DNA of 64,000 nt from Candidatus Zhuqueibacterota bacterium (lineage in GTDB: Bacteria; Zhuqueibacterota; Zhuqueibacteria; Oceanimicrobiales; Oceanimicrobiaceae), in contig JAJDAD010000023.1 in NCBI GenBank assembly GCA_029262055.1, forward strand, positions 62,001 through 126,000. The letters are read 5' to 3'. Both the position numbers and the translations under genes were made by a program. The notes under the pieces are model-generated. The model was not told where the DNA came from, did no database searches, and saw only the letters and a program-made list of their open reading frames with translations. Position 1 is the stretch's first letter. Each line of letters opens with the position of its first letter. This document shows, in pieces, positions 1 to 64,000 of this stretch.

Positions 1-91
1 CAGCTTTAACTGGAAAGGTCGTTCGCATAGATCAGGAGTTGTCAAGCTACTGCGCGGAACGGACGGCCTATTGGAGGCTCAGGTCGAATGA
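1..91 (+). CDS. C-terminal fragment of an upstream gene (frame uncertain)
   Basis: The window opens inside a reading frame ending at TGA 89-91 with about 29 residues, including NWKGRS. A W-K-G-R stretch near the C-terminus is common in family 2 glycosyltransferases, which would fit the glycosyltransferase gene that follows, but the fragment is too short to assign. A competing frame stays open from base 3 to TAA 159-161 and ends beside an AAGGAG at 152-157. Either could be the real gene. Confidence 0.3.
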   Translation, partial: SFNWKGRSHRSGVVKLLRGTDGLLEAQVE

Positions 92-185
92 CGATGAGAT
101 CACTGCACGCACCTATGCAGTAAATGCACACAACCGGAAGGGAAACCGACAAAAGGAGTAAACAACGCCGGACTGGCGAGACTAT

Positions 186-1337
186 ATGGAAACTCTCACA
201 ATAATTCTGATTTTCGTGACTGCACTTTACGTTGTACAGTCAACGCTTGTCCACCTGGGAACCTACAGACTGCGCTACGGAACCCGAAAAACCCTGCCGA
301 AAGTATCCGTGCTGGTGGCGCTGCGCAATGAAGAAGCGTACCTCGATGAATGCGTCAAATCCCTGCTCGCCCTTGACTATCCAAAAGCGCTCATAGAGAT
401 CATCCTGATCAATGATCGCTCGACCGATACGACCGGCGAGCTCATCGAGATCTACGCGAAAGCATCACCCCTGATCCGCACCTTCCATGTCATTCGGGGG
501 ATTCCGGGGTTGTCCGGTAAAGCCAACGCCATTGCGCAGGCAATTCCGACCAGCGCGGGAGAGCTCATTCTGGTGACGGACGGTGATTGCAAAGTACCGG
601 CGGGATGGGCCAGGGCGCACGTAAAATACCACTCTGCAAAAGTCGGCCTGGTCGGCGGTTTCACGCTGCTTGACGAACCTGGTGACGGCGCGGGACTGTT
701 TCAAAAAATCCAGTCGTTGGACTGGAAGTTCCTGCTCTCGATCGGGACAGGCGCAATGGGATTCGGTGTGCCGCTCAGCGTGCTCGGCAACAACTTCTCA
801 TTTCGCAAGGAAGCTTATTGGGAAGTAGGTGGTTATCGCAAAATGGGATTTACCATTATCGAAGATTTTGCTCTCATGAAAGCGCTGGTCAGGGACACAA
901 GCTGGCAAGTGCGCTACCCAATCGACCCTGAGATGCTGGTGGTCAGCAAGCCCATGTCGACTTTTCCGGCCTTCTTTGAGCAAAGGAAGAGATGGTCGGC
1001 CGGAGGCAAGGAAGTCGGCAGCTACGGCAAATTCCTGATGCTGGTCGCCTGTGCGGCCCACCTGCTGATTCCGCTCTACTGCATCTTTCAGCCGGCGGCC
1101 GGTCTGCCGGCATTGCTGGCGATCCTGGCAGCAGACTTCTTCCTGCTGCGCAGAACGGCGGGACAGATACGGAGAAGAGATCTGCTGCTGTACTTTCCCG
1201 TCTGGGAGGCGTTTTATTTTTTCTACACAGCTGTTTTTGCGCCGGTTCTCCTCTTCCCGACAACCGTAAAATGGAAAGACATTTCGTACAGTTGGCAACT
1301 CAATTTTAAGCTCAAACACATGTCCGGATCGAGGTAA
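186..1337 (+). CDS. Membrane-bound family 2 glycosyltransferase
   Basis: A 383-residue processive-type GT2 enzyme expected to transfer a sugar from a nucleotide donor at the inner membrane. The N-terminus has one membrane helix (about residues 4-22). The GT-A domain follows, with NDRSTDTT for donor binding, the metal-binding TDGDC (DxD), IIEDF supplying the likely acidic base, and the QxxRW-type motif EQRKRWSAGG. Two or three hydrophobic segments close the protein (about 285-365). The ATG at 186 is preceded by GGCGAG at 175-180. The next gene starts 4 bases after its stop, so the two are probably co-transcribed. The substrate cannot be read from sequence; glucosyl- or N-acetylglucosaminyl-lipid synthesis are options. 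Confidence 0.88.
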   Translation: METLTIILIFVTALYVVQSTLVHLGTYRLRYGTRKTLPKVSVLVALRNEEAYLDECVKSLLALDYPKALIEIILINDRSTDTTGELIEIYAKASPLIRTFHVIRGIPGLSGKANAIAQAIPTSAGELILVTDGDCKVPAGWARAHVKYHSAKVGLVGGFTLLDEPGDGAGLFQKIQSLDWKFLLSIGTGAMGFGVPLSVLGNNFSFRKEAYWEVGGYRKMGFTIIEDFALMKALVRDTSWQVRYPIDPEMLVVSKPMSTFPAFFEQRKRWSAGGKEVGSYGKFLMLVACAAHLLIPLYCIFQPAAGLPALLAILAADFFLLRRTAGQIRRRDLLLYFPVWEAFYFFYTAVFAPVLLFPTTVKWKDISYSWQLNFKLKHMSGSR

Positions 1338-1340
1338 GTC

Positions 1341-2972
1341 TTGTATCTTCAAGTACCTGACATGGCACTGCCGGAGGGGCTGCTTCTGCTTATGGTGCTG
1401 TACGCGGAAATCCACTATTGCCTCCCGGGGATTTTCAGTCGGCTAAAAATCCCGGAACCCGAAATAATCGCGGATGCACCACACCGGGTTGAGCCCGGGC
1501 TCCCCGTGCCTGTGGTTGTTTTGATCAAGGACGCGCACCTTTACCCTATCTTCCTGCATGAGATACAGTTTGTCCTGACCTGGCCGGGTGGTGAGTCTAT
1601 CAAAAAAGTTGATCTCAAAGACGAACGGGTCGCACTTCCCATGTGGCACCGGCTACACGAAATAGAGGTGCCAACGACATGTTCCGGGAAGCTGCAAATC
1701 GATGTGACGCTGCGCTTTACCGTCAACGGTAAAACCCGTAAAATCAGGAACGACAACTACGTCGGCACCAGCCACGACCCGCTGGAAGTTTATGTGGCGG
1801 GCGATCCTCTTCCCAAAACCGCAGGCTGGCATTTCGGAGAGTTTCACTGCCACAGCAGCTATACCAGCGACCAGGTGGAATTTGGAGCCCCGCTACCGGT
1901 GACGCGCGAGCTGGCCGCCAGTATGGGGCTGAGCTTCTGCTGTGTCACCGATCACTCTTACGACCTGGACGATGAGGCCGATGACTTCCTGACGAACGAT
2001 CCGGAATTGGGGAAATGGAAATCGCTCTGGCAGGAAGCTCTCGAACTGAATCGTCAGAACACCAATTTCTTGATTGTGCCCGGCGAAGAAGTATCCGTGG
2101 GAAATCACAAAAACCGGAATGTTCATTTTCTCGTACTCAACAATCCGGAATACTTTCCCGGGGACGGCGACGGCGCTGAGCGCTGGTTCCGCACCAGCCC
2201 GAGCTGTTCAATTCAGGACGTCCTCGAAAGAAGCAACTCGAACTCCGCCACGTTTGCGGCGCACCCGACGGTCCGGCCCCCGCTGCTCGAAAGGCTGCTG
2301 ATCCGACGGGGACAGTGGGAGGCTCCCGACTTTGAGAATCCGCGCTTGCACGGCCTGCAAGTATGGAACGGCACGGACAAAAGCCTGGCGGACGGCCAGG
2401 CAACCTGGGTAAATCTATTGCTGCAAGGGAAGCGACTCTTCCTCACCGCGGGCAATGATGCCCACGGCAATTTTAATCGCTTTCGCCAAATAGGATTTCC
2501 CTTCTGGACCATGCGTGAAGGCAACGAGCACATTTTTGGCAAAGTCAGGACGGCTGTCTATCTCGATGAACCGTTTTCAACGGACGTGCTGCTGCGGGCA
2601 ATTCGGGCGGGCAAGATGGTGGTAACGGACGGACCCTTCATTGACTTGACGATCAAAGACAGTAACGGACGGAGGATGTTACCGGGAGCCGGGGTATTCG
2701 GCGAACGCTGCGTGGTAGAACTTAAGTGCTTGTCCACGGAAGAATTCGGAGAGCTCGATCGCCTCAGGTTGCTGGTCGGGAATCTAAGAGATAAAGAGGA
2801 AGTTGTTGAGATGGAGAAGGTCTTTTCGGCTGAGACCTTCACACATGAAATCGAAAGGGAACTAACTAACTGCACCGACCCACTTTATGTCCGGGCAGAA
2901 CTTTATTCAGCCACGACTGGTGAGACCTTTAGGTGCCTCACCAATCCTGTCTGGCTGAATGAACCGCAGTAA
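1341..2972 (+). CDS. PHP-domain metallohydrolase (CehA/McbA-like)
   Basis: A 543-residue protein whose middle carries metal-ligand motifs of the PHP phosphoesterase superfamily: FHCHSSYTSD, VTDHSYDLDDE, VPGEEVS, HVHFL-like NVHFLVLN, AAHPTV and GNDAHGNFNRFR. CehA/McbA family members have this His/Asp/Glu pattern and hydrolyse phosphoesters or carbamates. The N-terminal 150 residues and the C-terminal 130 look beta-rich and may be accessory domains. I chose the TTG at 1341 because GAGG at 1331-1334 sits six bases before it; an in-frame ATG at 1362 is the alternative. It is coupled to the upstream glycosyltransferase and converges tail-to-tail with the R3H gene two bases away. The substrate is unknown. 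Confidence 0.8.
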   Translation: MYLQVPDMALPEGLLLLMVLYAEIHYCLPGIFSRLKIPEPEIIADAPHRVEPGLPVPVVVLIKDAHLYPIFLHEIQFVLTWPGGESIKKVDLKDERVALPMWHRLHEIEVPTTCSGKLQIDVTLRFTVNGKTRKIRNDNYVGTSHDPLEVYVAGDPLPKTAGWHFGEFHCHSSYTSDQVEFGAPLPVTRELAASMGLSFCCVTDHSYDLDDEADDFLTNDPELGKWKSLWQEALELNRQNTNFLIVPGEEVSVGNHKNRNVHFLVLNNPEYFPGDGDGAERWFRTSPSCSIQDVLERSNSNSATFAAHPTVRPPLLERLLIRRGQWEAPDFENPRLHGLQVWNGTDKSLADGQATWVNLLLQGKRLFLTAGNDAHGNFNRFRQIGFPFWTMREGNEHIFGKVRTAVYLDEPFSTDVLLRAIRAGKMVVTDGPFIDLTIKDSNGRRMLPGAGVFGERCVVELKCLSTEEFGELDRLRLLVGNLRDKEEVVEMEKVFSAETFTHEIERELTNCTDPLYVRAELYSATTGETFRCLTNPVWLNEPQ

Positions 2973-2974
2973 AC

Positions 2975-3469
2975 TTACATCAACCTAATCTTCTTTGCTA
3001 TCTTACGGAGCCCCCGCCCGAACTTCTTCGAGATGATTTGGATGTGGCGGTCTCGCCCTTCGCCATGGCTCAAAGTCTCAATACCGTTCACATCCTTGAG
3101 AATATTGTGTACCAGGTAGCGTTCATAGCTACCCATTGCCGGCAAATCAACAGGCTCGCCGGTGGTCCTGGATTCCTCAGCCTTCTCCTGTGCAAAACTT
3201 TCGATGTTGCCGACCGGGTAGACGTGCAGGGTGTAGCTATCACCGTTGCGGTAGGTTCTGGTCTCGTAAAGTGCGTTGTGATCGAAGTGCCGGTGCACCA
3301 ATTTACGCTCAAAAGAGTTGAGGTCGGTCAACGACTCCGGGACGATCGAGTCGCTTAGTTTTCTTTCCAGTTTGTTTAACATGTCACGCATATTTCTGTT
3401 GCTCTGCTGCGGTTTTCCGCCGGTGCGTCTACGGGAATCAGTTCTTTTCTTCTCATGGTCCATATGCAT
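2975..3469 (-). CDS. R3H-type nucleic-acid-binding protein with two RxxxH units
   Basis: About 164 residues, highly basic at the N-terminus, then two similar segments: FERKLVHRHF and SYERYLVHNILKDVNG. Each holds the R-x3-H pattern that defines R3H domains, and the second continues into SHGEGRDRHIQI, typical of Jag-type R3H proteins that bind single-stranded nucleic acid. No KH domain is visible. The start lies 5 bases after the mpl stop; the ATG at 3467-3469 and another at 3461-3463 are both possible, and the second has better spacing from GAGAAG. A longer frame into mpl exists but is unlikely. As last gene of the mpl operon it may link RNA binding to envelope growth, which is inference. Confidence 0.7.
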   Translation of the reverse strand: MHMDHEKKRTDSRRRTGGKPQQSNRNMRDMLNKLERKLSDSIVPESLTDLNSFERKLVHRHFDHNALYETRTYRNGDSYTLHVYPVGNIESFAQEKAEESRTTGEPVDLPAMGSYERYLVHNILKDVNGIETLSHGEGRDRHIQIISKKFGRGLRKIAKKIRLM

Positions 3470-3474
3470 CTTCT

Positions 3475-4914
3475 CTATGTTAGTACAGTTGCTAATTTGG
3501 CAGGTATCTGGTTGAAGTCCCCGTTGCTCATAAACAGGACAAGATCTTGCGCCTGCAGATGTGACTGCAGAAAGGTTACCATCTCCGCGTTGGTGGGGAG
3601 AACCCAGCAACCCTGGTTCTGACTGCTGACGCGCTCACAAACGCTGTCCAGGTCGATACGCTCCGCTGCCGGCACCTTTTGCTCCATATACAGTGGGGCA
3701 AGGATGACATTGTCAGCAAGCGCAAGTGCTTCCACGAGTTCATCTTGCAGAATACTTCGCTTGCTGGTGGCCGTGCGTGGCTCAAATGCAGCCCAAATCC
3801 GGCGCTCGGGGAAACGTGCGCGCATCGCCCTTATGGTCGCGGCAATGGCAGTGGGATGATGCGCAAAATCCTCAAATATGAGAATGTCACCAAAGTCACC
3901 GGTAAACTGCAGACGCCGCCTGACATTTTTGAAGCTGGAAATTCCTGCCTGGATTTCGGAAAGCGTCAGGCCCAGGGTATGGGCAGAGGCGATGGTTGCC
4001 AGTGTATTGAGCACCATGTGCTCACCATATAACGGGGAAATAAAACTACCGTATGATCCTGATTTGTTAAAAACATCAAAACGGGTACCGGCGGGGTCAG
4101 AGACGATATTGCGCGGGTACCAATCTGCATCTTCGGTCAGTCCGAAGCTCACAACATTCGAAAAAGCTGTCCGGCTCAATTCTCTCACGATAGGGTCATC
4201 CCAGCAGGCCACAAGGTAGCCGTTTCCGGGAATTAATTTGATGAGGCGCTGGAAACTCGTCTTGATTTCTTCAATATTCGAAAATATATCGGCATGGTCA
4301 AATTCGACATTGTTTAAAATGACCAGATTTGGTAAATAATGCAAGAATTTTGAGGCTTTATCAAAAAATGCCGTATCGTACTCGTCGCCTTCGGAAACGA
4401 AGTGGTCACCGCCACCAACCTTGTAACCTCTGCCAAAATTCTCCGGAATGCCACCGATGAAAAAGCCCGGATCCCTGCCGGCGCTTTCCAGTACCCAGGA
4501 AAGCAGTGAACTGGTAGTGGTTTTGCCGTGCGTTCCGGTGACCACACAGGAGTATTTGCCGCGGATAAAAAATTCGCGCAGTGCGAAAGACAACGAAACA
4601 TAGGGAATGCCACGCGCCAGCACGGCCTCCACTTCCGGGTTGCCGCGCGACATTGCGTTGCCAATCACCACCAGGTCGGAGTCGAGGTGAGATGGGTCAT
4701 AGCCGATGTGCACCGGGACGCCAATCTCCTGCAAGAAGTCACTCATCGGAGGATAGACATTCTCATCCACACCCGAAACCTCGAAACCACTTTCCTTGAG
4801 CATGCCGGCCAGAGCACTCATACCCGTACCACAAACGGCAAGGAGGTAGACCGAGTTGATCGCCTCCGGAATAAAGCGTGTCTTTCTGGCAGGAACCGTC
4901 ATCGTTTCAGGCAA
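3475..4914 (-). CDS. mpl: UDP-MurNAc:L-Ala-gamma-D-Glu-meso-DAP ligase
   Basis: A 479-residue Mur ligase of the cell-wall recycling branch. It joins recycled murein tripeptide to UDP-MurNAc using ATP in the cytoplasm. The N-terminal Rossmann part contains AVCGTGMSALAGML and GNAMSRGNPEVEAVL, the latter favouring Mpl over MurC. The ATP-binding loop is GTHGKTTTSSLL, followed by the central-domain ACWDDP and, near the C-terminus, FEDFAHHPTAI and FEPRTATSKR. Its start overlaps the end of the RodZ-like gene by 8 bases, so translation is probably coupled. The length is close to the family norm (about 450-480). Confidence 0.9.
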   Translation of the reverse strand: MPETMTVPARKTRFIPEAINSVYLLAVCGTGMSALAGMLKESGFEVSGVDENVYPPMSDFLQEIGVPVHIGYDPSHLDSDLVVIGNAMSRGNPEVEAVLARGIPYVSLSFALREFFIRGKYSCVVTGTHGKTTTSSLLSWVLESAGRDPGFFIGGIPENFGRGYKVGGGDHFVSEGDEYDTAFFDKASKFLHYLPNLVILNNVEFDHADIFSNIEEIKTSFQRLIKLIPGNGYLVACWDDPIVRELSRTAFSNVVSFGLTEDADWYPRNIVSDPAGTRFDVFNKSGSYGSFISPLYGEHMVLNTLATIASAHTLGLTLSEIQAGISSFKNVRRRLQFTGDFGDILIFEDFAHHPTAIAATIRAMRARFPERRIWAAFEPRTATSKRSILQDELVEALALADNVILAPLYMEQKVPAAERIDLDSVCERVSSQNQGCWVLPTNAEMVTFLQSHLQAQDLVLFMSNGDFNQIPAKLATVLT

Positions 4915-5512
4915 GATCTAGCGAGTTTTGCGTTCGGGTGATGCACTGCGAAACCTGGAACATGCCCTGCTCCCCGTCAAAGGGAATGAGCATGGCCGGT
5001 GTCAGGCCGGCAGCGTCGTCTGCTAGCGGAGCGTGCGCGGCAATCTCTGCTTTGTAGAGCATGTAGCCGGTCACCAAACCAACCAACAGCAGAAGGACTC
5101 CAAAGCCGAGCGCCCACTCAAGAGCACCGGCGGAGGATGTTGTGCCGGAGGAGCCGGACTCCTTCGCTTCGACCAAATCCCCTCTCCCCGTTGCGGGCGT
5201 GTCCGGACTGGCGCTTACAAGTTGGACAGTGGCGCTGGTTGCTGCCTCCTCAACCGCAGCTGGCGCAGGAGTCCCCGTCTCGTTGCTATACGCAGCCAAC
5301 ACCTCTCCGGGATCCAGGCCGAGACTGGTGGCATACACTTTCAAAAAAGACCTGACATAAGTCTCGGGCAAAAAGTCAAAGTGGTTCTCCTCCATGAGCC
5401 CGAGATGAGTGACATTGATTCTGGTTTCCTCGTACAAATCTTCGAGAGACTTGCCCAGGGCGGAACGCGCCGCTTGCAGCCTCTCTCCAACAGTTTCCGT
5501 GGTTTCAAACAT
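4907..5512 (-). CDS. RodZ-like helix-turn-helix membrane protein
   Basis: A 201-residue protein with an N-terminal Cro/C1-type helix-turn-helix (residues about 5-75, including GERLQAARSALGKSLEDL and the family-typical YVRSFLKVYA), a Ser/Thr/Ala-rich linker, one membrane helix (about 131-153, LGFGVLLLLVGLVTGYML) and a short tail. This is the architecture of RodZ, which ties MreB to the membrane in rod-shape morphogenesis. It lacks the larger C-terminal periplasmic domain of long RodZ proteins. Sitting between maf and mpl, it belongs to an envelope-related operon. Confidence 0.75.
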   Translation of the reverse strand: MFETTETVGERLQAARSALGKSLEDLYEETRINVTHLGLMEENHFDFLPETYVRSFLKVYATSLGLDPGEVLAAYSNETGTPAPAAVEEAATSATVQLVSASPDTPATGRGDLVEAKESGSSGTTSSAGALEWALGFGVLLLLVGLVTGYMLYKAEIAAHAPLADDAAGLTPAMLIPFDGEQGMFQVSQCITRTQNSLDLA

Positions 5513-5526
5513 TCCTGATCAGTCCA

Positions 5527-6141
5527 TTATTCAGTTGGTTGTGACTTGGGCAAAAAGGAGCGTAACGTCGCGTAGAACCTGGCGAGCGGAAAACCCATGA
5601 CATTGTAAAAACAACCGTCCACCCTGGTGACGAAGAGCGCACCATGATCCTGGATACCGTAACTACCAGCCTTGTCGAGAACGCTGCCCATGTCGACATA
5701 ACGGGCAATTTCCTGCGCCGAAAGCGTGCGGAAGGTGACATGAGTTCTCTCATACTCACTCATCTTGTAGCCGGTTGTCGAATCGAGAATCGTGAATCCG
5801 GTGATAACCGTGTGTGTTTTTCCGCTCAGACTGGCCAGCATGCTCTCTGCGTGGGTGATATTACGAGGCTTACCGAGGATCTTGTTGTCGAGAACGACGA
5901 TCGTATCAGCACCGACAATAACACTGTCACTAACAGTTTCGGCAACCTTAGCAGCTTTCTTCTGTGAAAGTTCTAACACATGATTTTCGGGAATCATGAA
6001 CTCTTCGAGATCTTCGTTGACGTTGCTGGCGATGACTTCGAAGGTAAATCCAACCAATTCCATAAGGTCTGCACGCCGGGGCGAGGTCGAAGCCAGAACC
6101 AGCTTGCGGTCACCAAAGTTCAAAAGAGAATTCAATTCCAT
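5527..6141 (-). CDS. maf: Maf-family nucleotide pyrophosphatase
   Basis: 204 residues with the Maf signature STSPRRADL at the N-terminus and the catalytic-aspartate segment VGADTIVVLDNKILGKP. Maf proteins hydrolyse non-canonical or modified nucleoside triphosphates to the monophosphate plus pyrophosphate and are linked to division arrest. The gene abuts dtd (dtd stop at 6142-6144, maf start at 6141) and is followed 14 bases later by the RodZ-like gene. The C-terminal part (VDGCFYNVMGFPL) is the usual family ending. Whether it prefers dTTP/UTP or modified bases is not decided here. Confidence 0.9.
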   Translation of the reverse strand: MELNSLLNFGDRKLVLASTSPRRADLMELVGFTFEVIASNVNEDLEEFMIPENHVLELSQKKAAKVAETVSDSVIVGADTIVVLDNKILGKPRNITHAESMLASLSGKTHTVITGFTILDSTTGYKMSEYERTHVTFRTLSAQEIARYVDMGSVLDKAGSYGIQDHGALFVTRVDGCFYNVMGFPLARFYATLRSFLPKSQPTE

Positions 6142-6582
6142 CTACTTACTTTCAAGCATGAGTGTTACCGGTCCGTCATTCACCAGCTCTACCTGCATCA
6201 TCGCACCAAAGACGCCGGATTCTACTTTAAGTCCAAGATCGCGGGTATGCCGAATGAAACTTTCGTAAAGCGGCTCCGATATCTCCGGGACGGCCGCTTC
6301 GATGAAACTTGGCCGCCGCCCCTTGCGCGTGTCGCCGTAAAGGGTGAATTGCGAAACGACCAGAACGTCTCCGTGCACATCCAAACAGGAGAGGTTTGAC
6401 TTGCCGTTTTGGTCAGCAAAGATGCGCAGATGTGCGCACTTCCCGGCCAGGAACTTCACATCTTCTTCGGTATCGCCGGTCCTGACTCCCAGTAGAATGA
6501 CCAGTCCCTGCCCGATCTCACCTGTGATCTGGCCGTCGATGCTGACGGAAGCCTGGCTCACCCTTTGGATTAGTGCTCGCAT
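6142..6582 (-). CDS. dtd: D-aminoacyl-tRNA deacylase
   Basis: A 146-residue proofreading enzyme that hydrolyses D-amino acids from mischarged tRNA. The N-terminal [13 protein letters not shown] is the standard family start. The two active-site motifs are present: SQFTLYGD (SQxxL) and NDGPVT (NxGPVT). The length matches bacterial DTD (about 145-150). It is the first gene of the dtd-maf-rodZ-like-mpl-R3H block; 59 bases separate it from the prenyltransferase gene upstream, so a promoter could lie there, though none is clear. Confidence 0.93.
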
Positions 6583-6641
6583 GCTTCTACAGTATGTTGT
6601 CCAACTGGCCCAGAACGTGTAAGATGCTCATACGCTCCCCT

Positions 6642-7484
6642 CTAACTCTTGCTGCCCAGGTAGATTGCGAAAAGCCCCACCAGCATGTCGATTTTTAGAA
6701 TGGTCGAGACGCGATTCAGCGTTGCCACAGGCGGGTCGTTCAACAGGAAATAGATGATACCGACCAGCACCAAGTCGACCCCCGTCACTACGACGACTAA
6801 GTAGGATCTGCCGTAAACGTCTAACGCATACGGCACAAAAGTCAGGCAAATCAATGCCGCAAAAACAGTACTCGCCAGCACCAGCGCCTTTTCGGGACCA
6901 TGTAAGATGGGCAAAGTCCTTGCCGCCGCCACCCGGTCGGCGTCTCTATCCGCAACGTCTTTGATGATTTCTCTCCCCAGGTGGAACAAGAAAGCAAAAC
7001 AAGCGGGAAAAAACGTAAGTTGCCAACGGCCGACTGCCACACCGCCGTAGACAAAAGCGATAGCTGAGAACAAACTTACCGCGAGGTTGCCAAGGAGAAA
7101 GGAACGTTTTAAACGCCAGCCGTAAAGGACTAAGCCCAATGCGACGGACAATGCCAACACGAACGCAGTCCAATTCAAAAATATAGATAAAAAAACGCCC
7201 AAAACCAATAGAATACTTGCCCAGGAAACCGCGTAACCCGCGCTCACCCGGCCCGCCGGGATAGGACGGAACGGTTTGTTAACCGCATCAATTTCCGCGT
7301 CAAAATAGTCATTGATGCAATTGCCGCCGGCCATAACCAGCGCACCGGACAAACAGGCGAGGCCCAACTCCGCGGACCACTGCACGCCGGCCGTCAGCCA
7401 GGCGCCGACCGCTATGCTGGCGGCCCCCAGGAGCACATTCACGGGACGCGTCAGCGCCAATAATCCGCTAAACTCAAAACTCAT
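6642..7484 (-). CDS. UbiA-family prenyltransferase
   Basis: 280 residues and 7-9 hydrophobic helices. The first Asp-rich motif NDYFDAEIDAVNKP and the second DVADRDADR coordinate Mg-diphosphate in the UbiA superfamily. The family transfers polyprenyl chains to aromatic or lipid acceptors at the inner membrane, in quinone, heme or (di)geranylgeranylglyceryl phosphate synthesis. The NKPFRPIPAGRVS segment after the first motif is common in the geranylgeranylglyceryl-phosphate group, but the acceptor cannot be settled by eye. Its start overlaps the end of the Omp85 gene by 11 bases, indicating translational coupling. Confidence 0.85.
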   Translation of the reverse strand: MSFEFSGLLALTRPVNVLLGAASIAVGAWLTAGVQWSAELGLACLSGALVMAGGNCINDYFDAEIDAVNKPFRPIPAGRVSAGYAVSWASILLVLGVFLSIFLNWTAFVLALSVALGLVLYGWRLKRSFLLGNLAVSLFSAIAFVYGGVAVGRWQLTFFPACFAFLFHLGREIIKDVADRDADRVAAARTLPILHGPEKALVLASTVFAALICLTFVPYALDVYGRSYLVVVVTGVDLVLVGIIYFLLNDPPVATLNRVSTILKIDMLVGLFAIYLGSKS

Positions 7485-9270
7485 TTATCAGCCGGATGTG
7501 AATTTTTCCTTCCGAAAATCCATCATTTTCGCCAAGGCCGTAGTCGATGCCGAAAAAACCCAGGCGGGTATCAAACCTCAAGCCAAAACCATAACCAACC
7601 CTGAGGCCATCAATTCTCCGCAGGCCGCCACCCACCTGCTGTTCTTCTCTGAAAAAATAGCCCAAATCCGTAAACAGAAACATGCGTGACCTAGGGCCTA
7701 ACAAATAGCGATACTCAAAATTCGCCCAGGCGATGCGCGAGCCGCGAAATTGCTCCTCGCGATAGCCGCGCAACGTGCGCGTACCACCCAGACGGTACTG
7801 TTCCGTAATCTGCACCACCTCTTCCGCGCTCCGGGTTTCGCGACCGTGCAGCGCCAGCGCCAAAACCTGCCATCTAAATAAGCGAAAATAATTCTCGAAA
7901 TCAATTGTGAGCCGGCGCTGGTTAAACGACTGGTCAGCAGGTGTTGCAGTGGCTGAACTCCCTTCACCCTCAAGCGTCTTCTTCGTCCATTCAACCGCAG
8001 TCTCATACTTGACGCCATGCTGTGGATTCAGAATATCATCGGTTGTGTTGAAAGCGACCCCCAAACCGAACGTCAAGGAACGGCTTGGCGGTATCCCCAA
8101 ACGCAAAGCGCCCAGCGAATCCGGTGAAACATCGCTCCGGCTAAATCTCGATGCAAAAGATAAGTTATCGTTGAAAAGAAAAGTCAGGTCGACCGCCAAC
8201 CGGCGGTTGACGTAGCTCGTGTCCTGAATGAGCTGTTCGAATCCCAGGCCCAGATTGACGGGCCGGCCTGCCAGCCAAGGCTCAGTGTATTTCAGGCTCA
8301 GATCCTGGGTCTCTTGCGTGCGACGCTCCCAATGCGCATCAATTTGGCGGGCTGTACCGAACAGATTTCCAAAGCGGACATCCAGTAAACCGGTTATGAA
8401 ACTGCCCTGGTTCGCACTGGCAGGGTTGTAACCCAAAACACCATCAAACTGATTGTGATTACCTTCCGCCAATTCAATCAGGAGCCGATACCTGCCATCG
8501 TCAAGCTGCACAAGCACCGGCGGGTTTACCCATTTAAAGAAACCGAGCCGCATAAGCTTTGACTGAATTCGATCGATTTCGCGCTGGTCATAAATATCAC
8601 CGAGCCGCAAGGGCAGTTCGCGCAAAATCACAAACTCGCGGGTCTGGTCGCTACCACGCACGCTGATTTCATCGATACGGACCTGCGGCCCGGGCTCGAC
8701 CCGCAGGCCAACCGCCAAACCGGTCTCGCCATTCTGCAGCGGCTCCAAATCGAAAGCCGCCACCGTTACCCGACAAAACGGGTAACCGTTTTGCTCATGT
8801 CGTTGAATGATCAACTCAATATCGTCCTCAAGAATCCCGGAACGAAATCGTTTGCCGGCCTGACTGCGAAAATCGTTCGCGATCTCCCCTGCTTCCGGCG
8901 CACTGTCGGTAACCCGGAGGCTAGCAAATTTTGCCCGGTCTCCCTCTTCTACTTTTATCGAAAGCTCAACTTGGCTGGAGTCCGGGCTATAAGCAAAGGT
9001 AACGGAGTCGATGCTGGCAAAGATGAACCCCTGCTTGTTTAATTCGGTTAACAGGTTAAGCAACTGTGGCCTCATATTCTGCAGCGATACAGGCTCCCCC
9101 TCCTGCACGCCAAACCATTTTTTGATCTGTGCCTCGCTGAAAACAGTGTTGCCTCTGATTTCCAGCCGGTGCATAACAGGCAGGTCAGAACTGATAGCCC
9201 AAACCGAGGAATGTGCGAGCGCGACCCAGATGGCGAGTTTCATCGCCGGCCGCCGCACTACAACAAACAT
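7474..9270 (-). CDS. Omp85-family outer-membrane assembly protein (TamA-like size)
   Basis: About 598 residues. A signal peptide is followed by POTRA-like repeats (first one HRLEIRGNTVFSEAQIKKWF) and, from about residue 280, a C-terminal barrel ending in phenylalanine (LINEF), with the Omp85-typical RLGGTRTLRGYREEQFRG. Omp85 proteins insert or export outer-membrane proteins. With roughly three POTRAs it is closer to TamA (about 577) than BamA (about 800). I place the start at ATG 9268-9270 because GAGAGGA at 9281-9287 precedes it; a TTG six codons upstream would sit inside that ribosome-binding site. The next gene upstream encodes a very large barrel protein, a possible client. Confidence 0.85.
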   Translation of the reverse strand: MFVVVRRPAMKLAIWVALAHSSVWAISSDLPVMHRLEIRGNTVFSEAQIKKWFGVQEGEPVSLQNMRPQLLNLLTELNKQGFIFASIDSVTFAYSPDSSQVELSIKVEEGDRAKFASLRVTDSAPEAGEIANDFRSQAGKRFRSGILEDDIELIIQRHEQNGYPFCRVTVAAFDLEPLQNGETGLAVGLRVEPGPQVRIDEISVRGSDQTREFVILRELPLRLGDIYDQREIDRIQSKLMRLGFFKWVNPPVLVQLDDGRYRLLIELAEGNHNQFDGVLGYNPASANQGSFITGLLDVRFGNLFGTARQIDAHWERRTQETQDLSLKYTEPWLAGRPVNLGLGFEQLIQDTSYVNRRLAVDLTFLFNDNLSFASRFSRSDVSPDSLGALRLGIPPSRSLTFGLGVAFNTTDDILNPQHGVKYETAVEWTKKTLEGEGSSATATPADQSFNQRRLTIDFENYFRLFRWQVLALALHGRETRSAEEVVQITEQYRLGGTRTLRGYREEQFRGSRIAWANFEYRYLLGPRSRMFLFTDLGYFFREEQQVGGGLRRIDGLRVGYGFGLRFDTRLGFFGIDYGLGENDGFSEGKIHIRLINEF

Positions 9271-9304
9271 GTCAATGATTCCTCTCAAATGATATTTCCA
9301 GGAA

Positions 9305-12300
9305 TTAGAAAAACGCCCGGACCTCTACTTTCGCAACGTGCTGCACATCCGGACGGTCCGGTTCGCTGCGACCAAAGTAAGTCATGGTGGCCTGGACATT
9401 CTGGGACACGCGATAGTCAAAGCCCAGGTTCCAGCGCCAGGTGTTACCGGCCCGGTTGCCACCGGTCAACTCAAAGGGGATCAATTGTCCTTTTGGCGCC
9501 AGACCAACATGGGTAAATTCCAGCTCGCCGCGCACCCGGCCTTTTTTGCTGAGTGAGTAGGTGGCGCGCGGGGCAAATGCCAACAAGTTAGCCCTGGTGT
9601 TAGGCTGCGGCACCAGATCTTTGGAACGACTCAGGCGCGCCTTCGAACCAATCTCCCAGCGTTGCTGCGGACGATACACCAGATCCAGCTCCACCTCATT
9701 TGTGCGCACCTTGCGATCCTCCCGGGCGCTCGCTTGGAAGATGCGATCCTCCTCCGAATGCTGGCCCTCCAGTTCCATGTTGAACTGGCCTGAAATCTGC
9801 TTGATCAGACGCAGGCTCTGTTCGCGCACCTCGCGGTCCTGGCCGCCGCCGATGAACTGATTGTTCAGTTCGTTGCGGTTGCGAAAACGATATCTCAAAG
9901 AAGCTTTGCGGCTGTTCTCCCAAAGATGTACATCCTGCCTGAGCTCGATGCTGCCGAAAATGGTCGTGCTGTCCTGCTGAAAAGAGCCTAAATTGAGCAA
10001 ATAGATTTTCTTCACATCTTCTTCGGTACTGCGTTCATCGATGCGAAAAAACGTCTCGGTAGACACCGGCCAAAGAATCTTCTGCAGCGTTGTTTTTTTC
10101 TCCGAGCCCTTTCTCTTCTTTCTCTTAAAAAAATCCTTGAACGACATTCTCAGGTCCGTCCGCATGCGCAACTCAACGACCGGAGTAAAATCCTTGGTTG
10201 AGAAAAGTCTCCTGACAAATGTCCCGAACGGATCGGGCTCAAACTCCCGCAGCTCTTCGTTGAACCGGAAATTCCCTTCGCCTTCCGGGACTTCGATGAA
10301 CACCTCTTCCTGACGCGCGACCTGAGTATTTGAAATCTGGTAGTTGAGGTTGCCTCTGATGCCCGATCTCGGTGGACGGTAGCTGACCCGGACATCCGCA
10401 AGATCGGTTCTGGTATCCTGAGTAGCCGGATCGTTAAACTCACGTTTACGCCGCGTATAGGAAGCCGCAACCGTGATTGCGTGCCAGTTTTGTACGCCCA
10501 GGGTGTACGACTGAGTTCGCGCGATTGACTTGTCATCGAAGCGCCCGGCTGCGCGATCGTCGTCGTCGCGAATATTGTAACTGGCCGTGGCCTGAACTCT
10601 TTTCCACGGTGAGAGGCGCAGGCCCCCCGTGTAGGCATTAAAACGAAAACCAGCCCGGCTGGAGTCGCTCTCGGAGTCCTTCCGGATTTCCCCTTCATAT
10701 TTAAAAAAAGGCGCAAGCCATTTTACCTGGTAGTCGGTCCGGCCGCGATGTCTGAGCCAATCGCTGGTGTTGCTGCCGGTTTCTTTGCGGTCGATAAACT
10801 CTACGAAGTAATCGACTTTCGGGAGATTAGGCTTGTCCAGGCGTGTCTGACCCTCCCATCTGCGGGACTCAAACTGGGACGATTTGGTCAACCGTCCAAA
10901 CCCACCCCGAACCGATAAACCAGGCACGGGCTGATAGTTGCCCTGCAATTCGAGGATGTCCTCCTCAGCTGTGTTGGTCGCGCCGGTGATATTCCAGCGC
11001 CGGCCAAACTCAGCCACGGTCGTACGGTCGATGTCCCGAAAATCCTCTGTTTTGCGCCGCAGATTGCCTGACAACCTAATCGTACCCAAAGCAGCCTGGC
11101 CAAGCTTCAGCTTTTGAGGTGATAGGTCAAAACTCAAATCATACGCCGAACCGCCGTTGTCTCCGTCATCGATGTCTGAGTAAAGATTCCGGTCAAATCG
11201 ACTGAAGGCCAGTTCGCTCCTGACTGTAAAAAACTCGGTTGGGCGCGCAGTCAGGTTTAAGCCGACCACATCATGCTGCTGGGCTTGCGGCAGAATGATG
11301 AACGGCCGGTAGTCCCCCAGATTCTCGCCCACAAACTCGAACCTGCCCAGGCCAATGTTGCGGTAATCGCCCTGGCCCGGACCAAAAAATGAGAAAATGA
11401 CACGAAAATCCCCGTTTCTGGCGCCGACAAATGAGAAAATACCGGCGGCATCACGGACATAACTCCCGCTGTCGGGTCCGACAAAAGTCCAGCCCTGAAC
11501 AACCGCAAGACTATCACCAGACGCCTGCAGCGCCGAAAGCCGATCCTCGTTGATGTCGAGGGTGATGGGGTCATCACGATCGTCGCTCTCACGGATAAAC
11601 GTGGTAGCAACCTCCAGTTTGTCATTTAAGAGAGCAGTCTTCCCCCGCGCGGCAAAGTAGCTGCGCTGGAAGCTTTCATCGGAAAACTGGAAGTCGACCA
11701 CGATGCGCGAATCTCCGGTAATCAGCCGTTGGCGCGTAAAGGTGATCTGGCCGTTGCCGTACTCGATGACATAATCCCTGGATTCACCGCGCGCCATCTG
11801 CTCTCCGTCAATCCAGACACGTTCAGTACCAGCCAGAACCAAAATATTGACGTTACCGTTTTCGCCAGAAAGCTGGTACGGGCCCTGGTTTCCTTCCTGA
11901 CCGAGAAATTCATTGATCATAAACTGGCCGCGTGAAACGGCCGCCGCCAGAGTAATGTCACCATCGGGGATTTTGGCCACGCCCATCACACCCTCAAGCT
12001 TGCGGTCGTACCGGGTGAACTGTGTTCCGGCCAGGTTCAAATTGTAGTCCCCTAAAGTAGCCTGAAAACGAGGGCTTTTCAGCTGAATGAAAACCTTGTC
12101 AATCTCCTGCAGAGTCTGTGTGTTGCCCTCGGGTTGAATCGGCGTGTTTTGGTCGGTGAGAGACGCCACTATCTCGACATCATTGGCCAACTGTCCGGAG
12201 ATCTGCATGCGCAGCCCGGAGTCCACCGAAAGCGACTGCCGGGATCCGACGGTCACGCCACGGACAATGCTGCCGCTCTTGCGCAAATTGGAGGGGAGAA

Positions 12301-12793
12301 ACTCATTCGTCGCTCGTTTGGGCTGTGGCAGTCTTTGCGGGCCACTTTGTGTTGCGCCGCTATCGGCCGCCGAGCTTGACTGCAGGGATTCGGCCGCAAT
12401 CGGCTGTCGATGGCTGTAAGAACGGCGAAAAGGAATCGGGAAGATTTTGTATTTTACGCTGAGCAGGGAGCCTGCTGCTTTGCTTTTCAGCGCTAAACTG
12501 CCGGCAACATAGTCAATGTCGTAATCCCGGCCACTCTGCAGTTGCATGGAATCAATGAGCACGGCCTCGGAACTGGGGATCAGGAAGCTGTCCGGCAGCG
12601 CTACCTCCAGCCCAATCTCACTTGCGGTAAAATCAACTTGTTTTCTGAAAAGGGAAACGCCTACCAGAGAAGAATCGCTCTGCGACCCGGTATTCTGTGG
12701 CAGCAGAGCTGCAGGTATGGCCGCGACAACCAGGAAGGTCAAAGCTGCGACCACGGTAGAATATAGTCTAATGATAGTTGGAGGACTGAACAC
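9305..12793 (-). CDS. Large predicted outer-membrane beta-barrel protein, function unknown
   Basis: 1162 residues starting at GTG 12791-12793. A signal peptide (hydrophobic residues about 10-31) precedes a beta-rich N-terminal domain with DYDIDYVAGSLALKS, a Pro/Ser-rich linker, and from about residue 165 long amphipathic strands with many Arg/Asp/aromatic residues to a C-terminal Phe (VEVRAFF). This is what an outer-membrane barrel with a large periplasmic part looks like. A conserved-looking segment near 200-290 contains QEIDKVFIQLKS and TLGDYNLNL. I do not recognise a named family; large barrels beside Omp85 genes occur in FCB bacteria, and SprA of type IX secretion is a much larger example. 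It lies 34 bases upstream of the Omp85 gene. Confidence 0.6.
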   Translation of the reverse strand: MFSPPTIIRLYSTVVAALTFLVVAAIPAALLPQNTGSQSDSSLVGVSLFRKQVDFTASEIGLEVALPDSFLIPSSEAVLIDSMQLQSGRDYDIDYVAGSLALKSKAAGSLLSVKYKIFPIPFRRSYSHRQPIAAESLQSSSAADSGATQSGPQRLPQPKRATNEFLPSNLRKSGSIVRGVTVGSRQSLSVDSGLRMQISGQLANDVEIVASLTDQNTPIQPEGNTQTLQEIDKVFIQLKSPRFQATLGDYNLNLAGTQFTRYDRKLEGVMGVAKIPDGDITLAAAVSRGQFMINEFLGQEGNQGPYQLSGENGNVNILVLAGTERVWIDGEQMARGESRDYVIEYGNGQITFTRQRLITGDSRIVVDFQFSDESFQRSYFAARGKTALLNDKLEVATTFIRESDDRDDPITLDINEDRLSALQASGDSLAVVQGWTFVGPDSGSYVRDAAGIFSFVGARNGDFRVIFSFFGPGQGDYRNIGLGRFEFVGENLGDYRPFIILPQAQQHDVVGLNLTARPTEFFTVRSELAFSRFDRNLYSDIDDGDNGGSAYDLSFDLSPQKLKLGQAALGTIRLSGNLRRKTEDFRDIDRTTVAEFGRRWNITGATNTAEEDILELQGNYQPVPGLSVRGGFGRLTKSSQFESRRWEGQTRLDKPNLPKVDYFVEFIDRKETGSNTSDWLRHRGRTDYQVKWLAPFFKYEGEIRKDSESDSSRAGFRFNAYTGGLRLSPWKRVQATASYNIRDDDDRAAGRFDDKSIARTQSYTLGVQNWHAITVAASYTRRKREFNDPATQDTRTDLADVRVSYRPPRSGIRGNLNYQISNTQVARQEEVFIEVPEGEGNFRFNEELREFEPDPFGTFVRRLFSTKDFTPVVELRMRTDLRMSFKDFFKRKKRKGSEKKTTLQKILWPVSTETFFRIDERSTEEDVKKIYLLNLGSFQQDSTTIFGSIELRQDVHLWENSRKASLRYRFRNRNELNNQFIGGGQDREVREQSLRLIKQISGQFNMELEGQHSEEDRIFQASAREDRKVRTNEVELDLVYRPQQRWEIGSKARLSRSKDLVPQPNTRANLLAFAPRATYSLSKKGRVRGELEFTHVGLAPKGQLIPFELTGGNRAGNTWRWNLGFDYRVSQNVQATMTYFGRSEPDRPDVQHVAKVEVRAFF

Positions 12794-12819
12794 AACCAGA
12801 CCACAAAATAGGACGAAAG

Positions 12820-12848
12820 TATTGTTAGAATCATTGAGACGCTGTCAA
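12820..12848 (-). promoter_or_regulatory. Weak candidate sigma70 promoter for the 1162-residue gene
   Basis: On the minus strand a perfect TTGACA (12843-12848) is followed after 17-19 bases by ACAATACT, a mediocre -10. It would place the transcript start only 10-20 bases before the GTG at 12793. The -35 is good, the -10 poor, so this is tentative. Confidence 0.3.
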
Positions 12849-12933
12849 AATCACGCCCACTTAACGGTATCGTTGTTTCCTCGACTATCTCCTGATTTTA
12901 TGTGGTTCTATAACTCGGCGTACACCCAAAAGA

Positions 12934-13857
12934 CTATTCCAGAGAAGGCTCGAGCAGATGAAACACTTGCACCCTGCCATTATTTGAATCCAGAACATAG
13001 ATATTCTCTTCGAAAACAGCAACATCGACGGGTTGATCAAATCCGCCCAAAAGTGCGCTGCGCGCGCCCCAAGCGGCAACAACCCGGTCCGTCTTGTCAA
13101 AGACCACCACCTGATTCTCACTCACATCAGTAACATACAATCTGCCGGCACGCCATGTCAGGCCGGCCGGACCGGCAAGAATCTGGGATCCCAACCTCCT
13201 CACAAAATTGCCATAGTAGTCAAAAACCACTATTTCGCCGGCCTTGTCATCGGAAACATAGACCAAATCCTCGTCGGTCACCTCGATGTGTGCCGGTGAT
13301 TGCAGCCGTCCCTCGCCCTCATTAAAATCACCAAAGCTGAGCACAGCGGTCCCAAAAGAATTTAGTTTGAGGATGCGATCGCTCTCGCTGTCGCAAATGA
13401 ACAGTTCACCGTGCTTGGAGATGTCGACACTTACGGGAAACCCGAACTGTCTGGATTCGCCGGTATTCTCATCCGAATGCAGCGATGAGATGTAATTAAG
13501 ATCCCGGTCGTAACGCTCAATCCTTTCATTGTTGAAATCGACAATAAAGACATCGAGCAGGGACCTGGCTGAAAGGTCTACCGGCCGGTCAAACTCCTCC
13601 TGGCGCCACCCGAAGCCGCCGACGATGTCAAGAAACCTCCCCTTCTTATCAAATTTAAGAACTCGATTGTTGCCTGTGTCTGCCAGGTAAATCGTCCCTT
13701 TATCGTCGATGGCAATTGCGTGTGGTTCGGAGAGGGCGAGACCCGAAACCGGTTCGCCGGGGAATTCAAACAGAAACTGGACGGGGCTTGTCTTGGGTTC
13801 CTGCGCAGCGACAACTGTTGCGCAGCAGATATGAATCAACAATAAGGTAAGTTTCAT
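12934..13857 (-). CDS. Secreted NHL-repeat beta-propeller protein
   Basis: 307 residues with a clear signal peptide (MKLTLLLIHICCATVVAAQ) and then about six NHL-type blades of roughly 45 residues, for example AIAIDDKGTIYLADTGNNRV, DISKHGELFICDSESDRI and VAVFEENIYVLDSNNGRVQV. NHL propellers act as binding scaffolds; no catalytic motif is seen. It probably sits in the periplasm or on the surface. It follows the frr terminator on the minus strand, so it has its own promoter or is read through, and lies 140 bases upstream of the large barrel gene. Confidence 0.8.
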   Translation of the reverse strand: MKLTLLLIHICCATVVAAQEPKTSPVQFLFEFPGEPVSGLALSEPHAIAIDDKGTIYLADTGNNRVLKFDKKGRFLDIVGGFGWRQEEFDRPVDLSARSLLDVFIVDFNNERIERYDRDLNYISSLHSDENTGESRQFGFPVSVDISKHGELFICDSESDRILKLNSFGTAVLSFGDFNEGEGRLQSPAHIEVTDEDLVYVSDDKAGEIVVFDYYGNFVRRLGSQILAGPAGLTWRAGRLYVTDVSENQVVVFDKTDRVVAAWGARSALLGGFDQPVDVAVFEENIYVLDSNNGRVQVFHLLEPSLE

Positions 13858-13921
13858 CAGGAATGGCCAATGTTATGCATCTAAGACATTGCAACTCTGT
13901 TCCGGGGCTAGTCGCCGGACG

Positions 13922-13958
13922 CAAAACAAAAAGCCGTTCACCTGTAAGCGAGAACGGC
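13922..13958 (-). terminator. Intrinsic terminator after frr
   Basis: Read on the minus strand, GCCGTTC (13952-13958) pairs perfectly with GAACGGC (13933-13939) around a 12-base loop and is followed at once by TTTTTGTTTTG. It lies 29 bases after the frr stop and closes the rplM-to-frr transcription unit. Confidence 0.85.
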
Positions 13959-13987
13959 CAGTAGAGACTTAATCCAGGAAGAGTTGA

Positions 13988-14548
13988 CTACACTTCCATA
14001 ATTTCCTTTTCCTTGAGGTCGAGCAGGGTGTCTATTTGTTTGATGTGCGCGTCTGTTATACTCTGCACATCGTCTACAGCGGTGTGATATTGGTCTTCAG
14101 AAATATCGTGGCTCTTTTCACTCTTCTTCAGGTTGTCGTTGGCGTCGCGCCTGACATTTCTGATGGCGATTCGGCCTTCTTCTGCCAGCTTGTGACAGAG
14201 CCGAGCGAAATCCTTCCGCCTTTCCTCAGTCAACTGTGGGATGGGCACCCTGATCAAGTTGCCATCGTTGACAGGATTCAGACCCAGATCCGCCTTCATG
14301 ATCGCCTTGTCAATCTCCTGGATCAGATTCTTCTCCCAGGGTTGCACGGTGATCAACCTGGGCTCCGGCGTGTTGATAGTCGCTACCTGCTTGAGCGGTA
14401 CCACGTTTCCGTAGTACATTACGCGGACAGTGTCCAGGAGCGCCGGTGACGCCTTTCCGGTCCGGATCTTGGTAAACTCGAAACGAGTGTTCTCAACCGC
14501 TTTTTCCATTCGGTCTTCAGCATCAAGCTTAATCTCTGCGATTTCCAT
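13988..14548 (-). CDS. frr: Ribosome recycling factor
   Basis: 186 residues, the normal bacterial length. With EF-G it splits post-termination ribosomes. Family motifs include FTKIRTGKASPALLD, INTPEPRLITVQPWEKN, and IRVPIPQLTEERRKD followed by the helical C-terminal domain. It follows pyrH by one base between stop and start, the classic pyrH-frr pairing, and is the last gene before the intrinsic terminator. Confidence 0.97.
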   Translation of the reverse strand: MEIAEIKLDAEDRMEKAVENTRFEFTKIRTGKASPALLDTVRVMYYGNVVPLKQVATINTPEPRLITVQPWEKNLIQEIDKAIMKADLGLNPVNDGNLIRVPIPQLTEERRKDFARLCHKLAEEGRIAIRNVRRDANDNLKKSEKSHDISEDQYHTAVDDVQSITDAHIKQIDTLLDLKEKEIMEV

Positions 14549-14549
14549 G

Positions 14550-15269
14550 TCAGGCCCCCGCGATTAGAGTTCCTATTGGCTCACCGTTGATAACAGCTTT
14601 TAATGCACCCGGCTGGGTCAGATTGTAGACGATAATCGGTAGCTTGTTATCCATACATAAGGTCACCGCGGTCGAGTCCATGACCCGCAAACGCCGCTTC
14701 ACGACATCCAGGTAGGTCAGAGTTTCGAACTTGATGGCGTCCGGATTGGTCAGAGGGTCAGAATCATAAACACCGTCGACTCTGGTTCCCTTTAGAATAA
14801 CATCTGCCTCGATCTCCACGGCCCTCAAAGCGGCGGCGGTATCTGTGGTAAAATACGGATTTCCAGTACCTGCCGCAAAAATGACCACTCTCTTCTTCTC
14901 CAGGTGGCGGATCGCGCGTCTCCGAATAAATGATTCCGCGACTTCCTCCATCTTGATAGCAGTCAAGACCCGCGTGTAAACACCGTGACGTTCAAGATAA
15001 TCCTGCAAAGCCATCGCATTGATAACCGTGGCAAGCATCCCCATGTAGTCGGCCGACACGCGGTCCATGCCACGGGCACTGGCCGAGAGGCCACGGAAAA
15101 TATTACCACCGCCAACCACCAACCCCAACTCTACCCCACTTTCGATCACTTCCTTGAGCTCCAGAGCGATACGCTCTACCACTTTGGGATCGATGCCGAG
15201 GCCCTGATTTCCCATCAACGCCTCGCCGCTCAACTTTAGAAGAATACGCTTATATTTGATAGAAGACAT
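14550..15269 (-). CDS. pyrH: UMP kinase
   Basis: 239 residues. It phosphorylates UMP to UDP in pyrimidine nucleotide synthesis. Recognised segments are [15 protein letters not shown] at the N-terminus, [10 protein letters not shown] for the nucleotide-binding loop, [20 protein letters not shown] for substrate binding and [13 protein letters not shown]. The order rpsB-tsf-pyrH-frr is widely conserved in bacteria. Confidence 0.97.
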
Positions 15270-15293
15270 GGTGCCGGGGCAGGGAAATACTCC

Positions 15294-15887
15294 TTACCCC
15301 CCTAACTGGAATTTGACAAATCGCCTGACCTGAACATTCTCACCGGTCTTTGCGATCACTTCCGTCAAGTACTCCTTTATGTTCTTGTTCGGATCTTTGA
15401 TAAAGCCTTGCTCGAGCAAAACAGCTTCCTTAAACAGTTTCTCTACCTTGCCATCAACAAACCGCTCAATGATGTTGTCGGGCTTGCCTTCGTTTCGGGC
15501 CTGAGTTGTATATATCTCACGCTCCTTAGCAAGCTCCTCCTCGGAGAACTCCTCGCGGGACACTACGCGGGCATTGGTAGCTGCAACCTGCATAGCTATG
15601 TTTCTTGCGAACTCGCGAAAATCATCCGTTTTGGCCACAAAGTCCGTTTCGCAATTGATCTCCACGAGGACTCCGAGACGACTGCCGGGATGAATGTACG
15701 ACTCCACCACACCTTCTTTGGTCTCGCGACCGGACCTTTTTTCTGCGGATGCCACGCCTTTCTTGCGCAACAGGTCCACCGCTTTATCCAGGTCACCGTC
15801 GGTCTCGATGAGAGCACTCTTACAGTCCATGATACCGACGCCTGTCTTTTCGCGTAGTGTTTTTACTTTTTCAGCACTAACTGACAT
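15294..15887 (-). CDS. tsf: Elongation factor Ts, short form
   Basis: The nucleotide exchange factor for EF-Tu. The N-terminal UBA-like domain reads VKTLREKTGVGIMDCKSAL and is followed by INCETDFVAKTDDF. I start it at ATG 15885-15887 (MSVSAEK), preceded by AGGA; a 22-codon upstream extension would overlap the rpsB stop and does not look like EF-Ts. At 197 residues this is the short class (Thermus-like) lacking much of the E. coli C-terminal module. It ends with GENVQVRRFVKF. Confidence 0.95.
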   Translation of the reverse strand: MSVSAEKVKTLREKTGVGIMDCKSALIETDGDLDKAVDLLRKKGVASAEKRSGRETKEGVVESYIHPGSRLGVLVEINCETDFVAKTDDFREFARNIAMQVAATNARVVSREEFSEEELAKEREIYTTQARNEGKPDNIIERFVDGKVEKLFKEAVLLEQGFIKDPNKNIKEYLTEVIAKTGENVQVRRFVKFQLGG

Positions 15888-15906
15888 ACTTCCTGCAACC
15901 TCCAGA

Positions 15907-16755
15907 CTATTTTTCAGTTGTTTCCGGTTCTTTAGCTTTAGCTTCACCTTCATTCATTTTTTCTGTAACAGCTTTTACTTGCGCGGCATCCTCCGAAATG
16001 ATGACCTCATCTCTAGCCTTCTCCCGTTTCTGCGTAGCTGCGCCTGCAGCCTTGGTGTCCTCGGCTTCCACTTTCGCAGCGCTCATGCCTTCCAAAACCG
16101 CATCAGCAATTGTACGAACAATCAGACTGATCGACTTGAAAGCATCGTCATTTGCCGGCACCGGCACATCCACCAGGTCAGGATCACAGTTTGTATCAAC
16201 GATCGCGAAAACAGGGATATGTAACTTCCTGGCTTCTGCTACCGCAATGCTCTCCTTTTTTGTATCCACGATGAAAATGGCGCCGGGCAGGCGGTTCATG
16301 TCGCGAATACCGCCGAGCACCATATCGAGTTTCTCACGCTCTCGTTCCAGACCGAGGATTTCTTTCTTGGTCAGCTTGTCATAAGTGCCGTCTGTCGCCA
16401 TTTTTTCAATGGTCTTGAGCCGGCGAATACTCTTTTTGATTGTGGTGAAATTAGTCAAAAAACCACCAAGCCAGCGTTCATTTATATAGAAAGCATTGCA
16501 GCGCTCAGCTTCATTCTTGATGATATCCTTGGCCTGCTTCTTGGTACCGACAAACAGGACGCGGTCACCTGCACGGGTGATGTTGACTATTTTTTCACTG
16601 GCAGAGCGGAGACAGTCGAGGGTCTTCTTGAGGTCAATTACATAGATGCCATTCCGTTCCATGAAAATGAATTGCTTCATTTTCGGATTCCACCTCCTGG
16701 TGAGATGGCCGAAATGGGCACCGGCGATCAGAAGATCTTGCAGCGAAACGTTCAT
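15907..16755 (-). CDS. rpsB: 30S ribosomal protein S2 with long charged tail
   Basis: 282 residues. The S2 core has [30 protein letters not shown] and [12 protein letters not shown]. After about residue 225 an extra Lys/Glu/Ala-rich tail of some 55 residues follows, which is not part of the conserved S2 fold and is probably disordered. The gene is separated from rpsI by 93 bases containing a structured leader (16784-16833) and precedes tsf, as in most bacteria. Confidence 0.96.
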
Positions 16756-16783
16756 TTATACCTCCAGTTTGGGTTAATCCTCC

Positions 16784-16833
16784 ACCGACCAAGTTGACGA
16801 ATCCGGAAACCGGGCACCCAAGAAAAGGTCGGT
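16784..16833 (-). promoter_or_regulatory. Structured leader hairpin before rpsB
   Basis: In the 93-base rpsI-rpsB gap, ACCGACC and GGTCGGT form a perfect 7-bp outer stem (16784-16790 with 16827-16833) enclosing a small CCGG-AAA-CCGG hairpin (16803-16813). No T-run follows. Autoregulatory leaders in front of rpsB are known in some bacteria; that this is one is inference. Confidence 0.45.
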
Positions 16834-16848
16834 GTGCGTAATAGAATA

Positions 16849-17241
16849 CTATCTTTTTGAAAACTGAAATCGCTTACGCGCGCCGGGTTGACCATACTTC
16901 TTGCGTTCGATCATACGCTGGTCGCGGCGTAACAGGCCTGCAGCTTTCAAGGTTGGTCGCAACTCTTCATCAAGCTTAATCAGGGCCCTGGCGATGCCAA
17001 GCCTGACGGCCCCGGCCTGACCGGAAAGACCACCACCCCTGACGTTCACATAGACATCGTACTTACCTAGACAATCTGTCAGCTTCAGAGGCTGTTCGAT
17101 GATCATTTGCAGGATTTCCCGTTTGAAAAAATCCAGCAAAGGCTTCTTGTTAACGACAAACTTACCGTCGCCGGGAACGAGGCGAACGCGCGCTACCGCC
17201 TCCTTACGACGTCCTACTGCAATATGGGGTTGGGTCTTCAT
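16849..17241 (-). CDS. rpsI: 30S ribosomal protein S9
   Basis: 130 residues with the S9 pattern [36 protein letters not shown] in two adjoining parts, and the basic C-terminal [17 protein letters not shown] that reaches the P-site tRNA. It follows rplM by 15 bases, the standard rplM-rpsI pair. Confidence 0.97.
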
Positions 17242-17256
17242 ACAATCCTCGAGGCT

Positions 17257-17688
17257 TTAACCAAGTTCAACTTTTTCGGGCTTTTGTGCTTCATGCGGGT
17301 GGCTGTCACCGGCATAAACGCGAAGTTTCTTATACATTTTCCGGCCGAGGCGATTGTGAGGTAGCATTCCCCAAATGGCCTTTTCTAAAATCTTTTCAGG
17401 TGTCTTTTGCATCATCTGTTCGTAGGACTCAGAACGCAGACCACCCGGATAGCCGGTGTGGCGATAATAGCGCTTAATCTCCGCTTTCTTCCCGGTTACG
17501 CGCACCTTTTCCGCATTAACAATCACGACGTGATCGCCGCAATCCGCGTGGGTGGAATATGTTGGCTTATGCTTTCCTTTCAGGATTGACGCCACTTCAC
17601 TCGCCAGCCGGCCAAGAACCTTGCCGTTAGCATCTACAATTACCCAATTTTGTTCAATCTCACCGGCTTTAACACTATACGTATTCAA
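17257..17688 (-). CDS. rplM: 50S ribosomal protein L13
   Basis: 143 residues using TTG 17686-17688 as start: the protein then begins with [14 protein letters not shown], the usual L13 N-terminus. The decisive evidence is AGGAGAGG at 17693-17700, four bases upstream of the TTG. An ATG seven codons further upstream would place this ribosome-binding site inside the coding region. Motifs include [25 protein letters not shown] and [10 protein letters not shown]. It is the first gene of the ribosomal operon, about 45 bases downstream of the promoter at 17733-17761. Confidence 0.96.
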
Positions 17689-17732
17689 AATTCCTCTCCT
17701 AATATTCATGGCTCGAAAAAACGCAATTTAGA

Positions 17733-17761
17733 ATAATAGAGAACGAGCACCTAAGAGTCAA
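17733..17761 (-). promoter_or_regulatory. Sigma70-type promoter of the rplM operon
   Basis: Minus strand TTGACT (17756-17761), a 17-base spacer, and TATTAT (17733-17738). Its position just upstream of rplM fits. The sequence TGCTTGACTCTT around the -35 is identical to that in the pyrR promoter at 20734-20762. Confidence 0.75.
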
Positions 17762-17799
17762 GCATTTTCTCAAGGCTCCTCAAACTATTGGCGCCGGCT

Positions 17800-19119
17800 T
17801 TATTCCGCATTTGCAGAATGGGCACGCCACAAGCGGCCGTTGTTGTACAAAGCGCAAACACGCCCCTGCAAATCCCAACCATCGAATGGTGTGTTCTTGC
17901 TCCTGGATTGAAAACTCTCGCGGTCCACGGTCCATTGTGCGTCTTCAGCGAAGACCGTTAAGCTGGCGGGCTTGTTTAACGTTAGACGGCCTCTTGCCAG
18001 ACCGAGAACATCTGCCGGACCAACGGTCATTTTTCGAATCGCCTCCTCCAGAGTCAGGATTCCGGGGTCTACCAAGAACTTAAAAATCAGCCCCAGGGCG
18101 GTTTCGAGACCGACGATGCCAAAAGGTGCGTTGGCAAATTCTACTTCTTTTTCTTCGATCGAGTGCGGTGCATGGTCTGTCGCTATCACATCGATGGCCC
18201 CGTCCTTCAGACCCGTAATCATGGCCGCGACATCATCCTCCGTTCGTAAGGGCGGGTTCATCTTGAAATTGGAATCATAGCCGGCAATCGCTTTGTCGCT
18301 GAGCGTAAAGTGGTGCGGCGTAACTTCGCACGTAACGCGTACACCGCGCTGCTTCGCCTGCCGCACGAGGTCCACTGAACGCGCCGTGGAAATGTGAGCG
18401 ATGTGCAGCCTTGCACCGGTGAATTCGGCAATCTGGATATTGCGCGCGACCGCCACATCTTCGGACAAGCCCGGAATCCCCGGCAAGCCCAGTCTGGTTG
18501 AAATGGCGCTTTCGTTCATGACGCCGTCGGTGGACAGGGATTTGTCTTCGCAGTGTTCAATTATCGGCACATCGAACATCCCGGCATATTCCATCGCCCG
18601 GCGCATCAGGCCGGCCGTCGCAACCGGGTCGCCATCATCGGAGAATGCCACCGCACCGGCCTTCACCAACTCGCCCATCTCGGTGAGTTCCTCTCCCGCC
18701 CGGCCAACAGTCACCGCTGCAATCGGCAATACATCAACGAGCAGACCGCGCGCGCGTTCCTTCAGGAACTTAACAACCTCTGCCTTGTCGGCTGCAGGCT
18801 CTGTGTTGGGCATGGCGCAAATACTGGTGAATCCACCCGCCATAGCGGCGTTGCTGCCGGATTCAACGGTTTCCTCGTCTTCCCGGCCTGGCTCGCGCAA
18901 ATGGACGTGCATATCGATCAGGCCCGGACAAAGCACTTTGCCGCGCACATCGACAATTTCACCATCAAAGCCGTTACTTGCGATCTTCCCCACCTCGCGC
19001 AGGCAGCCATCTTCGACAACAACATCGTGCACCTGGCTGCGGCCACTCTCCGGATTGACCACGGATGCATTGGTGAACAAAACCTTATCGACCCGTTGGA
19101 GACTCAAATCGTAAGTCAT
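17800..19119 (-). CDS. pyrC: Dihydroorotase
   Basis: 439 residues, class I amidohydrolase dihydroorotase, third step of de novo pyrimidine synthesis. It has the metal site DMHVHLREPGREDEET with GGFTSICAMPNT, the later histidines LHIAHIST and VTPHHFTL, and the catalytic ATDHAPHS. All metal ligands expected for an active enzyme are seen, so it is not the inactive PyrC-like partner of some aspartate transcarbamoylases. It follows pyrB by four bases and is the last gene of pyrRBC. Confidence 0.94.
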   Translation of the reverse strand: MTYDLSLQRVDKVLFTNASVVNPESGRSQVHDVVVEDGCLREVGKIASNGFDGEIVDVRGKVLCPGLIDMHVHLREPGREDEETVESGSNAAMAGGFTSICAMPNTEPAADKAEVVKFLKERARGLLVDVLPIAAVTVGRAGEELTEMGELVKAGAVAFSDDGDPVATAGLMRRAMEYAGMFDVPIIEHCEDKSLSTDGVMNESAISTRLGLPGIPGLSEDVAVARNIQIAEFTGARLHIAHISTARSVDLVRQAKQRGVRVTCEVTPHHFTLSDKAIAGYDSNFKMNPPLRTEDDVAAMITGLKDGAIDVIATDHAPHSIEEKEVEFANAPFGIVGLETALGLIFKFLVDPGILTLEEAIRKMTVGPADVLGLARGRLTLNKPASLTVFAEDAQWTVDRESFQSRSKNTPFDGWDLQGRVCALYNNGRLWRAHSANAE

Positions 19120-19123
19120 GCAA

Positions 19124-20065
19124 CTACTCCTGTGAGCTTTCGCCCTGACTCAAACCGCTTAGCAAGTACAGAATCGCCATGCGCACCGCGACTCCGTTGG
19201 TCACCTGATTAAGAATAAGGGCACAATCGCTGTCTGCCAACTCACTCTCTATTTCGACGCCACGATTGATGGGGCCCGGGTGCAAAATCGTAATGTCTTT
19301 TTTTGCCCGCTCAAGACGAGCCCTGGTCACCCCGAACAGGTTGTGATATTCCCGAACGGTGGAAAAAAGACCTCTCTGTTGCCGCTCCAATTGAATCCGG
19401 AGGACATTCAGCACGTCGGCCCATTCGATTGCGTCATCTATATTGTAAAAAACCTCTCCACCCCATTGTTCAGCCTGGAGCGGCATGAAGGTCGCTGGCC
19501 CGCAGAGTGCAACCTTGGCCCCCAATGCCTGCAGCCCGTAGATATTGGAGCGGGCGACACGACTGTGAGCAATGTCGCCGACAATCGCAACTTTGAGGTC
19601 CTTGAGATCCCCGAATTTCTCCTGCAGGGTCATGAGATCCAGCAGGCCCTGAGTCGGGTGCTCATGCTGCCCGTCTCCGGCATTGATGATATGCGCATCG
19701 ACACACCGGGTCAAAAAATGCGGTGCGCCGGCAGCACCGTGCCGGATTACGACCATATCGATTTTCATCGCTTCAATGTTGCGGGCAGTGTCGCGCAAGG
19801 TTTCACCCTTGGCCACTGAAGATCCCGATGCTGAAAAATTCACTGAGTCCGCCGACAATCTCTTTTCGGCGAGCTCAAACGAAATTCGGGTTCTGGTAGA
19901 ATTTTCAAAAAACAAATTGACGATGGTCTTGCCGCGGAGCGTGGGGACTTTGGGAATCGGGCGGGAAAGGACCTCTTTAAACGACTTTGCGGCATCCAAA
20001 ATATAGCAGATTTCTTCTTTCGAACACTCCTCAAGCCCAAGCAGATGTTTTTTATTAAACTGCAC
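19124..20065 (-). CDS. pyrB: Aspartate carbamoyltransferase catalytic chain
   Basis: 313 residues. It joins carbamoyl phosphate and aspartate. The phosphate-binding signature is [19 protein letters not shown], and [14 protein letters not shown] and [17 protein letters not shown] are the expected later motifs. No regulatory chain gene (pyrI) is adjacent, fitting the class regulated through PyrR. Start and the pyrR stop abut with no gap. Confidence 0.96.
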
Positions 20066-20617
20066 CTATTTTTCCTCGGTGGAATTGACCAGGAATACAC
20101 CGTCCTGGTCGTCGACCTCCTTAACTTTTACCTTTATTTCTTCCCCTTGAGAGGTCGGGATACTCTTTCCTATATAGTCGGCCCGGATAGGCAACTCCCG
20201 ATGGCCGCGGTCTACAAGCACGGCCAACTGGATTAAAGTTGGTCGTCCAACGTCTACGATTGCGTCCAGAGCGGCTCTTATGGTACGTCCGGTGTAAAGC
20301 ACATCATCCACAATGACCACTGTTTTGCCATCAATATTGAACTCTATCGCCGTCACCTGCACCTGCGGCTGCTTTATCTTCTGGAACACATCATCACGGT
20401 ACATTGTGACGTCCAGGACGCCCACCGGAAGCACTTTGCCGGTGATGTCCTTTATCGCTTCGTTCAGGCGATTGGCGAGCGGCAGTCCTCTTGTTCTCAA
20501 ACCGAGCAAAACCAGCTCATCCACACCGCGATTGCGCTCAACAAGCTCGTGCGCGATGCGCTTGATCGTGCGCTGCAACCCTTCAGGATCAATGATCTGT
20601 TTTTGAGAATGTAGCAT
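20066..20617 (-). CDS. pyrR: PyrR attenuation regulator / uracil phosphoribosyltransferase
   Basis: 183 residues. The PRPP-binding loop VVIVDDVLYTGRTIRAAL and the N-terminal IAHELVERNRGVDELVLLGL are diagnostic of PyrR. In Firmicutes and some other bacteria PyrR, when bound to UMP, binds a stem-loop in pyr leader RNA and promotes termination. Here the leader holds both a matching binding loop (20691-20708) and an intrinsic terminator (20632-20667), so the gene very likely regulates its own operon pyrRBC. Confidence 0.95.
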   Translation of the reverse strand: MLHSQKQIIDPEGLQRTIKRIAHELVERNRGVDELVLLGLRTRGLPLANRLNEAIKDITGKVLPVGVLDVTMYRDDVFQKIKQPQVQVTAIEFNIDGKTVVIVDDVLYTGRTIRAALDAIVDVGRPTLIQLAVLVDRGHRELPIRADYIGKSIPTSQGEEIKVKVKEVDDQDGVFLVNSTEEK

Positions 20618-20631
20618 TCACATGAGCCCAT

Positions 20632-20667
20632 AAAAAAACCTTCCCGCGTTGTACCCGCTAAAGAAGG
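20632..20667 (-). terminator. Attenuator terminator in the pyr leader
   Basis: On the minus strand CCTTC pairs with GAAGG, and GCG with CGC inside it, followed by seven T residues; it ends 14 bases before the pyrR ATG. Lying inside the leader rather than after a gene, it should be the regulated terminator of a PyrR attenuation switch. Confidence 0.8.
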
Positions 20668-20690
20668 CGACAGATTTCAACGAACCCTTT

Positions 20691-20708
20691 CCCACCTCTC
20701 CGGATGGG
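20691..20708 (-). promoter_or_regulatory. PyrR binding loop
   Basis: A CCCA/TGGG stem carries the loop TCCGGAGAGG on the minus strand. With the next base it matches the PyrR loop consensus UCCNGNGAGGY at every position. It lies between the promoter and the leader terminator, as required for an anti-antiterminator. Confidence 0.75.
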
Positions 20709-20733
20709 ATTAAAGGAGAGTTTACCGACTGAT

Positions 20734-20762
20734 ATTTTAGAGATTATTCAAGGAAGAGTCAA
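20734..20762 (-). promoter_or_regulatory. Sigma70-type promoter of pyrRBC
   Basis: Minus strand TTGACT (20757-20762), a 17-base spacer and TAAAAT (20734-20739). The predicted start near 20727 gives a leader of about 110 bases holding the PyrR loop and terminator. Confidence 0.75.
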
Positions 20763-20786
20763 GCAAAAACTGATACCATCGGGGAT

Positions 20787-21722
20787 TTAGTCGAGGATAT
20801 ATTCTTCCGGGTTTTGTGGGCGACCTTTGTGCCAGACTTCGTAATGCAGGTGGGGGCCGGTCGCACGACCGGTGTCTCCGGAATGACCCAGGAGGGCCCA
20901 GCGGTCGACTTTTTGGCCTTTCTTCACAGCTATCTTTGAAAGATGACCGTACAGGGTTTTGTACCCGAAGCCGTGGTTGATGATAACCACGCGACCGTAA
21001 CCGCGATTGACGCGGTACCGGTTTCGGGTAAACTCAACTACACCCGATGCGGCTGAGTATATTTTTGTCCCGCGCGGGGCGCGCAAATCAATCCCATAAT
21101 GATGCTTAACCCGCTTCATGAAGGGGTCGCTGCGACGGCCAAACTTATCCGTAATGAATGCACCTGTTATGGGTTTGATTGAAGGAATGTGCTCTATCTG
21201 GTTGTCTTGTTCGATGAATTTGTCCTTAATAATTGCCTGCACGTTCTTGGCTTTCTCAAACCTCTGCTCAAGCGCACGGAGATATTCCGACATGCGGGCG
21301 GAATCGTAATCAGCACCTGCGGGAAGTTCGCGGACGGCCAGACTGGTATTGTCGACTTCAGCGATTTCGACAGCATCTGTGCTTTCAGCGCCTGCACGCA
21401 GACCCGTCAGAATTTCTAGTTCCTCACTGTCCGCCTCGCTTGTGATCAACTTGCCGGTGTTCATGTCCGAGAGAGTCAGGTTGTTCGGTGGTAGCCGGAG
21501 AGAGCGATCTGCCATTGAGAACCCGGATGTGATCTTGGCTTGCGCCAGCTTGCTGCTGACAATTGTCGAGCTGACAAAGATTGTGGCAACGATTGCACTA
21601 GTCAAAAGCAAAACCGTTAGTAACTTCGTCACATTGAATTCAAACTGACGATAGTCGGTCTGTTCAGACGAGAACAAAACCAAACGCAATTTCGGCTGTC
21701 CGGACTTTCGATTCGGTCCCAT
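20787..21722 (-). CDS. Membrane-anchored M23 (LytM) peptidase
   Basis: 311 residues: a short basic N-terminus, a membrane helix (about 33-53, TVLLLTSAIVATIFVSSTIV), a helical, probably coiled-coil region (about 140-180), then an M23 domain. Zn ligands are visible in HHYGIDLRAPRGT (H, D) and GPHLHYEVWHKG (HxH). Such proteins cleave peptidoglycan crosslinks or activate amidases during division. With ligands intact it is likely active. No gene is obviously co-transcribed; 233 bases separate it from the barrel gene upstream. Confidence 0.88.
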   Translation of the reverse strand: MGPNRKSGQPKLRLVLFSSEQTDYRQFEFNVTKLLTVLLLTSAIVATIFVSSTIVSSKLAQAKITSGFSMADRSLRLPPNNLTLSDMNTGKLITSEADSEELEILTGLRAGAESTDAVEIAEVDNTSLAVRELPAGADYDSARMSEYLRALEQRFEKAKNVQAIIKDKFIEQDNQIEHIPSIKPITGAFITDKFGRRSDPFMKRVKHHYGIDLRAPRGTKIYSAASGVVEFTRNRYRVNRGYGRVVIINHGFGYKTLYGHLSKIAVKKGQKVDRWALLGHSGDTGRATGPHLHYEVWHKGRPQNPEEYILD

Positions 21723-21955
21723 ATTACCTGGAATGATGATAGAAACTATTTAAGAATTGTTATTTTGTGCCGAAGGTTTCCGCGAATACGGCAAATTTTG
21801 TTCCAGCCATGCAGCAAATCTGCCTGACATCATTGCGTAAAGTCGCAACTATTTGTATTATCAGGAGATAGTTATTACGCATGTCTCTGCAACAATGGCA
21901 ATGCCCTGATGCTTGCCGATCTAAAAGTGGCTTAAAATGATACATCGCTGACACA

Positions 21956-22837
21956 CTACCGGATACCTGTCTGGCTTATCCCGACAAAAAACGCAACATC
22001 ATCACTACTCTTTCCGGTCACCTCAAAGCTAAGGCGAACCCGGGCCGGCAACAGCACCTCAAACCCTGCCTGTGGTGAGACCAGCAGCCCACTCAGGTAC
22101 CTGGTTCCGCGCTGCGAGAGGGTTGAGCCATCCTGGCTCAAAGCCAAACTGTTTGATTGTATCTCCAGGCGGCTAATGTACTTCATATTCAGACCGGCAT
22201 GGACTGCCAAGAGTCCGGCTTGCTTGAGCAGCCCAAATCCCAAGTTGGCTTCACGCCAGTCGTACCTGAACTTCATGGTCTCAACCAGTTCAGTGCCTGC
22301 CACCGTCGCAAGGCGACTCCGGCTTGGCGTGCTGACAAATCGGAATGCTTTGCCGGTGACAAATGTGCTCAACCCAACATCCTCATTATGCCAGACTCTA
22401 TAAGTGATTCCGCCGCCATAGGCCGGATTGTAACGGTCGCTGAGCTCGGACTGCAGATTGCCGGGGAGTTCCAGCCTTACTTTTGTCAACCCCACCAGCA
22501 AGAAGACATCCACCCTTGCGGCAAGCCCATACCCCACCCGCAGCCAGGCACGAGGCGAAGTAGTCTTTATACCGCCGATGTCACGTCGGAAATACCCACC
22601 CAGCACGCCCAATGTGACCTGCCGATTTGTGTTCGAAAAGACCGGACCACCTACGGGTTGCGCCCTCAGGTCACTCGCGCCATAAAACATGCTCCACGCA
22701 ATTATGACTGGAAGACCGACTCTGCCGGCAAGTGTTGCCAGGATGCGTACAGACCTGTTGATCAAGGCAGGCTGTGGCGGTCTCACGGGCAGTTCCTTGC
22801 CCTCCTGTGCAGACCTCGGTTCTACAGGCATTTTCAT
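21956..22837 (-). CDS. Predicted outer-membrane or surface beta-rich protein
   Basis: 293 residues. A hydrophobic segment (about 40-58) followed by AQ suggests a signal peptide, with an unusually long N-terminal extension, so the true start may be internal. The mature part alternates polar and hydrophobic residues, as in small barrels (TLGVLGGYFRRDI, WLRVGYGLAARVDVFLLVGL, RVRLSFEVTG). No named domain is recognised. It follows the Big_1 lipoprotein gene by 17 bases and is probably co-transcribed with it and perhaps with the pilus genes upstream. Confidence 0.5.
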   Translation of the reverse strand: MKMPVEPRSAQEGKELPVRPPQPALINRSVRILATLAGRVGLPVIIAWSMFYGASDLRAQPVGGPVFSNTNRQVTLGVLGGYFRRDIGGIKTTSPRAWLRVGYGLAARVDVFLLVGLTKVRLELPGNLQSELSDRYNPAYGGGITYRVWHNEDVGLSTFVTGKAFRFVSTPSRSRLATVAGTELVETMKFRYDWREANLGFGLLKQAGLLAVHAGLNMKYISRLEIQSNSLALSQDGSTLSQRGTRYLSGLLVSPQAGFEVLLPARVRLSFEVTGKSSDDVAFFVGISQTGIR

Positions 22838-22854
22838 CGTTTCACTAAATCCGT

Positions 22855-25572
22855 TTAGTTAAGTCTCAAATGAATGGAGGGTGATGAGTTGACCACATTG
22901 CCGTTCCGGCTGGTGATCTGAATCGTGACCGGCGTGTTGGCTTCTTTCGCCTCCGAGTCATTCGGATCGATGTTGTTGGTTAGCATGACCTGATATCTGG
23001 TCTGCCCGGGATCGGCAGTGGTGATGCTTGACCAGGATAATTCGCCCGCACCTGACCGTGCTGCGATACTTGACCCGGGCACGATCGGGTTACCGTTTTC
23101 ATCATATACGTCAAAAGTAATAAGCGCGGACTGCCCGGGGCTTAGACCGGTGTCCGAAGTAGCAACAGTGAATACATCGATGAGCCCCGAGAACACCACG
23201 TTCGTGACCGCCCACACACGCGCCGAGCCACCGTTTGCGCCAATACCTTCGGTTACGGCAAGCACGCGCGTGATACCGTCATTCTCGGCCGTACCACCCA
23301 CGGAATTCACCACCTGTCCGCCTTCATAATCCGGAATCGGCCCCGGGATCACATTGGTCGGAAGACTGAACTCTGTGTGGTTCTCATTTGGATCAAAATA
23401 CGTGTTGTAATAGCGCGTGATATTGGGATACGGTTGCGCGCTGTGCAACGTAACCCTGACCACCCCTTCTTCATCCGTAAAACCCGTGTGCGTTGAAACA
23501 ATCCCTCCGGTCGTTGTGAAGAACACCGCTGTTCCCGGCGGCACCGGGTTATTGAACTTGTCGCCGACCACTGCCACAATCCTGACGGTATTGTTTACGA
23601 CATTCCAGCCAAATATGTTGAGGACTTTGCTGCCAACCGTCAGGTGGCTGGTGCTGCGGTCATTGACGTCTTCGATAAAGGGTGGGCCGGCAAAGACAAT
23701 GATCTCCGTCGAAATCGCGCGAACTTCCGGTTGCAACGGATTCGCGAGCGAATCCGTCACCTGGGCCATAATTCGCACGCTACCCGACCTTGTTCCGCTA
23801 TTGAGGGAAACCGCCGCTTGGCCGTTCAGGGTTGGAACCGGGAGTACGCTACTCAATGTCTCTCCGCCCCCGGGAGAAGAAAATATCGAAAAAACGACAT
23901 AGACACCATCGACGACAGGGTTGTTTTTGCTATCAACGACATTGGCCAGAACATTAACCGTCTGATTTCGGCCTGAGTCTTTTACACCCAGGTTATTTGG
24001 ATCGATTGTCAGCAAGACGCTATTCGGTGCGCCGGGACGCAGGTCGACACTCACACTCGCTGTGATTTCATTAACGGTAGCGGTTATGACCGCCGTGCCC
24101 GTCTGATTACTGGTAAATTGCGCAACGGCAACGCCGTCGGCAGTTTGAGCCGAAGGCGTAATATCACCGATTGTAGTGGCAAAGTCAACCTTTGTACCGT
24201 CCAAAACCAGATTACCTGCACTGTCTCGCACAAGGGCCGTTATCCTGGCCGACGTCTTGCCATCCGCTGCAATCGATGATGAGTCCGAAGACAAAACCAC
24301 GCTGCTAACTGCCCCGCGCGCATATACCACAGTGACTGTATCTGAGAGCTGCCCGGCGCGGACCAGAACCTGCACCGTATCTGGCCTCCCGCCGCTGGTC
24401 AAGGTACTCTGTGCGACCCCGGCGGTCGTCGATTGATTCCGATCGATGGTACCGGACCCGGAAGGAATCTCAAACGTCACGGGCAGGCCATCGGAGACCG
24501 GATTGTTGAATTGGTCAGACACCACTGCCGTAATGCGGGAAATGCTCTGGTTGTCGGCCAATATTACGGACGGAGAGGCGGACACGGACAGGCTGGTAGG
24601 TACGGACGGACCGAAATTCACCGTGGCGGTGTCAGACAGCGTTCCATAATGCGCTGTCACAGTCGAGGTGCCTGATTCGGTGGAGCTTTGCAAGGCCACT
24701 TGTGCGACGCCACTTCCGTCTGTCGAAGCTGAGTTCGGTATCGTTCCAAGGTCAGCACCGAATGCCAATTCTGCGTTGGAGATGGCTATGGTGCTCGTTC
24801 TCTCTTTCAGGACAACTCGTACGATTGCGGAGCTTGTGCCGTCTGCGACCAAAGTGCCGGGTGATACAGTAAGGGAAAAGTCAACCCCTTTCAGGAAGAC
24901 CTGTACGGTGGCTTCGGTTTCATTTGCCGTCGCACTGACCTGAGCAATCGCGTCTGTACGTGCCGCCGAGGACGTCAGGATTGCAGTCGCAAAGCCTGAA
25001 GAATCCGTCAGCGCATTTCCGGAAATTGTTCCTGCTGAAGTAGTAAAGGCAATGGGAACCCTCCCCAAAGCGGAACCGTCTTCAGCAAGCCACCGGGTCG
25101 ATATGAGCGCTGTGCTGGCCCCGTTGGCGAGCAGATCTGTTGCGGAACTCTCTATCGAAACGGCGCCGCCGCCAACATCTTTCACCGCTATACCTACCGT
25201 TCTGCTTTCGCTGCCGTGCAGGCCTGTCACCACAGCGGAAGTTGCCTGCTGGGAGGCCGTGAACAAGGTCCGCGCTATGCCCGCGCTGTCGGTAACGCTG
25301 CTGGCAGGTGAAACAACACCGCTGTTGGCCGAAAACTGAATGACTTCGCCCTGAACGGGCCTGCTGTTCTGGTCCAGCACCAGAGCGGTCACGAAAGCGC
25401 TTCCTCCCGGCGGAATAGATTCAGGAATGCTCTGCAGCCCGACAAATAGCATAAACGGTTGTCCGGAAGTCAATTCCGGTTCCAGCGGCGGGCTTTTTGA
25501 ACAGGTGGCTAGCGTAAGGCACAGGCTGATAAGGCATAACGCTTTCAGAAGTTTTAGGCAAATGCTGAGCAT
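22855..25572 (-). CDS. Lipoprotein of tandem Ig-like (Big_1/invasin-type) repeats
   Basis: 905 residues. The signal peptide ends in a lipobox (LATC at about residues 21-24). About eight Ig-like repeats of 80-100 residues follow, with the repeating pattern of VVSDQFNNPVSDGLPVTFEI, VRDSAGNLVLDGTKVDFAT and VVGDKFNNPVPPGTAVFFTT. Big_1 repeats build rigid adhesin stalks on cell surfaces. It sits directly downstream of the pilin cluster (156 bases from the PilX-like gene), so it may be a pilus-associated or surface adhesin; that link is inference. Confidence 0.8.
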   Translation of the reverse strand: MLSICLKLLKALCLISLCLTLATCSKSPPLEPELTSGQPFMLFVGLQSIPESIPPGGSAFVTALVLDQNSRPVQGEVIQFSANSGVVSPASSVTDSAGIARTLFTASQQATSAVVTGLHGSESRTVGIAVKDVGGGAVSIESSATDLLANGASTALISTRWLAEDGSALGRVPIAFTTSAGTISGNALTDSSGFATAILTSSAARTDAIAQVSATANETEATVQVFLKGVDFSLTVSPGTLVADGTSSAIVRVVLKERTSTIAISNAELAFGADLGTIPNSASTDGSGVAQVALQSSTESGTSTVTAHYGTLSDTATVNFGPSVPTSLSVSASPSVILADNQSISRITAVVSDQFNNPVSDGLPVTFEIPSGSGTIDRNQSTTAGVAQSTLTSGGRPDTVQVLVRAGQLSDTVTVVYARGAVSSVVLSSDSSSIAADGKTSARITALVRDSAGNLVLDGTKVDFATTIGDITPSAQTADGVAVAQFTSNQTGTAVITATVNEITASVSVDLRPGAPNSVLLTIDPNNLGVKDSGRNQTVNVLANVVDSKNNPVVDGVYVVFSIFSSPGGGETLSSVLPVPTLNGQAAVSLNSGTRSGSVRIMAQVTDSLANPLQPEVRAISTEIIVFAGPPFIEDVNDRSTSHLTVGSKVLNIFGWNVVNNTVRIVAVVGDKFNNPVPPGTAVFFTTTGGIVSTHTGFTDEEGVVRVTLHSAQPYPNITRYYNTYFDPNENHTEFSLPTNVIPGPIPDYEGGQVVNSVGGTAENDGITRVLAVTEGIGANGGSARVWAVTNVVFSGLIDVFTVATSDTGLSPGQSALITFDVYDENGNPIVPGSSIAARSGAGELSWSSITTADPGQTRYQVMLTNNIDPNDSEAKEANTPVTIQITSRNGNVVNSSPSIHLRLN

Positions 25573-25728
25573 CCGTTTCTCGTAAAATACATTTCTTGCA
25601 AGGACTCCGGGATTTGGAGCAAGTCTCTTCCTTTATCGACCTGCGCGCCATCGAAGTTTAAACAAAGAAAGACATTTTGGTAACGGGAAGTCGGGGGAGG
25701 ATAAAGGCGTGGCACCTTGGCGGGCCGA

Positions 25729-27030
25729 CTATTCGGTGATTTCTTTCCAATACTGAAAGTGGTATTGGCCGGTTGCCGGAAAATAGGACGGCGCTTGGTT
25801 GAGAAAACGGGAGTCGTAATGATAGTCCTTTTGGTAACCGGTCGTCCCATAGTACCCAAAGGTTCCAACCGGGCCACGCACCTTCTGGCTCAGCGAGCCC
25901 CAAATCGTGAGATTTCCTCGTGCAGAGCCCCAATAGTAGTTTTCGACTGTAAACGAATTCGCCAGGGCCAAAAGTGCACCATTGATGACAACATCATTGC
26001 GATTGGCCGAATTGTCGGCCACAATGATGTCCCTGTGCGACACAAGGCCCAACATATCCTGGCTGCTAGCAGTGGGCTTGCCATCAGAGTCGGAGTCGTG
26101 GTAGACAACGTCGTCTGTTATGGTGATGTCATCAGTTGCAATAACGGTTAGATTTCCTTGCAGCGTTCCCTCAATGCTGACATCGCCGTCAACGTAAAGA
26201 ATCCCATCCAGGTCATCTACGTTAGCTGTGGCGTTCTGAATATCGTAAACAAGCCCGGACCACCAGCTATAGTGCCACACATTGTACGTCAAAGTACCGT
26301 CGGCATGAAACTCGACACTGGCATGCTTACTAGATGTGGCATCTATTGTAAGAACAGGTGGGTCTGTGTTGGACTCCCAGTAATTGCCCATGACCTCTGC
26401 TTCTGTCGGAAACTGAACCTCTGGCACGCCGAGTTGGTAGCCATCCTGGAAATCGGGATTGAATGGTGAGCCTTCATTGAATGAATTGGCGCTGCTGGTT
26501 ACTTTCCCCATGAAAACCGGATCAGCGACGATGGAGATCATGTCGTTGCTGTGGATAGGACCCTCTATAAGATCGCCGGAATTGAACCAGATAGTGCCAC
26601 CTTCATCTCCTGTCAGGTAAGCATAGCGATTAAAGGTCGTGGTTTGCGTCAGTATTTCCAGCTTTCTCTCAATATCCGCCACACGACCAACCGAGACAAT
26701 CTTATACTGTTTGAGATAAGTGTTAGTGTTGTTGTCATCCGGGTCGATCGTGACCGTGTAGGTTCCGGCGCCGGCGGCCACGCCATTGTAGTGCACGAAG
26801 GCATCAGTACCTCCCGGCGACGGGTCCTGAAACCTGAGCCAGTTGTAGGCCAATTCGATTCCACTCTCAGCAAGCCAGAAGGCTTGTGTCGATTGCAGGT
26901 AGGAAACCGTGGTCCGCGACTCCATCACCACTGTTGCCACGGTGGCATAACCGATCATGGTCACCAAAGTACCCACCATGACAGCCATTACAAGAGAGAG
27001 GCCGCGTTGATTATCTAGAAGATTCCCCAT
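25729..27030 (-). CDS. PilX-like minor pilin assembly protein
   Basis: 433 residues. The N-terminus (RGLSLVMAVMVGTLVTMIGY, then SRTTVSYLQSTQAFWLAESGIELAY) matches PilX/GspK-type proteins, which carry a hydrophobic helix and an LAESGIE box but a degenerate cleavage site. The remainder is a long beta-rich region with repeated DDITITDDVVYHDSD-like segments, typical of large minor pilins in this phylogenetic neighbourhood. It is last in a run of four minor pilin genes and starts 11 bases after the previous stop. Confidence 0.7.
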   Translation of the reverse strand: MGNLLDNQRGLSLVMAVMVGTLVTMIGYATVATVVMESRTTVSYLQSTQAFWLAESGIELAYNWLRFQDPSPGGTDAFVHYNGVAAGAGTYTVTIDPDDNNTNTYLKQYKIVSVGRVADIERKLEILTQTTTFNRYAYLTGDEGGTIWFNSGDLIEGPIHSNDMISIVADPVFMGKVTSSANSFNEGSPFNPDFQDGYQLGVPEVQFPTEAEVMGNYWESNTDPPVLTIDATSSKHASVEFHADGTLTYNVWHYSWWSGLVYDIQNATANVDDLDGILYVDGDVSIEGTLQGNLTVIATDDITITDDVVYHDSDSDGKPTASSQDMLGLVSHRDIIVADNSANRNDVVINGALLALANSFTVENYYWGSARGNLTIWGSLSQKVRGPVGTFGYYGTTGYQKDYHYDSRFLNQAPSYFPATGQYHFQYWKEITE

Positions 27031-27041
27031 CGGTTGTAGAC

Positions 27042-27482
27042 CTAGTAGTTTGCCAGCAAAGCAACCAAAATACAGTCGGCGATGCTGCTGTGACTTACGA
27101 CAACCTCAACTTTCTTGTGGTCGGTATAGGTGGTAATGTTAACAGAACGCGTAAAGCCCGGATATCCCTCTATGGTGCTTTCCGTGGAGTAGTTGCCGGC
27201 TGCGATATGTGCATAGCCCAGGCTTTTCTTGTCAGATAAAATCCGTTCCATCTTCTCATTAGCCAGGCTGGTGGCGGACGTTACCACTTCGGTACTGAAA
27301 CTGCTGGTCACGCTCTCTGACGTCATGTTGACAGCAGCAAAAAAGACGATGCTGGAAAAAACGATAACCAGGATCACTTCGACCAGCGTGAATCCACGTT
27401 GGTCGAGGTTAAACCATCGCTTAACTGAGGAACGGCCGGCCCGGGTGCCGTTCGGAAAATGGTTGTCAGTTCGTAATCTCAA
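27042..27482 (-). CDS. Type IV pseudopilin (PilV-like)
   Basis: 146 residues with the prepilin signature QRGFTLVEVILVIVFSSIVF; the peptidase would cut after Gly, leaving Phe1 and Glu5. The leader is long (29 residues). Its start overlaps the previous gene's stop as ATGA, so translation is coupled. The C-terminus is a short globular part. Probably a minor tip pilin processed by the prepilin peptidase at 35884-36669. Confidence 0.85.
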   Translation of the reverse strand: MRLRTDNHFPNGTRAGRSSVKRWFNLDQRGFTLVEVILVIVFSSIVFFAAVNMTSESVTSSFSTEVVTSATSLANEKMERILSDKKSLGYAHIAAGNYSTESTIEGYPGFTRSVNITTYTDHKKVEVVVSHSSIADCILVALLANY

Positions 27483-28021
27483 AAATTCCTCGGCGTTACA
27501 CTGATTTGTGTTTGCACACTTTGACTACCAAAAGTAGTGGTAAGCTCAAGGCTTATGGTTCGTATCGTTGTGAGGTCGGCAATCGGATGGGAAAGTTGCG
27601 TGCCGTTGTCATTGAGATAGGTCATCTGGAAGGCTGTCACATTGTCGGCAAGCGGATCTCCGTTGCGAAAAAGCTTGGGGCTGGTGTGCTTATAATTTAT
27701 GGTCAAGCCGTTGATATCCGCAAATCGCAACGAGTCCGCACTAGCTTGAAAAATGCTGTCCGCAGATACGACTTGTCTTATCTCGCGTGACATGAGTTGC
27801 AGGGCAAACCTGCCATTCTTACCGGCCTGGCCACGGCTGGTCACAATCTCATAAGCGTTGATTTCATAGTAGAGGATGTTCGCAACAAAACCGGCCAGCA
27901 TTCCCGTGAGGGCGATGACCATCACCAGCTCTACCAGAGTCATCCCCTTCTGCGAAATCCTGTCTTCAACGCTCTTTGTGCGAAATGGTGGGGGCATTTT
28001 TTCGCCCAACATGAAAGTCAC
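27479..28021 (-). CDS. Type IV pseudopilin (PilW/PulJ-like)
   Basis: 180 residues with the signature QKGMTLVELVMVIALTGML. Met replaces Phe at mature position 1; Glu5 is conserved. The next helix and the segment GRFALQLMSREIRQVVSADS resemble PilW/GspJ-type minor pseudopilins. It sits between a GspH-like and a PilV-like gene, the usual minor pilin order, and overlaps the latter by four bases. Confidence 0.83.
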   Translation of the reverse strand: MTFMLGEKMPPPFRTKSVEDRISQKGMTLVELVMVIALTGMLAGFVANILYYEINAYEIVTSRGQAGKNGRFALQLMSREIRQVVSADSIFQASADSLRFADINGLTINYKHTSPKLFRNGDPLADNVTAFQMTYLNDNGTQLSHPIADLTTIRTISLELTTTFGSQSVQTQISVTPRNF

Positions 28022-28061
28022 AGTGCGGTTTTGGACTGGCCAGAGAAGACAAACAAGCCTG

Positions 28062-28553
28062 TTACGGCGACTCGGTACTCAGCAATCCGGTGCCGGCAGT
28101 CACCCAAACCCCTTTGCCGTTGTTCAGCGTGACAACGTTCTTAGTCCCACTGAAAGCCACACCGCCGTTCAAAGGCAAGCCGCTTCGATTAAAGTCCAGC
28201 CGGCCACCTGTGAAACCGGTCGAGGCAATCTGGATCGCCTGATACTCATGACTGCCAAAGGCCACGACGAAATCGCTGCCTCCGAACGGATTCTTTATGT
28301 AAGTATCATCGGCCCATTTCAAGTAATACCGATTCTGGCTTTGGTCAATATAGACTCTTGTGCCTTGTCCACCCGTAGTAGCCAGGTCGCGCGCGTACTG
28401 AATGTCACTCAGAATCTTCTTGAGCGCGATGTCCGACTGCACTGCCGTACCGCTTTCATTAAATCTGGCCACTGCAAAAAAAGACACGATCCCAAGAATC
28501 GCTATTACCGCAATTATCTCAACTAGCGTGAATCCTTCCTGGCGTTTCGTCAT
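28062..28553 (-). CDS. Type IV pseudopilin (GspH/FimT-like)
   Basis: 163 residues with a short leader and the signature QEGFTLVEIIAVIAILGIVSF. The helix continues into DIALKKILSDIQYARDLATT, and the C-terminal domain contains VAFSGTKNVVTLNNGKGVWV, similar to GspH/FimT minor pseudopilins. It lies 80 bases downstream of the major pilin gene; transcripts probably begin at the sigma54-type promoter at 29030-29047. Confidence 0.85.
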   Translation of the reverse strand: MTKRQEGFTLVEIIAVIAILGIVSFFAVARFNESGTAVQSDIALKKILSDIQYARDLATTGGQGTRVYIDQSQNRYYLKWADDTYIKNPFGGSDFVVAFGSHEYQAIQIASTGFTGGRLDFNRSGLPLNGGVAFSGTKNVVTLNNGKGVWVTAGTGLLSTESP

Positions 28554-28633
28554 GTTCTTAACCCGGTCTTACGAAAAAGGGAGGCCATAGCAGACCTCCC
28601 TTTCCTGAACATCCGAAAGTCAGATATTGCTTA

Positions 28634-28972
28634 CTAACGAGCGTGTCCTGCAATGAGATTGGGGCAGGTTGCCGCTCCGGTCGTCGCACTGTATGCGATG
28701 TTGTCACCGTCTTCAGGACAGGTCGGAATAGCTCCTGCTTTAAACATTGCGGTTGTAAGTGCACTCGGAAAACCCGCGCTGCCTGCGACTGCGTTTTGAG
28801 CATAAACCAGGGAAGCCGCAGCTTCTACCGCAGCTTGATTTGACTTACATTGCGACGCCTCGGCACTGGCACTCAGGTCCACGAACTGTGGCACAGCAAT
28901 AGCCGCCAGAACGCCAAGAATCACAATGACCATGATTAGCTCAATGAGGGTGAATCCACCTTGATTGTTCAT
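28634..28972 (-). CDS. Major type IV pilin-like protein
   Basis: 112 residues starting at ATG 28970-28972, six bases after GGAGGT. The prepilin signature is QGGFTLIELIMVIVILGVLA with cleavage after Gly and Glu5 conserved; the N-terminal helix ends in AVPQFVDLSASAEASQ. The globular part is short (about 80 residues) with three cysteines (SQC, PTCPED, ATCPN), two of which could form a disulfide. Its strong leader and sigma54-type promoter point to the abundant subunit. An upstream in-frame extension has no ribosome-binding site and spoils the leader. Confidence 0.88.
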   Translation of the reverse strand: MNNQGGFTLIELIMVIVILGVLAAIAVPQFVDLSASAEASQCKSNQAAVEAAASLVYAQNAVAGSAGFPSALTTAMFKAGAIPTCPEDGDNIAYSATTGAATCPNLIAGHAR

Positions 28973-29029
28973 AGAATGACCTCCGAATGTTAGTATGTCA
29001 AATGTGTGCATGATCTTCCGCTGTCGAAA

Positions 29030-29047
29030 TTGCAAGGAGTATGCCAC
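29030..29047 (-). promoter_or_regulatory. Sigma54-type promoter upstream of the major pilin
   Basis: Minus strand TGGCAT, five bases, TTGCAA: the -24/-12 pattern TGGCAY-N5-TTGCW with exact spacing. Predicted start near 29018, 46 bases before the pilin ATG. A sigma54 promoter in front of pilA is known in several bacteria. The ribosome-binding site GGAGGT follows at the expected place. Confidence 0.75.
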
Positions 29048-29224
29048 GGGCTCCAATCTATACCACAAACCATCGTAAATATCTGTATTTAAATCACTTC
29101 AGATACCTTCATGTGTTCTCTGGTGTCGTATCGACAAGCATAGAATCACGCGTGGAGCGGAAAAGATTGCCTGCCTGGTAGGAACATATTTCCCCGTGGC
29201 TCACTCTCAGAGCACCGCCCGAAC

Positions 29225-30433
29225 CTACCTGGCCAGCTTAGTCAGATCCCACATAGGCATGAAGATAGCAAGCGCCAGGAACAAGACCACAACGCCCATG
29301 ACTACCGTCAGAATTGGTTCGATCATCGAGGTTAGACTCTTGACCGAGTACTCAATCTCAGAGTCATAGTGCTTGGAAACATTGACCAGCATTTGGTCCA
29401 GTGAACCGGACTTTTCGCCAATGGAGATCATGCGCACCACTAATGGCGGAAAAATGTCCGCGCCCTCTAATGGCTCGGCAATGCCCTTGCCTTCCAACAC
29501 TCCGTGCGAAATCCGCTCTATCTCTCGGCTGATGACCAAATTGCCGACTGTCCTTGAGGTGATTTCCAGGGTCTGCACAATCGGCACACCGCAGGTGTTG
29601 AGAGTTTCGAACATCCGGGTGAATCTTGACATTGCGGTCTTGAGATTGAGGTCACCGAACAGAGGTACTTTGATCCTAAACTGGTCCCAGTGAAACGCTC
29701 CCTTCTTTGTCTTTATGTACTTTTTGAACGCAAAGTAGAGGCCGGCCAGCAGCACCAAAGATACATGCCAGTAACCGGCGATAACATCGTGAATCCCGAT
29801 GAGGATACGGGTCGGCAGCGGCAAGTCGACATTCATTCTGGAGAACAGCTCAATAAAAGTCGGGACGACCAGCAGCATCAGTGCGATAAATGCCAGCACA
29901 AGAGAGATGACCACGATCATCGGATACCTCATCGCGGATTTCACTTTGGCTTTTGTCTCATAATCGTGTTCCATTAGATCGGCAATCCGCTCCAGGACCG
30001 TCTCCAGTGCTCCGCCGGTCTCACCAGCCCGAATGGAATTGGTGTAAATATCCGAGAAGACATCGGGATGCATTTCCAACGCTTCGGAAAAACTCAAGCC
30101 GCTTTCAATATCGACATAGATCTTCTGTACGACCTCCTGCAGGCGCTCGTTCTCAGTCTGCTCCGACAAAACCTCGAGGCAGGAAAGCAGCGGAACACCA
30201 GCCTTCAGCAGGGTTACAAGTTGCTTTGAGAAAACCACTATGTCCGGGTCTTTGACACGCTTTTTCGTCAGTTGCATGTCTAGGCTAAAACCCTGCCGCT
30301 CTTCCTTGATGTTGAGCGGAAAGTATCCCATGCTGTCGAGGTGGACAGCGACCGCCGTCTCGTCACTTGCTTCCATCGTCTCCGAAACTTCGGAGCCGGT
30401 CTGGTCCAGAGCCCTGTACTCGTAATTTGGCAT
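29225..30433 (-). CDS. pilC: Inner-membrane platform protein PilC/GspF
   Basis: 402 residues with two GspF domains and three membrane helices (about 170-195, 220-240, 375-397). Features include the N-terminal YEYRALDQTGSEV, TLLKAGVPLLSCLEVL, DVFSDIYTNSIRAGETGG and its repeat FPPLVVRMISIGEKSGSLDQML. It recruits the extension ATPase to the pilus base. The gene is five bases downstream of the NtrC-like regulator and 250 bases upstream of the major pilin. Confidence 0.92.
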   Translation of the reverse strand: MPNYEYRALDQTGSEVSETMEASDETAVAVHLDSMGYFPLNIKEERQGFSLDMQLTKKRVKDPDIVVFSKQLVTLLKAGVPLLSCLEVLSEQTENERLQEVVQKIYVDIESGLSFSEALEMHPDVFSDIYTNSIRAGETGGALETVLERIADLMEHDYETKAKVKSAMRYPMIVVISLVLAFIALMLLVVPTFIELFSRMNVDLPLPTRILIGIHDVIAGYWHVSLVLLAGLYFAFKKYIKTKKGAFHWDQFRIKVPLFGDLNLKTAMSRFTRMFETLNTCGVPIVQTLEITSRTVGNLVISREIERISHGVLEGKGIAEPLEGADIFPPLVVRMISIGEKSGSLDQMLVNVSKHYDSEIEYSVKSLTSMIEPILTVVMGVVVLFLALAIFMPMWDLTKLAR

Positions 30434-30438
30434 TTGTG

Positions 30439-31842
30439 CTAACGCCTGATATCGATCCGATATTTTTCGAGCTTCCGGTACAGCGTGGTGCGGCCAATCC
30501 CTAACTCGGTGGCAGCTAAGGACATGTTAAAATTTGTCAGCCGCAACGCCTGAATCAGGATCTCCCTTTCAAGGTCCTTCAACGGCGTGATGGTTCTGGT
30601 GAGTGACACGGCTTTCTTCAGGTCGAAGGCATTTTCCTGAGTATGTGTGATACCATTGGCCGCAGTGAGAGCGACCGGTAACTGCTCCGGAGAAACCACC
30701 GCATTGGTCGCATTCAGGAAAGAACGTTCGAGCACATTCTCGAGCTCTCTCACGTTACCGGGCCAATCGTAATTGACCAGGTAGTCCATTGTGCGCGGGA
30801 GAATGGCATTCATCCTTTTCTTGTATTCTTTGTTGAACTTTTCCATGAAGTAGGCACAAAGCAACGGGATATCGCTGCGCCGATCGCGCAGGGATGGAAC
30901 CTGAATCGGGTAAACGTTCACGCGGTAAAACAAATCGGAACGAAACCGGTTCTGCTTCACCTCTTCCTCCAGGTTCTTGGTACTGGCCGAGATAATGCGT
31001 ACATCGGTCTTTGCCGGCTGGCCGCTACCAACCCGCTCAAACTGCTGCTCCTGCAGTACCTCGAGCAGCCTGACTTGTGTTGCCTGGTCCATCTCGCAGA
31101 TTTCATCGAGATAGAGCGTACCGCCGTCGACCTGTTCGATCTTACCGATGCACTTGTCCCGGCCATTCAGAAGACTGCCACCGTCACTATACCCGAACAA
31201 CTCACGCTCAAGTTGATGGTGCGGGACCGCGGCACAATTGACAGTCACGAACGGCTTATCTCTTCTTGGTCCGTTAAAATGGATAATCCGCGCCAACAGC
31301 TCTTTGCCGGTTCCGGCATCACCTTCAATGGCCACCGGCGCATGGTTGTCGACCACCCGGTCGATGCCCGCATAAACAGCCTGCATCTCTTTGCTCTTGC
31401 CCACAAGTTTGTCTATGCTATAGCGATTGTCAAGCTGCCCCTTGAGCCGCTTTACCTCGCCTCGAAGCTGCTGGGTCACGAGAGCATTCTTTAGTGCTAT
31501 CTCCAGTTTTTCCCAATCGATGGGTTTGGAAAAGTAATCATATGCCCCAAGCTTCATGGCCTCGACTACTGATCTGACGTCACTATCAGCCGTCAATATG
31601 ATGACCGGTACAGCAGGATCAATCGATCTGATTCTTTTCAGTGTCTCGATACCACCCTGGACCGGCATATTGAGATCGAGGATCACCGAATCAAACGGCT
31701 GTAACTGTAGTAGTTGTAAGGCCTCGGTCCCGGAACAGGAGGTATGCACCTCATATTCAAATCGGGTTAAGACCTCGCTCAGGGTCTGAACAAAATCTAT
31801 TTCGTCATCAACTGCGAGAATGCGGCAGGAATTAACACTCAT
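30439..31842 (-). CDS. NtrC-family response regulator without GAFTGA
   Basis: 467 residues from ATG 31840-31842 (GAGGA five bases upstream). Receiver domain with phosphoacceptor Asp56 (VILDLNMP), AAA+ domain with Walker A GDAGTGKE (about 173-181), Walker B GTLYLDEI and DWPGNVREL, and a C-terminal Fis-type helix-turn-helix (LGIGRTTLYRKLEKY). The sigma54-contact loop GAFTGA is replaced by GGSLLNG (about 221-227), after ELFGYSD. Family members without this loop generally cannot remodel sigma54 holoenzyme; some work on sigma70 promoters. Its place between pilB and pilC suggests a role in pilus expression. Upstream in-frame starts are possible but lack good ribosome-binding sites. Confidence 0.85.
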   Translation of the reverse strand: MSVNSCRILAVDDEIDFVQTLSEVLTRFEYEVHTSCSGTEALQLLQLQPFDSVILDLNMPVQGGIETLKRIRSIDPAVPVIILTADSDVRSVVEAMKLGAYDYFSKPIDWEKLEIALKNALVTQQLRGEVKRLKGQLDNRYSIDKLVGKSKEMQAVYAGIDRVVDNHAPVAIEGDAGTGKELLARIIHFNGPRRDKPFVTVNCAAVPHHQLERELFGYSDGGSLLNGRDKCIGKIEQVDGGTLYLDEICEMDQATQVRLLEVLQEQQFERVGSGQPAKTDVRIISASTKNLEEEVKQNRFRSDLFYRVNVYPIQVPSLRDRRSDIPLLCAYFMEKFNKEYKKRMNAILPRTMDYLVNYDWPGNVRELENVLERSFLNATNAVVSPEQLPVALTAANGITHTQENAFDLKKAVSLTRTITPLKDLEREILIQALRLTNFNMSLAATELGIGRTTLYRKLEKYRIDIRR

Positions 31843-32013
31843 CTGATTCCTCATATGCTCAAAGATGTTCGTCATGTTGCGTGTAAGCAATATATCGTCA
31901 AGTGTGATTCGGACTTTTAGCCCTAAACATAATAAAAACTGTAAATCGGGACATGGCGGGTTTTTGCCGATTGCGGTGCATTGGCACTCGCGGGACAGGA
32001 GGCGGGCATTTCG

Positions 32014-33711
32014 TTAATCTGCATTTGTAACGCGAAAGACTTCTTCCAGGGAAGTAATGCCGTTGCGGGCACGCAGCAGTCCGCTCTGCCGCAAAGTCTG
32101 CATGCCATTACTCAGGGCCGCTTGTTTGATGGCCTCTGTCGATGCATGTTCCAGGATCAGCGCTCGCACCTTGTCAGTGAGTTGCATTATTTCATAAATG
32201 CCGGCTCTGCCGTAATAGCCGCAGCCTTTGCAGTGGGGGCAGCCGTTGCCGCGATAGAAGATATCGTTAGTGTCGCTTAAGCCAAGACCCTCGAGCACTG
32301 ATTCACCTGGGTTATACGGTTCACGGCAGTGCTGACACAAACCCCGCACCAGGCGTTGTGCGACCACAGCCACGACAGCCGAACTGGTCAGGAATGGTTC
32401 TATCCCCATTTCCGTCAAGCGGGTAATACCACCGGGAGCGTCGTTTGTGTGGATGGTCGACAGGACCAGGTGTCCGGTCAAGGCCGACTCCACCGCTATC
32501 TTGGCGGTTTCATAATCCCTGATCTCACCAAGCATGATGACGTCGGGATCCTGGCGTAAAATCGACCTCAAGCCGGCCGCGAAAGTGAGTCCCGCCTTCG
32601 TGTTGACCTGGCACTGCCGGATACGTTTCAACCGGTATTCAACGGGATCTTCAATGGTGACGATCTTCTTGTCCGGCGTATTGATCGAATTCAAAGCTGA
32701 ATAAAGGGTGGTGGTCTTGCCGCTTCCGGTAGGGCCACTCACCAAAATAACACCATAGGAACTGGAGAGAGAGGATGTTAGCTTCTCAAGATCATCCGGC
32801 TCCATACCCAAATCACCAAGATTCGGCATCAGGCTCGACCGGTCCAAAATCCGCATTACGATGTTCTCACCATAAACCGTCGGCAATGTCGAGACCCGCA
32901 GGTCCACCTGGCGACCATTCATTGTCACCGGAAACCTGCCGTCCTGTGGTACTCGCGACTCGGCTATATCCATTTCTGCAAGGATCTTAATGCGCGAAAT
33001 AATAGCTGCCTGCAGATGTTTAGGCGAACTCAGGTTTTCGCGCAACATGCCATCGATGCGGTAGCGGACCTGCAAAGTGTGCTCTTCCGGTTCAATATGA
33101 ATATCGCTGGCGCGGTCAGCTAACGCCTGCGAAATTATCAGATCGACCAACTTGACCACAGGGGTCTGTGCGCTCAGCTTCTTCAGTCTCTCGGCAGAAG
33201 TATCTTCCTGTTTCTTGGGCGCCTGCCGTTCGATCCGTGAAATCATTTCATCAAATGGGGAATCCTCAGCACCGTTTGGATTGTATTTGGCATTGATAGC
33301 CTGCATAATCTCTTGTTCGGCGCTGACCGCGGGCTCAATGTTATAACCGGTTTCACGGTGCAACTTGTCTATCACCTGCACGTCGCCCGGATTCACCATG
33401 GTGATAGTCAGACTGTCCTCGATTCTGAATACGGGAAAGACTTTATGCTTGGTGGCTAACTCTTTGGGCACGAGCCCGAGCACGTCCGGATCAAAGTTGT
33501 AATTGGCTAACTCGATAAAGGGGAGGTTGAGATACTCGGCGAGACAGCTAAAGGCCTGCTTCTCTGCAGCAAAGCCCTTGTTGATGATAATCTGGGTCAA
33601 CTCTTCACTGTGGCGTTTCTTGTACTTCAGTGCTTCAGCCAATTGCTGATGGGTAAGGACCTCGCGACTTACCAGCAGTTGACCAAATTTCTTGTCCTCC
33701 GCGGAAATCAT
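32014..33711 (-). CDS. pilB: Type IV pilus extension ATPase PilB/GspE
   Basis: 565 residues. N-terminal MshEN-like region (FGQLLVSREVLTHQQLAEAL), then the motor with Walker A GPTGSGKTTTLYSAL, Asp box VTIEDPVEY, Walker B LGEIRDYETA, His box LSTIHTNDAPGG and the zinc-binding cysteines CQHC and CPHCKGC. It powers pilus extension or pseudopilus assembly from the cytoplasm. It overlaps the small ORF 33708-33944 by four bases and is followed by a 171-base gap before the NtrC-like gene. Confidence 0.94.
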   Translation of the reverse strand: MISAEDKKFGQLLVSREVLTHQQLAEALKYKKRHSEELTQIIINKGFAAEKQAFSCLAEYLNLPFIELANYNFDPDVLGLVPKELATKHKVFPVFRIEDSLTITMVNPGDVQVIDKLHRETGYNIEPAVSAEQEIMQAINAKYNPNGAEDSPFDEMISRIERQAPKKQEDTSAERLKKLSAQTPVVKLVDLIISQALADRASDIHIEPEEHTLQVRYRIDGMLRENLSSPKHLQAAIISRIKILAEMDIAESRVPQDGRFPVTMNGRQVDLRVSTLPTVYGENIVMRILDRSSLMPNLGDLGMEPDDLEKLTSSLSSSYGVILVSGPTGSGKTTTLYSALNSINTPDKKIVTIEDPVEYRLKRIRQCQVNTKAGLTFAAGLRSILRQDPDVIMLGEIRDYETAKIAVESALTGHLVLSTIHTNDAPGGITRLTEMGIEPFLTSSAVVAVVAQRLVRGLCQHCREPYNPGESVLEGLGLSDTNDIFYRGNGCPHCKGCGYYGRAGIYEIMQLTDKVRALILEHASTEAIKQAALSNGMQTLRQSGLLRARNGITSLEEVFRVTNAD

Positions 33712-33944
33712 GGGAAATTCCGTCCAGTACCTGCCATTTTAGATACAAGGGTGCCGTGTGACGCCGGTTTCGGTCCAAGAGGAAACATCAGCTCTCCAGG
33801 CACAGCAAGCTTAGAGTCAGAAAGCAATCGCAGACCTGAGCGAGCCGCCACCTCAAACGACTTTTTCACCAAATAATCGTGGGCTCGTGGCATTTGCGAC
33901 TGCGGACAGTCGCCTGGACCATCTTCCCGCAGAACAGACTTCAT
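33708..33944 (-). CDS. Possible small protein between the receiver gene and pilB
   Basis: A 78-codon frame starting one base after the CheY-like stop and overlapping the pilB start by four bases (ATGA). This fit suggests translational coupling, but the protein (ending MAGTGRNFP) resembles nothing I recognise and lacks an obvious ribosome-binding site. It could be a real linker gene or a chance frame in a 234-base gap. Confidence 0.35.
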   Translation of the reverse strand: MKSVLREDGPGDCPQSQMPRAHDYLVKKSFEVAARSGLRLLSDSKLAVPGELMFPLGPKPASHGTLVSKMAGTGRNFP

Positions 33945-33945
33945 T

Positions 33946-34323
33946 CTAGCTGACCGTCTTGTTCATGTACTTGTTGATCAGTTTCAGCAAAGTACCCTTT
34001 TGGTCCGACTTGTAAACATAAGCGTCGGCACCGGTTTCAAGCCCTATCTGTTGGTGCCTCTTGGTTTCACGTGAGGTGAGCATGATGATAGGGATGTCCT
34101 GGTATCTTTGGTCAAACTTCAGCAAACGGCTGACTTTGAAACCGCTCATTTTGGGCAGCAGCACGTCCAGGATGATAAGGTCCGGTTGATACTCGCGGGC
34201 CATCTGTAACCCCTCCTGCCCGTCGCGAGCCGACAAAACGCGGTAACCCATTGACTCCAAACGTATCGTTAGTATCTCGACTATGTTTACATAGTCCTCA
34301 ATGATCAAAATCGTCTTCGACAC
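33946..34323 (-). CDS. Single-domain response regulator (CheY-like)
   Basis: 125 residues, only a receiver domain: acidic pocket IIEDYVNI, phosphoacceptor in LIILDVLLPKMSG, switch Thr in IIMLTSRE and Lys in YVYKSDQKG. It follows the histidine kinase by three bases and is its probable partner. With no output domain it must act by protein contact, perhaps on the pilus motor or as a phosphate shuttle to the NtrC-like regulator; this is inference. Confidence 0.9.
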   Translation of the reverse strand: MSKTILIIEDYVNIVEILTIRLESMGYRVLSARDGQEGLQMAREYQPDLIILDVLLPKMSGFKVSRLLKFDQRYQDIPIIMLTSRETKRHQQIGLETGADAYVYKSDQKGTLLKLINKYMNKTVS

Positions 34324-34326
34324 TCC

Positions 34327-35868
34327 CTACACCGCAATTGTAAAAGAGAATGTGCTCCCGACACCCTCTTCGCTTTCAACCCAAATCTTACCGCCACTGT
34401 TTTCGACAATCCCGCGTGCTATGGCCAGACCAAGTCCATACCCACGCTCGTCGTGGTCCGGACAGTTATGCAACTGTTTGAACTTTTCAAAAATAATCCC
34501 GGTATCGGCCGGAGCAATGCCAACACCGAGGTCCCTCACATTGACTTGCAAGAATTTGCCCTTCAATTCAGCGCTGACCTCGGTTCTGCCGTCTGGCAGG
34601 GAATATTTCAGACTATTCTCCAGCAGATTTGACAGAACTTGCTGCAAGCGGTCCCGGTCACCCCTGAATGTGGGAATTGACTTCGGCACCTTGTTCTCCA
34701 TCATGATATTCTTCCTGGCTGCATGAGCGGCAAAGCTCCGAATGACCTTGTTGACCAGATAATCGAGTGATATCTCTTTTCTGCGATCCAGAAACGTAAC
34801 CCCCTCATCGAACCTGGATAAATCCAGCAAGTCTGTGGTCAGGCGACGCAACCTGCTGATATCGTCCTTTATCACACGCAGGCATTGCTCCTGCTTGTCA
34901 TTCAGTTGGCCGACGTCCTGCTCCAAAAGAAGTTCGACCGCGCCATCGATCGACGTCAGCGGTGTTTTGAACTCATGACTGGCAATAGACAGAGCGGAAC
35001 GCATCTGGTCGTTCTCCCAATTCATCGTGACGTCACGAAGAACGACTATCCAACCCAGAAAGCCACCGCGGGCATTCTTTAGCTGCTCGGTATGCACTCC
35101 GAGCAGAACAGAGGGTGCATCGGGTAGATTAATGACTCTGTTTATTTCTGTCAGCCCGCCTTCTTCCGCCTCGCCAATGTAGTCCAGCAGAAACGGTGCT
35201 GTCAGGTCTTGCAGCGGCTTACCCATCAGGCCCGTAAGATGCGTGCGCCGCAGATACCGCAGCGCAGCCTGATTGATGAACTGTATTTCTTTCTCCGCGT
35301 TGCATAAAATGACCCCATCGATGACCGCCGAGACCAAAGCGCCAAAGCGCTCCTTGTGGTCGAGGTTAACCTGCCAAAGAAAAGAGAGCGTGCTCGAGAA
35401 ATCATCCTGCAGTTGCTGAATAAAGGCCTCGTCCTTAAGGTCTACGGACGGACTGAAGGTCCCGACGGATAGAACAGCGACCATGCTCGAATCCAGAAAG
35501 AGCGGAGCCGTGAAAGCATGGTCAAACGATGGATGTCCTTTATCAAAATTGTAGAATTGTTCGTCTTTGGAATTCACCCGACAGAACAGATTCTGGCTTC
35601 CTGCCCCGCTGGAATGTGAAGAGAGTTCTTCGTTTACCTTGGTCTTGATGACGTCGAGTTGGTCGGCTGAAATCCTCTGTGCCGTAGCCACCTCTAATTC
35701 CCCGCAGGCCGGATAGTAGGTCGCAGCCCAAACGCAGCGCGATCCAAGGTCCAGAATAGCTTCCCGGCTCACCGCTAAGACTTCCTTCACAAAGTCGACA
35801 GATCTCGCTGTGGGATGCGGGCAGGATTCCGAATCCACCCGCGTCGGTTGCAAATCGGTTTCAATCAT
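34327..35868 (-). CDS. Soluble sensor histidine kinase with PAS domain
   Basis: 513 residues and no membrane helix. A GAF-like N-terminal region (about 25-165), a PAS domain (about 175-285, ALVSAVIDGVILCNAEKEI), a HisKA domain with SIASHEFKTPLTSIDGA and an HATPase_c domain (LSNLLENSLKYS, DLGVGIAP, GYGLGLAIARGIVENSGG, GVGSTFSF). It should autophosphorylate on the His in SHEFKTP in response to a cytoplasmic cue. It is operonic with a CheY-like regulator and the prepilin peptidase (15 bases upstream). Confidence 0.9.
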   Translation of the reverse strand: MIETDLQPTRVDSESCPHPTARSVDFVKEVLAVSREAILDLGSRCVWAATYYPACGELEVATAQRISADQLDVIKTKVNEELSSHSSGAGSQNLFCRVNSKDEQFYNFDKGHPSFDHAFTAPLFLDSSMVAVLSVGTFSPSVDLKDEAFIQQLQDDFSSTLSFLWQVNLDHKERFGALVSAVIDGVILCNAEKEIQFINQAALRYLRRTHLTGLMGKPLQDLTAPFLLDYIGEAEEGGLTEINRVINLPDAPSVLLGVHTEQLKNARGGFLGWIVVLRDVTMNWENDQMRSALSIASHEFKTPLTSIDGAVELLLEQDVGQLNDKQEQCLRVIKDDISRLRRLTTDLLDLSRFDEGVTFLDRRKEISLDYLVNKVIRSFAAHAARKNIMMENKVPKSIPTFRGDRDRLQQVLSNLLENSLKYSLPDGRTEVSAELKGKFLQVNVRDLGVGIAPADTGIIFEKFKQLHNCPDHDERGYGLGLAIARGIVENSGGKIWVESEEGVGSTFSFTIAV

Positions 35869-35883
35869 CCGCGCCTCAACAGG

Positions 35884-36669
35884 TTATGATGTGGCAAGCA
35901 ATTGAAAATACAGACGGTAAATACTCTCTTCAAAGCAGATCACAAGCACGGCTCCCAAAGAAATGAACGGACCGAATGGCAGCACGCTGTCACGCCTGAG
36001 GCTTTTCAGGGTAAATCCGACCAAGATCACGGGGAACGCCAAAAAGAAAGCCAGGGAAAGAGCCACCAGAACTTTGGGGCCGACAAAGACACCTATCATA
36101 GCCCCTAGCTTGATATCTCCACCGCCCATACTTTCCTTCTTAAACAGAGCCTTTCCGACCAGCCCGATCATCCAGAGAAATCCGCCTCCGACCAGCATGC
36201 CGGCCAAGGCATCAACAACCGAAATCGAATCGAGGGTCAAAGCTGCCAGAAAGCCGACCACAATCCCCGGCAGGGTCAGGACGTTCAGAATAAGTTTGGT
36301 GTCCAGGTCAATGAAGGTAATCGGCACCAGGAGCAGTACCAGAATCGAGTAGTGTAGAAAGGTCCAGGATAAGCCGTAACTGGTCCAAACCAGTAGCAGC
36401 AAACCACCGCCCAACAATTCGACCAAAGGGTAGGTGAAACCGATCGCCGACCTACAGCTCCTGCACCTGCCACGCAGCAGGATAAAACTGATAATCGGAA
36501 TGTTGAGCCAAAAGGGTACGGGTTTTCTACATTTTGGGCAGTGAGAACGTGGCCGGACAACAGACTCCCCACGCGGAAGGCGGTAGATGCAGACATTTAA
36601 AAAGCTGCCGGCCATGGCCCCTACGGCGAAGATTAGCCCCACTTGCAAATCCATGATGTAGTCCGTCAA
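35884..36669 (-). CDS. pilD: Prepilin leader peptidase/methyltransferase PilD
   Basis: 261 residues, seven to eight membrane helices. The methyltransferase half holds GSFLNVCIYRLP and the zinc cysteines CPKC and CRSC; the peptidase half holds the two catalytic aspartates in TFIDLDTKLI and GGGDIKLGAM. It cleaves and N-methylates the four pseudopilins and the pilin encoded nearby. Its start overlaps the MerR-like gene by four bases (ATGA). Confidence 0.94.
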   Translation of the reverse strand: MTDYIMDLQVGLIFAVGAMAGSFLNVCIYRLPRGESVVRPRSHCPKCRKPVPFWLNIPIISFILLRGRCRSCRSAIGFTYPLVELLGGGLLLLVWTSYGLSWTFLHYSILVLLLVPITFIDLDTKLILNVLTLPGIVVGFLAALTLDSISVVDALAGMLVGGGFLWMIGLVGKALFKKESMGGGDIKLGAMIGVFVGPKVLVALSLAFFLAFPVILVGFTLKSLRRDSVLPFGPFISLGAVLVICFEESIYRLYFQLLATS

Positions 36670-36905
36670 GCATCGGCCTGAACACGCTGAACTGCGCTTG
36701 TCAAGGTGTAACCTTGATCCAAAAAGTCTTTAATTTGTCTGAGTGTTTCAAAGTCACGGTTGGAGTAACGCTTGAACTCTCTTGACCCCATCGAGATCAT
36801 ACGCGGTTGTACGATGCCCTTCAACTCCCAATAATACAACTGCCTAAGGCTGATGTTGAGCTTTCGTGTAACATCTGAACTGCTGAACCACATGGTATTT
36901 TTCAT
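36666..36905 (-). CDS. MerR-like DNA-binding protein
   Basis: 79 residues consisting almost only of a MerR-type winged helix: WFSSSDVTRKLNISLRQLYYWE, then REFKRYSNRDFETLRQIKDF. No effector domain. GAGGA six bases before ATG 36903-36905 supports the start. As first gene of the pilD-kinase-pilB run, it may control the pilus locus or itself; short MerR-like proteins can also be excisionase-like, but nothing mobile is nearby. Confidence 0.75.
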   Translation of the reverse strand: MKNTMWFSSSDVTRKLNISLRQLYYWELKGIVQPRMISMGSREFKRYSNRDFETLRQIKDFLDQGYTLTSAVQRVQADA

Positions 36906-37437
36906 CTTTGTTCCTCAATCCACTCTGTCGTTTTTCTTATGATCGGCAAATGGACATCAAACATTAATGAAGCAGGGTGGTGTCGGGGAGAAAACTATTG
37001 GGACTTCTTGATAGGTGGCAAACTGAAAGACACGCTGACCGGCAGTGGCCTGGGCCGGTGGCGATTCCCGGTTCTCAGACCGGCCGAGACCGGTGCCTTG
37101 CCGGCAGCCCGGAACCGGCACAAACGCCGGACACATTTAGCAATTCAGCTTACGCAACGGATAGCAGCGCAGGCAGTTTCAGACCCTCTCCGTCCGGTGC
37201 ACTGCGGACAAAACTATTTGTCTCCAGCAATTTTTTTTGTTATCAGACACAAACAGATTTTGCCTGCCGAAAGCGCAATTATGAAACTGACTGGACGGTT
37301 CATTGCCGGACACAAAGACGAGTTAAGCCCATCTCTTTTCTGCGGGAGGACTGGAGATTAGTCACGTGAAGCCAGGACACTAGGGGCAATGTCCTCAGCT
37401 CATCGCGCGTCGACAGGGCGGGTCGAGATGACTCTCA
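36906..37437 (-). other. 532-base gap between the pilus locus and the serine hydrolase
   Basis: No convincing gene. Plus-strand frames of 130-140 codons exist here but lack start signals and family-like composition. It should hold the promoter of the MerR-like/pilD genes. Its middle (37053-37121) is GC-rich and forms two stem-loops; the remainder is AT-richer, including a run of eight T around 37228. Confidence 0.5.
37053..37121. repeat. Two adjacent GC-rich stem-loops rich in CCGG
   Basis: GGCCGGT (37053-37059) pairs with ACCGGCC (37079-37085). GTGCC (37093-37097) pairs with GGCAC (37117-37121) around an inner CCGG-CAGC-CCGG hairpin (101-112). CCGG occurs about nine times within 100 bases. 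Neither is followed by a T-run. It may be a structured RNA or a palindromic repeat remnant. Confidence 0.45.
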
Positions 37438-38577
37438 TCAACCAGTCACTGCCTCCAAAACATAGTTGAAGAGTATCTCCACGAAATCAGTGCCGTCGTC
37501 GCCATTACCCCCGGTTAACACTACCACCAGATCGTTGACCGGAACAGTCAGGATGAACTGTCCGCTATACCCTACCGCGTAGTGAATGTAGCGGGTTTCA
37601 TGTACCCCGGGTTGCGGAATCCTCTCGTAACTCAAGGACCACCATTGATAACCATAGGAGATTGGCCCGTCCACCGGCACGATTGGTGTCACCGACTCCG
37701 TTACCCAATCCTGGGGCACCACCGGGACTCCGAACCATTCACCATGGTCCAGGTAGAGCTTGCCGATTTTCGCCATATCGCGTGGGCGCAGATTAAGTCC
37801 GCTGGCGGGGTGCGGCATATCGTTGACCGCTATGCGTAACCAACTATGCTCCGTGATCCCCAAAGGTTGAAACAAATATTCATCTGCGAATTCATCAATC
37901 GGCTTGCCGGTTGCCACTTGTAGAATGCGCCCCAGCACAACCGTGCAGCCGCTGTTGTAAACGAACTTTGTCCCCGGCTCATCCACAATCGGCCGCTCGA
38001 GCGTGTATCGAATCAGATCTGAACTGGCGGTCATCAGGTTCCAGCTATTGCGTGAATCAGTGTAGGGAATGGACAATTCATCCCACTCGAAACCCGCGGT
38101 CATTGTGAGGAGGTGCCACAAGGTGAGGTTTCGCTTTGCCGCATCATCGCTCAAGGTCTCGTACTCCGGCAGCAAATCAACGATCTTTTGCTCCACCCCT
38201 TCGAGATGACCCTTCTCGATAGCGATGCCGATAAGGGCGGAAATCACGCTTTTCGTCACTGAGTAGGCCCGATGCAATTCACTTGCATGGTGGCTGCCGT
38301 AATACTCATCAAATATCAAAAAGTCCCCGCGGGTGATCGCAAAGCTATGGACATCACCAAAGTCACCATTTGTGATTCGGTCCGACAAGGCCAGAATCGG
38401 GCCGCTGTCCATCCCAATAAACTTCATGGGCAGCACCTCCCAACCATCATCGAGCACCTCCGGAAGGCCCGGTATTCTGGTATCCGTGGACCCAACCGGG
38501 TCATTCTTGCACGAGAACACCAAAAGGCCGAGAATCAGAACCAGAATCTCAAGAATAGTAAATTGTAATCTGTTCAT
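37438..38577 (-). CDS. Lipoprotein serine hydrolase (class C beta-lactamase-like)
   Basis: 379 residues from ATG 38575-38577 (AGGAG upstream). The signal peptide ends in lipobox LVFSC (Cys23). The catalytic SxxK is SVTK (106-109), YxN is YNSG (207-210), and the late strand AVGYSGQF takes the place of KTG. Family members include penicillin-binding proteins, esterases and D-aminopeptidases, so antibiotic resistance should not be assumed. It is the last gene of the surface-receptor region, 194 bases after the second TonB receptor. Confidence 0.83.
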   Translation of the reverse strand: MNRLQFTILEILVLILGLLVFSCKNDPVGSTDTRIPGLPEVLDDGWEVLPMKFIGMDSGPILALSDRITNGDFGDVHSFAITRGDFLIFDEYYGSHHASELHRAYSVTKSVISALIGIAIEKGHLEGVEQKIVDLLPEYETLSDDAAKRNLTLWHLLTMTAGFEWDELSIPYTDSRNSWNLMTASSDLIRYTLERPIVDEPGTKFVYNSGCTVVLGRILQVATGKPIDEFADEYLFQPLGITEHSWLRIAVNDMPHPASGLNLRPRDMAKIGKLYLDHGEWFGVPVVPQDWVTESVTPIVPVDGPISYGYQWWSLSYERIPQPGVHETRYIHYAVGYSGQFILTVPVNDLVVVLTGGNGDDGTDFVEILFNYVLEAVTG

Positions 38578-38613
38578 AGCGATTTTGTCTCCTTTGGATG
38601 TTGCAGTCACGCC

Positions 38614-38634
38614 CGTGCCCCTGGTTCGGGCACG
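38614..38634. repeat. 7-bp stem-loop in the serine hydrolase leader
   Basis: CGTGCCC (38614-38620) and GGGCACG (38628-38634) form a perfect stem with a 7-base loop, 37 bases before the serine hydrolase ATG. On the minus strand an eight-T run precedes rather than follows it, so it is not a normal terminator. Confidence 0.4.
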
Positions 38635-38771
38635 CATTTCAGACAAAAAAAAGAACTCCGGCCGCAGATCCAAAGCAGATCCCTGCCTTGTCCCGGCAAC
38701 GGATAATCACCTTTCTAAGCTCACGTTTTAGGGCTGCAGCAAGAGTATCCGGCTGCACTCTGACGCTACTG

Positions 38772-41381
38772 CTAAAACTCAAACTCAATTCCAAAAACAG
38801 GTGTTCTCCTGAACTGCTCGATGCGCTCTTCACGGTTGAGAGTCTCATTCCACAAGTCGTACCAAACGTTGCGTCTGTCCAGAGCATTCCAGACACTGAA
38901 ATAACAAATGAGGTTTGAACTGCTGAAGTGGAATCGCCGGTCAAATCGCAAATTCAGGGAATTGTAAGCAGGAAGCCGGTCTGCGTTGACCCGATCCCGG
39001 TCGAAAACACCACGTCGCAAATCTCTGGATGCCTCATAATCATATGGCGTATGGGGGCGGCCACCCGCGTAGGTCCAGCGCGCACTAAACTCCCAACTGG
39101 AATTAGGTTTGTAGCCGCCTTCAATATTAAAGACATAACGATTGTCGTAGATTCGGTTTCTCCAGACTCCTGCAAAGTCCCTGTATCTGCTTCTAAAGTA
39201 GGTGCCACTGATGACGCCATAGAAATTATTGACCAGCTTCTTCTGCAACATGACCTCCAGACCACGCGAAAAAGCCTTGCCGGTGTCCGTTAGTTGCGCG
39301 TGCGGCGTAAAACGTGCGATCTCATAAATGGGTTCATCCATTATAAAGAGAGACGGCGATGTTGGATCGAGAGGAAAGTGACTATACTCCTTATGGTAAG
39401 CCTCGACCGTCAGGCGTGTGTCTCTGGTCAGCAAGTGGCTGAGTCCGAGGATATAGTGATACGCGACCGGGTCACGCAGGTCCTTGAATGCGTCCTTTTG
39501 ATAGAGAAGAATCAGAGGCAGGCCCTGATAAAACGCACCCAGCGCACCATTGAGGACAGTCTTGCCGCTCAACTCGAAGGAGAATGAAAGACGCGGGGAG
39601 ATGTGCGTGTTCCCGTTGTACGCATAATGATCAGCCCGCAAGCCAGGTGTCAGAGTCAGATTGCGAACAGGTTGCCAATTATAACTGACGAAAGCGCTGT
39701 ACTTTTGAGAACTCGTATTGAGGTCAATGTTCAACGGTGGGGTGGCATTGCCCAGCGGATCATGATGGGCGGCATTGGTGTATGCGTAATCTGTATTCAA
39801 GAACTTCGCTTCCAGCCCAAACTCGAATCGCTGCCCAGGGCCAATTCGATAAGTGTTGACGTTTCTCAGTTTGATTTCCTGCTCAAGCGATTGATTGTCA
39901 AACAGTTCGCTCTCGTCTCTGGCCAAAAACCAATTCCAATTGTACTTCCAAAAGGTATGGGAAACTGCAGTGTTCGAATAACCGTGCTCGCCCCAAATAT
40001 GTCGCCAATTCAGGCCGCCGGTGTTTTGTGTGAGTGTCACGCCGCCGTACTCATTTTCGCCATCCGCGAACGCGTTCTCCCGGGTACTGGTAAGATCGGA
40101 CAACCCGTAAATATTAAGAATGCTTAAGCGATCCGTCGGTGACAAGTCATAGACAATTTTACTCTGAAAATCAGTGTAAGCAGGTACGTTGCTGTCTTCC
40201 TCGACAATCTTAAACAGGATCTCGAGAAAACTCTTACGTGCCGAGAAAAGCCATGCACCGCGCCCTTTGGCGAACGGGCCCTCGGCAATGCCACTGACTC
40301 CGGAAAGATTCAAATCCAACTGCAAATCGACCTCGTCCCGATTGCCATCGCGAAACGAAATGTCCATGACAGCAGAAAGTTTGTCGCCGTATCTCGTTGA
40401 GAATCCTCCTGAATAAAAGTTAACCTCCTTTACCAGGTCGCCGTTGAACAGACTGAGGAATCCGCCCGACGTCCCCTGAATCCCAAAGTGGCTGATATTG
40501 GGCATCTCAATGTTGTCGACGAAAAACGTATTTTCGGAAGGACTGCCACCGCGAACAATGAGGCTGTTGAACGTATCGTTCACTTTGGCGATGCTGGGCA
40601 AGCCGTAAAGCGCCCGGCTGACATCCCCCAGGCTACTGGATGCCCGCCGGATTTCTTCGGCGGAAAAATGCACAACGCTTGTGGGTTCTGCCTGCAATTG
40701 TGGGAAGTAGCCGCTGAGAACGACCACCTGGTCCATTGCAACAGGGGACAATTGCAGTCCCGCATCGACAAATGTAACGCGATTCGACTTTACGATCACA
40801 TCCGCTTTCAGCAGGGAACGGTAGCCAATACGGCTGATTTTCACCGAATAATTTCCAACCGGTACACCGGAAACTGAAAACCAGCCATCTACGTCCGTGG
40901 CCGCTCCCCGGGCAGTCCCGATGAGTGTCACGTTGACGCCCGCCATTGGCCCCCGGGTCTCTTTGTCCAAAACACGCCCCTTAATCTTACCCTGGCGCCG
41001 AAGCTTTTTGTTCGCCGGCACGAGTGCAAGTTGCCCGTCTTTGCTGACCATCAGTGCTGTTCCTGTTTGCCGCAAGACGTGCAGAAGTGCAGCAAGCGCG
41101 TGCACATTTGCCATTTTTACGGACACTTTCTTGCGGAACGGGACACGGCCCCGGTTGTAGCTCAACGTGAATTTCCCCTTTTCCGAGATCACATTCAGAG
41201 CCTTCTCCAGCGGGACCTTATTGAGACTCAGGGTTATCTTGGTTAGCAGGGCCTTGGGGATGTTGGGGCCACCGGTACTGTCAATGCGGATAAAGGAGTT
41301 GGTTTGTTGAGGAAAGAGAGACGTGCCAAAAAGCAGAATCAGGACCAATGTATATTTCGCGCAAGTGCTCGTCCTATTCAT
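38772..41381 (-). CDS. STN-domain TonB-dependent receptor (second copy)
   Basis: 869 residues: signal peptide, STN secretin-like domain (about 45-120, LEKALNVISEKGKFTLSYNR), carboxypeptidase-regulatory-like domain (about 130-215, GKIKGRVLDKETRGP), plug (IRRASSSLGDVSRAL, NSLIVRGGSPSENTFFVDNIEM) and a barrel ending in Phe. It imports an unidentified large ligand across the outer membrane with TonB energy and could signal to FecR through STN. It shares clear domain-by-domain similarity with the receptor at 43928-46666. No SusD gene is present. Confidence 0.9.
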   Translation of the reverse strand: MNRTSTCAKYTLVLILLFGTSLFPQQTNSFIRIDSTGGPNIPKALLTKITLSLNKVPLEKALNVISEKGKFTLSYNRGRVPFRKKVSVKMANVHALAALLHVLRQTGTALMVSKDGQLALVPANKKLRRQGKIKGRVLDKETRGPMAGVNVTLIGTARGAATDVDGWFSVSGVPVGNYSVKISRIGYRSLLKADVIVKSNRVTFVDAGLQLSPVAMDQVVVLSGYFPQLQAEPTSVVHFSAEEIRRASSSLGDVSRALYGLPSIAKVNDTFNSLIVRGGSPSENTFFVDNIEMPNISHFGIQGTSGGFLSLFNGDLVKEVNFYSGGFSTRYGDKLSAVMDISFRDGNRDEVDLQLDLNLSGVSGIAEGPFAKGRGAWLFSARKSFLEILFKIVEEDSNVPAYTDFQSKIVYDLSPTDRLSILNIYGLSDLTSTRENAFADGENEYGGVTLTQNTGGLNWRHIWGEHGYSNTAVSHTFWKYNWNWFLARDESELFDNQSLEQEIKLRNVNTYRIGPGQRFEFGLEAKFLNTDYAYTNAAHHDPLGNATPPLNIDLNTSSQKYSAFVSYNWQPVRNLTLTPGLRADHYAYNGNTHISPRLSFSFELSGKTVLNGALGAFYQGLPLILLYQKDAFKDLRDPVAYHYILGLSHLLTRDTRLTVEAYHKEYSHFPLDPTSPSLFIMDEPIYEIARFTPHAQLTDTGKAFSRGLEVMLQKKLVNNFYGVISGTYFRSRYRDFAGVWRNRIYDNRYVFNIEGGYKPNSSWEFSARWTYAGGRPHTPYDYEASRDLRRGVFDRDRVNADRLPAYNSLNLRFDRRFHFSSSNLICYFSVWNALDRRNVWYDLWNETLNREERIEQFRRTPVFGIEFEF

Positions 41382-41461
41382 TATTCCTACTCACATCAAG
41401 GTAAGCACGCTTCGTTATTTTTAACGATATGCCGGTAGCCTTACGAAGTCATCCAGCCTAC

Positions 41462-42142
41462 TCATATCCCGAGGGGAAGCGTCACTCCGGTCATCAACTG
41501 AAACCCCCTGGTGGTAACTTCGTCATCCCCGACTTCCAGGTTCAGATTGAAACCGGCACCGCTGACCTGGACGACGCCACCTTCGTTAACATTGGTCAGT
41601 CCCTGCAAGTAGCGTCCTTCAAGGAAGATGGAACTGCTGCCAATAGCATAGCTGAGACCACCACCAAAACCGACAGCAAAGTCAATACTCTTTGTCATTT
41701 CACCGGCATCGCCCGTCAGGTCAAAGTCCGGTGTATCCAGCGCCAGCTCAGAATTCAGAGTGAACGAAACGCACGGTCCGGCAAGAAGATAAGGCTGCAA
41801 CCCGCTGGAACCGATGTCAAGCTTAACGAATGCAGGTATCGTCAGGGTCGTCGTTTTGAACCTTGTGACAAAAGTGCCCAGAGCGCGATCAAAATCCTGC
41901 GCCTCTGCCTCATTCTGTAAATACATCGGCTCCAGGTGCAATGTTAGGTTTCTAAATAGCTTTACACCAAGCACTGCGCCAAACCCGTATTTCGTTACAT
42001 AGTCGAAGTCCTGGTCGGGCGCATCGACTTCGATATTGGCGATATTCAGGCCGCCAAAGATACCCGCATAATTTTGCGCCATCACCGGGCAGGCGACAAT
42101 CACTGCAACCAGTCCAATCGAAACTGCAAGTAAGCCTTTCAT
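41462..42142 (-). CDS. PorT-like small outer-membrane beta-barrel protein
   Basis: 226 residues with a signal peptide (LVAVIVACPVMAQ) and alternating strands such as YGFGAVLGVKLFRNLTLHLE and QPYLLAGPCVSFTLNSEL, resembling the OMP_b-brl_2/PorT group of eight-stranded barrels common in Bacteroidetes relatives. Function unknown. It lies in the surface-signalling region between two other barrel genes. Confidence 0.75.
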   Translation of the reverse strand: MKGLLAVSIGLVAVIVACPVMAQNYAGIFGGLNIANIEVDAPDQDFDYVTKYGFGAVLGVKLFRNLTLHLEPMYLQNEAEAQDFDRALGTFVTRFKTTTLTIPAFVKLDIGSSGLQPYLLAGPCVSFTLNSELALDTPDFDLTGDAGEMTKSIDFAVGFGGGLSYAIGSSSIFLEGRYLQGLTNVNEGGVVQVSGAGFNLNLEVGDDEVTTRGFQLMTGVTLPLGI

Positions 42143-42299
42143 ATCAAACCTCCCTATTCCTCCTGAACAATTATACTGAGATTAGAATTGCTCAACAAAC
42201 GGTCTCTTCTTTTGTGGTGAAATGGGCCCCCTGCCCTCCTAAACCATAGGCACGGCCTGGCAGGTAGGCACAACCTGTAACCCAGGCGAGAACAGAAGG

Positions 42300-43019
42300 C
42301 TATTTCTTACCACTCCCCAATAAGATACCCATGGACAAGCTAAACTCCGGACTCCTGTAGTTCTCTTGCCCTGCAACTGGTCGGTCGAAATCTGTAGTCA
42401 GGAAGTAGCCGACGCTCAGGCCTGTCATGAATAACCTGCTAATCTGAAAATCAACGCCAAGGCCAAAGTGCGCACTCAACGCCGTTTCCATAAAAGTCGT
42501 GTTGCCAAAATCAACCCCCGCGCGTGTCTCAGTTCCGCTTGCAATACACGGACCGACAGCTGCGAATAAGTGCGGCCTGACGCTTTCGCTCAGTCGCATG
42601 GCCAACGGCTGATACTTGACGCCAATCAAAATCGGTACCACTGAGCTCGTTTCAGCGGTCACTCCGGAACCACTAATCGAGGTTCGAACATCGGATGCGA
42701 CGCTTCCAACGGAGACCCCAAAGGCCAAATCTTCCTGAAACCAATAACTGTACCCGATTGAACCGAGAAAACCGTCTCCACCGACGTTAGTCCCTACAGC
42801 ACGTGTTGACACCTCGGTCTCAACACCATAACTGCTCAGTAGTCCAACGTTGAGCTGGATATTATGCCTGCCTTGCCTTGAATTTGAAACGGATTGACCT
42901 GCTTCTTCAGACTTGTCCAGTGTTGCAAACAAGGCCGGGCCTCCCCGTGAATCTTGCCCTGCCGCGATGTTTGCACTCAGCAAAATAGCGGCTGCCAGGA
43001 TGACTCTTTTCGCATTCAT
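42300..43019 (-). CDS. Small outer-membrane beta-barrel protein
   Basis: 239 residues with a signal peptide ending near AGQD. The mature part is barrel-like: NIQLNVGLLSSYGVETEV, DGFLGSIGYSYWFQEDLAFG, and RLFMTGLSVGYFLTTDF. It resembles the neighbouring PorT-like protein only in fold type. A tandem direct repeat (43034-43074) lies just upstream of its ribosome-binding site GAGGAA. Confidence 0.7.
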   Translation of the reverse strand: MNAKRVILAAAILLSANIAAGQDSRGGPALFATLDKSEEAGQSVSNSRQGRHNIQLNVGLLSSYGVETEVSTRAVGTNVGGDGFLGSIGYSYWFQEDLAFGVSVGSVASDVRTSISGSGVTAETSSVVPILIGVKYQPLAMRLSESVRPHLFAAVGPCIASGTETRAGVDFGNTTFMETALSAHFGLGVDFQISRLFMTGLSVGYFLTTDFDRPVAGQENYRSPEFSLSMGILLGSGKK

Positions 43020-43033
43020 CGTTCAATTCCTCT

Positions 43034-43074
43034 GAGTTACTTAGACTACCTTTAAGTTACTTACACTACCTTTT
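43034..43074 (-). repeat. Tandem 19-base direct repeat in a gene leader
   Basis: Two near-identical copies of GTTACTTASACTACCTTT (plus strand), spaced 21 bases start to start, one mismatch, just upstream of the gene at 42300-43019. Two helical turns apart, they could bind a regulator as a direct repeat; a simple duplication is equally possible. Confidence 0.5.
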
Positions 43075-43086
43075 TTGAAATAGTCC

Positions 43087-43887
43087 TCAAGTACCGGAGA
43101 CTGCGATGTTGCCGCTGACGCTACCCAGAGTAATCGTTCCTTCTCCCGCACCACTCGTCCCGCGCAGGGAGGTTGCTGTCTGATTAATGTTCTGAAGTTC
43201 CAGATTTGAAGTCCTTATTACTCCACTCACCACTGTGACCACAACTTCCGCTGATGTGTTTGCAGGTATGTTGAGACCGATGGCGCCACTGACGGTATTC
43301 AGCTCTATTATTCCATCTACTGGCAGAGTGATATCTGCCTGAATCACTCCGCTGACAACTCCTGCAAAAGTATCACCAACAATTCCATTCAATGACACAT
43401 CTCCGCTTACACTGTTTATTCTCACAACGCCTTCGACTGAATTTATCTCGATGTTACCGCTTACGTTTACAACAGAAACGTCAAAATCTTCTGGCAGCGT
43501 AATGGTATAATCAACGATGTAGTTTCGATTCTGAGTGTTGTTGGGCTGAATGGTTCGCACAGATATCTTGTTCTCGAAACTCTTGACACTTACGTCAAGC
43601 TCCTCCAAATGCTGCTGTGCATCTTCGTGGCTATGCGATTCAACTCTTCTTTTACCCGTAATCGCAATCTCGCTGGCCCCGGCCTCGGCAGTCACTACGA
43701 TCGTACCGGAAACACCTTCCAGCTCGAAGCGGGATTGGTTTTCGACACTTACTGCAAAGGTGAACGGCTCTTCGGCTGAGAAATCTCTGCTATCAAAGGG
43801 ATTTATGTCAGTGCAACTGATCAAGAAAGCACAACCGAGTAGAAAAGGTAGCGAGATTAGCTGGTGATTGAAATTAGCTTTACCCAT
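43087..43887 (-). CDS. DUF4097-like beta-solenoid lipoprotein
   Basis: 266 residues with a lipobox (LISC). The mature region repeats short VSG-containing strands (NVSGNIEINSVEGVVRI, SVSGDVSLNGIVGD, VVSGVIQADI, TVSGAIGLNIP), giving a predicted beta-solenoid of the DUF4097/putative auto-adhesin type. Molecular role unknown. It lies 40 bases after the first TonB receptor and probably belongs to the FecI/FecR-controlled unit. Confidence 0.7.
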   Translation of the reverse strand: MGKANFNHQLISLPFLLGCAFLISCTDINPFDSRDFSAEEPFTFAVSVENQSRFELEGVSGTIVVTAEAGASEIAITGKRRVESHSHEDAQQHLEELDVSVKSFENKISVRTIQPNNTQNRNYIVDYTITLPEDFDVSVVNVSGNIEINSVEGVVRINSVSGDVSLNGIVGDTFAGVVSGVIQADITLPVDGIIELNTVSGAIGLNIPANTSAEVVVTVVSGVIRTSNLELQNINQTATSLRGTSGAGEGTITLGSVSGNIAVSGT

Positions 43888-43927
43888 GTCAACCTCTCTA
43901 ATAGAATTACCTGCTTACAATGAAATC

Positions 43928-46666
43928 TTAGTGTTCCCAACTCCAGCTAACCCCGATTGATGGTAAAAACCTAAACCAATGTTCATTGAGTTCATCCAGG
44001 AATGGTCGGTTCCGCTCGGCGTCCCATACCCAGCGATAGTCAATATTGCGTATGTTGGTATGATTGTAAACATTGGTGAGGGCCAGAAAAGTTGAGATGC
44101 GTCCTCTCGACGTATAGAAATGGCGATTGATTGTCAGATCCATGCGGTGATAAGCTGGATAGCGGGTGCCGTGATATACGCCAAAGGTTGAATAATATTG
44201 CGTGGAGCCATCGGGTAACTGTTCTGACCTGAGTACTGTTTCAGTAAAAGGCCAACCCGTATGGTACTGCCACGACGTGTTTAAATGCCAGCGCCGGTTG
44301 GGTCTGTAGTTCAGATCAAGATAAAGGCTATGTCGTTGATCAAACCTGCCAGGAAATTCTGTGTCCGCACGATATTCCGTACCGTCATGAATCGCACTCC
44401 GGACGTCTTCATTGACTTTGGCCAGGGCATAGCTGGCCCACCAGGTGACTTTGCCGCCGCGGTCGTATTTGACGTAAGCTTCGATCCCCTTAGATTTTGC
44501 TCCGCTAAGATTCAGTCTGAACCGGTCATCCTGCACCTCCGGAAAAATCTCGATCTCGTTGGTTAGGTTGCGATAGGCAACAGGTAGGTCTGAATAGTCC
44601 TTATAGTATCCCTCCAACCTCAGGTTGAGTCCGTTACGAAAAGTGTGCTCCAGGCCCGCAACATAGTGCTTTGCCAGTTGTGTCGCGAAGAATCCATCTT
44701 CGCCGTTGTGAACCCTGACTTCGTGTACGCCCTGGCTCTGATAAAAGCGTCCCCAGCCGGCACGTAAGGATGTCTGTTTCCCTAACGCGTAAACGGCGTT
44801 TAAACGCGGACTGAACAGATCGTCACCTGAAAAAGAGTTGTGGTCGAAGCGCAGCCCTACTTCTACCGTCAGCGGTGCATAGAGTTGAAAGCGGTTGGAG
44901 AGGTAGGCGCCCAATTTGTTGCCAGTAGGGCTGATGTCGATCCGACTTGTGTCGGATGCCACGCGGTAGTCTTGTGGGCTTAGCCAGGTAATGTCGCGCA
45001 GGATGCTTTGGTAGTCATAGTTGGCCCGGAAGTACTTAAGGTCGTACCCCCACCTCAGAAACCAGCGCTTCGAGATATCAAGATTCCAATCCTGTTTAAA
45101 ACCGAACAGGTCGACGTTCTTGTCATCTGCGACAACGAAATTGAATACTCCTGTTCTCCCTTCGAATCCCGTACCCTCACGGTGTCGGGATATCCTTCCA
45201 AATGAGGCCAGGGATTGAACAAAGAGCTTTGAACTTGGAATGTAGCTGGAAGTCAGCCAACCATACGTGTTGCCGTAGCCGGTCTTGTCCTCGTCGTCAT
45301 CATCTTCAACGTAATCGAGCCGGTCTCCGGCGCGCAAAAAATTAACAGACAACGTATGTTTTGCGTCAAGCTGGTACTCAACCTTGCTGAGAAAATCGTA
45401 ATACACTGGCCGCGGTGGATCCTCTTCTCCCATGAGATCCAGTACTAAATCCAAATAGCCCCTTCTTGCAGACACCAGCCATGCTCCTTTGTTCTCAGCA
45501 AAGGTCCCAGCCGACATGATGCGGGCGTTCATAAAACTGAGGCCGAGGGAGGTACGGCTCTCATTGGGAGTGGCCCGGGTCGATTTTATATTGAAAACGC
45601 CGCTCAAGCGATCCCCGAATTCCGCAGAAAACCCGCCGGTCATCAGATCGATGCCATCAATGGCCGCCGCATCTATGATGCTGATGGCGCCACCTTCAAA
45701 GTCCTTCAGGTGAAAAGGCTCGTATAACTCCATCCCATCAAGCAGAACCAGTATTTCCTCGTTCTCGCCTCCGCGTACCGTGAATTTTGCAGAAAAATCA
45801 CTGGCAGCGATGCCCGGTAGTCTTTTGGTTGCCCGGTAGATATCTTCGCCGAAGGGTACTATCTCAAGGTCCTCGCGCGTCAAAGTCTGTTTTACCGTGG
45901 GGCCTTTTCCCATGATGGAAAACTGACTTGGCGTTACAATCACCTGGCTCAGGGAGATGGTTTCCGGTCTCAGCTCCACTGCTAGATGAGGTGACTCTTC
46001 GGAGGAAATGACGATGCTCTCAACGCGCTGTAATTCGTAACCGATGTGGCTAAATTGCACTGTCCGGATACCTATTGGTACGGATTCGATTATGAATTTT
46101 CCCAACGGACCGCTCGCAGCACCTAGTCCTGTGCCGGCAATGGAAATGTTGGTGCCCCACAACGGCTCTTTCGTTTCAGCGTCAACTACCTGTCCCGTAA
46201 TGGCAACTTGCCCCTTGCCGCCATCTTTGAGAGGCACGATAAGAAGCTCGCCCTCAGGGCTGACCAGCAACTCAGTCCCGGTTTCTTCGAGGACATCCAA
46301 GAGAGCCTCGAGGGCGTAGACGTTTTCCATTTCGATCGTCACCTTCTTGCTTACAGGAATTCTGGTTCTGCTGTAGCTGAGCTTGAAATCCCCCTTTTCG
46401 GAAATGACAGCGAGGGCGTTTTCGAAATTGACTCCAGCGAGGTTAACTGACACCCGGGTCAGAAGCGAATTTGGTATCTTCTGTTGACCGCTCCCATGGA
46501 TTTTGAGAAAAGCACCTGATTCCTGGGCAAACAAAGAAACCTGGCATAGTAGAACAAATAAACAAATGGACATTCCGATTGTTACGAGTGCTTTCATCTT
46601 GGTTCTCTTGACCCGGGCACCCAAAGTCAAGTCCTCTGCTGATTGTTTCGTAATGATGCTTTGCAC
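43928..46666 (-). CDS. STN-domain TonB-dependent receptor of a FecI/FecR system
   Basis: 912 residues from GTG 46664-46666 (GGAGG eight bases upstream, inside the FecR gene end); an ATG 23 codons later would begin directly with the signal peptide. Domains: STN (about 75-150, FENALAVISEKGDFKLSYSR), carboxypeptidase-regulatory-like (about 157-240), plug (TVKQTLTREDLEIVPFGEDI, FTVRGGENEEILVLLDGMEL) and barrel. Following the sigma and FecR genes directly, it is the natural sensor of a cell-surface signalling cascade: ligand binding at the barrel, STN contact with FecR, release of the sigma factor. Confidence 0.92.
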   Translation of the reverse strand: MQSIITKQSAEDLTLGARVKRTKMKALVTIGMSICLFVLLCQVSLFAQESGAFLKIHGSGQQKIPNSLLTRVSVNLAGVNFENALAVISEKGDFKLSYSRTRIPVSKKVTIEMENVYALEALLDVLEETGTELLVSPEGELLIVPLKDGGKGQVAITGQVVDAETKEPLWGTNISIAGTGLGAASGPLGKFIIESVPIGIRTVQFSHIGYELQRVESIVISSEESPHLAVELRPETISLSQVIVTPSQFSIMGKGPTVKQTLTREDLEIVPFGEDIYRATKRLPGIAASDFSAKFTVRGGENEEILVLLDGMELYEPFHLKDFEGGAISIIDAAAIDGIDLMTGGFSAEFGDRLSGVFNIKSTRATPNESRTSLGLSFMNARIMSAGTFAENKGAWLVSARRGYLDLVLDLMGEEDPPRPVYYDFLSKVEYQLDAKHTLSVNFLRAGDRLDYVEDDDDEDKTGYGNTYGWLTSSYIPSSKLFVQSLASFGRISRHREGTGFEGRTGVFNFVVADDKNVDLFGFKQDWNLDISKRWFLRWGYDLKYFRANYDYQSILRDITWLSPQDYRVASDTSRIDISPTGNKLGAYLSNRFQLYAPLTVEVGLRFDHNSFSGDDLFSPRLNAVYALGKQTSLRAGWGRFYQSQGVHEVRVHNGEDGFFATQLAKHYVAGLEHTFRNGLNLRLEGYYKDYSDLPVAYRNLTNEIEIFPEVQDDRFRLNLSGAKSKGIEAYVKYDRGGKVTWWASYALAKVNEDVRSAIHDGTEYRADTEFPGRFDQRHSLYLDLNYRPNRRWHLNTSWQYHTGWPFTETVLRSEQLPDGSTQYYSTFGVYHGTRYPAYHRMDLTINRHFYTSRGRISTFLALTNVYNHTNIRNIDYRWVWDAERNRPFLDELNEHWFRFLPSIGVSWSWEH

Positions 46667-46669
46667 GAG

Positions 46670-47731
46670 TCAATCCTCCGGAAACACGCCAATTTCATTG
46701 CCGTTATGCACAAAACGAAGATCTGTCAACATCGAGATGAGCTCCAAAATCTCGTCAATTGACCTGCTCTTGATGTGTACGGTCAGCCGCTCAGCTGCGG
46801 CTGAAGAATCCGCCAGGACAAATCTGACGTCGTACCAACGTTCGAGCTGATTTAAGATTTCGGACAGAGGCGCGTCCTCGAATGCGACTTCATTCTGCAT
46901 CCAGGCGATCCGGCTGGCGACGTCACCCACTCTGGGAACAGAAGGCCCGGAATCAGGAGTAAGTGTGCTGATCTGATTCTCCGTCAAGACAACCCGTGCT
47001 TCAGCATTCTCCCGGTTGGGCGCGAGCGAAACCTTACCCTCTGCCACGGCTACTGTTACTTTCTCGTCCGACTGCCAGGCACGCACGTTAAACTTCGTTC
47101 CTAGTACCGTTACCACCGCGTGGTTGGCCTGGATAACAAAGGGCTTGTCCGGGTTGCTTGCCACCTCGAAATAGCCTTCGCCGGCCAGAACGACGGTTCG
47201 CAAACTGCCTGAGAACCTTTCGGGATAATGCAGTGTGCTGCCCGCGTCCAGGGCTATGCTGGTGCCGTCATCGAGTGTCACGGTTTGGCGCTGTCCATTT
47301 GGGATGTTCAGAGTTACTTGCTCCGGATCCTGCGACCACGGCATCAGGTGACTGCCGGCCCTTGACAAGAGGAAGCCAACGGAGAGAATAGCCACAAAAA
47401 ACGCTGCATATCGCAGCCAGTTGTAAGTATCCGGCGCCGGAAAGCGACGCCATCCAGATGCAGGACGCACAGCCGTGAGCGTTCTACGTGGCAGCGCCGA
47501 ATCGGCTCCTGAGGCAATTCCGGTTTGCTGCGCCACTTCCTGCCACAGTCGATTCACATCTGAAGGCTCAAACCCGGGCTCAGGCGTCTGCCACACGGCC
47601 TTCATCGACTCCAGAGCCGCTGGATTCGCAGGGTCCGCGTTGAGCCAGACCTCTACTTCCCGTTCCTCTGCTTGCGAGCATTCGCCCGACAAGTAGCGTG
47701 CAAGGAGCTCCGAAATGTTCGAATCATGCAT
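46670..47731 (-). CDS. FecR-family anti-sigma factor
   Basis: 353 residues: cytoplasmic N-terminus binding sigma (LARYLSGECSQAEEREVEVW), a membrane helix (about 105-123), a periplasmic FecR domain (VTLDDGTSIALDAGSTLHY, VLAGEGYFEVASNPDKPF) and a C-terminal DUF4974-like segment (APLSEILNQLERWYDVRFVL). It would hold the ECF sigma factor inactive until a TonB receptor signals. It lies 114 bases downstream of the sigma gene and 3 bases before the receptor. Confidence 0.92.
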   Translation of the reverse strand: MHDSNISELLARYLSGECSQAEEREVEVWLNADPANPAALESMKAVWQTPEPGFEPSDVNRLWQEVAQQTGIASGADSALPRRTLTAVRPASGWRRFPAPDTYNWLRYAAFFVAILSVGFLLSRAGSHLMPWSQDPEQVTLNIPNGQRQTVTLDDGTSIALDAGSTLHYPERFSGSLRTVVLAGEGYFEVASNPDKPFVIQANHAVVTVLGTKFNVRAWQSDEKVTVAVAEGKVSLAPNRENAEARVVLTENQISTLTPDSGPSVPRVGDVASRIAWMQNEVAFEDAPLSEILNQLERWYDVRFVLADSSAAAERLTVHIKSRSIDEILELISMLTDLRFVHNGNEIGVFPED

Positions 47732-47845
47732 GGCGTTTTCTCCGAAAGAATCGCGGTTTCAGTGATAGTATACTGTAGTTGCAAAACACCCCTACAAGCT
47801 ATTGAAGAAAAATGAAAATCGCGCGCCCGAAAGCGTCAAAAGCCG

Positions 47846-48412
47846 CTAGCGCAGATACTGGAGCCGCTTGCGGAGATATCTTAATGCGCGGCCCATTTGG
47901 GTTTCGACTGTTTTGATGGAGATCGCTTTTATCTCTGCAATCTCACGGTAACTGAGTTTGTCAAAACGGTTCATTTGAAAAATAATTCGACGCTTCTCGG
48001 GAAGCTCAGAGATGGCTTGCTGGATAGCGGCTTGGGTCTCTTGCTTCGCCAGTAATTCATCGGGAGTTTCAACACGCGGCTGGCCCTCCTGCAGGTGGAG
48101 TGCGCCACGCTGTTCAACGTCTGCGTGACGAAGGTGCAAAAGAGCATTGTTGCGAACCGAGACATAGAGGTAGGTTTTGATATTACGGGAGGGATCTAAT
48201 TTCGAGCGCCGGGACCAAAGCTCAATGAAGGCCTCCTGGACCATGCTTTCGGCAGTGGCAGTGTCCCGGACATAGCGTCTGGCAAAATTGATCAGCGGCT
48301 GGCAGTAGAGATGGAAGAGCTTCTCAAATGCCGCTTCATCGCCGCCTTGAAGTTTTTGGGCCAATTCACTGATAGCTGAACTGGTCGCGGACTTCTCGTC
48401 ACGCACTTGCAT
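47846..48412 (-). CDS. ECF sigma-70 factor (FecI-like)
   Basis: 188 residues. Region 2 reads NFARRYVRDTATAESMVQEAFIEL in its usual place, with the linker and region 4 (ISELPEKRRIIFQMNRFDKLSYREIAE and ISIKTVETQMGRALRYLRK) giving promoter recognition. No region 1.1 or 3, as in extracytoplasmic-function factors. With FecR and the STN receptor it forms a surface-signalling trio; its own target promoter may be one of the neighbouring gene leaders. Confidence 0.93.
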   Translation of the reverse strand: MQVRDEKSATSSAISELAQKLQGGDEAAFEKLFHLYCQPLINFARRYVRDTATAESMVQEAFIELWSRRSKLDPSRNIKTYLYVSVRNNALLHLRHADVEQRGALHLQEGQPRVETPDELLAKQETQAAIQQAISELPEKRRIIFQMNRFDKLSYREIAEIKAISIKTVETQMGRALRYLRKRLQYLR

Positions 48413-48468
48413 GGATTTACCCTGATAAGGGCTGCTAGCTTACTTCGATATTTCCGGCCGGTTATTCC

Positions 48469-50379
48469 TCATCCGTACGCTTCCAGGAACTGCTCTGAGA
48501 GTTTCATGAAATCGTGTTCGGTAATGATGCCGACCAACCGGTTATCCGCGACCACCGGCAGACAGGATACTCCTTTATCACGCATCAGGGCGATGGCTTC
48601 CAGTGTCGTCGTTTCCGGCGTGACATTCGGAACGTCCTTTTCCATAATCAAAGAAACCGGCAGGAGGGCGGCATCTTCATCTTTCGTCATCTGTTTCTCG
48701 ATGAGGCGGGCAAGAGAACGATAGGTCACCAACCCGACAAGTTTGTGATTGTTGTCCTCAACCGGCAGGTGGCGAATCCGGCGCCAATTCATAACACTGA
48801 CGACCAGATCGACCGTATCCTCCTGATTAACTGTGAATAGATCCGTGGTCATGAACTGTTCAACCCTGAGATAGTATTGTGGTAACTCCGCTTGCCTGGA
48901 GGCCTTTGCCGGCTTCCATTCATGTACGGGTTTGCCGCTCTTTTGTTTTGCAACCATGGCTTCAGTCATAGCCGCAAGACTGGTTGGCACGGCACAAGTC
49001 TTCTTCATAGAAGAAAACGAGTGCAGCATCCACTCGGACCCGGTCTGCCCGGAGTCAACCCTTTGCTTTATAATCCCCAGGAATCGCTGAATATCGCTTT
49101 CCTTGATGGCGGCCTGACGCAGGCCCTCTTCCGCAATGGGCAACAACTCATTGCGAACCAGCGTCGGTGCCGGGACGGTTTTGTGATTGACCCAGGAAAA
49201 CTGGGCCCGCAGGCCGCGGCGGGCAGCAGCATAGAAATTTGCCTTCACGTCATCAAAGTCGAGGATTTTGGTGATGTCGTCAAAAGTGGCCGCCATGCCC
49301 TTAATCAGGCCAAACCAGAAGGCGGCATTCGCAACCTCATCGATTACACTCGGGCCGGACGGGAACAGCCTGTTTTCGATCCTCAGGTGTGGCTTGCCGT
49401 CGGTTATGCCATAACATGGGCGGGTCCAACGATAAATGGTACCGTTGTGCAGCTGCAGGGCCTTGAGTTTCGGGACCTCTCCGTCCGCCAGTTTCTGCAT
49501 CGCATCCTCATCTATCTCTGCGCCAAGCAGAATCCGAAAGCGTGCGATCTCCTCCTTAAAAATCTCCAGCACCGATTCCCTAATCCAGCTATTCCCGAAG
49601 TGGACGCGCGGCTGCGTCTGGCGAACATGCCGTGGCGTACCTCTGGTATCAACCGACTGCTGAAAAACTGCTATTCGGGTCTCATTCCAAAGACGGCGGC
49701 CAAACAGCAAGGGCGAATTGACGGCACTGGCCAGCACCGGGCCGGCGACGGCCTGGGCAATATTGTAATACCTGGCAAAATCCTCAGCGCTGACCTGGAA
49801 GTGGATCTGGAAGCTCGTATTGCAGGACTCGAGCATTACGGAATCATGCCGGATGTAGAGCTCATCTATTCCGCGTAGAAACAAGTCATAGTCCCGGCCG
49901 CGCAATTGGTTCATCGCCTCATTGAGGGCACGATAACGCGGCTTCGGCGTCATGTTGTCGAGTCCGAGATGACTCTTCCGCAACGTAGGTAAAATGCCGG
50001 TGAGAATAATGTGGGCGTCATGCCTGGCGGCAGCGGTCCCGGCTTTTGCAATAAACTTCTTAAGCTGCTTCTGCAAAGCAGAAAGACAATTCCCCGTAAA
50101 GGCGAGTGGGTCGAGGTTGAACTCCATGTTGAAGCTGGCGAGTTCTGTCGTAAAGTGCGGATCGTCGATCTCTTTGAGAATTTCAAGAGAACGCGGGAGG
50201 GGGGCAAAGTGCCGGTCGACAATGAAAAGCTCTTGCTCCGCGCCGATGCGGCTGACGCCGGACTCGATCAGGCCCGTTTCGTGCATCTTTTCAAGGGCGC
50301 GGATGTCGCTCAGGAGCGCCTTCTCAAACAGACGAAGCTGGGCGGCACTGGAGCCGTTCCGGACTTTTTGCTGTCCCAT
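48469..50379 (-). CDS. Glutamate-cysteine ligase family protein fused to two CBS domains
   Basis: 636 residues. Residues about 35-460 look like the GCS2/YbdK-type carboxylate-amine ligase family (SRIGAEQELFIVD, ASFNMEFNLDPL, SCNTSFQIHFQV, RIENRLFPSGPS). Residues about 495-630 hold a CBS pair (MTTDLFTVNQEDTVDLVVSV and MEKDVPNVTPETTTLEAIAL), which usually senses adenosyl ligands. The family ligates amino acids with ATP; gamma-glutamylcysteine synthesis is possible but unproven. Its start is 15 bases after the napB stop, so it appears to be the last gene of the nitrate operon, an unusual place for it. Confidence 0.82.
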   Translation of the reverse strand: MGQQKVRNGSSAAQLRLFEKALLSDIRALEKMHETGLIESGVSRIGAEQELFIVDRHFAPLPRSLEILKEIDDPHFTTELASFNMEFNLDPLAFTGNCLSALQKQLKKFIAKAGTAAARHDAHIILTGILPTLRKSHLGLDNMTPKPRYRALNEAMNQLRGRDYDLFLRGIDELYIRHDSVMLESCNTSFQIHFQVSAEDFARYYNIAQAVAGPVLASAVNSPLLFGRRLWNETRIAVFQQSVDTRGTPRHVRQTQPRVHFGNSWIRESVLEIFKEEIARFRILLGAEIDEDAMQKLADGEVPKLKALQLHNGTIYRWTRPCYGITDGKPHLRIENRLFPSGPSVIDEVANAAFWFGLIKGMAATFDDITKILDFDDVKANFYAAARRGLRAQFSWVNHKTVPAPTLVRNELLPIAEEGLRQAAIKESDIQRFLGIIKQRVDSGQTGSEWMLHSFSSMKKTCAVPTSLAAMTEAMVAKQKSGKPVHEWKPAKASRQAELPQYYLRVEQFMTTDLFTVNQEDTVDLVVSVMNWRRIRHLPVEDNNHKLVGLVTYRSLARLIEKQMTKDEDAALLPVSLIMEKDVPNVTPETTTLEAIALMRDKGVSCLPVVADNRLVGIITEHDFMKLSEQFLEAYG

Positions 50380-50394
50380 CAGGGGCGGCCATTC

Positions 50395-50931
50395 CTAGTT
50401 GAAGGCGTCTTCCACTTCCGTGTTTTCCTTAAAGAGCGCAACCTCCTGGTCTTGCTCAATGTGACACTGCGTGCAGTTGAGTCTGTCCGGATGCGTGGTT
50501 TGGACTATCTCCGTACGGCTGGAGTCGTTATGGCACGCAGCACAATTCTCTCGCATAAACACCCGGTGCGGAAGCAGTGGCGGTCCGCTCGGCTGGATCT
50601 GCTTAAGCGAGGGTGTTTCCTGCGGGCCCACAAAACTGTTTTCTTGAAATAGAGGAATCTCTTCCGGCGCACGGACATGGCATTGCTCACAAGTCAACAG
50701 TTGCGGGTGTGGCGTGGCCGGCGCACGGTAGCCCTGCACAACCAGTCCCTCTTTGTGACAATCAAGGCAGTCCCGATTAAGGACTTTGTGTGGAATCAGC
50801 GGAGGTGCGTACGCATAATAACGCAGCTCCGCCCTGGCGTACTTTCCGTACAATTGTTCGTCATTAGCGCTGCCACAGGCGATAAAAAGCCCAACGCAAC
50901 AAATGCAACTGCCGAGAATTAGTCGGTTCAT
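50395..50931 (-). CDS. Tetraheme NapB-like cytochrome c lipoprotein
   Basis: 178 residues with a lipobox (LFIAC, Cys19). Four CxxCH motifs: CLDCH (55), CEQCH (81), CAACH (130) and CTQCH (153). Two similar halves each read PPLxPHxV, CxxCH, HPxxL, CxQCH, then LFxEN, which is the NapB diheme unit duplicated. Normal NapB carries two hemes, so this is a doubled form. It would pass electrons to NapA, encoded 57 bases upstream. Confidence 0.85.
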   Translation of the reverse strand: MNRLILGSCICCVGLFIACGSANDEQLYGKYARAELRYYAYAPPLIPHKVLNRDCLDCHKEGLVVQGYRAPATPHPQLLTCEQCHVRAPEEIPLFQENSFVGPQETPSLKQIQPSGPPLLPHRVFMRENCAACHNDSSRTEIVQTTHPDRLNCTQCHIEQDQEVALFKENTEVEDAFN

Positions 50932-50988
50932 AGCTTAAATCTCAGTTATAGGAAATCTGTATTTGCGACGTATGCCAAACAACGTCGT

Positions 50989-53331
50989 TTAGCTGGCATG
51001 CAGCTTCTCGATTGTCACGGCGCACTTTTTATAATCGGGTTCTTTTGAAATCGGGCAATAAGAATCGAGCGTCACCTCGTTGATGAGTTTGCCCTCATCG
51101 AAGAACGGCACAAAAACGGATCCACGCCGCGGTTTGCCTCTCCCATCCAGCACGACCTTCAGTTCGATCGAGCCGCGCCGCGATTTGACCGCCACTTTCT
51201 CGCCATTTTGAACTCCGCGCTCGGCGGCATCCTTGACATTCATCTCGACATACGCCTCCGGGACAGCCCGGTGCAGATGGGGCACGCGGCGGGTCATGCT
51301 GCCGGTGTGCCAATGTTCCAGAACCCGGCCGGTGCACAGCCAGAACGGATACTCCTTATCAGGCGTTTCAGCCGCGGGCTCGTAAGGCCGCGCCCAAATC
51401 ACCGCCCGGCCGCCGGTTTTTTTGTTCGAGTAAAACTCTATCTCCTGCCCTTTTGAAACGTAGGGGTCATAGCGCGAAGTATAGCGATAGGGCGTCTCCC
51501 GGCCATTGATGACAGGCCAGCGTTTGCCGCGCGCTTCCACATATTCTTCATAGGCGCCTAAATCGTGACCCGTGCCCAGGGTAAATCGCCGGTATTCTTC
51601 GAACAGCTCTTTCTCGTAAGTGTCTTCGCCGTAGTTGAAGAACTCACCGTAGCCCATTCGCTTTGCGACTTCCAGGGTCTGCCAGACATCGGGCTTCGCA
51701 TCCCCGGGCGGGTTGACCATTTGGAACCACTGCTGCGTCCGACGTTCGGTATTTCCGAACATACCCTCACGCTCTACCCACATCGCGGAGGGCAAGATAA
51801 CATCAGCCACCTCGCTCGTCGGTGTTGGGTACACTTCGGAAACCACCAGAAAACGCCCGTCTTTCTGCGCGCCTTCCCGGTAGCGGATCAGGTTGGGCAT
51901 ACTGACCATCGGGTTGGTGGTCTGCGTCCAGAGCACCTTGATATCCCCGCGGTCAAAAGCCCGAAACATCTCGACCGTATTGTAGCCCGGCTTCGGGTCA
52001 ATATTCGTAACCGGTACGCCCCAAATATCGGCCGCGTTTTGCCGGTGGGCCGGATTCATGACCACCTTGTCGGCCGGCAGCCGGTGCGCCAGAGTCCCAA
52101 CTTCCCGGACGGTGCCGCAGGCGCTGGGCTGGCCGGTCAGGGACAGCGGATTGTTGCCGGGCTTGCAGATTTTTCCGGTCAGCAGGTGTAAGTTATAAAC
52201 CAGGTTGTTTATCCAGGTCCCACGGCTGTGCTGGTTCATTCCCATGCACCAGAGAGAGACCACTTTGGTGAACTTGTCGGCATAAACTTCCGCAAGCTGC
52301 CTGATCTTGCCCGCTGGGATTCCCGAAATCTTCTCGACGTAGTCCGGCGTGTATTTCTGAACGTAGTTTTTGTATTGTGCGAAGGTCATCGCTTGCGGCG
52401 CGTCTTTGAACTTGAAGTTATCCTCAAGGCCGTACCCGATGTTCTCCTTGCCGCTCCTGAACACAGTATGTTCGTTGATGAACTTTTTGTCGTACCGGCC
52501 GGTGTTGACAATGATCCTGGCAATGGCGTTCGCGATGGCCAAGTCAGACTGCGGCTCCATTGACAGGTGCATGTCGGCCCACTCGGTGGTCGGGGTGCGA
52601 CGCGTCGCCAGATCCACGATTTGAACCCAGGAAGCGGTGCGTCGGCGTTCCAGGATGCGGGAGAACAGGACGGGGTGCATCTCTGCCATGTTGTTGCCCC
52701 AAAGGACGAAAGCGTCAGCTTTCTCAAAATCGTCGTAGCAGCCCATCGGTTCATCGGCACCGAAGGTCGTGATGAAACCGGTGACCGCACTGGCCATGCA
52801 GAGCCGTGCGTTGGCCTCGACATTATTGGAGCCCATGCAGCCTTTGAACCACTTCAGAGCAGCATATCCATCCGAAACGGTCCATTGCCCCGAACCGTAC
52901 ATTGCGACAGACCGGGGGCCGTGTGTAGTCAACGCTTCTGTGTACTTGCCCGCGATCAGATCGAGAGCGTCGTCCCAACTTGCTTCTTTCATTCCGCCAT
53001 TGCCACGGATCTGCGGCTTGGTCAAACGGTCCTCACCGTAAAGAATGCCGGGCAGGCTGTACCCTTTTATGCACAGCAAACCTTTGTTGACCGGATTTAA
53101 CTCATCACCTGCTACTGCAGCTATCTTGCCATTTTTGACGCCGACCATCACGCCGCAGCCGGTGCCACAGAAACGGCAGGGGGCTTTATCCCAGGTCAGA
53201 GTTGGATCAAGCGGCACGCCTTCCGCGGAACCAGTGGCGTCGTTGCCACAACCGCTCAGCCCGATCGGAAGTGAAGCAAAGGCCGCAGAGGCAGCGCAAT
53301 GTTTAACAAAATCTCGTCTTGACAGCGTCAT
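50989..53331 (-). CDS. napA: Periplasmic nitrate reductase catalytic subunit
   Basis: 780 residues, a bis-MGD molybdenum enzyme reducing nitrate to nitrite. A Tat signal (SRRDFVK, 4-10) leads to a lipobox-like LSGC (Cys28), suggesting a Tat-exported lipoprotein. The 4Fe-4S cysteines are C52, C55, C59 and C87. Cys178 in NARLCMASAVTG is at the Mo-Cys position, which separates Nap from respiratory Nar (Asp) and formate dehydrogenases (Sec/Cys). GADEPMGCYDDFEKAD and the C-terminal GSMTRRVPHLHRAVP fit NapA. It follows NapD and a small ORF and uses the ribosome-binding site CAGGAGG. Confidence 0.92.
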   Translation of the reverse strand: MTLSRRDFVKHCAASAAFASLPIGLSGCGNDATGSAEGVPLDPTLTWDKAPCRFCGTGCGVMVGVKNGKIAAVAGDELNPVNKGLLCIKGYSLPGILYGEDRLTKPQIRGNGGMKEASWDDALDLIAGKYTEALTTHGPRSVAMYGSGQWTVSDGYAALKWFKGCMGSNNVEANARLCMASAVTGFITTFGADEPMGCYDDFEKADAFVLWGNNMAEMHPVLFSRILERRRTASWVQIVDLATRRTPTTEWADMHLSMEPQSDLAIANAIARIIVNTGRYDKKFINEHTVFRSGKENIGYGLEDNFKFKDAPQAMTFAQYKNYVQKYTPDYVEKISGIPAGKIRQLAEVYADKFTKVVSLWCMGMNQHSRGTWINNLVYNLHLLTGKICKPGNNPLSLTGQPSACGTVREVGTLAHRLPADKVVMNPAHRQNAADIWGVPVTNIDPKPGYNTVEMFRAFDRGDIKVLWTQTTNPMVSMPNLIRYREGAQKDGRFLVVSEVYPTPTSEVADVILPSAMWVEREGMFGNTERRTQQWFQMVNPPGDAKPDVWQTLEVAKRMGYGEFFNYGEDTYEKELFEEYRRFTLGTGHDLGAYEEYVEARGKRWPVINGRETPYRYTSRYDPYVSKGQEIEFYSNKKTGGRAVIWARPYEPAAETPDKEYPFWLCTGRVLEHWHTGSMTRRVPHLHRAVPEAYVEMNVKDAAERGVQNGEKVAVKSRRGSIELKVVLDGRGKPRRGSVFVPFFDEGKLINEVTLDSYCPISKEPDYKKCAVTIEKLHAS

Positions 53332-53453
53332 ATATCCTCCTGAAACTGCTTATGAAGTGCAATCCATTTCTTCGCTTCCGTCTTGGTATTTTGAACACCT
53401 TGCCGAGTCGGCATGTTGCTATCAACACGCGCAGAAACAGATTCACTACTCAT
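53328..53453 (-). CDS. 41-residue ORF coupled between napD and napA
   Basis: ATG 53451-53453 overlaps the napD stop by 8 bases and its TGA overlaps the napA ATG by 4. The peptide is MSSESVSARVD then KTEAKKWIALHKQFQEDI: polar with an amphipathic C-terminal half, no signal or metal motif. Such tight overlaps on both sides favour a real translated gene, though the napA ribosome-binding site lies within it and could explain the spacing. No family recognised. Confidence 0.4.
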   Translation of the reverse strand: MSSESVSARVDSNMPTRQGVQNTKTEAKKWIALHKQFQEDI

Positions 53454-53670
53454 GGCTATAGTATGCAACATTGGCACTCTCAATGCCATCCTCATTTGCG
53501 ATTTGCTCAAAGACTTTCTTCATTTCGTCGTCTGTTGTCGCCTCGAGGACCACCACCAGACAATTTTCTACTGGCGGGTGGACGTCGGCTCCAAATTTCT
53601 CTTTGAGCATGGTCCTTACAGCACCGATCTTGCCCTGTTCTACTGACAAAGTCAAACTTGAGATCGGCAA
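53446..53670 (-). CDS. napD: NapD, Tat-signal chaperone for NapA
   Basis: 74 residues from TTG 53668-53670, which gives the family-typical start PISSLTLSV; GAGAGGAG lies just upstream with good spacing, whereas a GTG two codons earlier would sit on it. Ferredoxin-like fold pattern with VVVLEATTDDEMKKVFEQI. NapD binds the Tat signal of NapA and guides its maturation in the cytoplasm. It follows the octaheme cytochrome by 36 bases. Confidence 0.83.
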   Translation of the reverse strand: MPISSLTLSVEQGKIGAVRTMLKEKFGADVHPPVENCLVVVLEATTDDEMKKVFEQIANEDGIESANVAYYSHE

Positions 53671-53706
53671 ATGCACTCCTCTCTCAGATGTCTTCGCTGA
53701 ATGTCC

Positions 53707-55206
53707 TTAATCACCGGCATACCGTTTGTCAAACTCGGCCTTAGCCTTGTCACGAGCGGCCTTTTCTTCAGGACTCATTCTACCGAGATACCACTTGTGC
53801 ATCTCTGAACTCAAGGTCTCATCCAGCAGAGCTTGCACCCGGGCAGCGCCGCCTGCATTACCATGCGCCCTAGCCTCACTGATCAAGTGTTTGACCTCCG
53901 GAACAAACTCGACATAAAAACGCTCCGCTACTTCGTACATCCCGTGCCATTGCGTGTAATCCGGCCCCATCATGGAAGCACCCATACGGGCCCGCCGGCC
54001 TTCATGGTGCCAGAGGTAAAAATAGATCCACTCGATCTCGTCATCAAAAGCGACATCGGCGGTGATCATTCCCTCAGCCTTGAGCTTCTTCATGATCGCG
54101 GTCGTTGGGATGCCGTACTTATCATTATACAGGTTCACAACGTCGTCGTATTGCTTGTAAAAGCTCTGGACGTATTGCTTGGTGTGGCACTGGAAGCAGA
54201 CATCCTGCATATTTTGCCGGCGCTCCTCCCAGGGCATGGTTTCCCTCCCTGCTTTGATGTCAGGCGCATCGACCTTCTCCGAAATGGGGGGCCGCAGCGT
54301 CCAACTGATCCTCTCACCGACGTCGTGGGTTACGGGCTGGTTGGGCGTGGCACTCATGTGGCAGGTGGCACAAGTCGGCGCCGAGATATAGTCCTTGCCA
54401 ACGATCCACGGTTTGGCATCCAGGTTCATTTCATCCTTGTGGGCAATGAAATTAATACCGTGCTTGGACTCACGATAAATCTCGTACTGTGGATGGTCGG
54501 GACCCAAATGACATTTACCGCAATCATCCGGCTCGCGAGCTTGCGCAACGGAAAAATAGTGCCGGTTGTGGCAAGCCGCGCATGACCCCAGGCTTCCGTC
54601 CGGATTCAACCGGCCGATGCCGGTATTGGGCCAGGTCTCAGGATCGATCATAACGATGCCGTTGCGGTCTTTCATGACATTGCCGTCTTCGTCCCGAACA
54701 AACTCCACAATCGAGCCGTGGCATTGTTTGCAGCCACTGGTCGCAACCGCGTTGCCGTGCATCATGGTGCTGCCCTCGACTACTTCCGCCAGGACATTGT
54801 CCAGCGAGCCGAGTATTTTCCCGGCCTGAGCATGATGGCTTCTCTGGAATTCAGCAAACTCCTGTTTGTGGCAGCGGGAACAGTCTTTGGGCGATACGAT
54901 GGTCGCAATCGTCGACTGATAATGCGAAAACGCATCGATATCATCTTCGTCGGCGCCATGGCACTCGATGCAACCGACGCCCTTGATCGCGTGTTCGCTC
55001 TCCTTCCATTGGGCGACGGCAGTGCTGGCGTTGCTTTGCTGCGAGTGGCACTCCACACATTTTTTATTTCCATCTGAAATAGCGATTGCGGGCTTTGAGC
55101 CGGGTATGTGTCTTTTCCCCTCAATGTAGCCAACGATCAGCAACGCCGCCAAGAGAAAAAAACTCAAGACCGCAATTATTGTTCTTTTTGTCTCCAATGA
55201 AAGCAT
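53707..55206 (-). CDS. Octaheme cytochrome c of the hydroxylamine oxidoreductase family
   Basis: 499 residues, an N-terminal membrane anchor (about 9-28) and eight CxxCH sites (CVECH, CIECH, CSRCH, CKQCH, CAACH, CGKCH, CATCH, CFQCH). After the last heme come long helices with YFYLWHHEGRRARMGASMM and GPDYTQWHGMYEVAERFY, as in HAO-type proteins. The family includes hydroxylamine oxidisers and, in some nitrate respirers (epsilon-Hao), nitrite reducers. Located between cytochrome b and NapD, it may carry electrons from the quinol oxidising module or reduce nitrite itself. Confidence 0.85.
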   Translation of the reverse strand: MLSLETKRTIIAVLSFFLLAALLIVGYIEGKRHIPGSKPAIAISDGNKKCVECHSQQSNASTAVAQWKESEHAIKGVGCIECHGADEDDIDAFSHYQSTIATIVSPKDCSRCHKQEFAEFQRSHHAQAGKILGSLDNVLAEVVEGSTMMHGNAVATSGCKQCHGSIVEFVRDEDGNVMKDRNGIVMIDPETWPNTGIGRLNPDGSLGSCAACHNRHYFSVAQAREPDDCGKCHLGPDHPQYEIYRESKHGINFIAHKDEMNLDAKPWIVGKDYISAPTCATCHMSATPNQPVTHDVGERISWTLRPPISEKVDAPDIKAGRETMPWEERRQNMQDVCFQCHTKQYVQSFYKQYDDVVNLYNDKYGIPTTAIMKKLKAEGMITADVAFDDEIEWIYFYLWHHEGRRARMGASMMGPDYTQWHGMYEVAERFYVEFVPEVKHLISEARAHGNAGGAARVQALLDETLSSEMHKWYLGRMSPEEKAARDKAKAEFDKRYAGD

Positions 55207-55238
55207 GTCTCCTCCATAATCAAATTACCAGATTCCAA

Positions 55239-56384
55239 CTACACCATTGCCTCCCAGACCGTGAAGATCAGGAATCCAAGAAACCCGATTACTCCCAGCC
55301 AGAAACTAACATCGCGCCCAGGCCATCTTCGTACGAGCGCTCGATCTATGAAAGGCCAAAACAGTAAAATACCTAAGAAAACCATCGTGCCCACAACACC
55401 GACTTGAAAGGACGTGAGTTTGAGCCAACGAAAAGTTGCGTAAAAGAACCACTCCGGTTTGATGTGTTCGGGCGTCACCAGCGGGTTGGCCGGATCCCCC
55501 ATGTGGGCCGGGTAAATCAAAGCGAGAATTGTCAACAAAAACGTCAAGCTTAACCCAACAATAAGCTCGGTATAGAAATGGTCGGGAAAGAATGGATATG
55601 ATTCTTCCTTGACCCGCTCCTCCTCCTGCACTGCTGCAGCCTCTCCACCTTGAGGTCGCACCGGTGATACCGGGGCCGAGACACGCACGGAGAGTTCCAC
55701 CGACGGAGTATCCTCGCCCTCGTGGCGCAGGTGAGTCACCCCGTGCAAACGTATTTGAACCACATGCATGGCAAGGAGCAACACCATTACGGTGGGCAGC
55801 ACACCGATGTGCAACACGAAAAAACGCGTCAGGGTATTGTCTCCTACTTCGGGACCACCCCGAATAAAGTCTGCCAGCAGACCACCGACAAGGGGGGTCG
55901 CCTCCGCAACATTGGTACCGACGACGGCTGCCCAGTATGAGATTTGTTCGTAAATCAAGGAGTAGCCGGTAAAGCCGAACCCAAGTGTAACCATGAGGAG
56001 GCCAACGCCGAACATCCAATTCAGCTCACGTGGCTTGCGGTACGCCGCAGTGAAAAACACACGTATCACGTGCAACATGACCGCCATTACCATGAGGTGG
56101 GCCGACCACTTATGTATGCTTCTTAGAAACCAGCCGAAGCGTACCTGGGTTGTAATATGCATGACGCTGTTGTAGGCCTCGGCGGGATCCGGCACATAGT
56201 AAAAAGTGAGAATAATCCCGGTCGTGGCTTGAATGACAAACAGGTAAAGCGGTGTTCCCCCAATCGCATACCACCATCTCTTCAAATGGTTGGGAATTGG
56301 CTCACTGGATATTTCCTTAAGAAGATTTGGGTCAAATGGAAATGAATCTGCAAACCACTGTTTAAATGCCGCAACTCTTTGCAT
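55239..56384 (-). CDS. Full-length cytochrome b of a bc-type complex
   Basis: 381 residues with about eight membrane helices. The b-type heme ligands are in HKWSAHLMVMAVMLHVIRVF and FFVLHIGVLPTVMVLLLAMH. The C-terminal (subunit IV-like) half holds the Qo-site motif KPEWFFYATFRWL (PEWY type). It oxidises menaquinol or ubiquinol in the inner membrane. It follows the Rieske gene by 33 bases, and an octaheme cytochrome gene follows where cytochrome c1 would usually be. Confidence 0.92.
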   Translation of the reverse strand: MQRVAAFKQWFADSFPFDPNLLKEISSEPIPNHLKRWWYAIGGTPLYLFVIQATTGIILTFYYVPDPAEAYNSVMHITTQVRFGWFLRSIHKWSAHLMVMAVMLHVIRVFFTAAYRKPRELNWMFGVGLLMVTLGFGFTGYSLIYEQISYWAAVVGTNVAEATPLVGGLLADFIRGGPEVGDNTLTRFFVLHIGVLPTVMVLLLAMHVVQIRLHGVTHLRHEGEDTPSVELSVRVSAPVSPVRPQGGEAAAVQEEERVKEESYPFFPDHFYTELIVGLSLTFLLTILALIYPAHMGDPANPLVTPEHIKPEWFFYATFRWLKLTSFQVGVVGTMVFLGILLFWPFIDRALVRRWPGRDVSFWLGVIGFLGFLIFTVWEAMV

Positions 56385-56417
56385 AAACGCTCCTTATTTC
56401 AAACCGGCGGGCCGGTT

Positions 56418-56879
56418 TTAACCCTCAAGCAGTAAAACGAAAACATTGTCATTCTCATCCACTTCAACATCATAACTATCGAGCGGTCGCGGCGGCGGTC
56501 CCGACACCACCTGGCCATTGACGTCGAAAACCCCGTCATGACACGGACAAAAAAACCGGTCGTTATCGGCTTCCCAATAAGCCTTGCATCCCAGGTGCGT
56601 GCAGGTGGTCGAAATGGCTTTCAGGCCCGCATCGGAATTGACCAGAATCATCTCCCGCCCGGAAAGGTCTTTGAAAGACTTGCTGCCATTGGGAGGTAGT
56701 TCGCTCAAAGAGGCGACCAGCATTTTTCTGAATTTTGCTTTACGTTTGCGCGGCAGCAAGAATTGGATAGCATACGATGCCCCCGTGCCATACCCGAGGA
56801 TCAACCCTGCACCCATTATCACTCTTTTAAGAAAACCGCGCCGGCCGACGTTATTATCTTCTGACTGAGTTGTCACCAA
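56418..56879 (-). CDS. Rieske 2Fe-2S protein
   Basis: 153 residues. A Tat-like GRRGFLKRV and membrane anchor (about 20-42) precede the Rieske domain with CTHLGC (Cys93, His95, Cys98) and CPCHDGVFD (Cys111, Cys113, His114); GPPPRPLDSY is the Pro loop. It transfers electrons from quinol at the Qo site. First gene of the Rieske-cytochrome b-octaheme-nap operon; a strong stem-loop lies 43 bases upstream of the ATG. Confidence 0.93.
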   Translation of the reverse strand: MVTTQSEDNNVGRRGFLKRVIMGAGLILGYGTGASYAIQFLLPRKRKAKFRKMLVASLSELPPNGSKSFKDLSGREMILVNSDAGLKAISTTCTHLGCKAYWEADNDRFFCPCHDGVFDVNGQVVSGPPPRPLDSYDVEVDENDNVFVLLLEG

Positions 56880-56921
56880 AGGCCTCCATCAAATTAGAAA
56901 CTGTACTAAGGGTAAACAACA

Positions 56922-56955
56922 CAGGAACCCTCTTGCCGAACCAGACGGGTTCCTG
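56922..56955 (-). repeat. 9-bp stem-loop upstream of the Rieske gene
   Basis: CAGGAACCC (56922-56930) and GGGTTCCTG (56947-56955) pair perfectly around a 16-base loop. On the minus strand it is followed by TGTTGTTTACC, T-rich but not a clean terminator tail. It lies in the predicted 5' leader of the nitrate operon, so an attenuator or RNA-stabilising role is possible. Confidence 0.55.
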
Positions 56956-57184
56956 CTATACGTGTGCAAAACTTTCTGAACAGCGCCTATTTCCTACGAC
57001 TGGCGGCTATTCTACCAACGGAGTTTCAAAACTGACAAGAATGTTGCTCTGGACCGCGCTGGACTTTATTATCAATACGGACTCACAGAGATTAGCAACT
57101 TACATGCCTAAACTTTACGACCTTCTTTCGCAAAATCATACAATTTATAAGAAAATGTAAAATAAAGATTTAGTATCCCCGTCT

Positions 57185-57216
57185 GCTCAATCGGCTTCTG
57201 CGAAAGGCGATTGAGC
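57185..57216. repeat. 9-bp stem-loop downstream of the CMD-family gene
   Basis: GCTCAATCG (57185-57193) and CGATTGAGC (57208-57216) pair perfectly around a 14-base loop. It lies about 95 bases after the stop of the gene at 57313-57642 on the minus strand and has no T-run on that side, so it may be a factor-dependent or weak terminator. Confidence 0.5.
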
Positions 57217-57312
57217 TTTCTCAAAAACGACAAACGGGTCCGCTTGTCTTCCTAATTGCAGGATCCGCCGCCCTCGGAAAATCTTCGGGCTTGCACCGTC
57301 CGGAAAAAACAT

Positions 57313-57642
57313 CTACGGATTCTTCCGGGACTCAAACACGTCCTGCACCCACGAGTAGATGGCCACTGTCGACGGCATCCCCAGCGTGCTGGCAGCCAAC
57401 GCTACAACTTGTTCTATTTCCGCGCGGTCAATTCCTAAATCCAATGCTTTGCGGACATTGGAGTGAACCGCGCCTTCGCGCATAGCGCCAATAGAAATGG
57501 CTAACTTTATCAAGCGAGTGTCTTTCTTGTCCAAGGGCCCGTCGGCACCGGCGTCAGCCATGGCGTCCCAGGCTTGGGCTAGTTTAGGATAACGGGCAAC
57601 AAATCCCCTGTATGTTTTTGGTGGTTCAGATTTTGCGCTCAT
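57313..57642 (-). CDS. Carboxymuconolactone decarboxylase-like (AhpD fold) protein
   Basis: 109 residues. The helical pattern DTRLIKLAISIGAMREGAVHSNVRKALDLG followed by EIEQVVALAASTLGMPS is that of the CMD/AhpD family (here split for length: DTRLIKLAISIGAMREG, then AVHSNVRKALDLG). The CxxC pair of the peroxidase AhpD is absent (GAVHSN), so a thiol peroxidase role is unlikely. AAAGGA six bases before the ATG supports the start. Function unknown. Confidence 0.8.
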   Translation of the reverse strand: MSAKSEPPKTYRGFVARYPKLAQAWDAMADAGADGPLDKKDTRLIKLAISIGAMREGAVHSNVRKALDLGIDRAEIEQVVALAASTLGMPSTVAIYSWVQDVFESRKNP

Positions 57643-57973
57643 GCTGGTTCCTTTCCACGGGTTCGTACGCTTGGTGAAACATTCTTTTCTTCATGCTGTT
57701 CTTCCCAATCTCCTCATCCGCGTCAAAATCGTAAATCGAAATGACATATGCAATTACTGAATCAATCTCTTCCCAGGTATGCTCTTTTGCCAGGATAGTA
57801 TATCTTATCCATGTTAAAGTTTTTGCCAGAATCGTCACCAAAAGTCTGATGTGGAGGCTGCTGATCCGCTGGGCAGCAGGTGGCAAGATTGCCCCGACCT
57901 CAATGTGGTTGTACAAGACCAAACCGGATAACTTTGAGCACTCATCATTATCCCCACCCGGGGCCGCGACCAA
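57626..57973 (-). CDS. Hypothetical protein overlapping the CMD-family gene
   Basis: A 115-codon frame whose end overlaps the CMD gene start by 17 bases. The C-terminal half (ILAKEHTWEEIDSVIAYVIS then DFDADEEIGKNSMKKRMF) looks like a genuine helical protein; the first 50 residues do not, so the real start may be internal. No family recognised. Confidence 0.35.
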   Translation of the reverse strand: MVAAPGGDNDECSKLSGLVLYNHIEVGAILPPAAQRISSLHIRLLVTILAKTLTWIRYTILAKEHTWEEIDSVIAYVISIYDFDADEEIGKNSMKKRMFHQAYEPVERNQHERKI

Positions 57974-58087
57974 CCCCTACCCTTCACCAAGACCAGAATG
58001 ATTGTCAGTACTAAACTTCTGACGCACAAGATACACCCGTCCGATGTGGTATACATAAGTGGCTAATGGACTTGTGGTCTAATGCAC

Positions 58088-58549
58088 CTACTCAGGATCC
58101 TGGTCGGACGGATTAACAGGTAACTCGGACAGAATGAAGTCTCCAATCGATCCCTGCTCGCAGACGTCCAGCCAGTCAGTAAGCTCCGTCATTTTGATCG
58201 GCTTGTGAAACACTCTGCACCCTAGACGTTCAAAATCTGCAATCTCAGCCTCCTCCCAAGACGCTGACATTACGGCAATATATGGCACTTTGCATCCGTG
58301 TCTCTTTTGCTCTTTCACAAAGCTTAGGCCGGTCATTCTCGGTTTGTTCACATCAAGTAGCAAGACGTTGGTGCATATGGCATCCTGGCTACACGGACAT
58401 GACTCGTCCAAAGAAATGGGACACCAATCAGTCTCGGACAGGGCATAGACCTCATACCCACGTTTAAGCAAGACGGACTCTATTGCGTTTCTAAACGCAT
58501 CATTATTATCAATAATGATGGCCCGTTTGGAATGCGATGCTCTTACCAT
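58088..58549 (-). CDS. Receiver-domain protein with a cysteine-rich insert
   Basis: 153 residues from ATG 58547-58549; a longer frame exists but adds a non-family N-terminus. Receiver motifs are IIDNNDAFRNAI, the phosphoacceptor region VLLLDVNKPRMTG and VFHKPIKM. Between beta2 and beta3 an insert CPISLDESCPCSQDAIC carries four cysteines that could bind metal or a redox cofactor. No output domain. It stands between two redox modules, so redox-linked signalling is a plausible guess. Confidence 0.75.
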   Translation of the reverse strand: MVRASHSKRAIIIDNNDAFRNAIESVLLKRGYEVYALSETDWCPISLDESCPCSQDAICTNVLLLDVNKPRMTGLSFVKEQKRHGCKVPYIAVMSASWEEAEIADFERLGCRVFHKPIKMTELTDWLDVCEQGSIGDFILSELPVNPSDQDPE

Positions 58550-58660
58550 GTTTACCAATCGACGATGAAACAGCAACAGAAGAAAGACCGGAAATCTGGA
58601 CAATTATGGGATTAAAAACTAGAATCGCGGCGCGCAAGGAATGTGCCGCGAACAAGAAGT

Positions 58661-58674
58661 CTGATATTAATCAG
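58661..58674. promoter_or_regulatory. FNR/CRP-like operator candidate
   Basis: CTGAT-ATTA-ATCAG: half-sites TGAT and ATCA with four-base spacing, matching 8 of 10 positions of the FNR consensus TTGAT-N4-ATCAA. It lies about 112 bases upstream of the receiver gene and next to anaerobic respiration genes. No FNR gene is in the window. Confidence 0.4.
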
Positions 58675-58704
58675 TTTTTACAGTGACTTAGCACGCCGTA
58701 AGGA

Positions 58705-58720
58705 TATTGGTTGACCAATA
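58705..58720. repeat. Perfect palindrome TATTGGTTGACCAATA
   Basis: Seven-base arms TATTGGT and ACCAATA with a two-base centre, in the gap between the 14-heme cytochrome and the receiver gene. Candidate operator for a dimeric regulator. Confidence 0.5.
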
Positions 58721-58754
58721 CGTTTTCCGGATCTAAGGAATAGATTTGATGCCA

Positions 58755-58770
58755 TTCCCATTAATGGGAA
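58755..58770. repeat. Perfect 16-base palindrome TTCCCATTAATGGGAA
   Basis: Fully symmetric, 40 bases after the stop of the 14-heme cytochrome gene on the minus strand and 205 bases before the receiver gene. No T-run follows, so an operator is more likely than a terminator. Confidence 0.5.
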
Positions 58771-58809
58771 ATCGCACTAGTCGTCTCTGAGATTAAGAAA
58801 CAAAGTTGC

Positions 58810-59988
58810 TCAAGGCCCATGACAGTAGCCGCAAAAGCCAACACCTCTCTGCATCGAATCCGTATGGCAGGAAAAACACAAAGCGCTTTCGTCCTCATGA
58901 AAATCAGAACCCTCCCCAAAACGGTTGGCAAAACCGCGCTCATGTGTCCTGGGGTTAGTACCGCGCACGCCGTCAAAGTCGGTATGGCAGAGCAAACACG
59001 TCGGATCATTGCCCTCATTGCTGTGGCAAGCGGCGCAGCTTTCCATGTCACGTTTTGCCAATGCTGCGTGCCGGCCGCCACCAGTGCCTGTTACTCCGGC
59101 TAGCGCGCCCCAGTCCGGTCCGCCATGCCAAATCGGTTTGCCGGCCACGACGACGCCACTTGATTCGTGGCAGTCCTGGCAAAAACTGCGGGTTTCATGA
59201 CAGACGGCGCAGTCGCTGGTCCGCCCTTGCGCCTGCAAAGGATGTGTGGCCCGGAAGTTCAATTCGTGTACGCGGGAAATCGTCAGACTGCGCGTTCCCG
59301 GCCCAATCGCCGGAAAGAACGGCGAACGCGATTGCATATTCCCGCCGCTTTCCGTGGCGAACAAGGCAGCGCCATCGTGACACTCGGCACAATCGTTGTC
59401 AGAGTGGCAACTGGCGCAGGTCTCCTGGTCGAAGCGCGCGATGTTCTTGTGGCTGACGAGAAAGTCTGCGGTGTGGTCCGATGGTCTCAGATTCAGGGTA
59501 TTGCTGTGGCAGATTTGGCACTCTAATGTAGCCTGCTGATTGTCGTGACAAGTTGAGCAAACCGCCATATCCGGCATGCTATTACTGTCCGAGAAATCCA
59601 CCTCATTGAGGTTCTGGTGGCAAGTCTCACATTTTCCGTCGAGCCGTTCGACATGCTTCTTATGTCCAAAAAGAAGCTCCCTGGCAACAGGTTTAAACGC
59701 ACGTCTGGTGTTCTCTGCTTCAAAATGACAGATGCTGCAGTCGTCCTCCTCTTCCACATCGTGGCACTCGGCGCAGTCCGACTTTTGCGGCAGCAGATTA
59801 TCCGCGGCCCGCGTGCTGGCAACTGCCTGCGTGTGACAATCACCACACGTGGTTTCGATCTCGGTCTGGTGATATTTGTGGGAAAATTTTATGATTTCCT
59901 GGCGCTGGTGTGGCTGGCTCTGCGACAGCGCAATGAGCGCAGCAGCGGCAACAAGTCCGAAAGACAAGAATGTAGCTAAGATCCTCAT
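58810..59988 (-). CDS. 14-heme periplasmic cytochrome c
   Basis: 392 residues with a signal peptide (LATFLSFGLVAAAALIALSQ) and fourteen CxxCH motifs: CGDCH, CAECH, CSICH, CETCH, CSTCH, CQICH, CASCH, CAECH, CAVCH, CQDCH, CAACH, CLLCH, CFSCH, CGYCH. One heme per 28 residues gives a molecular wire. Spaced histidines (KFSHKYH, LLFGHKKHV) supply distal ligands in the style of c7/MtrA-type cytochromes. With the barrel at 60475-61767 it could bridge the periplasm. It follows ccmE by 39 bases. Confidence 0.88.
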   Translation of the reverse strand: MRILATFLSFGLVAAAALIALSQSQPHQRQEIIKFSHKYHQTEIETTCGDCHTQAVASTRAADNLLPQKSDCAECHDVEEEDDCSICHFEAENTRRAFKPVARELLFGHKKHVERLDGKCETCHQNLNEVDFSDSNSMPDMAVCSTCHDNQQATLECQICHSNTLNLRPSDHTADFLVSHKNIARFDQETCASCHSDNDCAECHDGAALFATESGGNMQSRSPFFPAIGPGTRSLTISRVHELNFRATHPLQAQGRTSDCAVCHETRSFCQDCHESSGVVVAGKPIWHGGPDWGALAGVTGTGGGRHAALAKRDMESCAACHSNEGNDPTCLLCHTDFDGVRGTNPRTHERGFANRFGEGSDFHEDESALCFSCHTDSMQRGVGFCGYCHGP

Positions 59989-60027
59989 GCTAAGATATCC
60001 AACTTGTGCAAGTTAATAGCCAACCCT

Positions 60028-60465
60028 TTAGGTCTGGTCCAAGTCCCGGTGCAATTCTGCATCGTATCCTTCAACAGTCGCACCGTCCTGCGTATCATAT
60101 TTTGATGGACACTTTGCCATCAGCATGCTGGCTTGAAAATGACCGTCAACATGCATCTTGCCTTCAACCAATACCTCCGACCCGTCTTTAAAAGTGTCGG
60201 GAAGTTCTTTGTCATATTCGACTTCCAGTTCTTGCCCCTTGTCCTGAATAACAAAGCGGACTTTCAGGCTTTCATCCGTGCGCACCAGAGACCCCGGTAC
60301 CAGATATCCTTGCACACGCATTCCGCTGGTTGCGGACGTCATGGTCTTCACCTCATCGATGCTCACATAGTACTGCATGTTCTGGTCAAATCCGCTTAAA
60401 GTCAACCACAACAGAAGAACAGAGACAATCGTGAACGAGACAGTGATTTTCACCTTGCTTCGCAT
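60028..60465 (-). CDS. ccmE: Cytochrome c maturation heme chaperone CcmE, CXXXY type
   Basis: 145 residues: one membrane helix (about 8-24), then an OB-fold (MRVQGYLVPGSL, VRFVIQDKGQELEVEYD, VLVEGKM). In most CcmE the heme-binding residue is the His of HDENY; here the position reads AKCPSKYD, giving Cys119-x3-Tyr123, the CXXXY form known from sulfate reducers and archaea. It hands heme to CcmF for attachment to the many CxxCH cytochromes nearby. No other ccm gene is in the window. Confidence 0.85.
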   Translation of the reverse strand: MRSKVKITVSFTIVSVLLLWLTLSGFDQNMQYYVSIDEVKTMTSATSGMRVQGYLVPGSLVRTDESLKVRFVIQDKGQELEVEYDKELPDTFKDGSEVLVEGKMHVDGHFQASMLMAKCPSKYDTQDGATVEGYDAELHRDLDQT

Positions 60466-60474
60466 TACGCCCCT

Positions 60475-61767
60475 TTATTTCTTTTGGCTTGCGAAGAACC
60501 AGTAGTTGGCTTTCACAAGCACGCGGAAATCATTGTCCAGGAATCGATTGCGTATGCCCTGCCCCAGTACATTGAACGAACAATGTTGCTTGAAGCGATA
60601 GTTGATCCCAACACTCCCGGTCAACGATGTGTTGCTGTCCGCATCCTCGTCAAACAAACGATAGCGAGACAGGCCGGTGTTGGCGACAACCCCCAACTTC
60701 TGAGTCAGCGGATAGCTGAGCGCCGCGTACGCCCCACTGTTCTGGCCGCCATAGCCTCGCCTGAAATTGTATCCGAATGAGCCATATTTGGATCCCAGGC
60801 CGGCGCCGAATCTCACGGTTTCATCACCGTCATATTGTGAAAAGCCGACATTGCCATTCACAAACCAATTTCCGGTAAACCGGTAGTTGGCGCGCACAGC
60901 CACGTCCTGGGTGGTGTTGAGTTCAAACACAGTAAAAATAGAATTGGCGGCAAGCAGCGGGGCCCGATGAAAAAACTCCAGGGCTACTTCGAGTCGAGTG
61001 TTGGCACTATACTTGAGCTCAACCTGTCCGCGTCGCAGGCGCTCCTGCTCAAGGTCATAATCGAAACGCCCGTAAAAACCGACTCGTCGTGAAAACTGTC
61101 TTTGTAAATCAACCCCAATTAGTCTTTGCTCGAGACTCTGGTAACTCAGGATCCGTTGTGTAAACCTGCCTGGTGAAGTATAAGACAGTGGGCGGCGATT
61201 CCTCTGCATAAAGCTGACGAGCACCCTTGTTCCCAAAAGGTCCCGGGCGCTGACGCGCAGACCAAGTGCATGCCTGTCGTCCCAGTCTGCAATATCCACA
61301 TCGTTGCCGGGCAAGGCCAGTAATCCGGCAAAACCGCCGACTTTGAACCGGCGGCCCAAACGCAGGGTCAAATCAACTCCGTCGATGGTACCATATGCCA
61401 CGCCGGAATACAAACGCTGCCGGCCCAACCGAATGCGCTGCAGCAAGTTTTTCTTGTCATGCCACTGCAGATACGAATTGTAAAGACGAAAGACCGGCTC
61501 TCCGCTATCGATCTCATCACCAAGTCCTTGCGCACCGTGCCCGAAAAAATGGGCAGATAGCCGGTTACCGGCCATCTGCCCGATGGTCAACTGCGCTGAC
61601 TGATACAGGATCGATTGGGTCTCTGAACCCGACAGCGTCTGGCGCTCCAGCGAATAAAAGGAGGTTGTAAAACGCCCGTTCACGGACTGCGCCGGCACCT
61701 GCGACAGCAAAGGTACGAGCAGCAGTCCGATGATAAGGCTAAGTTTAGTACACAATGAGTGCAACAT
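60475..61767 (-). CDS. Predicted outer-membrane porin-like barrel
   Basis: 430 residues with a signal peptide ending VPAQ, then continuous amphipathic strands with periodic turns (RIRLGRQRLYSGVAYGTIDG, RRVGFYGRFDYDLEQERL, YRFTGNWFVNGNVGFSQYDG) to a C-terminal VKANYWFF. Predicted strand number is compatible with about 18-20. It has no recognised family name. Set between a 14-heme cytochrome/CcmE pair and a surface-sorted multiheme cytochrome, it could act as the porin of a porin-cytochrome conduit, although MtrB-type porins are larger (about 650-700 residues). Confidence 0.7.
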   Translation of the reverse strand: MLHSLCTKLSLIIGLLLVPLLSQVPAQSVNGRFTTSFYSLERQTLSGSETQSILYQSAQLTIGQMAGNRLSAHFFGHGAQGLGDEIDSGEPVFRLYNSYLQWHDKKNLLQRIRLGRQRLYSGVAYGTIDGVDLTLRLGRRFKVGGFAGLLALPGNDVDIADWDDRHALGLRVSARDLLGTRVLVSFMQRNRRPLSYTSPGRFTQRILSYQSLEQRLIGVDLQRQFSRRVGFYGRFDYDLEQERLRRGQVELKYSANTRLEVALEFFHRAPLLAANSIFTVFELNTTQDVAVRANYRFTGNWFVNGNVGFSQYDGDETVRFGAGLGSKYGSFGYNFRRGYGGQNSGAYAALSYPLTQKLGVVANTGLSRYRLFDEDADSNTSLTGSVGINYRFKQHCSFNVLGQGIRNRFLDNDFRVLVKANYWFFASQKK

Positions 61768-61783
61768 TAGTCTGATGTCCTTA

Positions 61784-63385
61784 CTACTTCAGCAATAACA
61801 TCTTTTTGGTGGTCACAAAATTGTCCGCAACCAACTTGTAAAAATACAAGCCGGAAGAAAGTCTGGACCCGTCAAAATCCACAGTGTAAACATTCGGCAG
61901 CAGCTCGTCATCAATCAGCGTCTGAACTTCCTGGCCCAGGGCGTTAAAGACAACCAGCCTCACATGGCCTGCCCGCGGAACCTCAAAGCGGATGGTTGTG
62001 CCCGGGTTAAACGGGTTCGGGTAGTTTTGCTCAAGGGCGAATGTTCGTGGAGTAGTAGCTCCCGGAACCGGCTCAATCGAGGTTACCAACGCCGTATCAA
62101 GAAATGCGATTGTATTTGCGAGAATGCTGCGCGCGTAATTTGTATTGTGCACGCCCTCGCTACCCTCATTCTCTACGAAGCGTAGATTGAACTGACCGAT
62201 AGCAAAGTCGGCAGAGTCCTGGGAAGAGGCATTTGGCAGAGCATTGACTTCCAGATCATCAATGATATTGGACAGGCTGTCCAAAAGGGCGCGAATCTCA
62301 GTACGTCGCCCGCGATGGTCGAACTCATCATCGCCAGTGGTCTCCAACCCGGATACATGGCAGCCTTCCTGACTACAGGCCTCAATTCTCGGCTCAAAAG
62401 TGTGTCCGGTCTTCGCCGGATTGTTTTCATCTACAAACGGTGTCATGAAAACGTGGCAAGTGACACACTTTTCTTCCTGCAACGACGGCAGAACCTGGTG
62501 CGGTGACTGCGTCACGAAGGCAACGCCAGGAATTTCCGCTGCGCCAAACCCACCAAACACCGAAGCTGTCGAGTGGTGCGGATTGTCAGGCGGGGCTGCA
62601 TCTTCCGGGTTGTGGCACTTCACACACAGATCTGCCGGTGGCAGCCGTAGTTGGCCAGGATTGGCCGCGTCGTGTGGGTCGTGGCAGGTTGCGCAGACGA
62701 TTGGCAAAGCATCATCGCCCGGCGGCACCACATTGGGAATAATATTGGTGGTATCCTCAGGGGTAGTGCCCACAAACTGCAGAAAACCCTGAAAAGTGTG
62801 ACAGCCGGAACAGTTAGGATTGTTTCTAAACCTGTCCTGCAAAAACGCAACAGGATGCGTGTCTGAATGAGAGTGGGCTGCCTCCAGCCACTCCTCGATA
62901 TAGGGATGATGTTCGTCCTGGTGACATTGGCCACAGTTTTCCGCAGCCGCAGCAAGCATGCTGGGCCTGGGAGGCAATTCACCTGTGGAAAAAACATTGG
63001 CAGTGTGTCCTGACGCAGGTCCGTGGCAGGACTCACATTGGACATTGGTTTTCTTATCAAACTCAGCCTGATCATTGACCGTAATACTGCCATCCCCGTT
63101 AATCGTTACAAAATCATCTGCGCCGAGATTGGTTGCCGTTGTATCCCAACCGGTCGTGTGACACTGCAGACAGCGGGCCGTACCCTGCACAAATGCAGAG
63201 GCAGAATCAAAGGCAGCCGCATGGACAGTTTCCTGCCAGAACGGGAAGACGTTACCTCCTGGAGGGCCGGAATGGCATCCCTCACATGTGGCAGCGCCAC
63301 GATAAGTCAACTCTTGTGCAAACACCATATTAAAGCCTGTAAACAACACCGCGCTTGCGGTCAACAGTAGTATACTTCCTTTCAT
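61784..63385 (-). CDS. Multiheme cytochrome c with type IX-type C-terminal sorting domain
   Basis: 533 residues from ATG 63383-63385 (AAGGAG six to seven bases upstream). Signal peptide, then eight CxxCH motifs (CEGCH, CLQCH, CESCH, CGQCH, CSGCH, CATCH, CVKCH, CVTCH) and a ninth, CSQEGCH, with four residues between cysteines. The last 80 residues (LEQNYPNPFNPGTTIRFEVP, GLYFYKLVADNF) are the secretion-sorting domain of FCB bacteria that directs proteins to the cell surface. It should be an exported surface cytochrome. It lies 16 bases upstream of the barrel gene. Confidence 0.88.
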   Translation of the reverse strand: MKGSILLLTASAVLFTGFNMVFAQELTYRGAATCEGCHSGPPGGNVFPFWQETVHAAAFDSASAFVQGTARCLQCHTTGWDTTATNLGADDFVTINGDGSITVNDQAEFDKKTNVQCESCHGPASGHTANVFSTGELPPRPSMLAAAAENCGQCHQDEHHPYIEEWLEAAHSHSDTHPVAFLQDRFRNNPNCSGCHTFQGFLQFVGTTPEDTTNIIPNVVPPGDDALPIVCATCHDPHDAANPGQLRLPPADLCVKCHNPEDAAPPDNPHHSTASVFGGFGAAEIPGVAFVTQSPHQVLPSLQEEKCVTCHVFMTPFVDENNPAKTGHTFEPRIEACSQEGCHVSGLETTGDDEFDHRGRRTEIRALLDSLSNIIDDLEVNALPNASSQDSADFAIGQFNLRFVENEGSEGVHNTNYARSILANTIAFLDTALVTSIEPVPGATTPRTFALEQNYPNPFNPGTTIRFEVPRAGHVRLVVFNALGQEVQTLIDDELLPNVYTVDFDGSRLSSGLYFYKLVADNFVTTKKMLLLK

Positions 63386-63499
63386 CATTGACTCCTTCCA
63401 ATCAACTTTCCAGGTCCTAAATTTACTCAAAAAACACTTTCACTGACACAATATAGGTTGGCCGTACCTCCTTTCGATTTTCTGGTCTTCTGTCGTTTA

Positions 63500-64000
63500 T
63501 TATAATTGTGAAGTACCGGTGTGGCATTCACTGCAAGCCATCTCTTTCCACGCCTCTTCGATGTCTACCGGGTGTCTAAACTCCAGCCCGGATGGCGCGA
63601 TGGCCTGGCCGTTGGCGCCCGATCCTTGCGAAATGATGACGTGACAGCTATTGCAGTCATTTGTGATCACTTCGCCGCTTTCGTCATTCACAAAGCTTCC
63701 GTTGTGACAGCGATAGCAGCCGGGACTGGTGAAATGCCCGATGTTGTCCGGATAAACATCCCATTGCACCTTCATTTCAGGAAAGAAATTTCTACGATAG
63801 ATTTCCTGAGTCGAGGCAATCAACTGCTTTACATCAGCAGTTCTTGTCTCCCAGGTCTCAGGATATTCATCCGCATAAGCTTGCTCTATTTGTGTTGCAA
63901 TTTTCTGCTTCGCCGAATCCTTGACGCTGTACTCGCCGATCAAGGCTTCGATCGCGATGCGTTTGGCGCTGGGCAGTGACGGTTCTATCTCGCCCATGCT
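63500..64000 (-). CDS. Multiheme cytochrome c, N-terminus cut by window edge
   Basis: The reading frame is open through base 64000; at least 166 residues of C-terminal part are visible. Three CxxCH motifs (CYRCH, CNSCH, CSECH) follow a helical region. GHFTSPGCYRCHNGSF followed by NDCNSCHVII resembles the C-terminal heme part of membrane-associated c-type cytochromes seen with ResB-like or NapC-like proteins in FCB genomes. An ATG at 63995-63997 is unlikely to be the real start. Probably the first visible gene of the multiheme operon. Confidence 0.7.
   Translation of the reverse strand, partial: SMGEIEPSLPSAKRIAIEALIGEYSVKDSAKQKIATQIEQAYADEYPETWETRTADVKQLIASTQEIYRRNFFPEMKVQWDVYPDNIGHFTSPGCYRCHNGSFVNDESGEVITNDCNSCHVIISQGSGANGQAIAPSGLEFRHPVDIEEAWKEMACSECHTGTSQL

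What the first reader, a model, noticed from the sequence alone, without database searches (positions are those of the whole stretch)
58810..64000. Candidate porin-cytochrome conduit whose surface cytochrome uses type IX sorting
Seen: in one minus-strand run lie a truncated multiheme cytochrome, a multiheme cytochrome with a YPNPFNPGTT-type sorting domain, an outer-membrane barrel, CcmE and a 14-heme periplasmic cytochrome. Known: porin-cytochrome complexes (MtrCAB, Geobacter types) use a periplasmic multiheme, a barrel and an exterior multiheme lipoprotein. Inference: here the exterior partner would be delivered by type IX secretion instead, and the barrel is smaller than MtrB. That combination would be a variant conduit for electron exchange with minerals or partner cells.
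Basis: partly seen in the sequence, partly recalled or inferred. Interest (0 to 1): 0.8.

Follow-up and report, generated by a model that had tools for sequence, protein, structure and literature searches.

The report
Electron conduit with T9SS-exported surface cytochrome
This bacterium (candidate division KSB1) carries genes for an outer-membrane "wire" for passing electrons out of or into the cell, and the cytochrome likely to sit at its outer end carries the export tag of the type IX secretion system instead of the lipid anchor that its relatives in other bacteria have.

Summary
Observation confirmed; interpretation largely supported and sharpened. The genome is from candidate division KSB1. 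The 430-aa barrel (predicted 22 strands, no plug) and the 14-heme cytochrome are an inseparable pair: all 120 homologous loci fetched, found from either gene, have them adjacent on the same strand. The pair matches the Pcc unit already described in Ignavibacterium album (IALB_1839/1838), so the core conduit is not new.

What is new is the outer end. The T9SS-tagged cytochrome is a nonaheme relative of OcwA, the surface terminal reductase of Thermincola. In KSB1-phylum genomes holding both, OcwA-like gene and barrel lie within 7 kb on one strand in 16 of 27. Full-length orthologues with the T9SS tail sit upstream of the pair in six Ignavibacteria loci. In other phyla the same nonaheme is an apparent lipoprotein beside a different conduit. 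So lipid anchor and T9SS tail look like interchangeable ways of delivering one surface cytochrome. No paper in the held library combines T9SS with multiheme cytochromes.

Corrections: the "truncated" cytochrome is a complete 508-aa inner-membrane NapC-type protein; a second exterior candidate, a 7-heme lipoprotein, is more widely conserved than the T9SS cytochrome; CcmE is not conserved. Surface location and electron transfer are inferred, not shown.

The parts
58810..59988 (-). 14-heme periplasmic cytochrome, inferred heme wire inside the barrel (IALB_1838 type by size, heme number and layout)
   Evidence: 14 CXXCH; all 14 motifs plus 12 further His invariant in 42 relatives; adjacent to barrel in 120/120 loci
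60028..60465 (-). CcmE-domain heme chaperone, CxxxY (Cys) type; lineage-specific insertion in the unit
   Evidence: PF03100 95 bits; second copy on C32 with the same CPSKY motif; beside the conduit in 3 of 113 loci
60475..61767 (-). outer-membrane barrel, 22 predicted strands, no plug domain
   Evidence: AlphaFold2 pLDDT 90.4, 22 strands; best aligned to 22-strand TonB-dependent transporter barrels, Z about 21, rmsd 3.5-4.5
61784..63388 (-). OcwA-like nonaheme cytochrome with T9SS type A sorting domain; candidate exterior partner (start corrected to ATG 63388)
   Evidence: TIGR04183 and PF18962 over cut-off; OcwA 6i5b 99 bits with family profile; orthologues with the same tail upstream of the conduit in G003 and six Ignavibacteria loci
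63500..64000 (-). C-terminal part of a 508-aa NapC/NrfH-type 7-heme inner-membrane cytochrome (continues to L007:9027 beyond the window); candidate quinol dehydrogenase
   Evidence: PF03264 36.9 bits over cut-off; three hydrophobic segments and 7 heme motifs
58088..58603 (-). response-regulator domain protein downstream of the cluster; possible regulator
   Evidence: PF00072 31.2 bits

Best explanation
A porin-cytochrome (Pcc-type) conduit for electron exchange across the outer membrane. Quinol in the inner membrane is oxidised by a NapC/NrfH-type 7-heme dehydrogenase and/or a Rieske-cytochrome b complex with its own 9-heme subunit (both in the same run, partly beyond the window). Electrons pass through a periplasmic tetraheme c554-like cytochrome to the 14-heme cytochrome, which fills a 22-strand barrel and carries them across the outer membrane. 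Outside they reach two candidate partners: a 7-heme lipoprotein (GSu CxxxxCH family) and an OcwA-like nonaheme cytochrome. The latter is made and heme-loaded in the periplasm, then exported through SprA by the type IX system by means of its C-terminal sorting domain, and delivers electrons to (or takes them from) a mineral, a partner cell or a soluble acceptor. Shown by sequence: gene content, pairing, tail, SprA, family membership. Inferred: complex formation, topology, direction of flow, acceptor.
For: 120/120 loci keep barrel and 14-heme gene adjacent. Barrel model: pLDDT 90, 22 strands, plugless, same barrel class as TonB-dependent transporters. Tetraheme in 49, multiheme lipoprotein in 59, T9SS multiheme in 22 of 72 loci with enough flank. 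T9SS tail over two curated cut-offs and SprA in the genome, 757.6 bits. OcwA and 6qvm are the top solved relatives; OcwA is a cell-surface terminal reductase (PMC6703420). OcwA-like gene within 7 kb and on the same strand as the barrel in 16 of 27 KSB1-phylum genomes holding both, and full-length T9SS orthologues beside the conduit in G003 and in six Ignavibacteria. In other phyla the same nonaheme is an apparent lipoprotein and often lies beside other barrel-cytochrome pairs. Control: 0 T9SS multihemes in 400 kb of the same genome.
Against: No localisation, expression or electrochemistry. The T9SS cytochrome is missing from most Ignavibacteria loci, while the lipoprotein is present, so the former may be an accessory partner. 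OcwA also reduces nitrite and hydroxylamine (PMC6703420), so a catalytic role is open.
Confidence: 0.75

Rival explanations
1. The barrel and 14-heme cytochrome are a conduit, but its exterior partner is the 7-heme lipoprotein (L007:9698-10561); the T9SS nonaheme cytochrome is a separate secreted enzyme that merely shares the operon.
For: The lipoprotein family is near the pair in 59 of 72 loci, the T9SS cytochrome in 22 of 72; in Ignavibacteria the lipoprotein directly follows the 14-heme gene.
Against: The OcwA-like gene is linked to the barrel in 16 of 27 KSB1-phylum genomes and in other phyla lies beside different barrel-cytochrome pairs, which argues for work with a conduit; both may act in series.
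Confidence: 0.3
2. The T9SS nonaheme cytochrome is an extracellular nitrite, hydroxylamine or other small-molecule reductase of the NrfA/HAO superfamily, fed by the conduit.
For: Profile matches octaheme nitrite reductases and NrfA below OcwA; OcwA reduces nitrite and hydroxylamine; a NapA-NapB-HAO-like module with its own Rieske-cytochrome b lies directly downstream.
Against: No CXXCK catalytic heme; nearest solved relatives include a surface terminal reductase; the Nap/HAO module already has its own periplasmic octaheme.
Confidence: 0.2
3. The conduit runs inward: it takes electrons from Fe(II), Mn(II) or another cell rather than releasing them.
For: Nearest relatives come from iron- and manganese-oxidising biofilms (Oslofjord tunnel, PMC10732223); the same type of conduit can run either way.
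Against: A NapC-type dehydrogenase and bc-type modules next to it suit quinol oxidation; nothing in the sequence fixes direction.
Confidence: 0.2
4. The barrel is an ordinary transporter whose neighbourhood with cytochromes is incidental.
For: AlphaFold model aligns best with TonB-dependent transporter barrels.
Against: No plug domain; no transporter or substrate-porin family match over cut-off, only the general barrel domain PF13505; and 120/120 adjacency with the 14-heme gene.
Confidence: 0.02

Closest known systems
Pcc of Ignavibacterium album JCM 16511 (IALB_1839 porin, IALB_1838 14-heme periplasmic c-Cyt, IALB_1837 outer-membrane c-Cyt; PMC4245776)
   Same: Barrel followed by a roughly 400-aa, 14-heme periplasmic cytochrome and an outer-membrane cytochrome with atypical heme motifs; Ignavibacterium and Melioribacter loci found here have the same layout.
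   Different: KSB1 version adds a T9SS-tagged OcwA-like nonaheme cytochrome, a CcmE gene between barrel and 14-heme gene, and the quinol modules in one run. IALB proteins themselves were not aligned here.
OcwA of Thermincola potens (PDB 6i5b) and the cytochrome of PDB 6qvm
   Same: Homologous multiheme family (99 and 104.7 bits); nine heme motifs as in OcwA.
   Different: Thermincola is Gram-positive and has no outer membrane; here the protein has a T9SS tail and a partner barrel.
MtrCAB / DmsEF of Shewanella
   Same: Same logic: periplasmic multiheme, barrel, exterior multiheme.
   Different: No sequence relation of barrel found; 22 predicted strands against 26; 14 hemes against 10; exterior partner is not of the OmcA/MtrC family and is T9SS-tagged.
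Geobacter OmbB-OmaB-OmcB
   Same: Pcc layout and, by family, an exterior lipoprotein candidate with CxxxxCH motifs (TIGR01904).
   Different: 8-heme against 14-heme periplasmic partner; no T9SS-tagged partner described.
Mtr-like cluster of genome G087 (L166)
   Same: A tetraheme of the same family and the same OcwA-like nonaheme (39% identity).
   Different: There the nonaheme is an apparent lipoprotein beside a DmsE-family decaheme and a 626-aa probable barrel.

Membership tests
Porin-cytochrome complex (Pcc type) | Gene for an outer-membrane barrel next to a gene for a periplasmic multiheme cytochrome | tested here: met
   Window genes and 120/120 homologous loci
Porin-cytochrome complex (Pcc type) | Barrel large enough to hold a cytochrome | tested here: inconclusive
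   22 strands, no plug, pLDDT 90.4: compatible, but the lumen was not measured and no complex was modelled
Porin-cytochrome complex (Pcc type) | Exterior multiheme cytochrome | tested here: inconclusive
   Two candidates by sequence, T9SS nonaheme and 7-heme lipoprotein; location not tested
Porin-cytochrome complex (Pcc type) | Trans-membrane electron transfer by the complex | not testable with these tools
   Needs proteoliposomes or electrodes
MtrCAB family | DmsE/MtrA-family decaheme and OmcA/MtrC-family exterior decaheme | tested here: not met
   TIGR03508 and TIGR03507 far below cut-off for the window proteins
MtrCAB family | MtrB-type 26-strand barrel | tested here: not met
   22 strands predicted; no MtrB family match
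T9SS substrate (type A sorting domain) | C-terminal sorting domain over curated cut-off | tested here: met
   TIGR04183 39.5 bits vs 23; PF18962 32.1 vs 27
T9SS substrate (type A sorting domain) | T9SS translocon in the genome | tested here: met
   SprA TIGR04189, 757.6 bits; 116 Por_Secre_tail matches in the genome
T9SS substrate (type A sorting domain) | Export to the surface through T9SS | not testable with these tools
   Needs a sprA or porV deletion and surface assay
OcwA-like nonaheme cytochromes | Sequence homology over most of the heme domain and the C-terminal helices | tested here: met
   6i5b 99 bits, best stretch profile 130-396 of 409; shared GVHN motif
OcwA-like nonaheme cytochromes | Nine hemes | tested here: met
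   8 CXXCH + 1 CX4CH, the latter aligned to CXXCH in orthologues
OcwA-like nonaheme cytochromes | Surface terminal reductase activity | not testable with these tools
   Biochemistry needed
TonB-dependent transporters | Plug domain inside the 22-strand barrel | tested here: not met
   Barrel strands start at residue 28 straight after the signal peptide; no plug family match

The most novel reading that the evidence does not exclude
One family of surface terminal reductases (OcwA-like nonaheme cytochromes) serves unrelated outer-membrane conduits in many phyla and is delivered either as a lipoprotein or, in KSB1 and Ignavibacteria, as a type IX secretion substrate; T9SS is thus a general route for building extracellular electron-transfer chains in these bacteria.
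Probability: 0.55. Interest if true: 0.75.

Novelty: new variant of a known kind. Interest (0 to 1): 0.6.

Why it matters
How surface cytochromes reach the outside is known mainly for lipoprotein routes in Shewanella and Geobacter. If bacteria of the KSB1-Ignavibacteria group export them by type IX secretion, then (1) searches that look for lipoproteins miss the exterior partner in a large group of uncultured sediment, groundwater and hot-spring bacteria, (2) a single gene removal (sprA) becomes a test for extracellular electron transfer, and (3) OcwA, so far discussed as a Gram-positive reductase, becomes the outer end of Gram-negative conduits.

Tried and rejected
AlphaFold2 of the 14-heme protein (pLDDT 58.9): not usable, as is common for heme-built proteins modelled without heme. 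Docking of the two proteins: no tool. Sequence search of the barrel against solved structures: no meaningful match. MtrB did not appear among the structure matches shown, which says nothing either way. CcmE as a conserved part of the conduit: rejected, 3 of 113 loci. Reading of the 508-aa cytochrome as ImcH: suggested by size, heme number and NapC domain and by ImcH homologues reported in Melioribacter (PMC6295460), but the ImcH sequence was not compared and the ImcH paper was not held, so left open. Literature: no held paper combines 'type IX secretion' or 'T9SS' with 'multiheme'; subscription papers are missing from the library, so this is weak evidence of novelty.
Full report
Setting. The window is positions 62001-126000 of contig C30 (134,617 bp) of a 5.74-Mb genome. 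Its closest named relatives are candidate division KSB1 MAGs OFTM356, OFTM177 and OFTM72 from the Oslofjord subsea tunnel (loci identical to G002, G005 and G004), assigned by their authors to family CR04bin15 and reported there to have iron-reduction genes in general terms (PMC10732223).

Observation. Reading beyond the window edge (L007) gives the full minus-strand run, in order of transcription: response regulator; Rieske protein; cytochrome b; 430-aa 9-heme cytochrome with C-terminal hydrophobic segment; 555-aa DUF2339 membrane protein; 287-aa lipoprotein with 7 heme motifs (TIGR01904); 190-aa tetraheme c554-like cytochrome; 508-aa NapC/NrfH-type cytochrome with three hydrophobic segments and 7 heme motifs (the 'truncated' one); T9SS-tagged 9-heme cytochrome; barrel; CcmE; 14-heme cytochrome; then a response regulator. 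Gaps inside the stretch from the lipoprotein to the 14-heme gene are 9-69 bases.

The conduit core. The barrel was sought in 119 relatives and found in 52; the 14-heme profile was sought in a collection of about 85,000 species genomes, giving 164 relatives of which the best 80 were fetched. Of the 120 loci examined, 40 chosen by barrel and 80 by the 14-heme gene (113 unique with the window's own, after removal of 8 duplicates), every one has both, adjacent and on the same strand. All 14 heme motifs and 12 further histidines are invariant over 42 14-heme relatives, as expected for bis-histidine hemes (inference). The barrel model has pLDDT 90.4 and 22 strands starting right after the signal peptide. 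It aligns best with the 22-strand barrels of TonB-dependent transporters (Z about 21, rmsd 3.5-4.5), but the plug that fills those barrels is absent, so the lumen could take the cytochrome (inference).

Prior record. [quoted passage not shown] The Ignavibacterium locus found here (L119: 421-aa barrel, 401-aa 14-heme protein, 313-aa lipoprotein) has that layout, so the core is best filed as this Pcc type; the IALB proteins themselves were not aligned.

The outer end. Two exterior candidates exist. (a) The lipoprotein family is near the pair in 59 of 72 loci with enough flank. (b) A T9SS-tagged multiheme cytochrome is near it in 22 of 72, and 20 loci have both. The window's T9SS cytochrome carries a sorting domain above two curated cut-offs; the genome encodes SprA (757.6 bits) and 116 sorting-domain matches. 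Its heme domain belongs with OcwA, the nonaheme surface terminal reductase of Thermincola potens (6i5b, 99 bits), and with the cytochrome of entry 6qvm (104.7 bits; OcwA's function from PMC6703420). Its ninth heme, a CX4CH motif, aligns with CXXCH in orthologues, so it too is nonaheme.

Linkage of (b). In G003, of the same family, two contigs each carry the order NapC - T9SS cytochrome - barrel. Six Ignavibacteria loci (L106, L117, L121, L123, L135, L150) carry a full-length orthologue (37-39% identity, tail included) directly before tetraheme - barrel - 14-heme - lipoprotein. The longer (850-950 aa) T9SS cytochromes of other KSB1-phylum genomes contain the same nonaheme domain. Comparing positions by hand, OcwA-like gene and barrel are within 7 kb and on the same strand in 16 of the 27 KSB1-phylum genomes that hold both (G000, G003, G012, G015, G017, G023, G027, G028, G030, G031, G035, G036, G039, G045, G047, G052). 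As background, 400 kb of the same genome hold no T9SS-tagged multiheme ORF.

Anchor swap. In genome G087 of another phylum, the closest tail-less relative (39% identity) has a lipobox and lies between a tetraheme and a DmsE-family decaheme (219.6 bits, cut-off 192.2) followed by a 626-aa protein with C-terminal Phe, a probable barrel. Several other members outside the KSB1 phylum have lipobox-like N-termini, some with collagen-like linkers (L193, L195, L198), and no tail; many lie beside a multiheme cytochrome and a protein of barrel size (L219, L223, L225, L226, L227; the barrels there were judged by size and last residue only, except L225, which matches the barrel profile weakly). The lipoboxes were found by pattern, not by a dedicated predictor. 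The simplest reading is that one family of surface cytochromes serves several conduits and is delivered by lipidation in some bacteria and by T9SS in others. Folded export suits this: c-type heme is attached in the periplasm, and T9SS passes folded substrates (own knowledge).

Mechanism proposed. Quinol -> NapC-type dehydrogenase and/or Rieske-cytochrome b-9-heme complex -> tetraheme -> 14-heme wire in the barrel -> lipoprotein and/or T9SS nonaheme -> acceptor outside. In Ignavibacteria the Rieske-cytochrome b-multiheme genes often lie directly before the conduit genes (L094, L095, L101, L114), which supports the link to the quinone pool. Gene content and linkage are shown; complex formation, topology, direction and acceptor are inferred.

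Novelty. The core is a member of a known kind. The T9SS-delivered OcwA-like exterior partner makes it a new variant; no paper in the held library joins T9SS with multiheme cytochromes, with the limit that the library is open-access only.

Noticed in passing
window 50395-56879, minus strand: A second respiratory module directly downstream: Rieske, cytochrome b, HAO-like octaheme cytochrome, NapA (NF010055 1025 bits, cut-off 904) and a NapB-like tetraheme; nitrate reduction with its own bc-type complex.
   Followed up: partly
window 60028-60465: CcmE copy of the Cys (CxxxY) type wedged between barrel and 14-heme gene; a second copy with the same motif lies on contig C32.
   Followed up: partly
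L007 10730-12397: 555-aa DUF2339 membrane protein recurs beside the NapC-type gene or the Rieske-cytochrome b module in several KSB1 loci; role unknown.
   Followed up: no
L042, L047, L136: The lipoprotein family expands to 21-28 heme motifs in some loci.
   Followed up: no
L165 106-3489: A T9SS-tagged ORF of 1128 aa with 23 heme motifs containing the OcwA-like domain.
   Followed up: no
L138 13104-15545, L144 7841-10288: T9SS-tagged cytochromes of about 815 aa with 15 hemes, downstream of the conduit; heme spacing in L138 looks duplicated.
   Followed up: no
contig C30 134312-134584 (beyond the window): Another T9SS sorting domain at the contig end, 57% identical to the tail of the window's cytochrome.
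   Followed up: no
L195, L198, L212: OcwA-like cytochromes of other phyla with collagen-like Gly-Pro-rich linkers after a lipobox-like N-terminus.
   Followed up: no
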